Assembly: GCA_902598735.1 (NCBI GenBank)
Contig: CACKCM010000003.1
Span: forward strand, 45,984 to 109,983
Source: an uncultured Pelagibacteraceae bacterium
Lineage (GTDB): Bacteria > Pseudomonadota > Alphaproteobacteria > Pelagibacterales > Pelagibacteraceae
DNA length: 64,000 nucleotides
Direction of reading: 5' to 3'
The position numbers were made by a program, and so were the translations under genes. Below are positions 1 to 64,000 of the stretch, one piece after another. Numbering within the stretch: position 1 is the stretch's first letter; each line of letters starts with the position of its first letter. The notes below the pieces were generated by a model, which was given only the letters and a program-made list of their open reading frames with translations, was not told the origin of the DNA and did not search any database.

Positions 1-1
1 T

Positions 2-61
2 TTTTGGATAATAGCTATAATATTAGCTTTAATAGGTTTAGCGACATTAAAACTTAGGTAA
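2..61 (+). CDS. mraY: 3' end of mraY (phospho-N-acetylmuramoyl-pentapeptide transferase), truncated by window start
   Basis: Reads FWIIAIILALIGLATLKLR* immediately before murD; sequence resembles the MraY C-terminus and the position fits dcw order. Confidence 0.75.
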   Translation, partial: FWIIAIILALIGLATLKLR

Positions 62-64
62 TAG

Positions 65-1351
65 ATGATCTCTATTAATAACTTTAAAAAACTATCTTTT
101 TTTGTTTATGGACTAGGTTCTACAGGCCAATCAGTTGTTAATTTTTTTAAGAAGAATAAAATTAAAAAGTATCAAGTATGGGATGATAATAATAAGATCT
201 TATATAAAAATAAAAGACCATCAAATCTTTATCATGCGCTTAATAGTGTAAATTATATTGTATTAAGCCCTGGGGTAAGTTTAAATAAAACTATTAACAA
301 AAAAAAACTAAAAAAATTTGAAAAAAAAATTATTACAGATATAGATTTAATTTTCTTAATAAAAAAATACTATAAAACCATAGTTGTAACTGGTACAAAC
401 GGTAAGTCGACCACATGTAAAATTATTTCACATTTACTAAAACAAAAAAAAATCAAATCATTAATAGGCGGAAATATAGGTACACCGGTTTTAAACTTAG
501 ATACACAGAAAGATCATTTTTTAATTATCGAAGCATCATCTTTTCAACTTTCACACTCAAAATTTATACAGCCTGACTATGCACTTTTGCTAAACATCAC
601 AAATGACCATTTAGACTGGCATGGAAGCATGAAGAATTATATTAATTCAAAATTTAAAATTTTTAAACTACAAAATAACAATCAATATTCAATAGTAAAT
701 AAAAACTTAAGATCTACTTTTAAAAAGAAAAATTTAAATGGAAAATTGTTTTTCCCTAATAACCTTTATTACAAAAAAAATAAAAAAAAAATTAAAAATA
801 CTTACCTTTCATTAAATATAAATGATGAAAATATGTCTTTTGTTTTTACTCTTTCTAAAATTTTAGGCATGAGTGAAAAATCTTTTTTTAAATCATTAAA
901 CTCCTTCAAAGGCCTGCCACATAGATATGAATTATTTTTAAAAAAAAAAAATTGTCTATTTATCAATGACTCAAAGGCCACATCTTTTCAGTCAACTAAA
1001 TTAGCTCTAAAAAATACTGAAAATATTTTCTGGATTGTAGGTGGTTTACCTAAAAAAAACGATAAAATTATTTTAAATGATTTAAAAAAGAATGTTTTAA
1101 AATGTTATATAATTGGAAATCATTTCAACTTTTTTAAGCAACAACTAAAAAATCAAATTAGTTGTCTTGTTACTAAAAATTTAAAGAATTCTATTATTCA
1201 GATTCTAAAAGATATTAAATCACAAGAAAATAAATATAACACAATATTATTAAGTCCAGCGTCAGCCTCTTATGATCAATTTTTAAATTTTGAAAACAGA
1301 GGAAATGAATTTAAAAGATTGTGTAATTTTTATGCAAGTAAATATATTTAA
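65..1351 (+). CDS. murD: UDP-N-acetylmuramoylalanine--D-glutamate ligase
   Basis: GTNGKSTT ATP-binding motif, Mur ligase layout, dcw context. Confidence 0.93.
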   Translation: MISINNFKKLSFFVYGLGSTGQSVVNFFKKNKIKKYQVWDDNNKILYKNKRPSNLYHALNSVNYIVLSPGVSLNKTINKKKLKKFEKKIITDIDLIFLIKKYYKTIVVTGTNGKSTTCKIISHLLKQKKIKSLIGGNIGTPVLNLDTQKDHFLIIEASSFQLSHSKFIQPDYALLLNITNDHLDWHGSMKNYINSKFKIFKLQNNNQYSIVNKNLRSTFKKKNLNGKLFFPNNLYYKKNKKKIKNTYLSLNINDENMSFVFTLSKILGMSEKSFFKSLNSFKGLPHRYELFLKKKNCLFINDSKATSFQSTKLALKNTENIFWIVGGLPKKNDKIILNDLKKNVLKCYIIGNHFNFFKQQLKNQISCLVTKNLKNSIIQILKDIKSQENKYNTILLSPASASYDQFLNFENRGNEFKRLCNFYASKYI

Positions 1352-2459
1352 ATTAAAATTAATTAATTATTGGCGTATTATTGACAAAAAAATTTTTCTT
1401 GGTTTTATAATTTTATTTTGTCTTGGTTTATTTTTTTCATTTTCTTCAACCTCATCATTAGCTGGTGAAAGATTAAATAAAGACTATTATTTTTTCTTTT
1501 CAAAACATTTTTTATTTACAATTTTGTCTTTGATAATAATGATTATAATCTCAATTATGGAAACAGAATTTTTAAAAAAAATTATAATACCGTTATTTAT
1601 AATTTCTTTTATTTTTTTAGCCTTAGTTCCTTTCGTAGGTGTTGAGGTAAAAGGTTCTAAACGATGGCTTGACTTCTACATTTTTAGATTACAGCCGATT
1701 GAGGTACTCAAACCTTTTTTTATTTTATCAACTGTTAAAATTCTGACTTTAGACAAATTTCAGAATAATCAAATTAGATATTTTTTAAGCTTTTTACTTT
1801 TAACCTCAGTAATCATTCTTTTGATTGATCAACCAGATTTAGGCCAATCAATTTTGTTGATTTTTAGTTGGATAGCTACTGTATTTGTTTCTGGAGTAAG
1901 TTTATTCTATATAATTGGTTTTTTTATAGTTTTCTTTATCTCATTAATTTCTTTACTGTATTTAATGCCAGATAAATTTGGTTATATTATTAATCGATTA
2001 GTTGCTTTTGTTGATCCGACTAAAGGTGATAGATTTCAGTCTTCATCAGCTCTAGATGCAATAAAACTTGGAGGTCTTAAAGGGCAAGGAATGGGAGAGG
2101 GTGTTTTAAAAGATAGTGTGCCGGAAGCCCATACAGATTACATAATTGCAATAATATCGGAGGAATATGGATCAATTATATCTATACTTATAATTTTTAT
2201 ATTTTTGTATATTTCTTTTAGAATTATAAAAATTTGTGTAAATCAAGACGACCAATTAGTAAAAATTTCTCTTTGCGGACTTGCCTCATTGTTAATATTT
2301 CAAACGTTCATTCATGTAGGAGTCAATACTAGTTTATTACCAACAACTGGAATGACTTTACCTTTTCTTAGTTATGGAGGATCATCTTTAATAAGCAGCG
2401 CAATACTTGCAGGGGTAATTCTAAATTATACAAAAAATAAAATTTTTATTAATGATTAA
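1332..2459 (+). CDS. ftsW: Cell division protein FtsW (SEDS family); start likely ATG 1332 rather than ORF start 1290
   Basis: SEDS motifs (KGSKRWLDF..RLQPIE, QPDLGQ, LPTTGMTLPFLSYGGSS); dcw order. Confidence 0.9.
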   Translation: MQVNIFKLKLINYWRIIDKKIFLGFIILFCLGLFFSFSSTSSLAGERLNKDYYFFFSKHFLFTILSLIIMIIISIMETEFLKKIIIPLFIISFIFLALVPFVGVEVKGSKRWLDFYIFRLQPIEVLKPFFILSTVKILTLDKFQNNQIRYFLSFLLLTSVIILLIDQPDLGQSILLIFSWIATVFVSGVSLFYIIGFFIVFFISLISLLYLMPDKFGYIINRLVAFVDPTKGDRFQSSSALDAIKLGGLKGQGMGEGVLKDSVPEAHTDYIIAIISEEYGSIISILIIFIFLYISFRIIKICVNQDDQLVKISLCGLASLLIFQTFIHVGVNTSLLPTTGMTLPFLSYGGSSLISSAILAGVILNYTKNKIFIND

Positions 2460-3537
2460 AAAAACAAAAGTACTAATCGTTGTTGGTGGAACTGGTGGTC
2501 ATGTACTTCCAGGTTGTAACTTAGCCGAACATTTAAAGAAAGATTATGATGTGAAGGTTGTAACTGATAAACGAGGCCAACAATTTATAAAACAATTTAA
2601 GGATTTAGATATTTTAACACTACCATCCTCGCCTATTATAAAGAGTAATATTTTTACAATTTTATACTCGTTTTTGTTTATTTTTTTTTCAATATTAAGA
2701 TCGTTAATTTTTTTAACATTTAATAGACCTTCTGTTATCTTTGGAATGGGCGGCTACGCTTCATTTCCCATTTGTGTTGCGGGAGCCATTTTGAGAATTA
2801 AATTTGTAATTTATGAAAACAATTTAATTATAGGAAAAACAAATAAATATTTATTACCTATTACAAGAAAAGTACTTGTGTCATTTAAAGAACTTGAGGG
2901 TATTCCAAAAAAATTTAATGGAAAGATTATAGAAATAGGAAACATAATTAAAAAAGAAATAATTAACATTCCAAAAAAAAAAACAAATATTCCTTTTCAA
3001 AAAATTAATTTACTTATACTTGGTGGCAGTCAGGCAGCAAAAACATTTGCTCAAATACTTCCAAATATTTTTAGCGAATGCGTTAATCAAGGTATAGATC
3101 TTAGAATTTATCAACAATGTTTACCAAATCAAAATGAAGAGTTGAAACAATTTTATCAAAAAAAAGATATAGAATTTCAAATTTTTAATTTTAGCGAAAA
3201 TATCATCGATTATTTTTTAAAGGCCAATTTAGCTATTACAAGATCTGGGTCCTCAATTTTAGCTGAATTGACAAATGCTAATATACCATTTATTTCAGTG
3301 CCTTTACCTTCTTCAGCAGATAATCATCAATTAAAAAATGCTAATTACTATAAAAGAAAAAAATTAGCTTTTTTGATTGAAGAAGTAGATCTCAAGAACA
3401 ATCTTTTGTATCTAATTAAAGAAATTTATAAGAATAATTTAATTTTAGATGAAATTATTAAAAATCAAAGTCAATATTCTGACAAAAATGTCTACAACAA
3501 TATTGATAAAATATTAAAAGAGTTAAGATATAAATGA
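2452..3537 (+). CDS. murG: UDP-N-acetylglucosamine--LPS N-acetylglucosamine transferase MurG
   Basis: GGTGGHVLPG N-terminus, GGSQAA, dcw order. Confidence 0.93.
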   Translation: MIKKTKVLIVVGGTGGHVLPGCNLAEHLKKDYDVKVVTDKRGQQFIKQFKDLDILTLPSSPIIKSNIFTILYSFLFIFFSILRSLIFLTFNRPSVIFGMGGYASFPICVAGAILRIKFVIYENNLIIGKTNKYLLPITRKVLVSFKELEGIPKKFNGKIIEIGNIIKKEIINIPKKKTNIPFQKINLLILGGSQAAKTFAQILPNIFSECVNQGIDLRIYQQCLPNQNEELKQFYQKKDIEFQIFNFSENIIDYFLKANLAITRSGSSILAELTNANIPFISVPLPSSADNHQLKNANYYKRKKLAFLIEEVDLKNNLLYLIKEIYKNNLILDEIIKNQSQYSDKNVYNNIDKILKELRYK

Positions 3538-4931
3538 AAAAAATTAACTTGGGTCGAAATGAGATCATACATTTTGTTGGAATAGGAGGAATAGGTATGA
3601 GTGGACTAGCTCAAGTTATGAAAAATATGGGTTTTAAAATTCAAGGAAGCGATCAAAATAAAAATAAAAATACTAAAAGCTGTTCAAAAGTTGGTATTAA
3701 AGTTTATATTGGTCACTCTCCAAAAAACATAAAAAGCTCAACCATATTAGTGAAATCTTCTGCAATAAAAAATAATAACAATGAAATTAAGTATGCAAAA
3801 GAAAAAAAAATACCAATTTATTCAAGAGCAGAAGTACTTGCTGACGTAGTTTCACTTAAAAAAAATATTATTATCACCGGATCTCACGGCAAAACTACTA
3901 CAACTTCATTAGTATCTAAAATTTTATCTGATCAAAAACTTGATCCTACTATAATTAACGGCGGTGTGATAAATTCACTAAATAGTAATGCCAAACTGGG
4001 AAAAGGTGATTGGGCAATTTTAGAAGCAGATGAGTCTGATGGAAGTTTTTTAAAATTACCAATTAATTATTCTATTGTTACTAATATTGATTACGAGCAC
4101 ATCGATTTTTATAAAAATTTTAAAAACTTAGAAAATTCCTTTTTAAAATTTATAGAAAAAACACCACCAACAGGCAAATCAATTCTTTGCGCAGACAATA
4201 AAAATATAAAAAAATTATTTACTAAAATTAAAAATAAGAATGTTTTAAGTTACGGTGAAAGTAGAAATGTAAATTATAGAATCTCAAATATAAGGTATAA
4301 AATAGATTATTCCATTTTTGATTTGAGCTATAAAGATCTTAGGAAAAAAAATAAAAAAATAAGAAATATTAAAGTTAAGTTATTAGGTAAACACAATGTG
4401 CTTAATGCAGCAGCAGCAGTAACCATATGTTTAAATCTTGGTGTGAGTCAAAATATAATAAAGAAATCGCTTAAAAAATTTTCTGGCGTACAAAGAAGAA
4501 TGACAAAAATATTTTCAAAAAATAAAAGTGATTTTTATGACGATTACGCTCACCATCCAACTGAAATAAAATCAATTTTAGAGGGTGTTAAAAATGTTTA
4601 TAAAAATAGAAAAATTATATCTGTTTTTGAACCTCATCGTTACACGAGAGTTTTGTCATTAAAAAAAGATTTTGCTAAATCATTTATAAAATCAAACATT
4701 GTTTTACTTTGTCCAATATACGCCGCAGGTGAATCTAAAGACTCAAAATTTAATCTGAATGCATTTGCAAAATTAATATCTAAATTATCAAAAACCCAAG
4801 TAATTTTAATTAAAAATTACAATGAATTAAAAATATTTTTTAAAAAAAATTTAATTAATAACGAAATCATTATAGGCATGGGTGCCGGTTTAATATCAAA
4901 ATACATGAGAGAGTTAAAAACTGAATTATGA
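3534..4931 (+). CDS. murC: UDP-N-acetylmuramate--L-alanine ligase
   Basis: HFVGIGGIGMSGLA, GSHGKTTTTS, DDYAHHPTEI motifs. Confidence 0.95.
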   Translation: MKKINLGRNEIIHFVGIGGIGMSGLAQVMKNMGFKIQGSDQNKNKNTKSCSKVGIKVYIGHSPKNIKSSTILVKSSAIKNNNNEIKYAKEKKIPIYSRAEVLADVVSLKKNIIITGSHGKTTTTSLVSKILSDQKLDPTIINGGVINSLNSNAKLGKGDWAILEADESDGSFLKLPINYSIVTNIDYEHIDFYKNFKNLENSFLKFIEKTPPTGKSILCADNKNIKKLFTKIKNKNVLSYGESRNVNYRISNIRYKIDYSIFDLSYKDLRKKNKKIRNIKVKLLGKHNVLNAAAAVTICLNLGVSQNIIKKSLKKFSGVQRRMTKIFSKNKSDFYDDYAHHPTEIKSILEGVKNVYKNRKIISVFEPHRYTRVLSLKKDFAKSFIKSNIVLLCPIYAAGESKDSKFNLNAFAKLISKLSKTQVILIKNYNELKIFFKKNLINNEIIIGMGAGLISKYMRELKTEL

Positions 4932-5833
4932 GTTCAAGTATAGATATTTTAAATAAATTTCAAAAGAATATTTCAACAAACGCTCAACTTTCCAAGTATA
5001 GTTGGTTTAATCTTGGAGGGCCTGCTGAATACTTGTTTAAACCAGAAAATAAAGGTCAATTAATCGAATTTTTAAAAATTAACAGAGAAAATAAATTAAG
5101 AATTACTATTCTTGGAGCAGGTTCAAACACACTTATCAGAGATAAAGGTATTAAAGGTGTTGTTATGAAGCTTGGTAAAAATTTTTCGTTTATAAAATTG
5201 ATTGAAAAAGATGTTATGGAAGTAGGAGCTGCTACCCTCGATCGTAAAATTTCTAATTTTGCTAAAGATAATGGTATAGGAAATTTTGAATTCTTATCTT
5301 GTATACCAGGCTCAATAGGTGGTTCGGTTATTATGAACAGCGGTTGTTATGATAATGACATTTCAAAAGTTTTAATTTCTTTAAAAGCAATAGATATAAA
5401 TAACTGTAGAGAGATAGAAATACCAAGAGAAGAAATTAATTTTTTTTACAGAGGAAGTGATTTACAAAATGGAATAATAATTACGTCAATAAGATTAAAA
5501 GGCAAAATTGAGCCAAAAAGTAAAATTGAAATAAAACAAAGGGAACTTATAGAGAGAAAAAAATTATCTCAACCTAGCCAAATAAAAACATGCGGGAGCA
5601 CATTTAAAAATTTTAGTAATGAAAAAAAAGCATGGCAATTAATTAAGGAGACCGGTTGCGATAAATTCAAAGAGGGAGATGCTGCTATTTCAAAGAAACA
5701 TTGCAATTTTTTTGTTAACAACGGAAATGCAAAATCGTCTGATATAGAAAAATTAATAAATAAAGTCAAAAAAACAGTTATAGATAAAACTGGAGTTAGT
5801 CTCGAATTAGAGATTAAAATTATCGGTGAGTAA
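4928..5833 (+). CDS. murB: UDP-N-acetylenolpyruvoylglucosamine reductase
   Basis: SWFNLGGPAE, LGAGSN, PGSIGG, CGSTFKN motifs. Confidence 0.93.
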   Translation: MSSSIDILNKFQKNISTNAQLSKYSWFNLGGPAEYLFKPENKGQLIEFLKINRENKLRITILGAGSNTLIRDKGIKGVVMKLGKNFSFIKLIEKDVMEVGAATLDRKISNFAKDNGIGNFEFLSCIPGSIGGSVIMNSGCYDNDISKVLISLKAIDINNCREIEIPREEINFFYRGSDLQNGIIITSIRLKGKIEPKSKIEIKQRELIERKKLSQPSQIKTCGSTFKNFSNEKKAWQLIKETGCDKFKEGDAAISKKHCNFFVNNGNAKSSDIEKLINKVKKTVIDKTGVSLELEIKIIGE

Positions 5834-6761
5834 AAAATTTAAAAAAGTTTTAGTGGTACTAGGAGGAACTTCAGGAGAGAGAGCAGTAAGTCTTGATAGT
5901 GGAAAAGCCTGCATAAATGCTTTAAGGAAAAAAAAATATATTGTAACGTCTCTTGATCCAAAATTTAAAAAATTAAAATTAATTGATAAAAAAAAAACTG
6001 ATGTAATTTTTAATGCTTTGCATGGAAAAGACGGAGAAGATGGAGTGGCACAAAGTTTTTTTGAAAATTTAAGAATTCCATATACTCATTCTGGCGTCCT
6101 AAGTTCATTTAATTCTATGAATAAAGCTATTTCCAAAAAAATTTTTATTCAGAGAAAAATTTTAACCCCCAAATATTTTTCTATTTCCAAAAATGAAAAT
6201 AAAGAAAATAAAATATTTAAAATATTAAAAAAAATAAAAATTAATTTTCCAGTAGTTATAAAACCTATTAATGAAGGATCAAGCCTTGGCGTAAAAATTG
6301 CAAAAAATATTTTTGAATTAAAAAAATTTACTAAAGCTTTATTCAAAAAGTATGAGCAATTAATAATTGAACAATATATTGCTGGTCAAGAAATCCAGGT
6401 TGCAGTTCTAAATCATAAAGCATTAGGAGCCATCGAATTAATCCCTAAAAGACCTTTTTATGATTATAAAGCTAAATATACAAAGTCAGCCAAAACACAA
6501 CATGTGATGCCAGCAAGATTAAAAAAAAAAGCATACTCAAAAGTTTTAAGAATAGCTGAAACAGCTCATAAAGCTTTATCATGTAAAGGAGTTACAAGAG
6601 CAGATTTTAAATATTTTAAAAATAATTTTTATCTTTTAGAAATCAATACTCAACCTGGTATGACCAATCTATCTTTAGTGCCTGAGATAGCTAAATATCG
6701 AGGCATAGATTTTCCAAAATTAGTTGAAAAAATTTTATTAGACGCAAGCATCAATAGATGA
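5826..6761 (+). CDS. ddl: D-alanine--D-alanine ligase (GTG start)
   Basis: LHGKDGEDG, PYTHSG, KPINEGSSLGV, EINTQPGMT motifs. Confidence 0.93.
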   Translation: MSKKFKKVLVVLGGTSGERAVSLDSGKACINALRKKKYIVTSLDPKFKKLKLIDKKKTDVIFNALHGKDGEDGVAQSFFENLRIPYTHSGVLSSFNSMNKAISKKIFIQRKILTPKYFSISKNENKENKIFKILKKIKINFPVVIKPINEGSSLGVKIAKNIFELKKFTKALFKKYEQLIIEQYIAGQEIQVAVLNHKALGAIELIPKRPFYDYKAKYTKSAKTQHVMPARLKKKAYSKVLRIAETAHKALSCKGVTRADFKYFKNNFYLLEINTQPGMTNLSLVPEIAKYRGIDFPKLVEKILLDASINR

Positions 6762-7417
6762 AGAAACGATTTTTAATTGCTTTAGTTTTATTATTATTAC
6801 TTAGCACTTACAATGTTCAGAATAATTTTAGTTTATTCAAAAACTTAAACATAAGTGAAATTATTGTAGAAAATAATCTTATTGTAGAAGAAAAAAGAGT
6901 TAAAAAAAAGCTAGATTACCTTTATCAAGAAAATCTTTTCTTGTTAAATTTGAAAAAAATTGAGACTAAAATTAATGATATTGATTTCATTGAAAGTTTT
7001 GAGATTAAAAAGATATATCCTAATAAAATAAAGATAAAAATATTTGAAAAAACACCAATTGTAATTTTACAAAATAAAAAAGAAAAAAAATATTTCACAA
7101 ATAAAGAAGACACCATCAATTTTTTTGAATTAGATAAATTTGAAGGTTTGCCCATTGTTTTTGGCGATAAAAAAAACTTTCAAGTTTTCTATAATGATTT
7201 AAAAAATATTAATTTTCCAATTTCAGAAATAAAAGTATTTTACTTATTTGAATCAAAAAGATGGGATTTAGTAACAAATAATAATCAAACTATTAAATTA
7301 CCAATTAAAAATTATATAAAAAGCCTTCAAAATTTTGTAAACTTGAAAAATCAATCTATTTTTCAAAAATACAAAATTTTTGATTATAGAATTAGTGATC
7401 AATTAATCCTAAAATAA
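6758..7417 (+). CDS. ftsQ: Cell division protein FtsQ (POTRA domain), divergent
   Basis: Single N-terminal TM plus POTRA-like segment (NLFLLNLKKIETKINDIDFIESFEIKKIYPNKIKIKIFEKTP); between ddl and ftsA. Confidence 0.75.
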   Translation: MKKRFLIALVLLLLLSTYNVQNNFSLFKNLNISEIIVENNLIVEEKRVKKKLDYLYQENLFLLNLKKIETKINDIDFIESFEIKKIYPNKIKIKIFEKTPIVILQNKKEKKYFTNKEDTINFFELDKFEGLPIVFGDKKNFQVFYNDLKNINFPISEIKVFYLFESKRWDLVTNNNQTIKLPIKNYIKSLQNFVNLKNQSIFQKYKIFDYRISDQLILK

Positions 7418-7420
7418 ATT

Positions 7421-8617
7421 ATGCAAATAAACTCTCCAAGTCTTTTTATTGAAATAAATAATTTGGAATTTATATTCATTGTTATTGAGAGCACAGAAGA
7501 TAATAATTATAATTTAATTTATAAAAACTTTGTACCAATTCAGGGTTTCAAAAAAAATAAAATTATTAATTATGATATAGTCCAAGATATATTTCAGAAA
7601 AATATCTATTTCATTGAGCAAAAATTTAAAATTATATTTAATGAAGTAGTAATTATTTTGGATAATTTTGATTGCTCGGTAATCAACTTTTCTGGTTTTA
7701 AAAAACTAAATGGTTCTCAACTTGTTAAAGAAAATATTACATATATTTTAAACTCTTCAAAATCAAAGATTGATGAAGCTGAAAAAGATAAAACTATATT
7801 ACATATATTCAATTCTAAATTTATTCTTGATAATAAAACAATTGATAATTTACCTATCGGACTATTTGGAAATTTTTACTCTCAGGAACTCTCTTTCTAT
7901 TTAATTAATAAAAACGATTATAAAAATATACAAAACATTTTAAACAATTGTAATTTAAGTATCAAAAAAATTTTTTCAAAAAACTTTATAGAGGGTGTGA
8001 AAATTATTAATGAAAATTCTAATTTAGATACTTTTTTTAGAATAAATATTGATAAAAATAATTCTCAAATTATTTTTTTTGAAAACGCTTCCCTTAAATT
8101 TGTTCAAAATTTTAATTTTGGTACAGAAATTATTACTAATGATATCTCTAAAATGATTGGATTAAAAAATGAAATGGTAAAAGATATTTTGCAGAACTCT
8201 GATTTTACTAAAGACGATTTAGACTCAGAAAACATTGAGGAAAAGTTTTTTAACAAAGTTAAGTACAGAAAGATAAGAAAAAATTTAATTTTAGAAATAG
8301 CAAAAGCAAGAATACAAGAATTTTCAGAACTGATACTGACAAAAAATACTAATTTAAATAGTTTTTTGAGAAAAGAAGTGTCAGTATTTTTCAATATAAA
8401 AAATAGATTTAATTTTAAATGTTTAGATGAAAATTTTAAATTATACTTTTCTTATGGCAATAAACTTAAATTTAATTTTTTAGAGGAAAGTGCTTTTGAA
8501 GATCTCTATTTTAATGCTAATTCAATAGTTCAATATGGGTGGAAAAAAGAAGCGGTGCCAATTGTTAAAGAAAAAAAGTCTTTAATAGCTAGATTCTTTA
8601 ACATTTTTTCTCAATAA
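7421..8617 (+). CDS. ftsA: Probable FtsA-like cell division protein, highly divergent
   Basis: Position after ftsQ; length and C-terminal amphipathic tail (KKSLIARFFNIFSQ) fit FtsA; motifs weak. Confidence 0.6.
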   Translation: MQINSPSLFIEINNLEFIFIVIESTEDNNYNLIYKNFVPIQGFKKNKIINYDIVQDIFQKNIYFIEQKFKIIFNEVVIILDNFDCSVINFSGFKKLNGSQLVKENITYILNSSKSKIDEAEKDKTILHIFNSKFILDNKTIDNLPIGLFGNFYSQELSFYLINKNDYKNIQNILNNCNLSIKKIFSKNFIEGVKIINENSNLDTFFRINIDKNNSQIIFFENASLKFVQNFNFGTEIITNDISKMIGLKNEMVKDILQNSDFTKDDLDSENIEEKFFNKVKYRKIRKNLILEIAKARIQEFSELILTKNTNLNSFLRKEVSVFFNIKNRFNFKCLDENFKLYFSYGNKLKFNFLEESAFEDLYFNANSIVQYGWKKEAVPIVKEKKSLIARFFNIFSQ

Positions 8618-8682
8618 TTTTTGTTATTTTCAGAAACATTAGTTGTCTTAAGAGAAGATGATTTTTTAGGTATAAAACGTCG

Positions 8683-9609
8683 ATGTTAAAAATTTATCAG
8701 CAAACTATAAAAAAATCAGTAAATTTTGAGGGGGTCGGACTTCATACTGGAAAAAAATCTAATATTAAAATTTTACCAGGAAAAGTAGACGAAGGAATAA
8801 TTTTCAAAAGAATTGATTTACCTGAACATAACATAGTTCAGGCTAGCTATAAAAATGTCACTTCAGCAAAATTATGCACAACTTTGGAAAACGAACATGG
8901 AGTTAAAGTTTCAACTGTAGAACATCTCCTAGCTGCATTATATATTGCAGAAATAGATAATGCTATAATTGAGATTGACAATGAAGAGATCCCAATAATG
9001 GATGGATCTGCTAAAGAATTCTTAAAAACTCTTCGTTATTCTGAAATAAAAATTTTAAATAAAAAAAGAAAGTACTTAGAAATTTTAGAAAAAATAGAAT
9101 TAAGTGATGGAAAAAGGAAAATATCTATTGAGCCAAGCAAGCAATCTTTCCAAGTTGATTTTCAGTTGAGTTATGAAAATAAAGTAATCGGTAATCAAAA
9201 AAATTGTGTAAATTTTCAATCAGACAACCTAGATGACATCAAGGAGTCTAGAACTTTTTGTTTATTTGAAGATATTAAAAAAATCAAAAAAGCAGGTTTA
9301 GCCAAAGGTGGTTCTCTTGAAAATGCAATAGTTGTAGAAAAAGATAAAGTGCTTAATAAAGATGGCTTAAGAAACAACAAAGAATTTGTTAATCACAAAA
9401 TTTTGGATCTAGTAGGAGACTTTATACTGTCTGGAGGCAGAGTGTTGGGAAAAGTAACTTGTGTTCAAGGTGGTCATGAGTTAACAAACACCTTCTTAAG
9501 AAAAATTTTTACTTCCAAAAATGCATATAAAAGTGCTGAGTTAGAAGATATTATCTTAAAAAAAAATACTAGGACCAACTCACCAATAGGGCTTGTTGTA
9601 AACGCTTAA
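8683..9609 (+). CDS. lpxC: UDP-3-O-acyl-N-acetylglucosamine deacetylase
   Basis: QQTIKKSVNFEGVGLHTG, STVEHLLAAL, HKILDLVGD, GHELTN motifs. Confidence 0.95.
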   Translation: MLKIYQQTIKKSVNFEGVGLHTGKKSNIKILPGKVDEGIIFKRIDLPEHNIVQASYKNVTSAKLCTTLENEHGVKVSTVEHLLAALYIAEIDNAIIEIDNEEIPIMDGSAKEFLKTLRYSEIKILNKKRKYLEILEKIELSDGKRKISIEPSKQSFQVDFQLSYENKVIGNQKNCVNFQSDNLDDIKESRTFCLFEDIKKIKKAGLAKGGSLENAIVVEKDKVLNKDGLRNNKEFVNHKILDLVGDFILSGGRVLGKVTCVQGGHELTNTFLRKIFTSKNAYKSAELEDIILKKNTRTNSPIGLVVNA

Positions 9610-9654
9610 TTTTTAACATATTAATTTTTATATTATCTGTTATTAATTTCGGTT

Positions 9655-14218
<4,564 letters not shown>

Positions 14219-14231
<13 letters not shown>

Positions 14232-16279
14232 TTAAGCATTTTGTTTTTTCTATATCTATCCCAACCAGGACTTCTATACTCTTCATCAAATTCTATCGAA
14301 TTATCCTGATTAAATTCAAAGTCATCTTGCTCGGCTGTCGCTATTTCATTTTTTTCTACACTTTTATCAGGTATTTCATTTATAAAACGAGAAGGTAGCG
14401 CATCTATCCAATCACCATGATAAGCGCGCTTCATTGCAAAAGACAAATAAGCTTCCTTTTTTGCTCTGGTTATTCCGACATAAGCCAATCGTCTCTCTTC
14501 CTCTAAAGCAAAATCTCCTTTTTCTTCCAAAGACTTTTGATGAGGAAATAGCCCTTCCTCCCATCCAGGAAGAAAAACAACGTCAAATTCTAAACCTTTT
14601 GCTGCGTGCATAGTCATAAGATTTATTTTTGCTCCTTCCCATTCTTGATCAATTGAAGTGGCTAATGCGACATGTTCTAAAAAACTTTGTAAATTTTCGT
14701 AATCCTGCATTGCTCTAATAAGTTCTTTCAAATTTTCTAATCTATTTTCATTTTCTAAATCTTTTTTATTTTTGAGCACTGATGAATATCCAGACTCATC
14801 AAGAACTAATTTTAATAAGTCATAATGTTTCATTTTTAAACAATCTCTTCGCCATTTATGGATCATATTAATTAATTGGTTAAGCGTTGTTTTAATTTTT
14901 GGTTTAAATTTTCCTTCTTCAATAATCTTTATTATCGAGTCTTCTAAACACAAATTATTATTTTTTCCATAAGTGTATATTTGGTTGAGTGTACTCTCAC
15001 CAATTCCTTTTTTTGGGGACCCAATTACTCTTTCTAAAGCTAAATCATCAAATTTTTGATTGATAATTCTTAAATAAGATACTGCATCTTTAATTTCAGC
15101 TCTTTCATAAAATTTTATACCACCCAGTACTCTATATCCTATTCCAACTTGAAGAAACCTTTCTTCAAATTCTCTAGTTTGATAAATAGCTCTAACTAAT
15201 ATTGAAACATCATTTAAAGAATATTTACTCTTTATTTTCTTCTCAATGATATCACTTATACCTTGAGCTTCGTCTTTGCCGGTTCTATAACAATTTAGTT
15301 TTACTAATTCTCCTTGACTTGCAGAAGACCATAATTTTTTTCCAACTCTACTTAAATTGTTAGAAATTAAATGAGAAGCTGTATCTAAAATATTTTTTGT
15401 AGATCTATAATTCTGTTCAAGTTTAAATACTTTACAGTTTTTATATATCTGATCGAAGGTTAGAAAATTTTTAATTTCTGCGCCTCTCCAACTATAAATT
15501 GATTGATCATCATCACCAACGCAACATATGTTTTGATTATTATTAACTAACAAATTAAGCCACTTATTTTGAATAAAATTTGTATCTTGAAATTCATCTA
15601 CTAAAATATATTTAAAATTATTATGATATATTTGCTTTATATCCTCATGTTCTTCAAATAATTTAACGCAAAAAAGAATTAAGTCACCAAAATCAAATGC
15701 ATTTAAATCTTTGGTCTTAGCTTGATAAATTTCATAAACTTTTAAAATTGCTTTGATAATAGTGCCCGATTTTTCTAATTTTACATCTTTTGGTAATTGA
15801 CCTTTGTTTTTCCACTGATCGATATGATATAATATTAATTGTGGTGAAAATTTTTTTGCATCCAAATCTTCTGCTTTTACTATATTTCTAATTAATTTTT
15901 TCTGATCGTCTGTATCTATAATCGTAAAATTGCTTCTATAGCCAAGAGCCTCTGCATGTTTCCTCAAAAATTTAACGCTAATAGAGTGAAAAGTACCAAG
16001 CCAAGGTATAGCATTTGAACTACCTTTAATATGTTGAAGTACCCTATTTTGCATTTCTTTTGCAGCCTTATTTGTAAAAGTCACACATAATATTTGATTA
16101 GAAAAAGCTTTCTTTTGATTAATGATATGTATCAACCTAGTTGTCAAAACCTTAGTTTTTCCCGAACCAGCTCCAGCAACAATTAGGTTGGGTCCTTCGG
16201 TGCTAAGTACCGCATCTTTTTGTTCTTTGTTAAGGTTTTCAATTAGTTTATCTATGTTATTCATACTTAAATTTTTCAT
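14219..16279 (-). CDS. uvrD: UvrD/PcrA/Rep-family superfamily 1 DNA helicase
   Basis: AGAGSGKTKVLTTR, DEFQDTN, GDDDQSIYSWRGAE, TMHAAKGLEF motifs. Confidence 0.92.
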
Positions 16280-16307
16280 TTATATACTAGTTATAAAAAT
16301 AAAAAAC

Positions 16308-17711
16308 ATGATAAATAAATTTTATAAATTAATTAACAACAAATTTTACAGACTTTTTAAATTTATTTTTTTTCTAAGATACCTACTCGCTGTTTTTTTC
16401 ATAGCTTTATCAATATTCCTTATTATTCCTCAATTTTTTGATTATAAAAAAAAAGGGGAAATTATTAAACAATATCTAGCTAAAAATTATTTTTTAGAAA
16501 TAGAAGATATAAACAATATTAAATATAAACCATTTCCTTTCCCAAGCTTTCAAATGCTCAATATTGACTCAAATTTTTTTTTAATAGATACAAAATTAAA
16601 AATTAAAAAATTAATAATTTATCCTAAATTATTCAGTATTTATAATTTTAATAATTTTCAAATTAATAAGATTGCACTAGATAACAATGAAATAGAAACT
16701 AATTTTAAAAATATCCAAATTTTAATAAATAAAATATTTAATATCAGAGATAAAATAAGTTTAGAAAATTTAAGTATAAAAATCAAAAATGAAGAAAACA
16801 AAGTTATTGATTTTAAAAAAATAAATTTTACAAACTATGGTTATAAAAAACATATTATTAAAGGTGAGGTATTTAATAAAGAGTTCCAGATTAAACTGAT
16901 TGATGGCTTAAATAGTATAAATTTTAAGCTTTTTAATACTGGAGTTGAAGCATTTTTAAATATCACTCAAGATAATAATAACAGACAGCATTCTGGTGTG
17001 CTGAAGGGAAAGATTTTAAAATCTAAATACAAAATTCATTTTGATTATATCGAGAGATCATTGAAAATAAAAAGCTTTATTTTTAGAGATCAAAACTTAT
17101 CCTTTGACAGCAAAGGAATCATCGAGCTTGGACCTTTTTTTCAAATTAATCTTTCTCATGATATTAAAAGTTTTAATTACTCAAAATTAAAAGACTTTGA
17201 TCTAAACAACTTTCTCAGCCTAAAAGATTTTATAAAAAAAATTAATGCTAATAACGATTTCATTTTTAAATCAAGTAAATTTAGCACAAATTTATTAAGT
17301 GCTTCATATATAAAAACTAATTTATCATTTGGGCGACTACTTATAGATAAAAAATTTAATATTACGAATAGTAACTTAACTTGTAAAAGTAATATTAACT
17401 TATTAGAGGAATTTCCAACTTTATATTTTAATTGTTCAATTTATTCTCCTAATAAGAAAAAACTTTTTAAAAAAATAAATTTAAAATTGAAAACAAAAAA
17501 AATACCACTTACTTTAGAAATTCAAGGAAACTTAAATATTTTAAAAAAGAAGGTAAATTTTGATAGAATAGAAATGGATAACTCATATATTGCTACTGAA
17601 GAAGATTTAAAATATTTTAAAAATAGTTTTGAAAAAATTGTTTTTAATAGCAATTTTTTAAATATTTTTGATTTGTCGAAAATAAAAAAATTTATTTTAG
17701 AAATTGTTTAA
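16308..17711 (+). CDS. AsmA-like/hypothetical protein with single N-terminal TM
   Basis: Long ORF; likely start ATG 16308 because the upstream extension overlaps uvrD antisense; TM at N-terminus followed by a beta-rich region. Confidence 0.55.
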   Translation: MINKFYKLINNKFYRLFKFIFFLRYLLAVFFIALSIFLIIPQFFDYKKKGEIIKQYLAKNYFLEIEDINNIKYKPFPFPSFQMLNIDSNFFLIDTKLKIKKLIIYPKLFSIYNFNNFQINKIALDNNEIETNFKNIQILINKIFNIRDKISLENLSIKIKNEENKVIDFKKINFTNYGYKKHIIKGEVFNKEFQIKLIDGLNSINFKLFNTGVEAFLNITQDNNNRQHSGVLKGKILKSKYKIHFDYIERSLKIKSFIFRDQNLSFDSKGIIELGPFFQINLSHDIKSFNYSKLKDFDLNNFLSLKDFIKKINANNDFIFKSSKFSTNLLSASYIKTNLSFGRLLIDKKFNITNSNLTCKSNINLLEEFPTLYFNCSIYSPNKKKLFKKINLKLKTKKIPLTLEIQGNLNILKKKVNFDRIEMDNSYIATEEDLKYFKNSFEKIVFNSNFLNIFDLSKIKKFILEIV

Positions 17712-17712
17712 A

Positions 17713-19101
17713 TTATTTGGGTTTGGTCATGTTTATAGGTTTCATGACTTTATCATAGTCTTTTTCTTTTATTAGCCCTGCTTTTAAAACCTCATGTTTT
17801 AAAGTAGTTCCATTTTTATGAGCTAATTTTGCGATACTTGCTGCTGCATCATAACCAATTTTTGGTGCTAAAGCAGTTACTAGCATTAAAGAATTTTCTA
17901 AAAGATATTTAATTCTTTTTTTATCTGCTTTAATACCTTTAATACAATACAAAGCAAAAGTTTTTGCTGAGTCACTCATAATTTCAATTGATTGTAAAAT
18001 GTTATGAATTATTAATGGTTTAAATACATTTAACTCAAAGTGACCGTGCGAACCTGCCATTGTAATACCATTATGGTTTCCTATTACTTTAACACAAACC
18101 ATTGTAACTGCCTCAGATTGCGTTGGATTTACTTTTCCTGGCATAATTGAGGAACCAGGTTCATTTGAGGGTAATATGAGTTCACCATAACCAGCTCTTG
18201 GTCCAGAGCCTAAAAATCTTATGTCATTTGCAATTTTCATCAAACAAACTGCAGTAGTATTCAGGGTGCCAGAAAAATTTACTATTTCATCATGAGCAGC
18301 TAATGCCGCAAACTTATTTGAAGCTGGCTTAAAAGGAATTTTTGTTATTCTTTTAATTTCCTTAACAATTTTTTTATCAAAATTTTTTCGAGTATTGAGA
18401 CCGGTACCAACAGCAGTTCCACCTTGCGCTAAATTGTAAATTTCTTTTAACGCAGATTCTATTCTCGTTATACACTTTTTAAGTTGAGAATGATAACCAG
18501 AAAATTCTTGTCCCAATGTTAATGGCGTAGCATCTTGTAAATGAGTTCTGCCCACTTTCACAATTTTTTGGAATTCTTTTGATTTTTTATTTAACTCTTT
18601 TTCTAAGATTTTTAATGAAGGTAAAAGTTTTTCTCTTACTTTTAAAGCGATAGAAATATGCATAGCAGTTGGAAAAACATCGTTAGTTGATTGAGATTTA
18701 TTCACGTGGTCGTTTGGATGAATTGGTTTTTTTGTACCCATTTTACCACCCATTAATTGGATAGCCCTATTAGCTATTACCTCGTTAACGTTCATGTTAG
18801 TTTGAGTTCCCGAACCAGTTTGCCAAACTTTTAAAGGAAAATGTTTATCAAGTTTACCTTTAATCACTTCTTCCGAAGCTTTAATAATATATTTGCTTAA
18901 CTTAGGATCTAAGTCTCTATTTTTTGCATTTACTATTGCAGCTGCCTTTTTGATAATGGCGATAGAGTGGATAACTAATGGCCTGACTAAAAAATCACCA
19001 ATATTAAAATATTTATTTGATCTTTCTGTTGTCGCTCCCCAATACTTATCACCAGGAACCTTTATTTTTCCAATACTATCAAATTCTGTTCTGTATTTCA
19101 T
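17713..19101 (-). CDS. fumC: Class II fumarate hydratase; start likely 19101
   Basis: [54 protein letters not shown] motifs. Confidence 0.93.
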
Positions 19102-19161
19102 CTTTGATTCTTTGATATAATACACTTTTATTAGGTAATTATAAAATATAAAGGATAAGAA

Positions 19162-19533
19162 ATGAGCAATTTTGAAAGTGTTAAAAAATTTATGAAAACT
19201 TTTGGTCAAGAAGTTAAAGAAAAAGCTGAATTCCCTAGCGTTAAAATTACTTCATTGAGATATGAATTAATAAGGGAAGAATTACAGGAACTAAAAGACG
19301 CTATTGAAAAGAATGATATTAAAGAAGTTGCAGACGCTTTAACAGATATATTGTATGTTACTTATGGAGCTGGGCATGCATTTGGAATTAATTTAGATAA
19401 GTGTTTCGAAGAGGTTCAAAGCTCGAATATGAGTAAACTAGGTAAAGATGGAAAACCAATTTATAATGAGAAAGGCAAAGTAATGAAGGGACCAAATTAT
19501 TTTAAACCTGACTTGAACAAATTTGTAGCTTAA
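19162..19533 (+). CDS. MazG-like / phosphoribosyl-ATP-pyrophosphohydrolase-like protein
   Basis: [11 protein letters not shown]...[15 protein letters not shown] all-alpha NTP pyrophosphatase signature. Confidence 0.8.
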
Positions 19534-19613
19534 TGAAAAATAATTATCATTGGATTCTTTTAGGATTTGCAGCTGGAATAGTCATCTATATGATCGATAA
19601 ATATATTATCTGA
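19533..19613 (+). CDS. 26-aa single-TM microprotein, start overlapping the stop of the upstream MazG-like gene (TAATG)
   Basis: [26 protein letters not shown]; read directly, not in ORF track. Confidence 0.45.
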   Translation: MKNNYHWILLGFAAGIVIYMIDKYII

Positions 19614-19626
19614 TAACAACATAATA

Positions 19627-19866
19627 ATGAAAAAATTAAAACCTAAACCTTATCAATTTTGGGCTTGGTGTTTCACTTTAACAATTTTAACTGGAGCGTT
19701 AGTTGCTGCTTTAGGATTATATCCTTTTTATTGTTATATTTTTTTAGTTGGAAACGGTGGTTTGGCTATTATTTCTTGGTTATGGAATGAAAAATCTTTA
19801 GTAGCGTTAAATACTGGGCTAGCAAGCATTTATTTGGTAGGTCTAATTAATCTTTATTTAAATTAA
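19627..19866 (+). CDS. Small hypothetical membrane protein (79 aa)
   Basis: Hydrophobic TM segments; co-directional with upstream genes. Confidence 0.6.
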   Translation: MKKLKPKPYQFWAWCFTLTILTGALVAALGLYPFYCYIFLVGNGGLAIISWLWNEKSLVALNTGLASIYLVGLINLYLN

Positions 19867-20637
19867 TTATTTAATAATAAAACTGCTACTCAAAGAAGGA
19901 GAAAAGTTTATTTTTAATTTTTTGTTTTTAAAAAATTCATCCCAGGCTTTCTTACTTCCGTTGAAATATTTGGAATTATAATCATCACATATTATAATAC
20001 CGCCATCAGATAGTCGTGGGAAAAAAAATTCTAAACTTTTAAGAGTAGGTTCGTATAAATCTACATCTATATGAACTAAAGAAAATTTTAGATCTTCGAC
20101 TAAAAAAAATTTTTCAGGTATCCAACCTTTATAGGTCTTTACAAAATCAAAATCTTTTAAAACTTCGTTTTTTACAAAATTTTCGTTTGATGAAAATTGT
20201 TCTTGTATTTTTTTTAATTCTCTTGAGTTTAAATTTTTCAATTGATCATCATTTTGTACATTTGAAGATAATCCCTCGAAGCTGTCAAAAATATGAAAAT
20301 TAACACTCTTTTTATATTTAGTTATTAATTTAGAAATAATATAAGAGGAATGTCCAGTCCAACATCCGCATTCAGCAAAATCATAAATTTTCTCTTCTTT
20401 TTTTCTTAGTATCATTTCTGTCAAATTGATTAAGTCTAAAAATCTAGACTGTTTATAAAAGTTATCAGTATGAATATTTTTTGATTTTTTTATCCCTTCA
20501 TAATATAAATTAAAATTTTCATTATTAATTTGAAAAGGTGACAAATCTCTTTTGTCTACTATACCACTAAATTTTTTATTTACTAATTTAACATTTAAAG
20601 TACTTAATAATACATTTAAAAAATTTCTAAAATTCAT
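19867..20637 (-). CDS. TylF/MycF-like class I SAM-dependent methyltransferase
   Basis: FAECGCWTGHSSYI, IFDSFEGL, LVHIDVDLYEPTLKSLEFFFPRLSDGGIIICDDY. Confidence 0.8.
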   Translation of the reverse strand: MNFRNFLNVLLSTLNVKLVNKKFSGIVDKRDLSPFQINNENFNLYYEGIKKSKNIHTDNFYKQSRFLDLINLTEMILRKKEEKIYDFAECGCWTGHSSYIISKLITKYKKSVNFHIFDSFEGLSSNVQNDDQLKNLNSRELKKIQEQFSSNENFVKNEVLKDFDFVKTYKGWIPEKFFLVEDLKFSLVHIDVDLYEPTLKSLEFFFPRLSDGGIIICDDYNSKYFNGSKKAWDEFFKNKKLKINFSPSLSSSFIIK

Positions 20638-20674
20638 AAATTATTTTGTGATGAAGTTTTGGCAAAAGCAGTAC

Positions 20675-20851
20675 TTAATCATTAAGATCTAGATCTCCAC
20701 ATTGTTTTTTAGTGAATACACAAGTACTATAATGATGAATAGTTTTAACATCCTTTATGACGCCTCGAGATGTTCCCTCTACTGTACCTGTTACAGTGTT
20801 GCATGAGCAAACTAAACAAAAAAGCAATAAAAATTTTATTTTTTGAATCAC
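20675..20851 (-). CDS. 58-aa entericidin-like lipoprotein (GTG start)
   Basis: VIQKIKFLLLFCLVCSCNTVTGTVEGTSRGVIKDVKTIHHYSTCVFTKKQCGDLDLND*; signal peptide with lipobox and CNTV start of mature protein; not in ORF track. Confidence 0.5.
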   Translation of the reverse strand: MIQKIKFLLLFCLVCSCNTVTGTVEGTSRGVIKDVKTIHHYSTCVFTKKQCGDLDLND

Positions 20852-20880
20852 TTTAATATTATATCACTAACAATTTAAAA

Positions 20881-20905
20881 AGGGGCGTTCTGTTGCCAGG
20901 TGCCC
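20881..20905. repeat. Distal attachment-site repeat (remnant of tmRNA 3' end): aggggcgttctgttgccaggtgccc
   Basis: Identical to 22535-22559; on the minus strand followed by TTTTT (remnant of original terminator). Confidence 0.85.
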
Positions 20906-20966
20906 TTAACCTTTTAACGTTATACAACAATTCTAGATCATAAAAAACTGATATTTCTTTGCTGGG

Positions 20967-21011
20967 TGAGTCCGTATTGAGTCCGCCAGTGAGTCCGGAT
21001 ATGATGAGTCC
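20967..21011 (+). repeat. Four direct TGAGTCC heptamers (20967, 20978, 20990, 21005), putative integrase arm-type sites
   Basis: Exact heptamers, start-to-start spacing 11, 12 and 15 bp. Confidence 0.7.
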
Positions 21012-21012
21012 A

Positions 21013-21966
21013 ATGAAAAAATTTGATCTTAAAAAAATTGAAAAAGTAGAAATAAGAAATATTTGGGAGAACGAGGGAACAGAATTCACACCTTGGCTTG
21101 CAAAGGAAGAAAATATTGAATTATTAGGATCTGCTATCGGAATAGATTTAGTTGTGGAAGCCCAAGAGAAAGACGTTGGACCATTTAGAGCAGACATATT
21201 GTGCAAAGATGAAGCTAACGGAAATTGGGTATTAATAGAGAACCAATTAGAAAAAACAGATCATAAGCATCTCGGGCAATTATTAACTTATGCAACTGGA
21301 TTAAACGCTGTTACGATTATTTGGGTTGCAGCAAAATTCAACGAAGAACATAGAGCTGCCTTAGACTGGCTAAATAAGATAACAGGTGAAGACTACAATT
21401 TCTTTGGTGTTCAGATTGAAGTTTTAAAAATAGGTGAGAGCATGGCGCCTAAATTTGATCTAATAAGCAAACCAAACAATTGGTCTAAAAGAGTTTCATC
21501 TGCAGCGCAAAAAATTCAAAGAGAAGAGGTTGGCGAAACTGCTCTAACGCAATTAGCTTTTTGGGATAAATTAGTTAAAAAGATTGATGAAAAAAAAGAC
21601 TCACCTTTAAGCAAACGAAAACCAAGACCTCAACATTGGCACACTTTTGCTATAGGTGTTTCTGGAGCACATATTGGAGCTGTTATTAACTCCAAACAAG
21701 ACAGAATGGTTTCAGAGCTTTATATTGTTAATGATAAAAGTATTTTCGAAAATCTAGAAAAACAAAAAGACTCCATAGAAAAAGAGTTAGGAGAAAAGTT
21801 AGATTGGCAGCTACTTCCGTCTAGAGCAGCATCTAGAATTAAATTAGCAAAAAGTGGAAGTTTAGATAACGAAAAAGAGTGGGACAATCATGCTGAGTGG
21901 TTTATAGAAAAATTAGAAAAATTTTATTTCACTTTTAGCAAAAGGCTTAAAAATCTAGAGGATTAA
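21013..21966 (+). CDS. DUF4268-like protein with PD-(D/E)XK-nuclease-like N-terminus; start likely ATG 21013 rather than TTG 20959
   Basis: FRADILCKDEANGNWVLIENQLEKTDHKHLGQLLTYA resembles the nuclease-like core in DUF4268-containing proteins; the upstream extension is formed by the TGAGTCC repeats. Confidence 0.7.
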   Translation: MKKFDLKKIEKVEIRNIWENEGTEFTPWLAKEENIELLGSAIGIDLVVEAQEKDVGPFRADILCKDEANGNWVLIENQLEKTDHKHLGQLLTYATGLNAVTIIWVAAKFNEEHRAALDWLNKITGEDYNFFGVQIEVLKIGESMAPKFDLISKPNNWSKRVSSAAQKIQREEVGETALTQLAFWDKLVKKIDEKKDSPLSKRKPRPQHWHTFAIGVSGAHIGAVINSKQDRMVSELYIVNDKSIFENLEKQKDSIEKELGEKLDWQLLPSRAASRIKLAKSGSLDNEKEWDNHAEWFIEKLEKFYFTFSKRLKNLED

Positions 21967-22436
21967 TGAAAAAACTTTTAGCGATCGTGGTTCTGGGTTT
22001 GTTATTAGCTAGCAATGCTTTAGCCTGGCAAAAAAAAGAATTTAAAAGTGAGTTTGATAACGACAAACAGGTTTTAATTTTTAGTGATTTTGTTAAACCA
22101 AGCACCCCGCTTAGCTCACCGTATAACGATATAAAAGCTCAAATAATTTATTCATGTTTAGATGGCAGAGGTGCAGTGCGTTTCAATATGGAGCCTAATT
22201 TAACAGACGGATCTTTTGGAGTCGGCTTAGATCAAAATTATAGTATGCGAGCAAAAGTAGATGATAAAATGATATCTATTAGAGGAAATCAACCCGAAAA
22301 CTCTCGCAAGGATATTAATATTAAAAAAAAATATATTAAAAAGTTATTTAAAGGACAAACAATCATGATTGAATTTAAACACTATGTAGGGATTGTTCAT
22401 TATAAATTTGATTTATCAACTTTTCCGGGTTGCTAA
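21966..22436 (+). CDS. Small secreted hypothetical protein
   Basis: Signal peptide MKKLLAIVVLGLLLASNALA; start overlaps upstream stop (TAATG); cargo of mini-island. Confidence 0.7.
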   Translation: MKKLLAIVVLGLLLASNALAWQKKEFKSEFDNDKQVLIFSDFVKPSTPLSSPYNDIKAQIIYSCLDGRGAVRFNMEPNLTDGSFGVGLDQNYSMRAKVDDKMISIRGNQPENSRKDINIKKKYIKKLFKGQTIMIEFKHYVGIVHYKFDLSTFPGC

Positions 22437-22471
22437 TTTATCCCCCGCTAACGCTATTTGTCTTTCTTCAC

Positions 22472-22489
22472 TGAGTCCTATGTGAGTCC
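22472..22489 (+). repeat. Two direct TGAGTCC heptamers (22472, 22483), putative arm-type sites at the other end of the island
   Basis: Exact heptamers, 11-bp spacing, same orientation as the distal set. Confidence 0.7.
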
Positions 22490-22534
22490 AAAATAAAAAA
22501 AGTTGTGAATTAATAAGTGTTAACGCCAATACGC

Positions 22535-22559
22535 AGGGGCGTTCTGTTGCCAGGTGCCC
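22535..22559. repeat. Proximal attachment-site repeat, 3'-terminal hairpin of the tmRNA coding piece
   Basis: Identical to 20881-20905; GGGGCACCTGGCAACAGAACGCCCC hairpin on minus strand. Confidence 0.85.
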
Positions 22560-22589
22560 CAAACCCCGTAACTTAATTAACTAAGTTAA

Positions 22590-22619
22590 TTAAGCTGCAA
22601 GTGCAAATTTTTGATTTGC
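22590..22619 (-). other. tmRNA proteolysis-tag reading frame ANQKFALAA*
   Basis: Read directly from the tmRNA coding piece; ends in ALAA typical of tmRNA tags. Confidence 0.88.
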
Positions 22620-22840
22620 ATTTATAAATTAGCCCGTAACGTCGGAGCCATCTCGAACGAAAGAACAGCCTTTAGACACCCGTCGATCCTAATTCACCCC
22701 CGTAAGTTGTAAATGGTGGAGGTGGTGGGTACTGCCCCCACGTCCGTGATGTTTATTACGAAATTCGTTTATCGTCATAGTTGGAAAACCAACACTATTA
22801 ATATAAAACTCTTTTGGAGAGATTCAATATTAAATTCTAA

Positions 22841-23788
22841 ATGAAACTTACTAAAGAACAAAAGCAAGAAATTGCAGATCAACAAGCTCAAAAAAACTCA
22901 ACAAAAAGAGTTACTTCTTTAGAGTTAGAAAAAATTCTTTATGAAGCTCTACCGGTCTTAGACCATGGATTTATTAGAGTCGTTGATTATATGGGAGACG
23001 ATAGCTCTATAGTGCAATCAGCTAGAGTATCTTATGGAAAAGGAACAAAAAAAGTTTCAACTGATGAAGGATTAATTAAATACTTAATGAGACACTGGCA
23101 CTCAACTCCATTTGAAATGTGTGAAATAAAATATCATGTTAAATTACCAATTTTTATAGCACGTCAGTGGATTAGACACAGAACTGCAAATGTTAATGAA
23201 TATTCTGCAAGATACTCTATACTGGATAAAGAATTCTATATTCCATCTAAAGAACAATTATCAGCTCAATCCACATCTAATCGTCAAGGAAGGGGAGATC
23301 TAATCACAGGTGAACAAGCTGATGAAGTTCTTACAATTTTAAAAAATGATGCTAGTCGATCATACGACAACTACGAGAAAATGTTGAATGAAAGATATGA
23401 CGGAACAACTATAGATGAAAGTAAATTAGGTTTGGCCAGAGAGCTTGCAAGAATGAATTTAACTCTTAACTCTTATACCCAGTGGTATTGGAAAACTGAT
23501 TTACTAAATTTGTTAAATTTTTTATTTTTAAGAGCTGATACTCACGCACAATATGAAATAAGAGTTTATGCTGAAAAAATGCTTGAGACTGTGAAAAAAT
23601 GGGTGCCAATTACTCACGCGGCTTTCTTAGATTATAGGGTAGGAGCAGTTCATATTTCAGCAAAAGGTAAAAAAGTCATACAATGTTTAATTAAAAATGA
23701 GAAAGTTTCTCAAAAGAGTTCTGGTTTATCAAAACGTGAATGGAACGAATTAATGACTTCTTTTGGTTTTAATGATAAATTAATCTAG
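22841..23788 (+). CDS. thyX: FAD-dependent thymidylate synthase
   Basis: [43 protein letters not shown] (RHR motif). Confidence 0.95.
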
Positions 23789-23823
23789 TTGTCATTATAG
23801 ACTTCAATTTGGAAGCAAAAATA

Positions 23824-24939
23824 ATGGAAAACATACCTTTTTTCGATTACATTTATTATATTTTAATTATTCTTCTTATTATTTTAGCAATAGAAATAGT
23901 ATTTTTATTAACTTTTAAATTTAAAAATAGAGTTTCATATAAATTTGTAAAAAAAATTCCATTAGAAAAAATTCATATAATTCCTCATCCTTACATACCT
24001 TATATTTACAAAAAACATGCAAAAATTTCAGAGGTTAGTTGGAATTTTCCAAATTGTAAAAATTATTTATTTCCTTCACTAAAAACTAATAATTTTCAAT
24101 TTTTAAATGGTGAAGACGGAGGAAGAGATATAATTATTCCTAAACCAAAAAATTTAATTAGAATAAATTGCTTGGGAGCTTCAACAACTGCAAATTATGT
24201 AAGAGAAAACGATAAAAACTATTCCTATCCTTTGGAATTAGAAAGAATTTTAAAATTTAGATATAGCTCAAAAGAAATAGAAGTGAACAATTGTGCTCAA
24301 GGCGGGTATAATTCAGCAGATATTTTAGTTAGATCTGCCTTAAGAATTATAGATACTAAACCCGACTTTGTAATTATTTATCACGCATATAATGATATAA
24401 GATCTTACATAACTGACAAATTCATTTCTGATTACTCACATAGTAGAAAAAATCTAGCAGATAATTATTGGAAATTTACCTTTAGTAATTTATTTCCTGA
24501 AATACCTTTAAATTTTTACAATTATATTAAAAATAAATATTTACCTGGTTCTAATATAAGAAATGCATTACTTGATGTAGTGGCTAAAGGTAAACCTAAT
24601 CTTGAAATTGATTATAAAAATGGCTTAAGTACGTACGAAAGAAATATAAAAAGTATAGTGAGTTTATTTAGGCAAATTAATAGCAAAATTATTTTGTGCA
24701 CATTTTCTTTTTACTTATATGATGAAATAAAAGATAGCAAGTTGCATAACTTATATTACGAAATCGTTAAAAAAGAGAATGAGGTAATGAGAAAAATTGC
24801 CAAAAATTTAAATTTAGAAATTGTAGATATTGATAGTTTAATCGAAAAGAATAAAGAAAATTTTGTAGACTCAATTCACTACTCAAGAAAAGGAATGAGT
24901 TTACTAGCCAAAGAAATAAGTAAAAAAATCGACTTTTAA
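23824..24939 (+). CDS. Membrane-anchored SGNH/GDSL-like hydrolase
   Basis: INCLGASTTANY block I, YHAYNDIR, C-terminal DSIHYSRKG block V. Confidence 0.7.
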   Translation: MENIPFFDYIYYILIILLIILAIEIVFLLTFKFKNRVSYKFVKKIPLEKIHIIPHPYIPYIYKKHAKISEVSWNFPNCKNYLFPSLKTNNFQFLNGEDGGRDIIIPKPKNLIRINCLGASTTANYVRENDKNYSYPLELERILKFRYSSKEIEVNNCAQGGYNSADILVRSALRIIDTKPDFVIIYHAYNDIRSYITDKFISDYSHSRKNLADNYWKFTFSNLFPEIPLNFYNYIKNKYLPGSNIRNALLDVVAKGKPNLEIDYKNGLSTYERNIKSIVSLFRQINSKIILCTFSFYLYDEIKDSKLHNLYYEIVKKENEVMRKIAKNLNLEIVDIDSLIEKNKENFVDSIHYSRKGMSLLAKEISKKIDF

Positions 24940-24946
24940 GTTAATT

Positions 24947-25747
24947 TTAGCCTTTCATTAAATTATTTTTAATTTTTTCAGCGATATGTTTAAACAGTTT
25001 AGAAACTTCATGTTCTGGATTTGAATGAGTTAAAGGATGCCCTTTATCTGCAGATCTTCTTAAATCTTGATGTATTGGTAAATGACCTAAAAAATCTTTA
25101 TTAAATTCTTTAGCAGTTTTTTCAACTCCACTTTCACCAAAAATTTTATATTCTTTACCATCGTCACCTTTAAAGTAGCTCATATTATCAATTAATCCTA
25201 AAATCTTAACTCCTGTTTTATCAAACATTTGAATTCCTCTTTTAACATCTAGCAGAGCTAAATCCTGCGGAGTTGAAACAATAATTGCACCTTCGACTTT
25301 TACCTCTTGAGCAAACGTCAATTGTGTATCGCCCGTTCCTGGAGGTAAATCAATTATTATAATATCTCTATTCTTCCATAAAACTTTTTGTGTCATTGTC
25401 TTAATTGCACTTATTACCATTGGTCCTCTCCAAATCATTGGAGTTTGCTCATCTACAAGTAAACCCATAGACATACATTGAGCATCATACTTTGTTATTG
25501 GAATTAAAGCTTTTCCATCTTCACTTTTTGGTTTTTCATAAGTATTTATTAATTTAGGTAATGATGGACCATAAACATCTGCATCCAATATTCCAATTTT
25601 CAATCCAAGATTTTGTAATGCAAAAGCAAGATTTACTGTGATTGTTGATTTGCCAACTCCACCTTTTGCACTAGAAACCAACAATGTAAATTTGGTTCCG
25701 TTTATAGGAGTTTTAACAAATTGCTTTGGAGGTGGTTTTTGGCTCAT
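24947..25747 (-). CDS. mrp: Mrp/ApbC/NBP35-family Fe-S carrier P-loop ATPase
   Basis: SSAKGGVGKSTITVNLA, DLPPGTGDTQLT. Confidence 0.9.
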   Translation of the reverse strand: MSQKPPPKQFVKTPINGTKFTLLVSSAKGGVGKSTITVNLAFALQNLGLKIGILDADVYGPSLPKLINTYEKPKSEDGKALIPITKYDAQCMSMGLLVDEQTPMIWRGPMVISAIKTMTQKVLWKNRDIIIIDLPPGTGDTQLTFAQEVKVEGAIIVSTPQDLALLDVKRGIQMFDKTGVKILGLIDNMSYFKGDDGKEYKIFGESGVEKTAKEFNKDFLGHLPIHQDLRRSADKGHPLTHSNPEHEVSKLFKHIAEKIKNNLMKG

Positions 25748-25824
25748 AATTCTATTACTTAACGGTCATAATAACGCTCCTACTTAACTTGTTTTTAGGA
25801 TAAAAGTCACTATATAACAGTGAC

Positions 25825-26940
25825 ATGAGTTTCAAAGACAAGATTTTATATAATCAATCTCCATGGGGAACACCACCTGGTGGTGAGAGCGGTCCCGGAT
25901 CTTCTGGTAGAAATGGATCTGGCTCAAGGCAGGATCCACCAAGTCTTGACGATCTAATTAAAAATTTTCAAAAAACAATTAATAAGTTTTCAGGTGGAAA
26001 ATCTGGTGGTGCGCGTCCAATTATTATTGGTTTGCTAATATTAGCTTTGCTATATATTGCGAGTGGACTTTATAGAGTTTTGCCAGACGAACAGGGTGTT
26101 GTTTTAAGATTTGGTAAATATGTTAATACTACTCAACCTGGCTTGCACTATCATTTTCCGACTCCATTCGAGAGAGTTTTAACCCCAAAAGTAACAAAAG
26201 TTAATCGAGTTGACGTTGGTTTCAGACCTGCAAGTGACACTGGTAGATCCTCGGGTGTAGGAAATGTTCCTGAAGAAAGTTTGATGTTAACAGGAGATGA
26301 AAATATTGTTGATATAAATTATTCAGTATTCTGGGTTATAAAAGATGCGCAGAAGTTTTTATTCAATATTCAAAGTCCAGTAGAGACTGTTAAAGCTGCT
26401 TCAGAGACAGCAATGAGAGAAGTAATTGCAAAAAACAGAATTCAAAATATTTTAACCGAAGGAAGATCAAAAATTGAGGTTGAAGTTCAAGAGATAGCTC
26501 AATTGATATTAGATGAATATGGCTCTGGAATTCAATTGACTCAGGTTCAAACACAACAAGCTGACCCACCTGAGCAAGTAATAGATGCTTTTAGAGACGT
26601 ACAAGCAGCTAGAGCAGATAGAGAAAGATCAAAAAATGAAGCTGAAGCTTATGCTAACGACGTAATACCAAGAGCACGAGGGGAAGCCGAACAAGTATTA
26701 CAACAAGCAGAAGCTTACAAAAAAGAAGTTGTAGCAAAAGCTGAAGGTGAAGCTAGCAGATTTTTAGCGATTTATAATGAGTATAAAAATGCAAAACAAG
26801 TTACACAAGAGAGAATGTATCTAGAGACAATGGAAAAAGTTTTAGCTGATATAGATAAAGTAATTATAGACAAAGAGTCTGGATCAGGTGTTGTTCCTTA
26901 TTTACCATTACCAGAATTAAAAAAAGGAAGTAACAATTAA
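25825..26940 (+). CDS. hflK: FtsH protease modulator HflK
   Basis: Gly-rich N-terminus, SPFH domain, paired with hflC. Confidence 0.92.
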   Translation: MSFKDKILYNQSPWGTPPGGESGPGSSGRNGSGSRQDPPSLDDLIKNFQKTINKFSGGKSGGARPIIIGLLILALLYIASGLYRVLPDEQGVVLRFGKYVNTTQPGLHYHFPTPFERVLTPKVTKVNRVDVGFRPASDTGRSSGVGNVPEESLMLTGDENIVDINYSVFWVIKDAQKFLFNIQSPVETVKAASETAMREVIAKNRIQNILTEGRSKIEVEVQEIAQLILDEYGSGIQLTQVQTQQADPPEQVIDAFRDVQAARADRERSKNEAEAYANDVIPRARGEAEQVLQQAEAYKKEVVAKAEGEASRFLAIYNEYKNAKQVTQERMYLETMEKVLADIDKVIIDKESGSGVVPYLPLPELKKGSNN

Positions 26941-27815
26941 TGAGAGGCGTTAAATTTATAATCCCAGCAATACTATTAATTGGAGTGGTAGTTTTCCAAT
27001 CTCTATTTATTGTTCAGGAAATTAGTCAAGCAATAGTCCTTCAATTTGGTGATCCAAAGAAAATTGTAACAAAAGCAGGTTTAAACTTTAAATTACCTTT
27101 CATTCAAAACGTAGTCTACTTAGACAAAAGAATTCTGAACTTAGATAACGACCCAGAGGAAGTAATTGCAGCTGACCAAAAAAGATTAATTGTTGACGCT
27201 TTTGCAAGATTCAAAATTGTAGATCCATTAAAGTTTTATATCTCAGTTGGAAATGAGAGAGTTGCAAGATCAAGATTATCTACAATTATCAATTCTAGAA
27301 TAAGGGGTGTATTAGGAACTCAAGAATTAGCAACTTTACTGTCAACTGATCGAGCGAGGCAGATGCAAATTATACAATCACAAGTTAACGATGAGGCAAA
27401 GAATTTCGGAATAAATATTGTAGATGTAAGAATTAAAAGAGCTGACTTACCACCCGCAAACAGTGAGGCGATTTACAAACGTATGCAGACAGAAAGAGAG
27501 AGAGAAGCAAAAGAATTTAGAGCGCAGGGTGCAGAAATAGCTCAAAAAATTAGATCAACAGCAGATAAAGACGTAACTGTTATTTTAGCTCAAGCAAATA
27601 AAAAATCTGAAATAATGAAGGGTGAAGGTGATGGTCAAAGAAATAAAATTTTTGCCGATGCTTTTGGAAGAGATCCACAATTTTTTGCATTCTATAGAGC
27701 TATGCAAGCATATGAGAAAGCTTTAATTGGTGGGGAAACGTCATTAGTTTTATCACCTGACAGTGATTTCTTTAAATTTTTTGGAAAGTCAATTAAGCCA
27801 AATATAAAAAGATAA
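26940..27815 (+). CDS. hflC: Protease modulator HflC
   Basis: SPFH domain, follows hflK. Confidence 0.92.
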   Translation: MRGVKFIIPAILLIGVVVFQSLFIVQEISQAIVLQFGDPKKIVTKAGLNFKLPFIQNVVYLDKRILNLDNDPEEVIAADQKRLIVDAFARFKIVDPLKFYISVGNERVARSRLSTIINSRIRGVLGTQELATLLSTDRARQMQIIQSQVNDEAKNFGINIVDVRIKRADLPPANSEAIYKRMQTEREREAKEFRAQGAEIAQKIRSTADKDVTVILAQANKKSEIMKGEGDGQRNKIFADAFGRDPQFFAFYRAMQAYEKALIGGETSLVLSPDSDFFKFFGKSIKPNIKR

Positions 27816-27830
27816 ATATAACTGGATATT

Positions 27831-28016
27831 GTGAGTGAATTTATTATTGCTATTGGCTTAGTTTTTTTTGTGGAAGGTCTGTTTTTAGCCATTTTCCCGT
27901 CAAGAATTAAAAGCATACTAGAATTGATCAAAAATACACCTGAGAATAAACTTAGATTATTTGGAATAGCCTTTTTGATTATCGGTTTTTTAATAATTTG
28001 GTATATAAAAAGTTAA
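27831..28016 (+). CDS. DUF2065-like small membrane protein (GTG start)
   Basis: 61 aa, two TM, located between hflC and degP as DUF2065 proteins commonly are. Confidence 0.7.
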   Translation: MSEFIIAIGLVFFVEGLFLAIFPSRIKSILELIKNTPENKLRLFGIAFLIIGFLIIWYIKS

Positions 28017-29423
28017 ATGAAACCTGCTAATAAAATATTATTTTTACTTATTATTACTTTAAAGTTCTCAATTGCTTATGCAAAACCTATTCCAGAGTCT
28101 TTTGCCGATTTAGCAGAGCAATTGATGCCATCTGTGGTGAATATTTCCACTACTCAAACTGTCAGAACAACTACAAATCAATTTCCCTTTCAATTTCCTC
28201 CAGGATCACCATTTGGAGAAATGTTTAAAGATTTTGAAAGACCAACAGAAAGGAAAGCCGCATCTCTTGGCTCTGGATTTGTAATAGATGAAGATGGAAT
28301 TGTAATTACTAATAATCATGTTGTTGCTAATGCAGAGGATATTTTAGTTAGAGTTGGTGAAAAAGAATATGAAGCTAAAGTGATAGGTGCTGATCCATAT
28401 ATGGACATTGCAGTTATAAAAATGAAAACAAGTGATAAATTTAAACCTGTATCTTTTGGAGACTCTAGCAAAGCTAGAGTTGGTGATTGGGTTGTAGCAA
28501 TTGGAAACCCTTTTGGTTTGGGTGGAACTGTAACTTCGGGAATTATCTCTGCTAGAAATAGACAGATTGGATTAACACGATATGAGGATTTTATACAAAC
28601 CGATGCATCAATTAACAAAGGCAACTCAGGAGGACCTTTATTTAATTTAAAAGGTGAAGTAATTGGAATCAATACTGCGATTATAGCTCCGGGCCAATCA
28701 GGTTCAATTGGTATAGGATTTGCTATTCCAGCTAATGCTGCTTCAAATGTCATTGATCAGCTTATTAAGTTTGGAGAGACAAAAAGAGGATGGTTGGGTG
28801 TTAGAATACAAGAAGTTAGCAAAGAGATTGCTGAAGTTGAAAAACTAAAAAAACCTGAAGGGGCGTTAGTTGCAAGCGTTGGAAAAAATAGCCCTGCAGA
28901 AAAAGCAGGGATCAAAGCAGGAGACATTATTTTAGAATTTGATGGCAAAAAAATTAACACAATGAAAAAACTTCCAAATGTTGTAGCTAGTACTGAAGTT
29001 GGCAAAAGTGTTGAACTTAAAATTTGGAGAAATAAAAAATTAATTTCTAAGAGATTAATTCTTGGCAGACTTGAAACTTCTGAAGAATTTAAGGAAACAA
29101 AACCTCAAAAAGTAAAAAAGGATATTGATATTGAGAGTTTAAAAATAGCAGTAAGAGAAATCACAAACGAAGATATTTCTTCAAGAAATTTAAATAAAAA
29201 AACTACAGGAGTAGTAATTACTGATATCTCAAATCGTAGTCCTTTGTATAATTTATTAAGCGTTAATGATATAATTATAGAAGTTCAAAAAACTTCTGTA
29301 AAAAATTCCTCTGATCTTAAAAGAAAAGTTGATGGTATCTTTAAAAAAGGTGAGAAAACATTATTATTAACAATAATAAATAAAGATAATCGAAGACGAT
29401 ACTTAGGTGTTAAAATAAATTAG
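28017..29423 (+). CDS. degP: Do/DegQ-family periplasmic serine endoprotease
   Basis: TNNHVV, DASINKGNSGGPLFN, PDZ domains. Confidence 0.92.
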   Translation: MKPANKILFLLIITLKFSIAYAKPIPESFADLAEQLMPSVVNISTTQTVRTTTNQFPFQFPPGSPFGEMFKDFERPTERKAASLGSGFVIDEDGIVITNNHVVANAEDILVRVGEKEYEAKVIGADPYMDIAVIKMKTSDKFKPVSFGDSSKARVGDWVVAIGNPFGLGGTVTSGIISARNRQIGLTRYEDFIQTDASINKGNSGGPLFNLKGEVIGINTAIIAPGQSGSIGIGFAIPANAASNVIDQLIKFGETKRGWLGVRIQEVSKEIAEVEKLKKPEGALVASVGKNSPAEKAGIKAGDIILEFDGKKINTMKKLPNVVASTEVGKSVELKIWRNKKLISKRLILGRLETSEEFKETKPQKVKKDIDIESLKIAVREITNEDISSRNLNKKTTGVVITDISNRSPLYNLLSVNDIIIEVQKTSVKNSSDLKRKVDGIFKKGEKTLLLTIINKDNRRRYLGVKIN

Positions 29424-29424
29424 T

Positions 29425-30342
29425 TTGTCAAAAAAAATTATTCTTTTAGCCGGACCTACAGCATCAGGAAAATCAAAACTAGCAATTAATTTAGCCAGAA
29501 AATTGAATGGAGAAATCATTAATGCAGATAGCATGCAAGTATTTAAAGAATTCAAAATTTTATCATCTCGTCCAAGCTCAAGTGATACTCAAAAAATTAA
29601 ACACCATCTTTATGGAGTAATTTCTGTTAAAAGATACTTTTCTGCGGGAGATTGGCTTAAACAAGCAAAAAAAAAAATTAATTTTTGTCTTAAAAAGAAA
29701 AAAATTCCAATAGTTGTAGGAGGGACAGGCCTCTATTTTAATACAATTACAAAAGGCATAAGTAAAATTCCAAATATAGATTTAAAAACAAGAAATAAAG
29801 TCAGAAATTTGTATCAAAAGATCGGCTCAAAAAGATTTTATAATCTTCTTCTTAAACTTGACCCCAAAATTAAGGGTAGAATTCTTCCAAATGACTCACA
29901 AAGAGTTCAAAGAGCTTATGAAGTAAAGTTAAAAACAAGAAAATCATTGTTTGATTGGTTTGTAAATACAAAATCTGATTTTTTAGATTTTGAAATAAAA
30001 AAAGTATTTATTGATATCCCAAGGGACGAATTGTTGAAAAAAATATCTCATAGAACAGAGCTAATGATTAAAAAAAAATGTATTAATGAAGTGATAAAAT
30101 TCAACAGACTTAAAATTAAAAAAAGTCTCTCTGCTAATAAATTAATTGGTGTTCAAGAAATCAACGATTTTTTGAAGGGGTCAATCTCACTAGACCAATG
30201 CAAAGAGCTTATCAATATAAAGACCAGGCAATACGCAAAGAGACAAAATACTTGGGCTAGAGGCCATATGGAGAATTGGAATAAGCTTTATTCTAAAAAT
30301 TTCTCAATTCTTTTAAAAAAATCATTAAAAGTCGTAAGCTAA
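29425..30342 (+). CDS. miaA: tRNA dimethylallyltransferase (TTG start)
   Basis: LAGPTASGKSKLA, NADSMQVFKE, GGTGLYF. Confidence 0.93.
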   Translation: MSKKIILLAGPTASGKSKLAINLARKLNGEIINADSMQVFKEFKILSSRPSSSDTQKIKHHLYGVISVKRYFSAGDWLKQAKKKINFCLKKKKIPIVVGGTGLYFNTITKGISKIPNIDLKTRNKVRNLYQKIGSKRFYNLLLKLDPKIKGRILPNDSQRVQRAYEVKLKTRKSLFDWFVNTKSDFLDFEIKKVFIDIPRDELLKKISHRTELMIKKKCINEVIKFNRLKIKKSLSANKLIGVQEINDFLKGSISLDQCKELINIKTRQYAKRQNTWARGHMENWNKLYSKNFSILLKKSLKVVS

Positions 30343-30345
30343 AAC

Positions 30346-30373
30346 TTGACGCAAATCATTTCTAGGCTAGATT
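30346..30373 (+). promoter_or_regulatory. Candidate sigma70-type promoter for ilvBHC (TTGACG - 16 bp - TAGATT)
   Basis: Direct reading; -10 ends 6 bp before the ilvB ATG at 30380. Confidence 0.45.
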
Positions 30374-30379
30374 GTATAT

Positions 30380-32145
30380 ATGCCAAAATTATTGAGTGGA
30401 GCAGAAATTGTATTTAAAGCACTAGAGGACCAAAAAGTAGAATATATTTTTGGTTATCCAGGTGGAGCAGTTTTACCAATTTATGATGAACTAAAAAATC
30501 ATAAATCAGTTAAACATATTTTAGCAAGGCACGAGCAGGGAGCAGGTCACTCAGCAGAGGGATACGCAAGATCGAGTGGTAAGCCAGGAGTTTTATTAGT
30601 CACTTCCGGTCCGGGAGCTACTAACGCTGTTACTGCTCTAACAGATGCTTACATGGATTCGGTTCCACTTGTTTGTATTTCAGGACAAGTGCCAACACAT
30701 TTAATTGGAACTGATGCATTTCAAGAATGTGATACAACTGGAATTACACGTCCATGTACAAAACATAATTGGTTAGTAAAAGACGTAAATGATCTCTCAA
30801 GAGTTCTACATTTAGCTTTTGAAGTAGCAACTACTGGCAGACCTGGTCCAGTTTTAGTTGATATTCCAAAAGATATTCAATTTAAAAAAGGTAAATATAA
30901 ATTTTTTAAAAATTCTCTAAAGAAAAAGCTTAATGGAAAGGCTACACATAAAATATCAAATACTGAATTAGACAAATTTATTGACTTAATTAAAAAATCT
31001 TCAAAGCCAATTTTTTATACGGGTGGTGGAGTAATAAACTCAGGGCCTGAAGCAAGTAAACATTTAAGAGAATTAGTTTCTTTGACCGGCTTTCCTATAA
31101 CTTCAACATTACAGGGTTTAGGAGCATATCCTGGAGACGATCCACAATTTTTAGGAATGCTTGGAATGCACGGAACTTATGAGGCTAATAATGCGATGCA
31201 TGATTGTGACCTGATGATAAATATAGGTGCTAGGTTTGATGATAGAATAACAGGTAAGGTGGATGAATTTTCGCCAGGATCAAAAAAAATACATGTTGAT
31301 ATAGATCCATCCTCAATCGGCAAAAATATTAAAGTTGATCTTGCTATAGTTAGTGACGTAACAGAGCTTTTAAAATCTTTAATAAAAAGATTTAAAGAAA
31401 AAAATAAAAATTTTGCAAGTTCTAACAAGCAAAAAACATCAAAATGGTGGGAACAAATTGGAAAGTGGAGAGAGAAAAAATCTTTAAATTTCATAAATAG
31501 CGATAAGATTATTAAACCTCAATATGCTGTACAAAGATTGTATGAATTAACAAAAAATCAAGATACCTTTATTACTACTGAGGTAGGCCAGCACCAAATG
31601 TGGGCAGCTCAACACTATAAATTCAATAAACCAAATAGATGGATGACATCCGGTGGTCTAGGTACTATGGGATACGGTCTTCCGGCAGCAATCGGTGTTC
31701 AAATTGCAAATCCTGGAAAGTTAGTGGTTGATATCGCAGGAGAGGCATCAGTTTTGATGACAATGCAAGAAATGTCTACTGCTGTGCAATACAGATTACC
31801 AATTAAAATATTTATTTTAAATAATGAGTACATGGGAATGGTTAGACAATGGCAAGAGCTTTTGCATGAAAAGAATTATTCTGAAAGCTACACAGCCGCT
31901 TTACCAGACTTTGTTAAACTTGCAGAATCTTATGGTTGTGTTGGTATTAGAGCGAAAACACCGGGTGAGTTAGATGAAAAAATAAATGAAATGATTAGTA
32001 TTGATAGGCCAGTGATATTTGACTGTGTGGTTGATAAAGCAGAAAATTGTTTTCCAATGATACCGTCCGGTAAGCCTCATAATCAGATGATTTTAGGACC
32101 CGAGGAAGAAGAAGAAATTTCTGATGAAGGGAAAATTTTAGTTTA

Positions 32146-32146
<1 letters not shown>
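30380..32146 (+). CDS. ilvB: Acetolactate synthase large subunit
   Basis: GYPGGAVLPIYD, RHEQGAGHSAEGYAR, TPP-binding GEASVLMTMQE..NNEYMGMVRQW. Confidence 0.95.
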
Positions 32147-33716
<1,570 letters not shown>

Positions 33717-33817
33717 CCCAATCTGAGTCGAAAACACTAAGTTGAACTACATAATTATTTGCAAATTCTAGCTTTGATTGTAGTATGAGTGGCTGAATAT
33801 TTTTATAATTATTAGAT

Positions 33818-36425
<2,608 letters not shown>

Positions 36426-36443
36426 TTTGTCTTTACCTAAAAA

Positions 36444-37289
36444 ATGTCAGTTAGTAGAGATGATTTTAGTATAGCTTTTCGTTCAGCTCTTTTACAAAGA
36501 GGAGCAACCCAAAAATTTTCAATTTTCTCTCTTATAATCTTAGCAATAGTGATTTTTTTTCTAGATGTTTATGGATTTAAAGCAATTAAAACAACAAGAA
36601 GTTTTATTAATGACGTTGTCTATAGAGTTACTTATTTAGCTTCTACTCCAACAAGAATATTTCCAGGTATTCACCAGGGAATAGCAAGTCATTTTAACTT
36701 AAAAAAAGAAAATGAAGAATTAAGACAAGTCATAGAACGTTATAAATCTCTTGATCTAAATCTAGAATATATATCAAATGAAAACAAAAATTTGAAAAAA
36801 GTTTTAGATACAGAAAATGTAGAAAGCGTTTCGAATGTAGTTTTAGCTAAAGTTTTAGTTGATCGTAATAGCCCTTTTTTAAAATCAATAATTATTAATA
36901 AAGGAAGTAAAGAAGATATAGTTAAAGGTATGCCAGTTACTCAAAATAAGTATTTGATTGGACGAATAGTCGAAACAAACTATTTATCATCAAGAGTACT
37001 ATTACTAAATGATTTAAATAGCAGAATTCCAGTTACTTTTGATGACAAAAGTACTCAAGCGATTTTAACTGGAGGTGGTACTCGTAAGCCTACATTGTCT
37101 TATTTACCTGAAGATTTTCAATTTAAAGAAGGTATTACTGTATTTGCCTCTGGAAAAGATGGAATTTTTACTGCAGGCACACCTATCGGAAAAACAACGG
37201 ATTATGGAGCAGTTGAGTTATTTGTTGACCCAAATCAATTATCGTATGTGACGGTAAATTTAATTAAACCAAGTAAGGAAGTTTTCTAA
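36444..37289 (+). CDS. mreC: Rod shape-determining protein MreC
   Basis: Position and MreC-like periplasmic domain. Confidence 0.9.
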   Translation: MSVSRDDFSIAFRSALLQRGATQKFSIFSLIILAIVIFFLDVYGFKAIKTTRSFINDVVYRVTYLASTPTRIFPGIHQGIASHFNLKKENEELRQVIERYKSLDLNLEYISNENKNLKKVLDTENVESVSNVVLAKVLVDRNSPFLKSIIINKGSKEDIVKGMPVTQNKYLIGRIVETNYLSSRVLLLNDLNSRIPVTFDDKSTQAILTGGGTRKPTLSYLPEDFQFKEGITVFASGKDGIFTAGTPIGKTTDYGAVELFVDPNQLSYVTVNLIKPSKEVF

Positions 37290-37801
37290 TGGCAAAATTA
37301 AATATTGTTCAAAAATTATTTGCAGCAGGTCCTTTAATTTTATTATATTACTTATCAATTAGCGAAATTGATACAAATCTAGAAAAATTATTTGAAGTTT
37401 TTTCTCTAAATCTACAAATTATTATAATTTATTTTTGGATAATAAAACGCCCAAATTTGATGGGCCCAGGTCATATATTTTTAGCTGGTCTTATAAACGA
37501 TGTGGTGATGGGATTTCCATTAGGTATCAGCTCACTCTCTTATCTTTTAGTTTGTTTTGTAGGTAATTATGTAAGAAATAAAAGTGTAAATACTACAATA
37601 GCATCTGATTGGTTTACGTTTTTTATAGCTTTAATTTTTGCCAACTTACTATTCTTTACGTTGTTAAATAATTTTTCGGAAGTTGCTATTTCTTACGCGA
37701 AAATTGGTTATAATACTTTTTTCACTTTATTTATGTTTCCAGTTTTTTGGCTTCTGTTTAATTTTTATAAAATAAGCTTTATAGGATCTCAAGATGCTTA
37801 G
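37289..37801 (+). CDS. mreD: Rod shape-determining protein MreD
   Basis: Position, polytopic membrane protein. Confidence 0.8.
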   Translation: MAKLNIVQKLFAAGPLILLYYLSISEIDTNLEKLFEVFSLNLQIIIIYFWIIKRPNLMGPGHIFLAGLINDVVMGFPLGISSLSYLLVCFVGNYVRNKSVNTTIASDWFTFFIALIFANLLFFTLLNNFSEVAISYAKIGYNTFFTLFMFPVFWLLFNFYKISFIGSQDA

Positions 37802-39728
37802 CCCTGGGTCAGGAAATACCGTTATTAAGTCAAAACTTATAAATAGAAGAATGTTTCTATTAACTGCAGCAAAAGCTGTAGTAATGGTTGGTTTAGTAGG
37901 GAGACTTATATCTCTTCAAATTAATCAAGCTACAAAATACAAATCTTTATCAGATAAAAACAGGTTTAGAGAATGGAAGTTAGCCCCTGAAAGAGGAGCA
38001 ATAAAAGATTTTTTTGATACAAAAATAGCATCAACTGAACCTCTTTACCAATTACATTTAGTTCCTGAAAATGCTAAAGACTTAGACAATTTATTTGTAA
38101 GATTAAAAGCGATTTTAAAAATTACTGATCGAAAAGTTTCCTATTTAAAAAGAGTTATAAAAAAACAAAAACCCTGGGAACCAGTAATTGTTTCTGAAAA
38201 TTTGAATTGGTCCGAATTTTCAAGAATAAATTTATTTTTACACGAGTTGGAGGGGGTAGAACCTATTGTATCAGTAGCAAGAACTTATCCTGATAATTCT
38301 TCAGCTCATATTTTGGGTTATGTTTCTCAAATAAGTGCTAAAGATTTACAAACAAAAGAATATCTTAAAGAATTAGCTGTACCAGGTATGGCAATAGGAA
38401 AAACCGGTTTAGAAAGAAAACTAGATGAACAGATAATTGGTAAAGTTGGCTATCAACGATATGAAGTTAATGCTTTTGGAAAAAGAATAAGGGAAATTAA
38501 AATTGATGAGGGCCAAGCAGGTAAAAGTTTCAAAACAACTTTAGACTACGAAATTCAAAAATATACCAATGAACTCTTAAAAGATAAAGCAGCAGCAGTG
38601 TGTGTGATGGATGTTTACAATGGAGATATTGTATCTTTAGTTTCCTCTCCAACGTTTGAGCCTAATGAATTTGTTCATGGATTAGATAAGGCTTATTGGA
38701 ATAGTTTGATTAAAGACGAAAAGAAACCATTAGGTAACAAGGCATTATCGGGATTATACCCTCCTGGATCTACGATTAAAACTTTGGTGGCTTTAAGTGC
38801 TTTAGAAAATAAAATTATTAGACCTTTAGATACTTTTACATGCAAAGGAAAGATCGAGCTTTATGGTGAGAAGTTTCATTGTTGGGAGAAAGATGGACAC
38901 GGTATTGTAAATCTTAGAAAAGGAATTCAGAGATCTTGTGATGTTTATTTTTATGAAGTTGCTAGAAAACTTGGTGTGGATAAATTATCAGAAACTGCAA
39001 AGAGATTTGGTTTGGGAAAAAAGGTTTTAAGTGATTTTATTGAAGAAAGGTCTGGAGTAGTACCAAATACAAAATGGAAGAAAAAATTTATAGGACAAAA
39101 TTGGTACTTAGGTGAAACTCTTCACTCAGGAATAGGTCAAGGATACTTCCAAAGTACTCCTTTGCAATTATGTTTAATGACGGCACAAATAGCAAATGGA
39201 GGATTTGAAATAAAGCCAAGAATAATAGTTGATGAAAAAAACGACAACTTAAGAAATTATTTAAAACATAAAAATGAGAATCCCAATGAACCTCTTCCAA
39301 CTGATTTATTAATATCAAATTTTAACTTAAAGCCTTTATTTAAAAACCAAGAACATATTAACCTAATTAAGGATGCTATGTTTTCTTCTTCAAATGAACC
39401 AGGAGGAACTTCTTATAGACATAGGTTAGAGAATCCAAAATATACATTTGCTGGTAAAACTGGCTCATCACAGATCAAAAGATTTACAGAGGCTCAGCGT
39501 GAAGCAGAGGTAAAACAAGAAAGTTTACCTTACAAAGATAGAGACCATGCATTGTTTGTAGCATTTGCTCCATATAAAAATCCGCAATATGCAATAAGTG
39601 TTTTAGTTGAGCATGGTGGTTCAGGTGGTAAAACTGCTGCGCCAATAGCGAAGAAAGTAATTAAAAAAGTTCTTGAAAGACATGAATTAAGAAGAAGTGC
39701 AAATAATAAAATTGGAGAATCTGTTTAA
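37794..39728 (+). CDS. mrdA: Penicillin-binding protein 2
   Basis: YPPGSTIKT active site, SCDVYFY, GKTGSSQ. Confidence 0.94.
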   Translation: MLSPGSGNTVIKSKLINRRMFLLTAAKAVVMVGLVGRLISLQINQATKYKSLSDKNRFREWKLAPERGAIKDFFDTKIASTEPLYQLHLVPENAKDLDNLFVRLKAILKITDRKVSYLKRVIKKQKPWEPVIVSENLNWSEFSRINLFLHELEGVEPIVSVARTYPDNSSAHILGYVSQISAKDLQTKEYLKELAVPGMAIGKTGLERKLDEQIIGKVGYQRYEVNAFGKRIREIKIDEGQAGKSFKTTLDYEIQKYTNELLKDKAAAVCVMDVYNGDIVSLVSSPTFEPNEFVHGLDKAYWNSLIKDEKKPLGNKALSGLYPPGSTIKTLVALSALENKIIRPLDTFTCKGKIELYGEKFHCWEKDGHGIVNLRKGIQRSCDVYFYEVARKLGVDKLSETAKRFGLGKKVLSDFIEERSGVVPNTKWKKKFIGQNWYLGETLHSGIGQGYFQSTPLQLCLMTAQIANGGFEIKPRIIVDEKNDNLRNYLKHKNENPNEPLPTDLLISNFNLKPLFKNQEHINLIKDAMFSSSNEPGGTSYRHRLENPKYTFAGKTGSSQIKRFTEAQREAEVKQESLPYKDRDHALFVAFAPYKNPQYAISVLVEHGGSGGKTAAPIAKKVIKKVLERHELRRSANNKIGESV

Positions 39729-40852
39729 TGTTACAACCAAGATCTATTCATTCATCATTAAGTTTAAAAGATAAACTTTCTTCAATTGATTATATTTTAG
39801 TTTTTTCAATTTTTATTTTAGGGCTTATAAGTATTATGGCTATGTATTCAACGGATGGAGGAGAGTTTAAATACCATACTAATAGTCACATACTTAGATT
39901 TTTCATTTTCTTTGGGATGTTTCTAATTATTTCCTTTGTTCAAATTAGATTTTGGCACAGCACGAGTTTTTTAATGTATATTTTGTTTTTTTTATTACTT
40001 CTTGGTGTAAAATATTTTGGTCTTACCTCTTCAGGTTCTAAGCGTTGGTTAGATTTATATTTTATGAATCTTCAACCTTCAGAGTTAATGAAAATAGGTT
40101 TAATTTTATTTCTCGCAAAGTATTATCATAGAATTTCAATTGAAAATATTAATCAAATAAGATTTTTGTTTTTACCTATTGTAGTATTGATTGCTCCGGT
40201 AATATTAGTAGCTACTCAACCAGATTTAGGAACAGCTTTGTTGATTGCTGCAGGAGGCTTAACAGTTGCTTGGCTAGCTGGAGTGAAAGTAAAATTTTTT
40301 GTATTTTCTGGTTTATCTTTTTTGGCATTGTTACCCATAGCGATATCTTTTCTAAAACCTTATCAAAAATCAAGAATACTAACATTTTTAAATCCTGAAA
40401 GAGATCCCTTAGGTGCAGGATATCAAATTATTCAGTCTAAAATTGCTATTGGCTCTGGCGGTTTATTTGGCAAAGGTTTTTTACAAGGATCCCAGAGTTA
40501 TTTAGATTATTTACCAGAGAAACATACAGATTTTATTTTTACACTTTTTTCAGAAGAATTTGGATTTTTTGGATCACTATTAATACTTTTCTTATATGCG
40601 ATAATTGTCTGGAGAATAGTTAAAATTGGCAATATTACGAGAAGTAATTTTGGAAAATTATATTGTTATAGTTTTGCTACTGCATTTTTTATATATGTAG
40701 TTGTAAATATGATGATGGTTCTAGGCTTGCTTCCAATTGTGGGATCACCTCTACCAATTATGTCTTATGGAGGCTCCTCTATGATGGCAATTATGTTAGG
40801 ATTGGGTATAGCAATGTCATGTAAAATTTACAAAGATACACCTGTAAATTAA
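39728..40852 (+). CDS. rodA: Rod shape-determining protein RodA (SEDS)
   Basis: SGSKRWLDLYFMNLQPSE, PLPIMSYGGSSMM. Confidence 0.94.
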   Translation: MLQPRSIHSSLSLKDKLSSIDYILVFSIFILGLISIMAMYSTDGGEFKYHTNSHILRFFIFFGMFLIISFVQIRFWHSTSFLMYILFFLLLLGVKYFGLTSSGSKRWLDLYFMNLQPSELMKIGLILFLAKYYHRISIENINQIRFLFLPIVVLIAPVILVATQPDLGTALLIAAGGLTVAWLAGVKVKFFVFSGLSFLALLPIAISFLKPYQKSRILTFLNPERDPLGAGYQIIQSKIAIGSGGLFGKGFLQGSQSYLDYLPEKHTDFIFTLFSEEFGFFGSLLILFLYAIIVWRIVKIGNITRSNFGKLYCYSFATAFFIYVVVNMMMVLGLLPIVGSPLPIMSYGGSSMMAIMLGLGIAMSCKIYKDTPVN

Positions 40853-40916
40853 ACCTATTTTGGTCAAATTTGATTTTATTAAATGCTTGTAAAATATAAT
40901 GATAGGTGGTTAATTT

Positions 40917-41384
40917 ATGAAAAAATATATGTTTGGTGATAAAAAAAACAAATTAACAGACACAGAAAGATCTTTAATTAGTGAAACTGTAAGCATTGAG
41001 GGAACCATAAATAGTTCTGGAGCCATTGATGTAGCGGGATTAGTAAAAGGTCCAGTTTACTCTAAAGAGATTATTATTCGAGAAACAGGATCAATCACCG
41101 GGTCAATAGAAGGAGACCACATAGAAATTCATGGGCATTTAGATGGAAAGGTTTCAGGTCAAGATATTGTCATTGGAACAACAGGTACAGTTAAAGGCGA
41201 TATTGAATTTGGAAACAATCTAAAGACAGAGAACGGAGCTGACATAGATGGCTACATCAAAAAAACAAATAAATCTAAATCTACTTTAACAGGCGATTTT
41301 TTATTTAAGAAAAAAGAAAAAAAAGAACAAGCTGAAAACAAAGAAGATAGGCCTGATGTGGTTAACAAAGAAGCTTTGGCCTAA
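40917..41384 (+). CDS. Bactofilin-family protein
   Basis: Repetitive beta-helix (GTINSSGAIDVAGLVKGPV..IEGDHIEIHGHLDGKVSGQDIVIG). Confidence 0.88.
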   Translation: MKKYMFGDKKNKLTDTERSLISETVSIEGTINSSGAIDVAGLVKGPVYSKEIIIRETGSITGSIEGDHIEIHGHLDGKVSGQDIVIGTTGTVKGDIEFGNNLKTENGADIDGYIKKTNKSKSTLTGDFLFKKKEKKEQAENKEDRPDVVNKEALA

Positions 41385-41429
41385 TCTACCGCACTATTAA
41401 TTTTTATTCTATCTAATATAATTTTCATA

Positions 41430-42689
41430 ATGGAAAATTATAAATGTAAGTCAGTTGGTATTATCGGATCAGGTATTCAAGGAGTTTGTACCGGGCTACA
41501 ATTGATTAAAAAAGGTATCCCAGTGACAATATTTGATAGACAAGATCCCCTATCTTCAGAATACAAACCCGCATCTTATGGGAACGCTGGTCATTTTTCA
41601 CCTTACGCCGTTATTCAATTTAATCGTCCAGATATTTTGTACGATGTTCCAAAAATGCTTTTTAGCTCTTATGGACCACTTGCTTTAAAATGGAATCATA
41701 TTCCAAAAATGTTTAATTGGTTTTTACGCTACTTTAAAAATTGTAATAAAAAATCGATGATGCATACAGCAAAATACATGCATCAAATTTTAAGTTTATC
41801 AAATGATGCTTACGAGGAAATTTTTCAAGAAATTGATATTACAGGTCTTGTTGAAAAAAAAGGTATAATATATGTTTGGACTAATAAAAACTTAAAGAGT
41901 AGAGAGTTAGAAATTAAACTGAGAGATGAACTTGGAATTCAGCAAAAATTACTTACTCAAAATGAAATTTTAGAATTAGAGCCAAATTTGAGTCCTGTGT
42001 TTGACTCAGGTGTAATATATGAGGACGCAATGCACGCTAAAGATCCTCATGGAATTCTTAAAGAAATATTTAAGTTGTTTCTTAAAAAAGGGGGTAAATT
42101 TATTCAAACAAACATTAAGAGCATAGAACAGTCAAAATTTAATGAAACATTAATAAAATCAGAAAATGAAAAATATAGGTTTGAAAAATCAGTAATTGCT
42201 TCAGGAGCTTTCTCGAAAAAATTAACTGATCAATTAGGAGAAAATATTCCTTTAGATACTGAGCGTGGTTATCATGTCCACTTTAAAGGTCAGGATAATC
42301 TTATTACAAGGCCAGTAATATTTTTAGATCGTGGTTTTGGAATGACACCGATGAATCAAGGTTTAAGAGCTGTAGGGACAGTTGAGCTTGGCGGATTAGA
42401 CAACCCACCTTCAAAAAAGAGAATTGATTACGTAATAAAATGCGCTAAAGAACTTCTACCTCAACTGGGAAAACATGAGGACGAATGGCTTGGCTTTAGA
42501 CCAACTTTACCAGATTTTTTACCCGTATTAGGACCTTCTCTAAAAAACAAAAACATTATATATGCATTTGGCCATCAACATTTAGGCTGGACATTAGGAG
42601 CTATAACAGGCAAGATTATTTCCGGAATTGTAGCAGGTGAAAAGACTAATTTAGATTTATCTGCCTACAGTTCAAAAAGATTTAATTAG
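41430..42689 (+). CDS. FAD-dependent D-amino-acid dehydrogenase (DadA-like)
   Basis: GIIGSGIQGVCTGLQLIKKG Rossmann motif, DadA-like C-terminus FGHQHLGWTLGAITGKII. Confidence 0.82.
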   Translation: MENYKCKSVGIIGSGIQGVCTGLQLIKKGIPVTIFDRQDPLSSEYKPASYGNAGHFSPYAVIQFNRPDILYDVPKMLFSSYGPLALKWNHIPKMFNWFLRYFKNCNKKSMMHTAKYMHQILSLSNDAYEEIFQEIDITGLVEKKGIIYVWTNKNLKSRELEIKLRDELGIQQKLLTQNEILELEPNLSPVFDSGVIYEDAMHAKDPHGILKEIFKLFLKKGGKFIQTNIKSIEQSKFNETLIKSENEKYRFEKSVIASGAFSKKLTDQLGENIPLDTERGYHVHFKGQDNLITRPVIFLDRGFGMTPMNQGLRAVGTVELGGLDNPPSKKRIDYVIKCAKELLPQLGKHEDEWLGFRPTLPDFLPVLGPSLKNKNIIYAFGHQHLGWTLGAITGKIISGIVAGEKTNLDLSAYSSKRFN

Positions 42690-42696
42690 GATTTTT

Positions 42697-43587
42697 TTGT
42701 CAAAAAATTATTTAGCTTACATTTTTCTTACATTAGCTGCTTTATTCTGGTCAGGAAATTTTATTATAGGGAAATTTGCAACTTTATTCGAAGTACCACC
42801 GCTAACTCTAAATTTTTTAAGATGGGTCATGGTATGGGTTTTATTGATACCTTTCACTATTAAAGAAATTTTAGCTAAAAGAATCTATATTAAAGAAAAT
42901 TTTTTAGTAATAAGTTTTATGGGTATTTTATCAATTAGCACCTTCAACTCGGTTGTATATTTTGCTTTAAACTTTACACAAGTTATTAATGCCGTTTTAA
43001 TGTTAGCTGCTATTCCACCAATGATAATAATTTTTTCATCAATTATGAAAATTGAAAAAACAAATATTTTTCAAATATTTGGATTAATTTTATCAGTTAT
43101 TGGAGTTGCAACAATTATTTCAAATGCAGATATTCAAAAAATAATTTCTTTAAGTTTCAACAAAGGCGATATATGGATGCTGGTTTGTGTTTTGAGTTGG
43201 TCATTATACTCAACATTGCTAAAAAAAAGTAAGTTAGAATTATCTCAATTTTCATTAATTCAAATAATGGTTACTGCAGGATTAATTTTTTTATTTCCAC
43301 AGTTTCTATATGAACAATCGATCGGGTTACATGTAAAAATTAATAATGCCTTTATCTTCATCTTAATTTATGTAGTTATCTTTCCCGCAATTGCAGCTTA
43401 TTATTGTTGGCAAAAAGCTATAGAACTAATTGGGCCCAACAGATCTTCAATGTTTATTCAACTCATGCCCCTTTTTAGTGCATTAATGGCAATAATAATT
43501 TTTAAAGAAAAATTTCAACTGTTTCATTTAATTGGGGCAATTTTTATAATTTCTGGTATTTATTTATCAAATAGGAAAACTCAATGA
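42697..43587 (+). CDS. EamA/DMT-family transporter (TTG start)
   Basis: Ten-TM layout, EamA motifs. Confidence 0.85.
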   Translation: MSKNYLAYIFLTLAALFWSGNFIIGKFATLFEVPPLTLNFLRWVMVWVLLIPFTIKEILAKRIYIKENFLVISFMGILSISTFNSVVYFALNFTQVINAVLMLAAIPPMIIIFSSIMKIEKTNIFQIFGLILSVIGVATIISNADIQKIISLSFNKGDIWMLVCVLSWSLYSTLLKKSKLELSQFSLIQIMVTAGLIFLFPQFLYEQSIGLHVKINNAFIFILIYVVIFPAIAAYYCWQKAIELIGPNRSSMFIQLMPLFSALMAIIIFKEKFQLFHLIGAIFIISGIYLSNRKTQ

Positions 43588-44534
43588 TAAAAGTTGCAGT
43601 ATTAGATGATTATCAAGATGCTTTTATACAAATTGTTAACACATCAAAGTATAAAGACAAATATCATTTTAAAATTTTTAATGAAGCCTTCAATGATGAA
43701 AATGAAGCTATTGAAGCCTTGGAGGAATTCGAAGCATTGTTTATAATGCGAGAAAGAACCCCCATCACAAAAGATTTATTAGAAAATTTACCAAATCTTA
43801 AATACATAATGACTTCAGGTATGCGTAATAATTCTATTAATTTAGAAGTAGCGAAAAAAAAAGGTATTTTGGTATGTGGAACTGAAATAAATTCAAATCC
43901 TGCAGCTGAAATCACTTGGACTTTGATCTTAGGTCTTTTAAGAAATGTTAAACAAGAAATTGATAATATGTTTCAAGGATATTGGCAGACTACTATCGGT
44001 TCAGAATTAAAAGGTAAAATGTTGGGGTTAATAGGCTTGGGTAAAATTGGAACACAAGTTGCAAAGGTAGGCAAAGCTTTTGGAATGGAAGTGTGCGCTT
44101 GGAGTGAAAATCTAAATTTATCTCATGCTAATGAACATGGAGTATTACCTATGAGTAAAGAAGATTTACTTAAAAATTCAGATATAATTTCTATTCATTT
44201 AGTTTTAGGTGAAAGGTATAAAAACTTAATTACAAAAAAAGAAATAGAAATGATGAAAAAAACAAGTTTTTTAATCAATACTTCGAGAGGTCCAATTATT
44301 AATGAAAATGATTTAGTTGAAGCTTTAAAAGATGAAAAAATAGCCGGTGTCGGTTTAGATGTTTATGACACAGAACCACTCCCGCAAGATCATAAACTTC
44401 GATTTCTTTCAAATGCTTTATTATTACCCCATATCGGTTACGTAACTGCTGAAAATTATTTAAAATTTTATTCGCAAATGATTGAAAATTTAGAAAGTTG
44501 CTTAGAAAACAAGCCTTTACGAATAATCTCATAG
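43584..44534 (+). CDS. D-isomer-specific 2-hydroxyacid dehydrogenase
   Basis: GLIGLGKIGTQVA NAD-binding, NTSRGPIINENDLVEAL. Confidence 0.9.
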   Translation: MIKVAVLDDYQDAFIQIVNTSKYKDKYHFKIFNEAFNDENEAIEALEEFEALFIMRERTPITKDLLENLPNLKYIMTSGMRNNSINLEVAKKKGILVCGTEINSNPAAEITWTLILGLLRNVKQEIDNMFQGYWQTTIGSELKGKMLGLIGLGKIGTQVAKVGKAFGMEVCAWSENLNLSHANEHGVLPMSKEDLLKNSDIISIHLVLGERYKNLITKKEIEMMKKTSFLINTSRGPIINENDLVEALKDEKIAGVGLDVYDTEPLPQDHKLRFLSNALLLPHIGYVTAENYLKFYSQMIENLESCLENKPLRIIS

Positions 44535-44647
44535 AAAAGAACTTCCATTACAGGTTGTATTATATAAACTCATTTTGAGTGATTCGTTTGTTTTATAACA
44601 AACAAATCTCTGCTTAAAATAGGGGAAATATAAGAAGAAAAGAGAGT

Positions 44648-45049
44648 ATGAAAAAAATTTTAGGCTTTTTGCTTGGTCTCACTTTATTAACTGGTTGCGC
44701 TGAGTCTATAGCTCTATTAGGACCAACCTCCACCGCAGTAACAGGCGGAAACATTGCTCAGTCAACTCTTTCTTCAGCAGTAAATTTTGGGGTAAAAAAA
44801 CAAACTGGAAAAAGCCCAATGGAACATGCAATGACATATGCTGAGGGAATGAGTCCGCAGAAAAAGAAAGAGCCTTGCTTATCATTTGCTGAAAAAACTA
44901 ATTCAGAAATTTGTGCTATTGTGAAAAAACAATTGAAAATAACTAAATCGAAGATATTAAAGAAATCAAAGAAAAATTCTATAAAAGAACTTACTTCATC
45001 TCTTCAGCCTAATATAAATCAAAAATCTAAAATTAAGTATTTAGATTAA
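44648..45049 (+). CDS. Hypothetical lipoprotein, paralogue A
   Basis: Lipobox LLTGC, AESIALLGP, paralogous to 45190-45597. Confidence 0.75.
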   Translation: MKKILGFLLGLTLLTGCAESIALLGPTSTAVTGGNIAQSTLSSAVNFGVKKQTGKSPMEHAMTYAEGMSPQKKKEPCLSFAEKTNSEICAIVKKQLKITKSKILKKSKKNSIKELTSSLQPNINQKSKIKYLD

Positions 45050-45189
45050 TTTACTCTTAAACAAGTCAGCATTTTAAATTTAAGATTTTAACCACCTTGA
45101 GTTGTGTTAATAAAAATTAATACGCCAATAATTAACTTTTATTTAAAGATGAAGCAGATATATGGGACCAATCAAAACAAGATTTAATC

Positions 45190-45597
45190 ATGAAAAAAAT
45201 ATTGCTTTTATTATCATCTATTTTCCTGCTGAACGGTTGCGCTGAGTCGTTAGCATTACTCGGCCCAGGCGCCTCTAACGGAAGATTTGTTCAATCCAGT
45301 TTAAATTCAGCTATTAGTTATGGGGTTAAAAAACAAACAGGAAAAACTCCTTTGGAGCACGCTATTGCTTACGTAGAAGAAAAAAATCCAGAGAGAAAAA
45401 AAGAAACCTGCTTTTCTTCTTTTGAAATAACAAGGTCTGAATTTTGCACAATTGTTAAAAAACAAATTAAGTCTAAAAGCGCTGCTGTGGTAGAAAAGAC
45501 TACAGACTTTGTGAAAGAATTTCCAAAAAATAAAATTAAAGAAATATCTAAGATTGAAAAAATAGCAAAGAAATCAATTATTTATAATAGAAGATAA
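45190..45597 (+). CDS. Hypothetical lipoprotein, paralogue B
   Basis: Lipobox LLNGC, AESLALLGP, shared GVKKQTGK(S/T)P(M/L)EHA. Confidence 0.75.
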   Translation: MKKILLLLSSIFLLNGCAESLALLGPGASNGRFVQSSLNSAISYGVKKQTGKTPLEHAIAYVEEKNPERKKETCFSSFEITRSEFCTIVKKQIKSKSAAVVEKTTDFVKEFPKNKIKEISKIEKIAKKSIIYNRR

Positions 45598-45611
45598 CTT
45601 TTTTTTCTAAA

Positions 45612-45650
45612 GGGATGGCCCCAATAAAATTGGGACCACCTAACTTTTTT
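45612..45650. terminator. Bidirectional intrinsic terminator between lipoprotein B and metY
   Basis: GGATGGCCCCAATaaaATTGGGACCACC stem-loop with T tracts on both sides. Confidence 0.75.
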
Positions 45651-46941
45651 AAGCAGCTAAAGCTTGTTTGATATCAGCTATAATATCGTCTGGATGTTCA
45701 ATACCAATCGATAATCTTACATAACCTGGTGTTACACCTGCTGCCGCTAGCGCTGTGTCATCTAATTGACTGTGCGTAGTAGTAGCCGGGTGAATTGCTA
45801 AACTTCTAGCATCACCAATATTTGCAACGTGATATAGCATTTTTAAGTTATCAATGAATTTAGCACCAGCTTCTTTAGTGCCTAGATCCATTCCAACTAA
45901 AGATCCGTATCCACCTTGCATGTATTTTTTAGCTCTTTCTTTAATCTCCCCTTGATGATTAGTAGGGTAGATTACATTCTTAACTTTCTTTTGTGTTTCT
46001 AAGAAAGTAACAACTTTTTCTGCATTACTACAATGTTGTTTCATTCTAAGAGCAACTGTTTCCAAACCTTGAATAATTTGAAAAGCATTAAATGGACTTA
46101 ATGGAGCACCTAAGTCTCTCAATAAAACCACTCTTGCTCTGATTACAAATGGTATGTTAGCTCCTGTTAATTGAGGAACTGCATCTGCCCAAACGGCACC
46201 ACCATAACTTTGATCAGGTTCATTTATCAATGGTTGTCTTTTTCTGTCTTTAATCCAGTCAAAGTTTCCGCCATCAACAATTATTCCACCAATTGAAGTT
46301 CCGTGACCACCAATATATTTGGTCAAAGAGTGCATAACGATTGCAGCTCCATGAGCTAAAGGTTTACAAATAACTGGTGAAGCTGTGTTATCGATGATTA
46401 AAGGAATTCCTTTTTTTCTACCGATATCTGCAACTTCTTTAATTGGAAAAACACGAAGGTATGGATTTGGGCAAGACTCACCGTAGTAAGCTCTTGTTTT
46501 ATCATCAGTCACTTTTTCAAAGTTTTTAGGATTTGCAGGATCTGCAAATCTAACTTCAATACCTTGTTGTCTCAAAGTATTTTTGAATAAGTTTACTGTA
46601 CCTCCGTATAAGTCAGTTGAAGCAACAATATTGTCCCCAGCCTGTGCTAAATTTTGAATACACATTGCTGATGCTGCTTGACCTGAACCTACCGCTAATG
46701 CAGCTACACCACCTTCAAGTGCTGCAACTCTTTTCTCTAAAACATCAACTGTTGGGTTCATTATACGTGTATAAATATTACCAAATTCTTTTAAACCAAA
46801 TAAATTTGCTGCGTGTTCTGCATTTTTAAATTGGTAAGAAGTTGTTTGGTAAATTGGAACAGCTACTGCTGTAGTAGTAGGATCTGATCTGTAATCACTA
46901 CCATGTAAGCCAATAGTTTCCGGATGTTTAAAATCAGCCAT
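45649..46941 (-). CDS. metY: O-acetylhomoserine aminocarboxypropyltransferase/cysteine synthase
   Basis: PLP-dependent Cys/Met metabolism enzyme: ALAVGSGQAASAMCIQNLAQAGDNIVAS, MHSLTKYIGGHGTSIGG. Confidence 0.93.
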   Translation of the reverse strand: MADFKHPETIGLHGSDYRSDPTTTAVAVPIYQTTSYQFKNAEHAANLFGLKEFGNIYTRIMNPTVDVLEKRVAALEGGVAALAVGSGQAASAMCIQNLAQAGDNIVASTDLYGGTVNLFKNTLRQQGIEVRFADPANPKNFEKVTDDKTRAYYGESCPNPYLRVFPIKEVADIGRKKGIPLIIDNTASPVICKPLAHGAAIVMHSLTKYIGGHGTSIGGIIVDGGNFDWIKDRKRQPLINEPDQSYGGAVWADAVPQLTGANIPFVIRARVVLLRDLGAPLSPFNAFQIIQGLETVALRMKQHCSNAEKVVTFLETQKKVKNVIYPTNHQGEIKERAKKYMQGGYGSLVGMDLGTKEAGAKFIDNLKMLYHVANIGDARSLAIHPATTTHSQLDDTALAAAGVTPGYVRLSIGIEHPDDIIADIKQALAA

Positions 46942-47029
46942 TGATTTTCCCCCTTACTGTTTCTCTTATTGTCTCGTTCATTTTTTCTCCATTCTTGGAG
47001 AAGAATGAACGAATTTTAATTCTGTTCAT
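46934..47029 (-). CDS. 31-aa leader ORF between SAM-V and metY, stop overlapping metY start
   Basis: MNRIKIRSFFSKNGEKMNETIRETVRGKING*; SD AGGAGAAG directly before ATG; TGA overlaps metY start (AATGGCTGA). Confidence 0.6.
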   Translation of the reverse strand: MNRIKIRSFFSKNGEKMNETIRETVRGKING

Positions 47030-47100
47030 CTTCTCCTTTTTAGTACTTCGGCAAATGCCGGGTGTACAATATGGTTCAAATACCCGGTTTGATTTTAGAT
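47030..47100 (-). promoter_or_regulatory. SAM-V-like riboswitch overlapping the SD of the leader ORF
   Basis: AAACCGGGUAUUUGAACCAUAUUGUACACCCGGCAUUUGCCGAAGUACUAAAAAGGAGAAG; resembles the SAM-V class reported from marine bacteria. Confidence 0.75.
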
Positions 47101-47103
47101 TTT

Positions 47104-47138
47104 TCCAAAAAAAAACCACCGACTAAAGCGGTGGTCTG
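47104..47138 (-). terminator. Intrinsic terminator between SAM-II and SAM-V aptamers
   Basis: AGACCACCGCUUUAGUCGGUGGUUUUUUUUU. Confidence 0.88.
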
Positions 47139-47215
47139 AAAGACTTAGGCGCTTTAGCAGGATTTATTAAGCGCCCGCAAGTTGCTTTAACTCAGCGCTA
47201 AACAAATATACCAAG
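47139..47215 (-). promoter_or_regulatory. SAM-II-like riboswitch
   Basis: UUAGCGCUGAGUUAAAGCAACUUGCGGGCGCUUAAUAAAUCCUGCUAAAGCGCC resembles SAM-II (AGCGCUGA-UU..CUUGC.GCGC..UGCUAAA) upstream of a methionine-biosynthesis gene. Confidence 0.82.
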
Positions 47216-47241
47216 AAAATTAGGATATTGTCAACTATCAA

Positions 47242-48159
47242 TTAAATATTGTTCCAGAACAATTTTGAAAGGTTTATTCCAGACAAATCTTTATATGCAG
47301 CTAGTCCAGTAGGGCTAGTAATATTGATATCGCCAATTAATTTCTCTTGTACGAAATCTATCCCTGCAAAATATATATTGTTTTTCACTAACAATTTACC
47401 AATTGCTCTACTTGCATTAACTTCCTTATTTGTGAGCTTTGTTAATTTTGCTTTAGCTCCTTTACTCATATTAGATAAAATACTACCTTTTTTAGGTACT
47501 CTAGAAATAGCACCTACAATCTTTCCTTTAATAATAAAAACCCTTTTATCGCCTTTAGAAATCCCGGGTAAAAACTTTTGAAAAAATAAATGATTATAAG
47601 TTTTCAATAATTTTCTAATTTTGATTGCGTTAAAGGTTTTTAATAAAATTACGTTATTACCACTAAAACCATTAATAGGTTTAGCCACAACAGCTTTATG
47701 TTTTTTAAAAAAACTTTTAATTTCTGAAAGATTTTCACTAATCAAAGTTGGAGGCATATACCTCATTAGATTGATGGAAAATAACTTTTCAGATATGTTT
47801 CTTACAGCAAAAGGGTGATTTATAATTTTAACCTTCCTAGAGATATGGTTCAGTAAGAATGTTGTATATAAATAACGATTATCAAAAGGGGGATCATTTC
47901 TGATTAATATAACTTTAGATTTTTCTAAATTAAAATTGATATTTCTTATTAGTGAGTAGAATTTCTTTTTATTATCATTGATTTTTATATACTTACAAGA
48001 AGCTAAAACTTTTCCATTCAAAAAGCTCAAATTTTCTGGTTCAAAATAATATATTTTGTAGCCTCTTTTTTGTGCTTCAGATGCTAAAAGAATAGTTGTA
48101 TCAGTTTTGATATTTACTTTTTTAAGATCAGAACCCTGAATAGCTAAAATTTTCGTCAT
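47242..48159 (-). CDS. gshB: Glutathione synthetase
   Basis: KPINGFSGNNV, QKFLPGISKGDKRVFIIKGKIVGAISR, GIDFVQEKLIGDINITSPTGL. Confidence 0.88.
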   Translation of the reverse strand: MTKILAIQGSDLKKVNIKTDTTILLASEAQKRGYKIYYFEPENLSFLNGKVLASCKYIKINDNKKKFYSLIRNINFNLEKSKVILIRNDPPFDNRYLYTTFLLNHISRKVKIINHPFAVRNISEKLFSINLMRYMPPTLISENLSEIKSFFKKHKAVVAKPINGFSGNNVILLKTFNAIKIRKLLKTYNHLFFQKFLPGISKGDKRVFIIKGKIVGAISRVPKKGSILSNMSKGAKAKLTKLTNKEVNASRAIGKLLVKNNIYFAGIDFVQEKLIGDINITSPTGLAAYKDLSGINLSKLFWNNI

Positions 48160-49471
48160 GATTAATTAAAAAATCTAATTTTTTTGTTTTATTATATTGT
48201 TCAATTAGCATTTCTGCTCTAGTTTTTTTATTACTAATAATTTCCTCTATATGTTTTAAATAAATTGTCTCATTTTTCCCACTTTTATTCAGCTCATTTC
48301 TTTTTTCTAAGCCTTTTTTTGACAAGTTTAAAAATATTTTTGCCCAATCAATTAATTTTTTATTTTTTAGCAGAGTGTTTAATCCTTGTTTAGGGGCGTT
48401 TAAGTATGCTTCCATAACTTCCTCTTTTTTCCAATTTTTTATAATTTCATAAGTCTCCTCCAAAGATCCATAAATTAATCCTGTAAAGAAAGAGGGACCG
48501 TTACAAATACAACCGAAATTACATGTATCTAAAGATCTAAACTCTATAACCTGTTTTAATCTTATCTCAGTAAAAATAGTACTTAAGTGATTTTCAAAAT
48601 CTTCTAAAGTTGGTTTTTCTCCTTTTAAAAAAATTAAATTGCCATTTAAAAAATCCCTAAAAGTTTGACCGTTTGGCGAGTAATATTTTCCATTTTTTTT
48701 AAGAAATAAAATTGGGTAATTGATTGCATGATCAATATATTTTTCAAAATTAACATTCTCAAAAGTAATTGGCATTATTCCACCTCTATTAGTTTCTTGC
48801 CAAACCTTTCCTCTATAAGATAAAAAACCTGAAAGCTTGTTTTCATAAAAAGGAGAGTTTGCAAAAAGAGCAATAGTTAAAGGAGCTAAATAGTTTCCAA
48901 TTTTAAATTTTTTTTCAAAATCTTCTTCAGAAGTGTAATCATAATTAATCTGAATACCGGCAGTTTTGTACATCATATCTAAACTTAATTTGCCACCTTT
49001 TGGCATTTCTGATGTCATAATTTTGTAACGCTCTTTAGGACTTTTAGGGATTTCAATTAATTTATTAAAAGGATCGTATGCAATAGATGAAGTTGTGATA
49101 GAGGCAGAGCTAAAAACTTCTTTCAGTTCATCGAAATGAGAACTATTTTCTGAACAAACTAAATGTATATTTTTAAAAGGTGCACCTGATAATTCATATT
49201 GAAACCCCGGCTCAGTAGTAATCTTTTGATTTTCCCTCTTTAAACCAATTATTTTATCTTTTTCATATTGAAGCTCCCAACCATTGTTTTTAAGAAGTTC
49301 AAATACTTTCTTTATCTTTTCATAATCAATTCTTTTAAGATCTTTTTTATTAAAAAGAAATTTTTCATGCTCAACGCCAATTCTAAGTTGATTATTCTCT
49401 TTAATTCCGTCGTTGAAATATTTAATTAATTGGCTGTTATTTTCTATGAGTGTAGGTGAATTATTAGTCAA
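48128..49471 (-). CDS. gshA: Glutamate--cysteine ligase (GCS2/plant-type)
   Basis: RIGVEHEKFLF, EFRSLDTCNFG; adjacent to gshB. Confidence 0.88.
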   Translation of the reverse strand: MTNNSPTLIENNSQLIKYFNDGIKENNQLRIGVEHEKFLFNKKDLKRIDYEKIKKVFELLKNNGWELQYEKDKIIGLKRENQKITTEPGFQYELSGAPFKNIHLVCSENSSHFDELKEVFSSASITTSSIAYDPFNKLIEIPKSPKERYKIMTSEMPKGGKLSLDMMYKTAGIQINYDYTSEEDFEKKFKIGNYLAPLTIALFANSPFYENKLSGFLSYRGKVWQETNRGGIMPITFENVNFEKYIDHAINYPILFLKKNGKYYSPNGQTFRDFLNGNLIFLKGEKPTLEDFENHLSTIFTEIRLKQVIEFRSLDTCNFGCICNGPSFFTGLIYGSLEETYEIIKNWKKEEVMEAYLNAPKQGLNTLLKNKKLIDWAKIFLNLSKKGLEKRNELNKSGKNETIYLKHIEEIISNKKTRAEMLIEQYNKTKKLDFLINHDENFSYSGF

Positions 49472-49856
49472 ACGTCTTTAACTCTAATACATTTCCATTT
49501 GGATCTTCAATAAAAAATGTATTCTGTTCAAACTCAGTTCCCTCAAACCTTGTGTAGGGCTTATCAATATAATTTATTTTATTGGCTTCAATATTAGATT
49601 TAATTTTATTAAACACTTCTTTTTTTAAATGTACGCCAAAGTGCGGGACTGGAACTTGGCCCATATCTACATCATGTTTCTCTCTAGGCAGTTTCATAGA
49701 TGTTTGGTGTAGAGTTAGTTCATTACCCCAAAAATCAATATCAACCCATTTGCCATCTTCACGATTACCAGTTTTGCACCCTAAAATATCAGTGTAAAAA
49801 GCTTCCGCTTTTTTTAAATCCCCTGCAGGGATCGCTAAATGAAATGAATTACTCAT
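49464..49856 (-). CDS. VOC/glyoxalase-family protein
   Basis: [36 protein letters not shown]. Confidence 0.88.
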
Positions 49857-49911
49857 GTGCAGCTTTATATATTCTTCTTTAAATTTTTCAAGTAGTCATT
49901 ATATACATCCT

Positions 49912-50487
49912 ATGAACGATTATTTAGAATCTATAAAAAAAAGAGATCCTGCGGCAAAATCTATACTGAGTATCATTCTCACATATCCAGGTGTTAAGGC
50001 AGTTTTCTTTCATCAAGTATCAAATTTTTTTTACAAAGCTGGATTTGATTTAATAGCCAGAATTATTTCACAAACAATAAGATTTTTTACAGGAATTGAA
50101 ATTCATCCTGGGGCCAAGATAGGTAAAAATTTATTTATTGATCATGGTATGGGTGTAGTGATCGGTGAAACTTCTGAAGTTGGAGACAACGTTACTATAT
50201 ATCACAATGTCACTTTAGGAGGAAGTTCTCCAAGCATAGATAGCGAAAGACAACGACATGAAAAAAGACATCCTACGATTGGCCATGATGTTGTAATAGG
50301 GTCTGGCGCACAAATAATTGGGCCAATTAAAGTTGGTAACAATGCGAGAATAGCAGCTAACGCAGTTGTGGTAAAAGATGTTCCAGAAAACGCAACGATG
50401 GTTGGCATCCCCGCAAAGGCAGTCAAGCTAGAAAATAAAGGGAGCTTCAGACCTTATGGCGTAGATGATAAAGTCAAAGATGAGTAA
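49912..50487 (+). CDS. cysE: Serine O-acetyltransferase; start likely 49912
   Basis: [44 protein letters not shown] hexapeptide repeat. Confidence 0.92.
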
Positions 50488-50857
50488 AGATTGGGATCCA
50501 AATTTAACTCCAGAACAAAATTATGTTTTAAAACAAGAGGGAACAGAGTCTCCAGGTAGCAGTCCTTTAAATCAAGAAAAAAGAGAGGGCTCTTATCACT
50601 GTGTTGGGTGCGGAACAAAATTATTTGAGTCTACAACTAAATATGAGAGTGGTTCAGGCTGGCCTTCTTTTTTCGAATCTATTCCAGGGGTATTCGAAGA
50701 AAAAAAGGATATGCATATTGGTTATCCAAGAACTGAGTATCATTGTAAAAAATGTGGAGGTCATCATGGTCATGTTTTTGATGACGGTCCAAAACCTACT
50801 GGAAAACGATATTGTAACAACGGTATCTGTTTAGTCTTTAAACCAAAAGGCGAGTAG
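50465..50857 (+). CDS. msrB: Peptide-methionine (R)-S-oxide reductase
   Basis: [33 protein letters not shown]. Confidence 0.93.
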
Positions 50858-50972
50858 TTATACACAAACCAATTAAGTGTTTTAATACAACTTATCAAAA
50901 AATTATAATCTAACTTGTCATGTCCTCTAGACCAAGGCGGCACAAGTTTGTAAGATTATCATTTCATCCACC

Positions 50973-51530
50973 ATGAAGAAGCAAATTATTTCCCTACTTA
51001 CAATTATATTCTCGTTAATTTCATTTTATACTCACGCATCAGAACTAAATTGGAAACCAGCTCAGGATGGAGATAAAATTATTTTAATTAGACATGCTAA
51101 AGCCCCTGGGGGCGGAGACCCAGAAGGATTTAAAATTGATGATTGTAAAACTCAAAGAAATCTCGACATGATGGGCATTAATCAAGCAAAAAAAATTGGT
51201 AAACTTTTTACAGAAAAAAAAGTTAAAATTGATCAAGTTTTATCAAGCCAGTGGTGTAGGTGCAAAGATACCGCAAAATATGCTTTTGGTAATTTCAAAG
51301 AATTTTCTGCGTTAAATTCTACTTATACTCCACCATACGATCAAAATGAAAAACAACAGATTAAGGACTTAAAAAAATATGTAAATAATTGGAATGGTAA
51401 AGGGGGAAACCTAGTTTTAGTTACGCATTATATAATTATCTTGGCAATAACTGGAGAAACAACACGATCTGGTGAACTAGTCATCACTGATAAAAATTTT
51501 AAAGTTTTATCAACAATTAATACTTTTTAA
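50973..51530 (+). CDS. Secreted histidine-phosphatase-family protein
   Basis: Signal peptide, ILIRHAKAPGGGDPEG, VLSSQWCRCKDTA. Confidence 0.82.
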   Translation: MKKQIISLLTIIFSLISFYTHASELNWKPAQDGDKIILIRHAKAPGGGDPEGFKIDDCKTQRNLDMMGINQAKKIGKLFTEKKVKIDQVLSSQWCRCKDTAKYAFGNFKEFSALNSTYTPPYDQNEKQQIKDLKKYVNNWNGKGGNLVLVTHYIIILAITGETTRSGELVITDKNFKVLSTINTF

Positions 51531-51871
51531 AAAAATATAAAATATCCAACTGTTATTAAAATTAAATATTCAATAAATGTTTTAATTTTTAAAAGAGTGT
51601 TCTTATCCTGAAATTTGTTATTAATGAATAAAGTTAATCGAGAAAAAGCCAAGTGAACCAAAATAATACTTAAAGCTATACCAAGCAAAGCATGGTAAAA
51701 GCTAAAATTTTTAAGTCCATAAAAGCAAGCTGCGATAAATGTGAACCAGGATATATTGGTTACAAATAAAGTAATTAAAATACCTGATCCTTTTTTAAAA
51801 ATACTTTGAGACTTGATGAAAGTATATGACCACAAAAGAGTGAATAAAAAACCTGCGTATTTAATTATCAT
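51527..51871 (-). CDS. Hypothetical membrane protein
   Basis: Four hydrophobic segments; no antisense conflict. Confidence 0.6.
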   Translation of the reverse strand: MIIKYAGFLFTLLWSYTFIKSQSIFKKGSGILITLFVTNISWFTFIAACFYGLKNFSFYHALLGIALSIILVHLAFSRLTLFINNKFQDKNTLLKIKTFIEYLILITVGYFIFF

Positions 51872-51921
51872 GAGCCAATATTGTAATTGCGGTAAAGTTC
51901 AAAGGCAAATATAAACGTTAT

Positions 51922-52638
51922 ATGATCATTAAACTTGTGTTTGCTTTTGGGGCTGGATTTATAAGTTTTCTCACCCCTTGCGTACTTCCAATTATACCAG
52001 GTTATATTTCATATATTACTGGAAAAGATTTAGGGGAAATAGACAAAGACAAATCAATAGTTTTGACTAAAACTATTCTTTTTTCACTTGGTTTCTCATT
52101 TGTTTTTATAACACTCGGAGCTGCTGCCTCTGCAATAGGAAATGTGCTTCTTTTCTTTTCAAATGAATTACGAATTGTTGCAGGATTAATAATTATTATT
52201 TTTTCATTACAAATGTTAGGTTTTTTAAATTTTTCTTTTTTAAATACTGAAAAAAGAATTCAAACTAATTCAAATTATAAAGATAATTATGCATTTCCTT
52301 TTATAGTTGGTGCGGCTTTTGCATTTGGTTGGACACCTTGCATTGGTCCGGTTTTAGGATCTATAATTGCTTTGTCTGCCACTGAGGCTACAATTAGTAA
52401 AGGAATTTTATTATTATCATTTTATTCTTTAGGTTTAGCTATCCCATTTATATTATCCGGATACTACATGAGTAGATTTCTAAATTCTAAAAAAGGTTTT
52501 GGAAAATATTATGGAACTATTACAAAATCTGGCGGAGCCATTCTTTTAATTACTGGCATCTTGATTACTACAAATTATATTCAAGTTATAAGTTATTATA
52601 TTTTGACGACCTTTCCAATTCTCGCTAAAGTTGGTTAA
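51922..52638 (+). CDS. ccdA: CcdA/DsbD-type cytochrome c biogenesis membrane protein
   Basis: FLTPCVLPIIPGYISYI, GWTPCIGPVLGSI. Confidence 0.92.
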   Translation: MIIKLVFAFGAGFISFLTPCVLPIIPGYISYITGKDLGEIDKDKSIVLTKTILFSLGFSFVFITLGAAASAIGNVLLFFSNELRIVAGLIIIIFSLQMLGFLNFSFLNTEKRIQTNSNYKDNYAFPFIVGAAFAFGWTPCIGPVLGSIIALSATEATISKGILLLSFYSLGLAIPFILSGYYMSRFLNSKKGFGKYYGTITKSGGAILLITGILITTNYIQVISYYILTTFPILAKVG

Positions 52639-53540
52639 TGAGCGAAATAACAGTCTTAGGAATTTTTGTTGCTGACATAAGTTTTTCTGGACCCAAAATT
52701 CCATCAATAGGTGAAACTATTTTGGGAAAAAAATATAACGTAGGTCCAGGAGGAAAAGGTTGCAATCAAGCCATAGCAATTGCGAGACTTGGCGGAAATA
52801 CAAACTTTATAAGTAAAATTGGTAAAGATGCATACGGAGAGTTAGCTCTTAAAACTCTTGAAAAAAATAAAATTTCTACAGAAAATATAATTCAAGATGG
52901 CAATCAACAAACTGGCGTAGCAGGAATTTTAGTTGATCAAAATACTGGAAAAAATGCAATCAATGTAATTGTAGGCGCCCCAAGTTCTTTGAGAATAAGT
53001 GAAATTGAAAAACAAATTAATTTAATAAAAAGATCAAAAATTTTTTTAACTCAATTAGAGGTTCCTAAAGACGTGACCTTACATTGTTTGAAAACTGCTA
53101 AAGAAAATGGGTGTATTACTATTTTAAATCCTGCACCAGCATCTGAAATTTCAAAAGAGTTTTATAATAATATCGATATTTTTACGCCTAATGAAACCGA
53201 GGCCGAATTTTATACTGGAATAAAGATTGTTAGCGAGAAAGAGGCAAAGCAGGCAGCAGATAAACTTTTAAATTTAGGAATTAAAAAAGTAATAATAACT
53301 CTTGGAGAAAAAGGGCTCTTTTATTCTGATGGAAAAGATGAAACTTACTTAAAAGCCAGTACAGTAAAAGCTATTGATACTACTGGCGCAGGAGATGCTT
53401 TTAATGGGGGTTTAGCTTTTGGGTTATCTAAACAAAAACCAATAAAAGAGTGTTTAGAATTAGCAAATAAAGTTGCTGGAATTTCCACAACAAAACTCGG
53501 CGCAGGCGATGCTATGCCGTTTTTAAAAGATATAAATTAA
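52638..53540 (+). CDS. rbsK: PfkB-family carbohydrate kinase, ribokinase
   Basis: GPGGKGCNQAIAIARLGG, DTTGAGDAFNGGLAF. Confidence 0.88.
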   Translation: MSEITVLGIFVADISFSGPKIPSIGETILGKKYNVGPGGKGCNQAIAIARLGGNTNFISKIGKDAYGELALKTLEKNKISTENIIQDGNQQTGVAGILVDQNTGKNAINVIVGAPSSLRISEIEKQINLIKRSKIFLTQLEVPKDVTLHCLKTAKENGCITILNPAPASEISKEFYNNIDIFTPNETEAEFYTGIKIVSEKEAKQAADKLLNLGIKKVIITLGEKGLFYSDGKDETYLKASTVKAIDTTGAGDAFNGGLAFGLSKQKPIKECLELANKVAGISTTKLGAGDAMPFLKDIN

Positions 53541-53791
53541 GTTAAAAGCTTATCTAATTCTCCGTTTCGATTAGCTTCTTGAAGCTTATCATTACCACCA
53601 ATGTAATGATCACCGATAAAAATTTGAGGAATGGTTCTTGCGCCATTTGTTCTTTGTAACATTTCTTTTGCGTTAGCTGGATCTGCCCAAATATCAATTT
53701 CTTCAATTTCAACATTTTTTGTTTTTAATAACGCTTTGGCTGCTGCACAAAATGAGCATGGATTGCCAGTATACATTGTGACTTTTTTCAT
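53537..53791 (-). CDS. grxC: Glutaredoxin 3
   Basis: GNPCSFCAAAKALL, RTIPQIFIGDHYIGG. Confidence 0.92.
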   Translation of the reverse strand: MKKVTMYTGNPCSFCAAAKALLKTKNVEIEEIDIWADPANAKEMLQRTNGARTIPQIFIGDHYIGGNDKLQEANRNGELDKLLT

Positions 53792-53879
53792 AATTAATAT
53801 ATATCAGTTAATTTTATTTTCTTTTAATTTTTTTTCTCAAGTTTAAGTTTTTAAAGCTAAAAAATATGTATCTTATAAA

Positions 53880-55082
53880 TTAACCCCAGTAACATGAACC
53901 AATAATGTTGTAATCGCCACCTGGTATTATGGGATCCTTAGGTCTTTTAAAATAATATGTTTCAATTATTTCAGGAAAATTTTCGCTGAATACTTGCTTG
54001 ATAGGATATAGCCATGACATATTTCTATCTCCAGTACTGTTTTCTGACCACATCCATTTTATATTTTGTTTTTCTTTATATTTTTTAAAATTTTTAGGAA
54101 GAGTTGCAAACATTCTATCATACTCAAATTCGTTATATCTTACCTCTAATAATTTTTCTCTTGCATCTGGTTGATTTAATGAATTTATCAAAATCCAATT
54201 AACAGTTTCCTGAACAGTAGCTTTAGATTTACCATGTTTCTCTGTATAGAAATCAAATTCTGGACTCATTATTGATGCGTAAAGAGCTAGTGGTCCTACT
54301 GCTGTCATTCCGTATCTAAGTCTTTCTTTTCTTTCCCAAGCCTTTTTACACCATCTACATTTCCATGCACCGTTTTCTCCAAATCCAATTAGAGCATTTT
54401 TAAAATATTTATAAGATAATTTAAATGCCTCTTCATTATCAGTCACAATAGACCAAACCCCATATGTATAAGCTTTCATAGCTTGGCGATCATTTGCAGT
54501 ATCTTTTGAGGATGTATTATCTTTTAGTTTCTTATTTGCTTCAAAAAGCTTATTCCCGTATTCCACCAATTGATTAATTTTGATCTGATCAATCTTATAT
54601 TGTCTTGAGACATCTATTAAATAACCTATAGAAGCGAGATAAACGTATTGTTGTCTTGATGGTTCGTTTAATTTACAATTACCACCTTTGTAAGAGTAAC
54701 ATTTTCTTTTTATAAAAGCATTGAGTTTTGCTAGTTCAATATACTCGTCCACAAGCCTCTCCAATTTTTTTTTGTATCTTGGAGTTCTACTATCTTTAGG
54801 GCCACCTTTACTTAAAATAAATGAAATTCTTTTAGTAGCGTTTATATAAATTAAATGTGAATTATCAGAGTAATAGCGTTTTGCCTTTTCCTCTTTGGTC
54901 AACTTTAAGTTATATAGATCAACTAAATTTCCAATAGGTTCTGCAGACATACAACCATTTTTTGATACTTTGTTTAAATTGAATAAATTCTTATTTTTAA
55001 AATCAGGTTTAGATAATTCTTGAGTATGGGAAGTAGAAATAATTAATATATATGAAAGTATAATATAAATTAATTTCATCAA
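53880..55082 (-). CDS. Secreted hypothetical protein, cysteine-containing
   Basis: Signal peptide; no family recognised. Confidence 0.65.
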   Translation of the reverse strand: MMKLIYIILSYILIISTSHTQELSKPDFKNKNLFNLNKVSKNGCMSAEPIGNLVDLYNLKLTKEEKAKRYYSDNSHLIYINATKRISFILSKGGPKDSRTPRYKKKLERLVDEYIELAKLNAFIKRKCYSYKGGNCKLNEPSRQQYVYLASIGYLIDVSRQYKIDQIKINQLVEYGNKLFEANKKLKDNTSSKDTANDRQAMKAYTYGVWSIVTDNEEAFKLSYKYFKNALIGFGENGAWKCRWCKKAWERKERLRYGMTAVGPLALYASIMSPEFDFYTEKHGKSKATVQETVNWILINSLNQPDAREKLLEVRYNEFEYDRMFATLPKNFKKYKEKQNIKWMWSENSTGDRNMSWLYPIKQVFSENFPEIIETYYFKRPKDPIIPGGDYNIIGSCYWG

Positions 55083-55378
55083 ATTAATATATCAGTTATT
55101 TTTATTTTTTCTCTTAGTTTTTTTCTGCCTAATTGAAACTTTTTTCTATGCTTGATGCTAGTATTATGTACTCTTTTTCTCCATAGCCTAAAAGAACCTG
55201 GTTTTAAATTTTTTCTCATTATTTTAATGACTTGAGACTCATTCTTTCCAGTTTTCTCTTTAATCTCCTCAAAAGTAATCCTATCGGCCCACGCAGCCCA
55301 AATAATCCAATTATCATCCTTTTCTTTTGGCTCAGGGTTTTTAACTCTTGTTTGAGGGATAAAACTTTTTTTCTTCAT
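55079..55378 (-). CDS. TIGR03643/DUF2805-like protein
   Basis: WIIWAAWADRITFEEIKEKTGKNESQVIKIMRKNLKPGSFRLWRKRV. Confidence 0.75.
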   Translation of the reverse strand: MKKKSFIPQTRVKNPEPKEKDDNWIIWAAWADRITFEEIKEKTGKNESQVIKIMRKNLKPGSFRLWRKRVHNTSIKHRKKFQLGRKKLREKIKITDILI

Positions 55379-55391
55379 AAATTTATATATA

Positions 55392-56018
55392 GTGACTAAT
55401 CAAATGTTTCCAACAGACTATATAATATTTTTACAAATCATTTTATTTTTATTTATTTCACCAGGTCCGCCCAGAGTTGTAATAGTTTCACACACATTAA
55501 ACTATGGATTAAATAGATCTGTCTGGACTGCTTTTGGAGATATATCTGCAAATACTATCCAAGCTATTTTAGTAGTTTTTTTAATTGGTTCTTTTTTAAG
55601 CGATAACCCTCAAGTTCTTTATTATTTAAAGTGGGCAGGAATATTCTATATAGTTTATTTAGCCTACGATACTTTTACTTCTAAAATTAGAAGTTTTAAT
55701 TCTAAAGACCAAAATTTAAAATCACCACTCTCATTTTATAAAGACGGATTGTTAGTAGCAGGTTTGAGCCCAAAAGCACTTTTATTCTTTGGAACAATTT
55801 TTCCAACATTTATTAACTTTGGATCAAATATAATTTCACAGTTTTTAATATTATTAATTACATATGTTGTTTTAGATTTTTTAACGTTAATGATTTATGG
55901 ATTGGCAGCTGAAAAAATTTCAGTATGGTTGAGAAGTAAACCAAAGCTATTAAATACAATTTCTGCGTGTGTTCTTCTAATTTTAGCAGTTTACATTGCT
56001 GCGACACAGAATTTTTAA
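55392..56018 (+). CDS. LysE/RhtB-family amino-acid exporter
   Basis: SPGPPRVVIVSHTLNYGLNRSVWTAFGDI, five-to-six TM. Confidence 0.85.
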   Translation: MTNQMFPTDYIIFLQIILFLFISPGPPRVVIVSHTLNYGLNRSVWTAFGDISANTIQAILVVFLIGSFLSDNPQVLYYLKWAGIFYIVYLAYDTFTSKIRSFNSKDQNLKSPLSFYKDGLLVAGLSPKALLFFGTIFPTFINFGSNIISQFLILLITYVVLDFLTLMIYGLAAEKISVWLRSKPKLLNTISACVLLILAVYIAATQNF

Positions 56019-56096
56019 TCACTTCTTACTGTTGTCAAAATCTCTATTTCTTGTTTTAATTAATCATTAATTAATTAATTAACAAGAAGGGAAATA

Positions 56097-57338
56097 ATGA
56101 ATAAAATAGCAAAACTATTTGTTACATTTATTTCAGCAATAACTTTAGCACTTGTTTCTTTTACTTCTTCTTTTGCAAAAGTAGAAGGTGAATACATTGT
56201 GTTAGGTTCTGCAATATCTCTTACAGGTAAATACTCTTCAAATGGAGTTCATACTCAAAATGGTTATAACATGGCCGTTGAGAGAATTAACAAAATGGGT
56301 GGAGTAGAAGTACAAGGTAAGAAATATAAGTTTGAGATCATTTACTATGATGATGAGTCAAACCCAAAAAGAGCCGCTCAGTTAGCTGAAAGACTAATTA
56401 AACAAGATGGCGTTCATTACATGCTTGGACCATACAGTTCAGGTTTAACGAAAGCCATTGCACCAGTAACCGAGAAATATAAAATTCCTATGGTTGAAGC
56501 GAATGGTGCATCTAGATCTTTATTTACTAAAGGATACAAATATTTGTTCGCGGTGTTATCACCAGCTAACCAATACCTTGAAGTAGCTATAGATTTAGCG
56601 GTAGAAAAAAACGGTGGTAAAGGAGTAAAAATTGCTCAAGCATTTGAACAAGATGCTTTCTCACAAGACGTGAGACTTGGTATTTTAGATGCAGCGAAAA
56701 GAACTGGATCTGAGATCATCATCGATGACAAACTACCAAAAGAACTTAACGATATGGCAGCTACATTAGCTAAAGTAAAAGCTACTAAGCCAGATGTGCT
56801 TGTTGTATCAGGTCACACAAAAGGTGCATTAACTGCAATCAGACAAATTTCTGAAATGAAAGTTGATGTTCCTATGTTAGCGATGACACACTGTGATGCT
56901 GCAAAACTTTCTAAACAACACGGAAAGAAATCAGAATTCGCATTGTGTGCTTCTCAGTGGCACAAAAATTTATCTTACAAAGATAAATTCTTTGGCTCTG
57001 GTAAGAAATACGCTAAAGACTTCCAAAAAGAATTTGGATATGACCCGCCATATCAATCAGCAGAGTCTTCTGCAGCATTGTTAGTATTTAAAGATGCGTT
57101 CGAAAGAGCAAATTCTTTTGACAGAGATGCAGTTAGAGATGCGCTAGTTGATACAGAAATGCAAACTTTCTATGGAAACATTAAATTTGGACCTGGTGGC
57201 CAAAACGTTGCTAAGCCAATGATCTTGTTCCAAGTAAGATGTAAAGGCGATGATTGTGAGAATAGAGTAGTAGCTCCTACAAAATGGGCTTCTGATAAGT
57301 TCTATCATCCAATCCCGAAATGGTCTGAAAGAAGCTAA
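56097..57338 (+). CDS. livK: Branched-chain-amino-acid-type ABC transporter substrate-binding protein
   Basis: Signal peptide, periplasmic binding type 1 fold (GSAISLTGKYSSNGVHTQNGYNMAVERIN). Confidence 0.88.
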   Translation: MNKIAKLFVTFISAITLALVSFTSSFAKVEGEYIVLGSAISLTGKYSSNGVHTQNGYNMAVERINKMGGVEVQGKKYKFEIIYYDDESNPKRAAQLAERLIKQDGVHYMLGPYSSGLTKAIAPVTEKYKIPMVEANGASRSLFTKGYKYLFAVLSPANQYLEVAIDLAVEKNGGKGVKIAQAFEQDAFSQDVRLGILDAAKRTGSEIIIDDKLPKELNDMAATLAKVKATKPDVLVVSGHTKGALTAIRQISEMKVDVPMLAMTHCDAAKLSKQHGKKSEFALCASQWHKNLSYKDKFFGSGKKYAKDFQKEFGYDPPYQSAESSAALLVFKDAFERANSFDRDAVRDALVDTEMQTFYGNIKFGPGGQNVAKPMILFQVRCKGDDCENRVVAPTKWASDKFYHPIPKWSERS

Positions 57339-57356
57339 TAACTTCTGAATAATTTG

Positions 57357-57388
57357 AAAAGCCCCTAGTTTTCTAGGGGCTTTTCTTT
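57357..57388 (+). terminator. Intrinsic terminator/attenuator after livK
   Basis: AAAAGCCCCTAGTTTTCTAGGGGCTTTTCTTTT. Confidence 0.85.
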
Positions 57389-57406
57389 TATAAGTTTTAA
57401 AATTTT

Positions 57407-58300
57407 ATGGACTTTCTTATTTTTAAAGCTCCAATGTTAATGGTCCAAGCATCATTGGACGGTATCCTTTTAGGTATTTTATTTGCATTGATTGCCTATG
57501 GAATGGCTCTTCAATGGGGTGTGATGAATATAATTAACATTGCACAAGGTGATTTAGTAATTCTCGGAGGTTACATCGCATACACTATTTACCTATGGGG
57601 GATCCATCCTGCTTGGGGAGTTATTATATCTCCAATTATAATGTTTTTTGTCGGGTGGGCACTCTATAAGTTAGTAATCAATAAAGTAGTGGATAGAGAC
57701 TTATTTATTTCAATTTTAGCAACTTTTGGTATCGCTATTGTATTCCAACAATTAATGAATTTTATTTTCGGTGCAGACGTAGTTGTTGCACAGTCTGAAT
57801 ATGGAACAACAATGTTATTTGATAATTCAGTAACCTTACCAAATTCAAAAATATTCTCTGCTTTTATAAGTGTTTTATATGCAATAGCTTTGGTTATTTA
57901 TATGAAAAAATCTAGACTTGGACGAGCCATAAGAGCTACAGCACAAAATGCGAGAGCTGCAAAAATTTTAGGCGTGGATACCGAAAAAGTTTATGCTGCA
58001 ACTTTTGGAATAAATGCAGCTTTATGCGGAATTGCAGGAGCTTTAATTTCTATTACTCTAACTCTTCACCCATATGTAGGACTTCCTTATACAGTTAGAT
58101 CTTTCATGATAGTTATTGTTGCAGGTCTCGGTAATTTACCAGCAGTAGCAGTTTCAGGAATGGGATTAGGATTATTTGAAGAGTTTGCAGATTATATTTT
58201 AGGAACAGAGTTTAGAATTGGAGCAGTATTTATGCTGCTTGTTTTCATATTAGTCTACAGAAGATTTAAACTATCAAAAAAAAGGGAGTATTTAAAATGA
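57407..58300 (+). CDS. livH: Branched-chain-type ABC permease LivH
   Basis: GLGNLPAVAVSGMGLGLFEEFADYILG. Confidence 0.9.
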   Translation: MDFLIFKAPMLMVQASLDGILLGILFALIAYGMALQWGVMNIINIAQGDLVILGGYIAYTIYLWGIHPAWGVIISPIIMFFVGWALYKLVINKVVDRDLFISILATFGIAIVFQQLMNFIFGADVVVAQSEYGTTMLFDNSVTLPNSKIFSAFISVLYAIALVIYMKKSRLGRAIRATAQNARAAKILGVDTEKVYAATFGINAALCGIAGALISITLTLHPYVGLPYTVRSFMIVIVAGLGNLPAVAVSGMGLGLFEEFADYILGTEFRIGAVFMLLVFILVYRRFKLSKKREYLK

Positions 58301-59427
58301 AGAAATTTGCTCTCATTCTATTTGCTATTTTATTTTCAACTAGCTTGCTAGCACATTCACCACCTCAATTTAACTCAAAAGAAAATTGTAGAAAAAAATT
58401 ATCGATGCTTAAAGGTATCTCCAAATTAAAAGGTTATGATGGAGGTGAAATAATTAAATTTAATTCATATACTGGATTTGACCAAAGAACAGTATTGATA
58501 GATGGTCATTTAAATAATCCTGTTGAAATTACAGGATATCTTCGATTGCCAGAGGGAACAGGTAAAGTTCCTATAGTAATTTATACTCATAGTAGTGGTG
58601 GACCAGGAGATTACGTTTGGGATGACTTCGTGTATCATGCTGCACAAAATCTTTTAAATGAAGGTATAGGTGTAATGTATATAGATAATTTCTGTCCAAG
58701 AGGCGCTAGGTCTACATGGAGAGATCAATCTAAAGTACCTTTGATAAATGGGGCAATCGACGCTATTTTAGCTTTAAAAGTTTTACAATCTCATCCTAGG
58801 TCTAATGGAAAATTTGGAACAACTGGCCACTCAAGAGGTGGAACTAATTCATTTTTTTTATCGGATGTTAAACTTACATCTAAATTTCTAGAGGGAACAA
58901 AAGGTTTTGACGCAATTCTTCCAGAAGCGGCAGAATGTAGGATGGCCGGCTTTTTTGCAGAGCCGGAATTAACTTCTAATACCACAATGCTTGTAGTGCA
59001 CGGTGGTGCAGATGATTACACTTTGGCTAAGTTTTGCAAGGAGCATGCTGAGAGAATTAAAGCTCCCCCAGGAAAAGTAAAAGTGGATATTAAAGAAGGT
59101 TGGTATCATGCTTGGGCTGCTGGTAAAAAACCTTGGAGAGAAAAGATGGCAATGACTCTTCATGATTGTCCTGATTTTTATGTTGATAATGAAGGCAGGT
59201 TTACTAATCCGACATGGGTAGAGTGGATGGTCAATAAACACAAAGTTTATTCTTCTGTGGAAGAATTTTATGAAACTGCACAAAAAAATCCAAGAAAAGC
59301 ATGGAAAACTGGTTTTAAAATTATGAAAAAAGAAAAATGCATTTCTAAAGGAGTTACTATAGGCGGAGATAATGCAGATGTTTATATGCCTCAATTTATA
59401 AATTTCTTTAAGGAAAATTTATTATGA
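58297..59427 (+). CDS. Secreted dienelactone-hydrolase-like alpha/beta hydrolase embedded in the liv operon
   Basis: Signal peptide; TTGHSRGGTN nucleophile elbow; VVHGGADDYT; WYHAW. Confidence 0.82.
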   Translation: MKKFALILFAILFSTSLLAHSPPQFNSKENCRKKLSMLKGISKLKGYDGGEIIKFNSYTGFDQRTVLIDGHLNNPVEITGYLRLPEGTGKVPIVIYTHSSGGPGDYVWDDFVYHAAQNLLNEGIGVMYIDNFCPRGARSTWRDQSKVPLINGAIDAILALKVLQSHPRSNGKFGTTGHSRGGTNSFFLSDVKLTSKFLEGTKGFDAILPEAAECRMAGFFAEPELTSNTTMLVVHGGADDYTLAKFCKEHAERIKAPPGKVKVDIKEGWYHAWAAGKKPWREKMAMTLHDCPDFYVDNEGRFTNPTWVEWMVNKHKVYSSVEEFYETAQKNPRKAWKTGFKIMKKEKCISKGVTIGGDNADVYMPQFINFFKENLL

Positions 59428-60482
59428 TGAAACAAAAGGATTTAATTTTATACTCTGGTTTAATTATCTTAGGTTTAGCAGCACCTTACTTATTTTCTGC
59501 TTTTAAAGTTCAGCTTACATATCTTTGTGTCTTGATCGTTCTAGCGATGACATGGAACTTGCAAGGTGGAGAAATGGGCTACAACACCTTTGGAAATATC
59601 CTTTTCTACGGTCTAGGAATGTATTTAACTGCTTCAGTTCAAGTGGGAATGTTTTTCCCATTAGCTGAATGGACAGAAAGCGGTGGAGAAAAAACTTTTG
59701 TACATACAACGGCACAATATTTTCAAGGAATAGGTGTAGGATTATTGGTTGCAGCAATTATCCCAACTATTATAGCGGGCGCTATAGGTTACGCTATTTT
59801 AGGTTTGAGAGGCCACTACTTTGCTATTTGTACTTTAGGTTTAGGGATAGCAGCAGGTGAAATTGCTGGAGGAATAGAAATTATCGGGGCCGGTCAAGGT
59901 TTTACCACACCACCTTTTCCTGCTGAAATTGTTGATGCTGAAGCTAGAGGAAAGTTTTTCTACTTTTTAAGTTTTGCATTATTAATCGGAACATTTGTTT
60001 TTGTTAAATATATTTACGGTTCTAGATTTAGATTAATTCTAAACGCAATAAGAGATAATGAGGATAAAGCAGAAGCAATGGGTATTCAAACTATGAAATA
60101 TAAAATTGTAGGCTGGATGTGTTCAGCATTCTTCTGTGGTCTCGCGGGTGGAATAATGGGAGGACTTATTGGATATATAGACTCTACCGATGTAGCATTT
60201 GATGGAAGAGAGATGGGAGTATTTATGGTTCTCATGGCAATACTTGGCGGTAAAGGAACTTTATGGGGACCAGTAATTGGTGCAACTTTATTTCATTTTT
60301 TCAAAGAAGGACTATGGACGTTAATATTAGGCTGGCAATATGTTGCGCTGGGAGTTTTAATTGTTGTAATCGTAGTTTATTTCCCAGAAGGATTAATGGG
60401 TTGGTTGCGAGAAAAATATCCTGAAAGATTTGGTGAAGTGATAGATGAAAAAGATCGTAAAGCACAGGTGGAATTAAAATGA
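59424..60482 (+). CDS. livM: Branched-chain-type ABC permease LivM
   Basis: GYAILGLRGHYFAICTLGLGIA, GGKGTLWGPVIGA. Confidence 0.9.
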   Translation: MMKQKDLILYSGLIILGLAAPYLFSAFKVQLTYLCVLIVLAMTWNLQGGEMGYNTFGNILFYGLGMYLTASVQVGMFFPLAEWTESGGEKTFVHTTAQYFQGIGVGLLVAAIIPTIIAGAIGYAILGLRGHYFAICTLGLGIAAGEIAGGIEIIGAGQGFTTPPFPAEIVDAEARGKFFYFLSFALLIGTFVFVKYIYGSRFRLILNAIRDNEDKAEAMGIQTMKYKIVGWMCSAFFCGLAGGIMGGLIGYIDSTDVAFDGREMGVFMVLMAILGGKGTLWGPVIGATLFHFFKEGLWTLILGWQYVALGVLIVVIVVYFPEGLMGWLREKYPERFGEVIDEKDRKAQVELK

Positions 60483-61213
60483 GTATTTTACAAGTTAAAA
60501 ATGTAAGTAAATCTTTTGGTGGTGTTCAAGCTAACGTAGATATTTCTGTTTCGGTAGAGCAAGGATCTATCGTTGGTTTAATAGGACCTAATGGTTCAGG
60601 TAAAACTACTTTATTCAATTCTATTGTTGGAACTCATCCGATTGATAAAGGATCAATTGTTTTTGATAATACAGAAGTTTCTGAAATGCCTGTGCCAGCA
60701 GTCGCTAAACTTGGTTTGTTAAGAACCTTTCAACAAACAAGAATTTATTCAAAACTTAATTGTGTAGAGAATATGCTAATAAGTCACAAAGCTAGTGACT
60801 CAGGATTTATTTTTGCAAAAGTACCTACCGAACTTACTGAGAAAGCAGAAAATATTTTAAACTTTGTAGGTCTTTATCAAAAAAGAAATTTGAGAGCAGG
60901 TGATTTATCATTTGGACAACAAAAATTACTTGAATTAGCAATGGCTTTGATGAATGAACCTAAAATGCTTTTATTAGACGAGCCTACAGCTGGAATTAAT
61001 CCAACTTTAATTAATGGAATTATAGATAGATTAATTAAAATTAATAAAGATTATGGAATTACTTTATTAGTCATAGAGCACAATATGAAAGTAATTATGA
61101 GTCTAGCCCAAAAAATTTTCTGTTTAGCCCACGGTAAAATGTTAGCAGAGGGTTCTCCAGATCAAATTAAGAATGATAAGCGAGTTGTTGATGCTTACTT
61201 AGGAGCGCAGTAA
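60479..61213 (+). CDS. livG: ABC transporter ATP-binding protein LivG
   Basis: GPNGSGKTTLFN, LSFGQQKLLELAMAL. Confidence 0.92.
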   Translation: MSILQVKNVSKSFGGVQANVDISVSVEQGSIVGLIGPNGSGKTTLFNSIVGTHPIDKGSIVFDNTEVSEMPVPAVAKLGLLRTFQQTRIYSKLNCVENMLISHKASDSGFIFAKVPTELTEKAENILNFVGLYQKRNLRAGDLSFGQQKLLELAMALMNEPKMLLLDEPTAGINPTLINGIIDRLIKINKDYGITLLVIEHNMKVIMSLAQKIFCLAHGKMLAEGSPDQIKNDKRVVDAYLGAQ

Positions 61214-61998
61214 TGGCAAATCAATACGATGTTTTAGGTAAAGCACCTGGTTTAGAAGATTTAAATAAATTATCTCCTAACGATGTTCATCTAACCATTA
61301 GGGGCTTAAATGCTGGCTATGGAAAAATGGAGATACTTCATAATTTTGATTTAACAGTCAGTAAGGCTCAATCTTTATGTTTAATAGGACCTAATGGTGC
61401 GGGAAAATCTACTATTCTCCATTCAATATATGGTTTCACAAATATTTTTGATGGAAAAATTGAATTAGAAGGAAATGAAATTACGACATTAACTCCTGCA
61501 CAGAAGCTTAGTAAAGTGGGCATAGCTTATATCTTACAGGATAACTCAGTATTTCCTGATATGACAGTGGAGGAAAATCTTTTAATGGGTGGATACATTA
61601 AAGATAAACAGAATGAAGCTTACGAGGAAGCTGAGAGAATTTTTCAAAAATATGAGAGATTAAGAAATAGAAGAAACCAACCTGCAAAAGTTTTATCAGG
61701 TGGTGAGAGAAGATTATTAGAGATTTCAAGAGCGTTAGTTATGAAACCATCAGTTTTGTTAGTAGATGAACCATCAATTGGTTTGGAACCAAAATATATA
61801 AATATGGTTTTTGAAATTTTAGAAGATCTTCAAAAAGCAGAGAAGAAAACAATAATACTTGTAGAACAAAATGCAAAAAAAGGATTAGAGTTTGCAGATA
61901 TAGGTTATGTTTTAGTTTCTGGCCAAACAGCTATTGCAGGCAAAGGGGATGATCTTTTAAAAAATCCAGACGTAGGAAGATTATTCCTTGGTGGATGA
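61213..61998 (+). CDS. livF: ABC transporter ATP-binding protein LivF
   Basis: GPNGAGKSTILHSI, LSGGERRLLEISRAL. Confidence 0.92.
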   Translation: MANQYDVLGKAPGLEDLNKLSPNDVHLTIRGLNAGYGKMEILHNFDLTVSKAQSLCLIGPNGAGKSTILHSIYGFTNIFDGKIELEGNEITTLTPAQKLSKVGIAYILQDNSVFPDMTVEENLLMGGYIKDKQNEAYEEAERIFQKYERLRNRRNQPAKVLSGGERRLLEISRALVMKPSVLLVDEPSIGLEPKYINMVFEILEDLQKAEKKTIILVEQNAKKGLEFADIGYVLVSGQTAIAGKGDDLLKNPDVGRLFLGG

Positions 61999-62699
61999 TT
62001 AACTCGCAAGCTTTCTTTTCAGGTTTAAAATCTTTAAAAGGTGCAAGAAGTCCGGCGTTACCTTTAGCTGCATGTTTTGTTGCTTTAGGTGCTTTGCTCA
62101 AAGATGCTGGATTTAACATTCAACAGAGTGCAGCCTCAAGTTTTTTTACATATGCATTACCTGGACAATTAGTAATGGCAGAGTCATTATTACTTGGCGC
62201 TTCTATCGTAAATATTTTTTTAGCAGTTTGGTTAGTTAATTTTAGACTTTATCCAATGACAGTTTCATTGTTCCCTCTTCTTGAGCATAAATCTCAACCT
62301 AAGTGGAAATATTATTTATCTTGTCATTTCCTAGCAGTTTCATCGTGGTTAATTGCTAAAGACACTTATAAAAAGATTAATGCAAAATATCGAATAGATT
62401 TTTGGATAGGCATTGGTACTGGAACTTGGTTAACAGCTGTACTTATGACAGTTATTGGTTACCTTGCAGCAGATCTTTTAAATAAAGAAATGTTAATTGG
62501 ATTAGCAATAGTAAATCCGATTTATTTTTTTTGTATGATGATAGGTGCTATGAAAAATGTAGCTATATCTATTTCAGTTATTTTAGGTACAACTTTAGGA
62601 CCAATAATTTATTTATTTTCTACTGAGTGGTCGTTATTATTTGCTGGATTGATAGCAGGGACTATTGCTTATTTATTTGGAGAAAAAGATGGCAAGTAG
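61995..62699 (+). CDS. azlC: AzlC-family amino-acid exporter subunit
   Basis: AzlC-like polytopic protein followed by AzlD-like. Confidence 0.85.
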   Translation: MINSQAFFSGLKSLKGARSPALPLAACFVALGALLKDAGFNIQQSAASSFFTYALPGQLVMAESLLLGASIVNIFLAVWLVNFRLYPMTVSLFPLLEHKSQPKWKYYLSCHFLAVSSWLIAKDTYKKINAKYRIDFWIGIGTGTWLTAVLMTVIGYLAADLLNKEMLIGLAIVNPIYFFCMMIGAMKNVAISISVILGTTLGPIIYLFSTEWSLLFAGLIAGTIAYLFGEKDGK

Positions 62700-63015
62700 T
62701 CAACTTATAATTTTCGCAATTATAGCAACCTCAGTCGCTACATATATATCTAGATTTATGGGAGCACTCACTTCGGAAAAAGTTAGTGTGAAATCAAAAA
62801 TTTTTAAATGGTTTAATTGCGTTGCCTATTCAACTTTGGCTGCATTACTTGGTAGAATGATAATATTTCCTGCTGGAGTTTTAGCTGACTCAGAGCTTAC
62901 AATAAGACTTATAGTTTTCTTCACTTGCATTGCTATATTTATAATATCTAAAAAAAATTTAGTAATTCCGACCATAGCTTCAGCAATTATATTAAGTTTT
63001 TTGACTAACATTTGA
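62689..63015 (+). CDS. azlD: AzlD-family transporter subunit; start likely 62689
   Basis: ATYISRFMGALTSEK, overlaps azlC. Confidence 0.82.
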   Translation: MASSQLIIFAIIATSVATYISRFMGALTSEKVSVKSKIFKWFNCVAYSTLAALLGRMIIFPAGVLADSELTIRLIVFFTCIAIFIISKKNLVIPTIASAIILSFLTNI

Positions 63016-63033
63016 TTTGTGGTAAAATTAAAA

Positions 63034-63090
63034 ATGGAACCAATACTAGCAATTTTTATTGTTCTGTGGATCATGGGCACTATTGAATAA
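63034..63090 (+). CDS. 18-aa hydrophobic mini-ORF abutting the downstream oxygenase start
   Basis: MEPILAIFIVLWIMGTIE*; TAA immediately followed by ATG of next gene. Confidence 0.3.
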   Translation: MEPILAIFIVLWIMGTIE

Positions 63091-63987
63091 ATGAATTTTT
63101 CGATTTTAGATCATAAAAATTCTAAAAGAGTTCGTGTAATTAAGTTAAATGAAATCGACCTGGATAGATTGATTTTTCCTTTTAAAAAACATTCAATTCT
63201 ATCTTTAGAATATAAACCATTCTCAAGATTTAGCTTGGCAAAAAGCTTAGACGAGGTATTTCAAAATAAATTAAGTAAAACTTTGAGTGAAATTCTTAAT
63301 GATAGAAAAACTGGGACTGCCATCGTTGAGCCCGAAATTAAAAATAAGAAATTTGATAAAGATTTTTTAGTAAAGCTCTCAACAGGTCTTGCCTATCTAA
63401 TAGGCAATCCAAACTTTGACTCAATGACCGGCAAATATTATGCAAGATTTCATGTAAAACACCAAGACAGCAGTGATTCTTATTTAAGAAAGGCGTACAA
63501 TAATTTAGATCTTCACACTGACGGAACATATGTAAAAGAGAGTACTGATTGGCTTATAATGACAAAAATGGAAGAGCAAAACGTTAGCGGTGGAGAAAGT
63601 GTAATTTTACATTTAGATGATTGGGAACATTTAGAAGATTTAAGCAATGATCCTGTTGGGCAAGAAGATTTTGTTTGGGGGTCACCTAAAAGTAAAAATG
63701 TTGATTATAAAGTAGAGCATCCCGTATTTTCAAAAGATAAAAATGGCAAACCTATCATCTCTTACATTGATCAATTTCCTGAACCCAAAAATATGAGACA
63801 AGGATTATTTTTGCAAAAATTATCAGATGCTTTAGAACAAAGTAAAAATAAAATAATCTTTCCTTTGCCTGTTGGATCTACAATTTTCTCTAATAACTAT
63901 TTTTGGTTACACGGTAGAAAAGCTTTTAAAGAGCATTCTGGGTTATCTAGAGAATTATTGAGAATTCGAGGAACATTTTTCAACTAA
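63091..63987 (+). CDS. CsiD/GlaH-like Fe(II)/2-oxoglutarate-dependent oxygenase
   Basis: YARFHVKHQDSSDSYLRKAYNNLDLHTDGTYVKESTDWL (HxD motif) and NNYFWLHGRKAF..RELLRIRGTFF. Confidence 0.82.
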   Translation: MNFSILDHKNSKRVRVIKLNEIDLDRLIFPFKKHSILSLEYKPFSRFSLAKSLDEVFQNKLSKTLSEILNDRKTGTAIVEPEIKNKKFDKDFLVKLSTGLAYLIGNPNFDSMTGKYYARFHVKHQDSSDSYLRKAYNNLDLHTDGTYVKESTDWLIMTKMEEQNVSGGESVILHLDDWEHLEDLSNDPVGQEDFVWGSPKSKNVDYKVEHPVFSKDKNGKPIISYIDQFPEPKNMRQGLFLQKLSDALEQSKNKIIFPLPVGSTIFSNNYFWLHGRKAFKEHSGLSRELLRIRGTFFN

Positions 63988-64000
63988 TACATAGTTGACA

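Follow-up and report, generated by a model that had tools for sequence, protein, structure and literature searches.

SAR11 bacteria are the most abundant bacteria of the ocean, and the SAM-V riboswitch found in them is the textbook example of a translational riboswitch that acts by direct occlusion, its tail having been taken as the Shine-Dalgarno sequence (SD) in crystallographic and SHAPE work. The original paper on this class is reportedly that of Poiata from 2009. The tail is treated as an SD in PMC6061858, PMC11508383 and PMC9481103, and none of these three mentions a distal platform for SAM-V, while Poiata 2009, where such a platform was possibly noted, lies outside this set. For at least 86% of SAM-V sequences the P2a helix was described as including a probable SD, and its length with bound SAM as only 2 bp, with SAM binding being shown for the metY and bhmT representatives of HTCC1062 (PMC6061858), the aptamer considered below being a predicted one. 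Two described systems of HTCC1062 are closest to the present locus, namely the metY SAM-V, assigned to direct occlusion of the ribosome binding site (Huang and Lilley 2018, PMC6061858; Meyer 2009, PMC2704228), and the tandem SAM-II/SAM-V leader of bhmT (PMC11508383; review PMC9481103), in which SAM-V is held to govern the adjacent SD. Riboswitch-controlled upstream ORFs with reinitiation are known from Mycobacterium tuberculosis (PMC11260477).

In the current work, a stretch of 64,000 nucleotides from an uncultured bacterium of the Pelagibacteraceae (hereafter, the window) was analysed; this SAR11 family is the sole source of the 49 contigs of the genome collection that carry the same leader. 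The minus strand of the window holds, in this order, gshA, gshB, a SAM-II-like element, a terminator-like hairpin, SAM-V, an insert and metY; the putative SAM-II and terminator would stand before SAM-V in the order known from HTCC1062 bhmT. The relevant features are the following:

47134-47208, minus strand: SAM-II-like aptamer (SAM_alpha, RF00521), sub-threshold, putative first half of a SAM-II/SAM-V tandem (cmscan 20.7 bits against a gathering threshold of 36, E-value 0.015, 361-base scan)
47107-47135, minus strand: terminator-like hairpin, read from the sequence
47030-47094, minus strand: SAM-V riboswitch aptamer (RF01826), a member of the class by covariance model (69.5 bits against a gathering threshold of 41)
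47019-47036, minus strand: strand A, the aptamer tail GGAGAAGATGAACAGAAT with SD1 and ATG1, putative antisequestor, complementary to A' (p = 0.001)
46997-47013, minus strand: strand A', TTCGTTCATTCTTCTCC, anti-SD strand able by complementarity to pair with A or A''
46972-46990, minus strand: strand A'', GGAGAAAAAATGAACGAGA, containing SD2 and ATG2, where ORF2 starts, predicted to be sequestered by A' (p = 0.003)
46934-47029, minus strand: 31-aa frame, codons 1-16 being ORF1 across the switch and the last 15 being ORF2
46934-46981, minus strand: ORF2, 15 aa (MNETIRETVRGKING), overlapping metY by 8 nt, frame kept in 69 of 69 relatives
46930-46948, minus strand: predicted hairpin AAAATCA-ATGGC-TGATTTT, its loop holding the metY ATG (fold and sequence conservation)
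45649-46941, minus strand: metY, O-acetylhomoserine aminocarboxypropyltransferase (TIGR01326, 565.9 bits, cut-off 495.1)

The tail carries GGAG at 47036-47033, followed by AAG and by an ATG at 47029-47027, and an inverted repeat (47013-46997 and 46990-46972) closes a second SD and start codon (GGAGAAAAAATG; ATG2 at 46981-46979), one strand of this repeat (A') being complementary also to SD1 and ATG1. In shorter form, A is GGAGAAGATGAACAGAA, the aptamer tail, and A'' is GGAGAAAAAATGAACGA. The ATG of metY is at 46941-46939. SAM-II-like hits below threshold, about 100 nt 5' of SAM-V, recur in many relatives, and the Rfam thresholds probably under-count tandem SAM-II/SAM-V arrangements of the pattern seen at 47107-47208.

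Related genomes supplied SAM-V loci from about 240 places. At 104 metY loci the GGAG of the tail is directly the SD of metY, no more than about 10 nt from its start, as published for HTCC1062, and at 69 an insert of 86-90 nt follows the SAM-V tail. The window, in which 92 nt separate the GGAG from the metY start, does not have the described arrangement where the occluded SD is that of the regulated gene: it shares with HTCC1062 metY the aptamer, the GGAG tail, the metY target and, as predicted, the OFF response to SAM, but its tail would be the pairing partner of an anti-SD strand and not the SD of metY. Within the long-insert metY sequences, 67 fall into one clade (support 96/99) and one (L061) stands apart; the latter had been taken as a short intermediate as a second AAAAAGGAG had matched the search pattern, an assignment which was abandoned given that L061 has the full platform (strands A, A' and A'').

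As in known sequestor/antisequestor (anti-SD and anti-anti-SD) platforms, where three mutually exclusive strands decide whether an SD is open, the anti-SD strand of the window is complementary to a true SD and start codon, and strand A begins at the aptamer tail, shares the bases of A' and is exclusive with the sequestor, both complementarities being beyond chance in dinucleotide shuffles. The SAM-V case differs from the usual platforms in that the antisequestor doubles as an SD, which a start codon and a leader ORF often follow. All 19 leaders tested show significant A:A' complementarity (p ≤ 0.006 for each, dinucleotide shuffles), with a combined Fisher value of 7e-32 that is overstated since the lineages are related; A':A'' gives a combined 1.5e-12, yet not in every lineage (p of 0.3-0.67 in groups g12 and g3/g6). 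The 97 loci whose gene directly follows the SD show no A:A' complementarity (mean of -4.2 kcal/mol and median p of 0.53).

Considering that a MAFFT alignment of the bhmT leaders of genus group g4 misplaced helix ends, an alignment-free comparison of cognate and non-cognate strands was used. Cognate A:A' pairs reach -20.0 kcal/mol versus -14.3 for swapped ones (permutation p = 5e-5), with a mean loss of 5.7 kcal/mol on swapping A', and this advantage holds also inside one genus (17 g4 bhmT leaders); the corresponding advantage for A':A'' is weak (p = 0.14 on representatives). In the metY clade, A:A' is paired in 97.8% of cells (51 relatives) and A':A'' in 97.4%, and covariation is uninformative there since the helices vary too little: the platform strands are nearly invariant over the clade's 67 species-level genomes, with the spacer and loop varying freely. 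The same three-part design is found with other sequences before bhmT in four genus groups, including HTCC1062, and before metE-like genes in two. The HTCC1062 bhmT leader (L266) was identified by its SAM-V coordinates, which match the intergenic regions listed in PMC2704228; its bhmT starts about 66 nt past SAM-V behind strands of A, A' and A'' type, a distal platform that the published view of this leader does not describe. Some 77 nt separate the published SD of L266 (GGAG) from the bhmT ATG, and this SD could form a 12-bp helix with the anti-SD strand.

The switch was modelled solely as folding with A free or A blocked. Blocking A reduces the predicted openness of SD2 in 61 of the 69 metY leaders (0.34, against 0.63 when A is free) and in the majority of the other leaders; with A forced open in the fold it drops from 0.51 to 0.17 in the g4 bhmT leaders, and that of the SD2-AUG stretch drops from 0.95 to 0.40 in HTCC1062 bhmT. 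The free-energy model keeps SD2 closed despite a free A in several metY leaders (L164, L061) and in half of the g1 bhmT leaders, so that kinetics or ribosomes must be invoked for these. A role of the A:A' or A':A'' hairpins as terminators was considered and set aside, no U run being present after them.

From the established sequences, their conservation and coevolution, and the gene order, we infer a sequestor/antisequestor platform for SAM-V combined with coupling of ORF2 to metY, which we regard as the best explanation and as probably correct. SAM-V would then control metY at a distance, its tail A (GGAG...) being an antisequestor and not the SD of metY. At low SAM, a free A would pair with A' and keep it off A''; where AUG1 is present, A may also load a ribosome which, translating ORF1 through A', would have the same effect. 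With A' off A'', SD2 and AUG2 would be open and ORF2 translated, and ribosomes finishing ORF2 8 nt inside metY would open and start, or restart, metY. When SAM is bound, the aptamer (P2a and triplex) would hold A, the extent to which SAM-bound P2a blocks A being assumed here, and A' would shut SD2 and AUG2, turning off ORF2 and hence metY. The putative upstream SAM-II and terminator elements probably add transcriptional control. The position of the metY ATG in a predicted hairpin loop would favour dependence on ORF2, while the good SD of metY itself means that the coupling may be incomplete. The OFF direction agrees with the rise of HTCC1062 metY and bhmT under sulfur limitation (PMC5069961).

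The sequence-only reading of this DNA had instead placed a single 31-aa leader ORF between SAM-V and metY. The 31-codon frame with its peptide is indeed present, with AGGAGAAG and ATG after SAM-V and an open path to the TGA at 46936-46934, and the distinction drawn between the SD next to SAM-V and metY's own SD-like sequence (GGGGG, 46953-46949) is borne out. The 1-nt gap claimed between SD and ATG is an error, AGGAGAAG directly abutting the ATG; frame and gene do overlap, by 8 nt, but the TGA sits in metY codons 2-3 and not on the ATG. That reading contained neither the inverted repeat nor the proposed place of SD1 on one strand of a three-strand switch. The openness of the frame by itself proves nothing, since the same frame extends further 5' as 61 aa open from a GTG. 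In the 69 long metY leaders, an ATG is found at the position of ATG1 in 68 and a GTG in the remaining one, and the distance from ATG1 to ATG2 is in phase 2, 1 or 0 in 51, 9 and 9 cases, respectively. ORF1 is most commonly 17 aa long, its TGA being contained in an ATGA at ATG2, and otherwise ranges from 2 to 55 aa, with fusion into a frame of 31-32 aa in 8 leaders and a stop after 2-4 codons in 5. A conserved 31-aa leader peptide is rejected on these phases, lengths and stops, relatives with frameshifts or stops being the very outcome that the reading had named as its refutation. From ATG2, ORF2 is 15 aa in 67 leaders and 14 aa in 2, has indels in multiples of 3 only, and ends at +8 of metY in 69 of 69. 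The proposed translational coupling through a small ORF therefore keeps its basis in a stop-over-start ORF preceding metY throughout, but this ORF is not the 31-aa frame, and a conserved frame opening at the riboswitch-adjacent SD, as expected of a regulated upstream ORF, is not what ORF1 presents. Judged against sister genomes, the 31-aa frame would be a chimera, part platform and part ORF2, matching the order platform, bhmT or metE-like gene, ORF2, metY minus its first gene.

A ribosome relay could also operate without strand exchange, SAM-V hiding or exposing SD1 and translation of ORF1 melting A':A'' and thereby freeing SD2 for ORF2 and metY, much as in M. tuberculosis ppe2 (PMC11260477), where a small ORF likewise lies behind a riboswitch with its stop over the gene start; ppe2 differs in having a B12 riboswitch, in its actinobacterial host and in that translation of its upstream ORF was shown by experiment, the present case being predicted from sequence. 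The near-universal ATG1 fits such a relay, as does ORF1, which runs without a stop up to the gene start in 19 of 19 AUG1-bearing representatives (8 and 4 of the 19 for the two alternative frames), a set whose members are partly related and which excludes the five early-stop metY leaders. Openness by chance is improbable for the g3/g6 leaders of 121-130 nt (shuffle p 0.013-0.057), the stop of ORF1 is often found at the gene start or shortly beyond it, and in some leaders SD2 would open only by means of a ribosome. The most strongly selected feature, however, is the A:A' pairing, which hides SD1 and is the opposite of what a pure relay needs; in 5 of the 69 metY leaders ORF1 is cut short after 2-4 codons, and its frame shifts freely among leaders. 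Moreover, a start codon after SD1 is lacking in 10 of the 17 g4 bhmT leaders, where A:A' is kept all the same, so that the hairpins need no ORF; the scan for start codons spans 5-15 nt past GGAG and misses an ATG at 3 nt (as in L226 and L210), and the g4 counts only are used. A relay without strand exchange is accordingly judged unlikely. The view that ORF1 is wholly dispensable was in turn withdrawn on the openness result. We conclude that RNA strand exchange would be the shared core of the platform across lineages, with ORF1 translation probably assisting in those that keep AUG1.

That the 31-aa frame encodes a functional product, either a sensing leader peptide or the small basic protein that had been suggested, is very improbable. 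The ORF2 peptide (ETxRETxR core) is alike in the 69 metY leaders and 19 other junctions, and its divergence (dN 0.08, dS 0.16) is below the dS of metY (0.32), both of which speak for such a function, but the ORF1 codons are not frame-conserved, the fusion occurs in few leaders, and the dN/dS of ORF2 in frame (0.49) is not below that in the +1 frame (0.31), compared with 0.07 for metY. The dN/dS comparison that had been put forward as a check thus singles out the reading frame in neither ORF1 nor ORF2, which makes a function in cis or in coupling likelier than one of the peptide. The evidence gives no indication of a small basic protein. A methionine run or other sensing or stalling codons, as in attenuation leader peptides, are absent from the frame. 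Just as improbable is the view that the insert is a neutral remnant of a bhmT or metE-like deletion, metY using its own SD: the first gene of the operon does vary among sister genomes and the SD of metY is strong, but such a remnant would account neither for the near-invariance of the platform strands nor for the overlap of ORF2 with metY retained in all 69 leaders. ORF2 (46934-46981) also contains an internal 12-nt near-repeat, GAGACAATAAGA and GAAACAGTAAGG (ETIR ETVR).

Gene order indicates where ORF2 belongs. Genomes of the same genus that bear bhmT have the order platform, bhmT, ORF2, metY; in most of those with enough flanking sequence gshB precedes this array, just as gshB precedes the leader in the window. 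ORF2 is MKKETTRETVRGKING in these bhmT-bearing genomes and has its own SD, AAGGAGG; an ORF2 with an SD of its own is present at 17 bhmT-metY junctions and at one metE-like-metY junction. The ORF2/metY overlap is of the +8 type or of the type TAATG; the latter is found at two junctions outside the 69, and the AAAATCA/TGATTTT hairpin at the metY start is missing in TAATG-type junctions. A metE-like gene takes the place of bhmT in two genomes, and an ORF2 ending in TAATG was seen in one such leader (L356). In the window the first gene is absent and the platform directly adjoins ORF2, from which we infer loss of this gene here rather than its gain elsewhere. In a comparison of leaders L355-L374 with window positions 46900-47240, the first gene is bhmT, metE-like or none, and is always followed by ORF2 and metY. 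One further locus (L267, genome G236) has SAM-V and the platform strands but lacks a recognisable methionine gene downstream, and is thus an orphan leader.

The platform reading, which names sequestor and antisequestor strands, would amount to a second widespread mode of SAM-V action in SAR11, a proposal that we hold to be somewhat more probable than its negation: the tail would act as anti-anti-SD in a three-strand switch located distally and, where AUG1 is present, the start of a stop-free relay ORF, so that the published SD of HTCC1062 bhmT would not be the SD of bhmT. Such wiring appears more elaborate than what was found described for the SAM-V class. If the tail is an antisequestor at bhmT, at the metE-like genes and at metY of the large clade, the picture of how SAR11 regulates methionine and sulfur metabolism changes, and the bhmT leader of the cultured strain offers itself as a test case. 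Since some natural leaders have a leader ORF on this hairpin and others lack one, switching by RNA alone could be told apart from switching driven by ribosomes.

Several further observations were made. The g3/g6 bhmT leaders L226, L229, L231 and L232 have leader ORFs of 44-48 codons with similar sequences (MSNxKYQVNNCSxSIKL...) that end at the bhmT start. Positions 22532-22831 of the window hold an ordinary permuted alphaproteobacterial tmRNA. Downstream of metY on the opposite strand, positions 44648-45597 hold a paralogous pair of small lipoprotein-like ORFs (133 and 135 aa), and such a pair recurs in L276 and L279.
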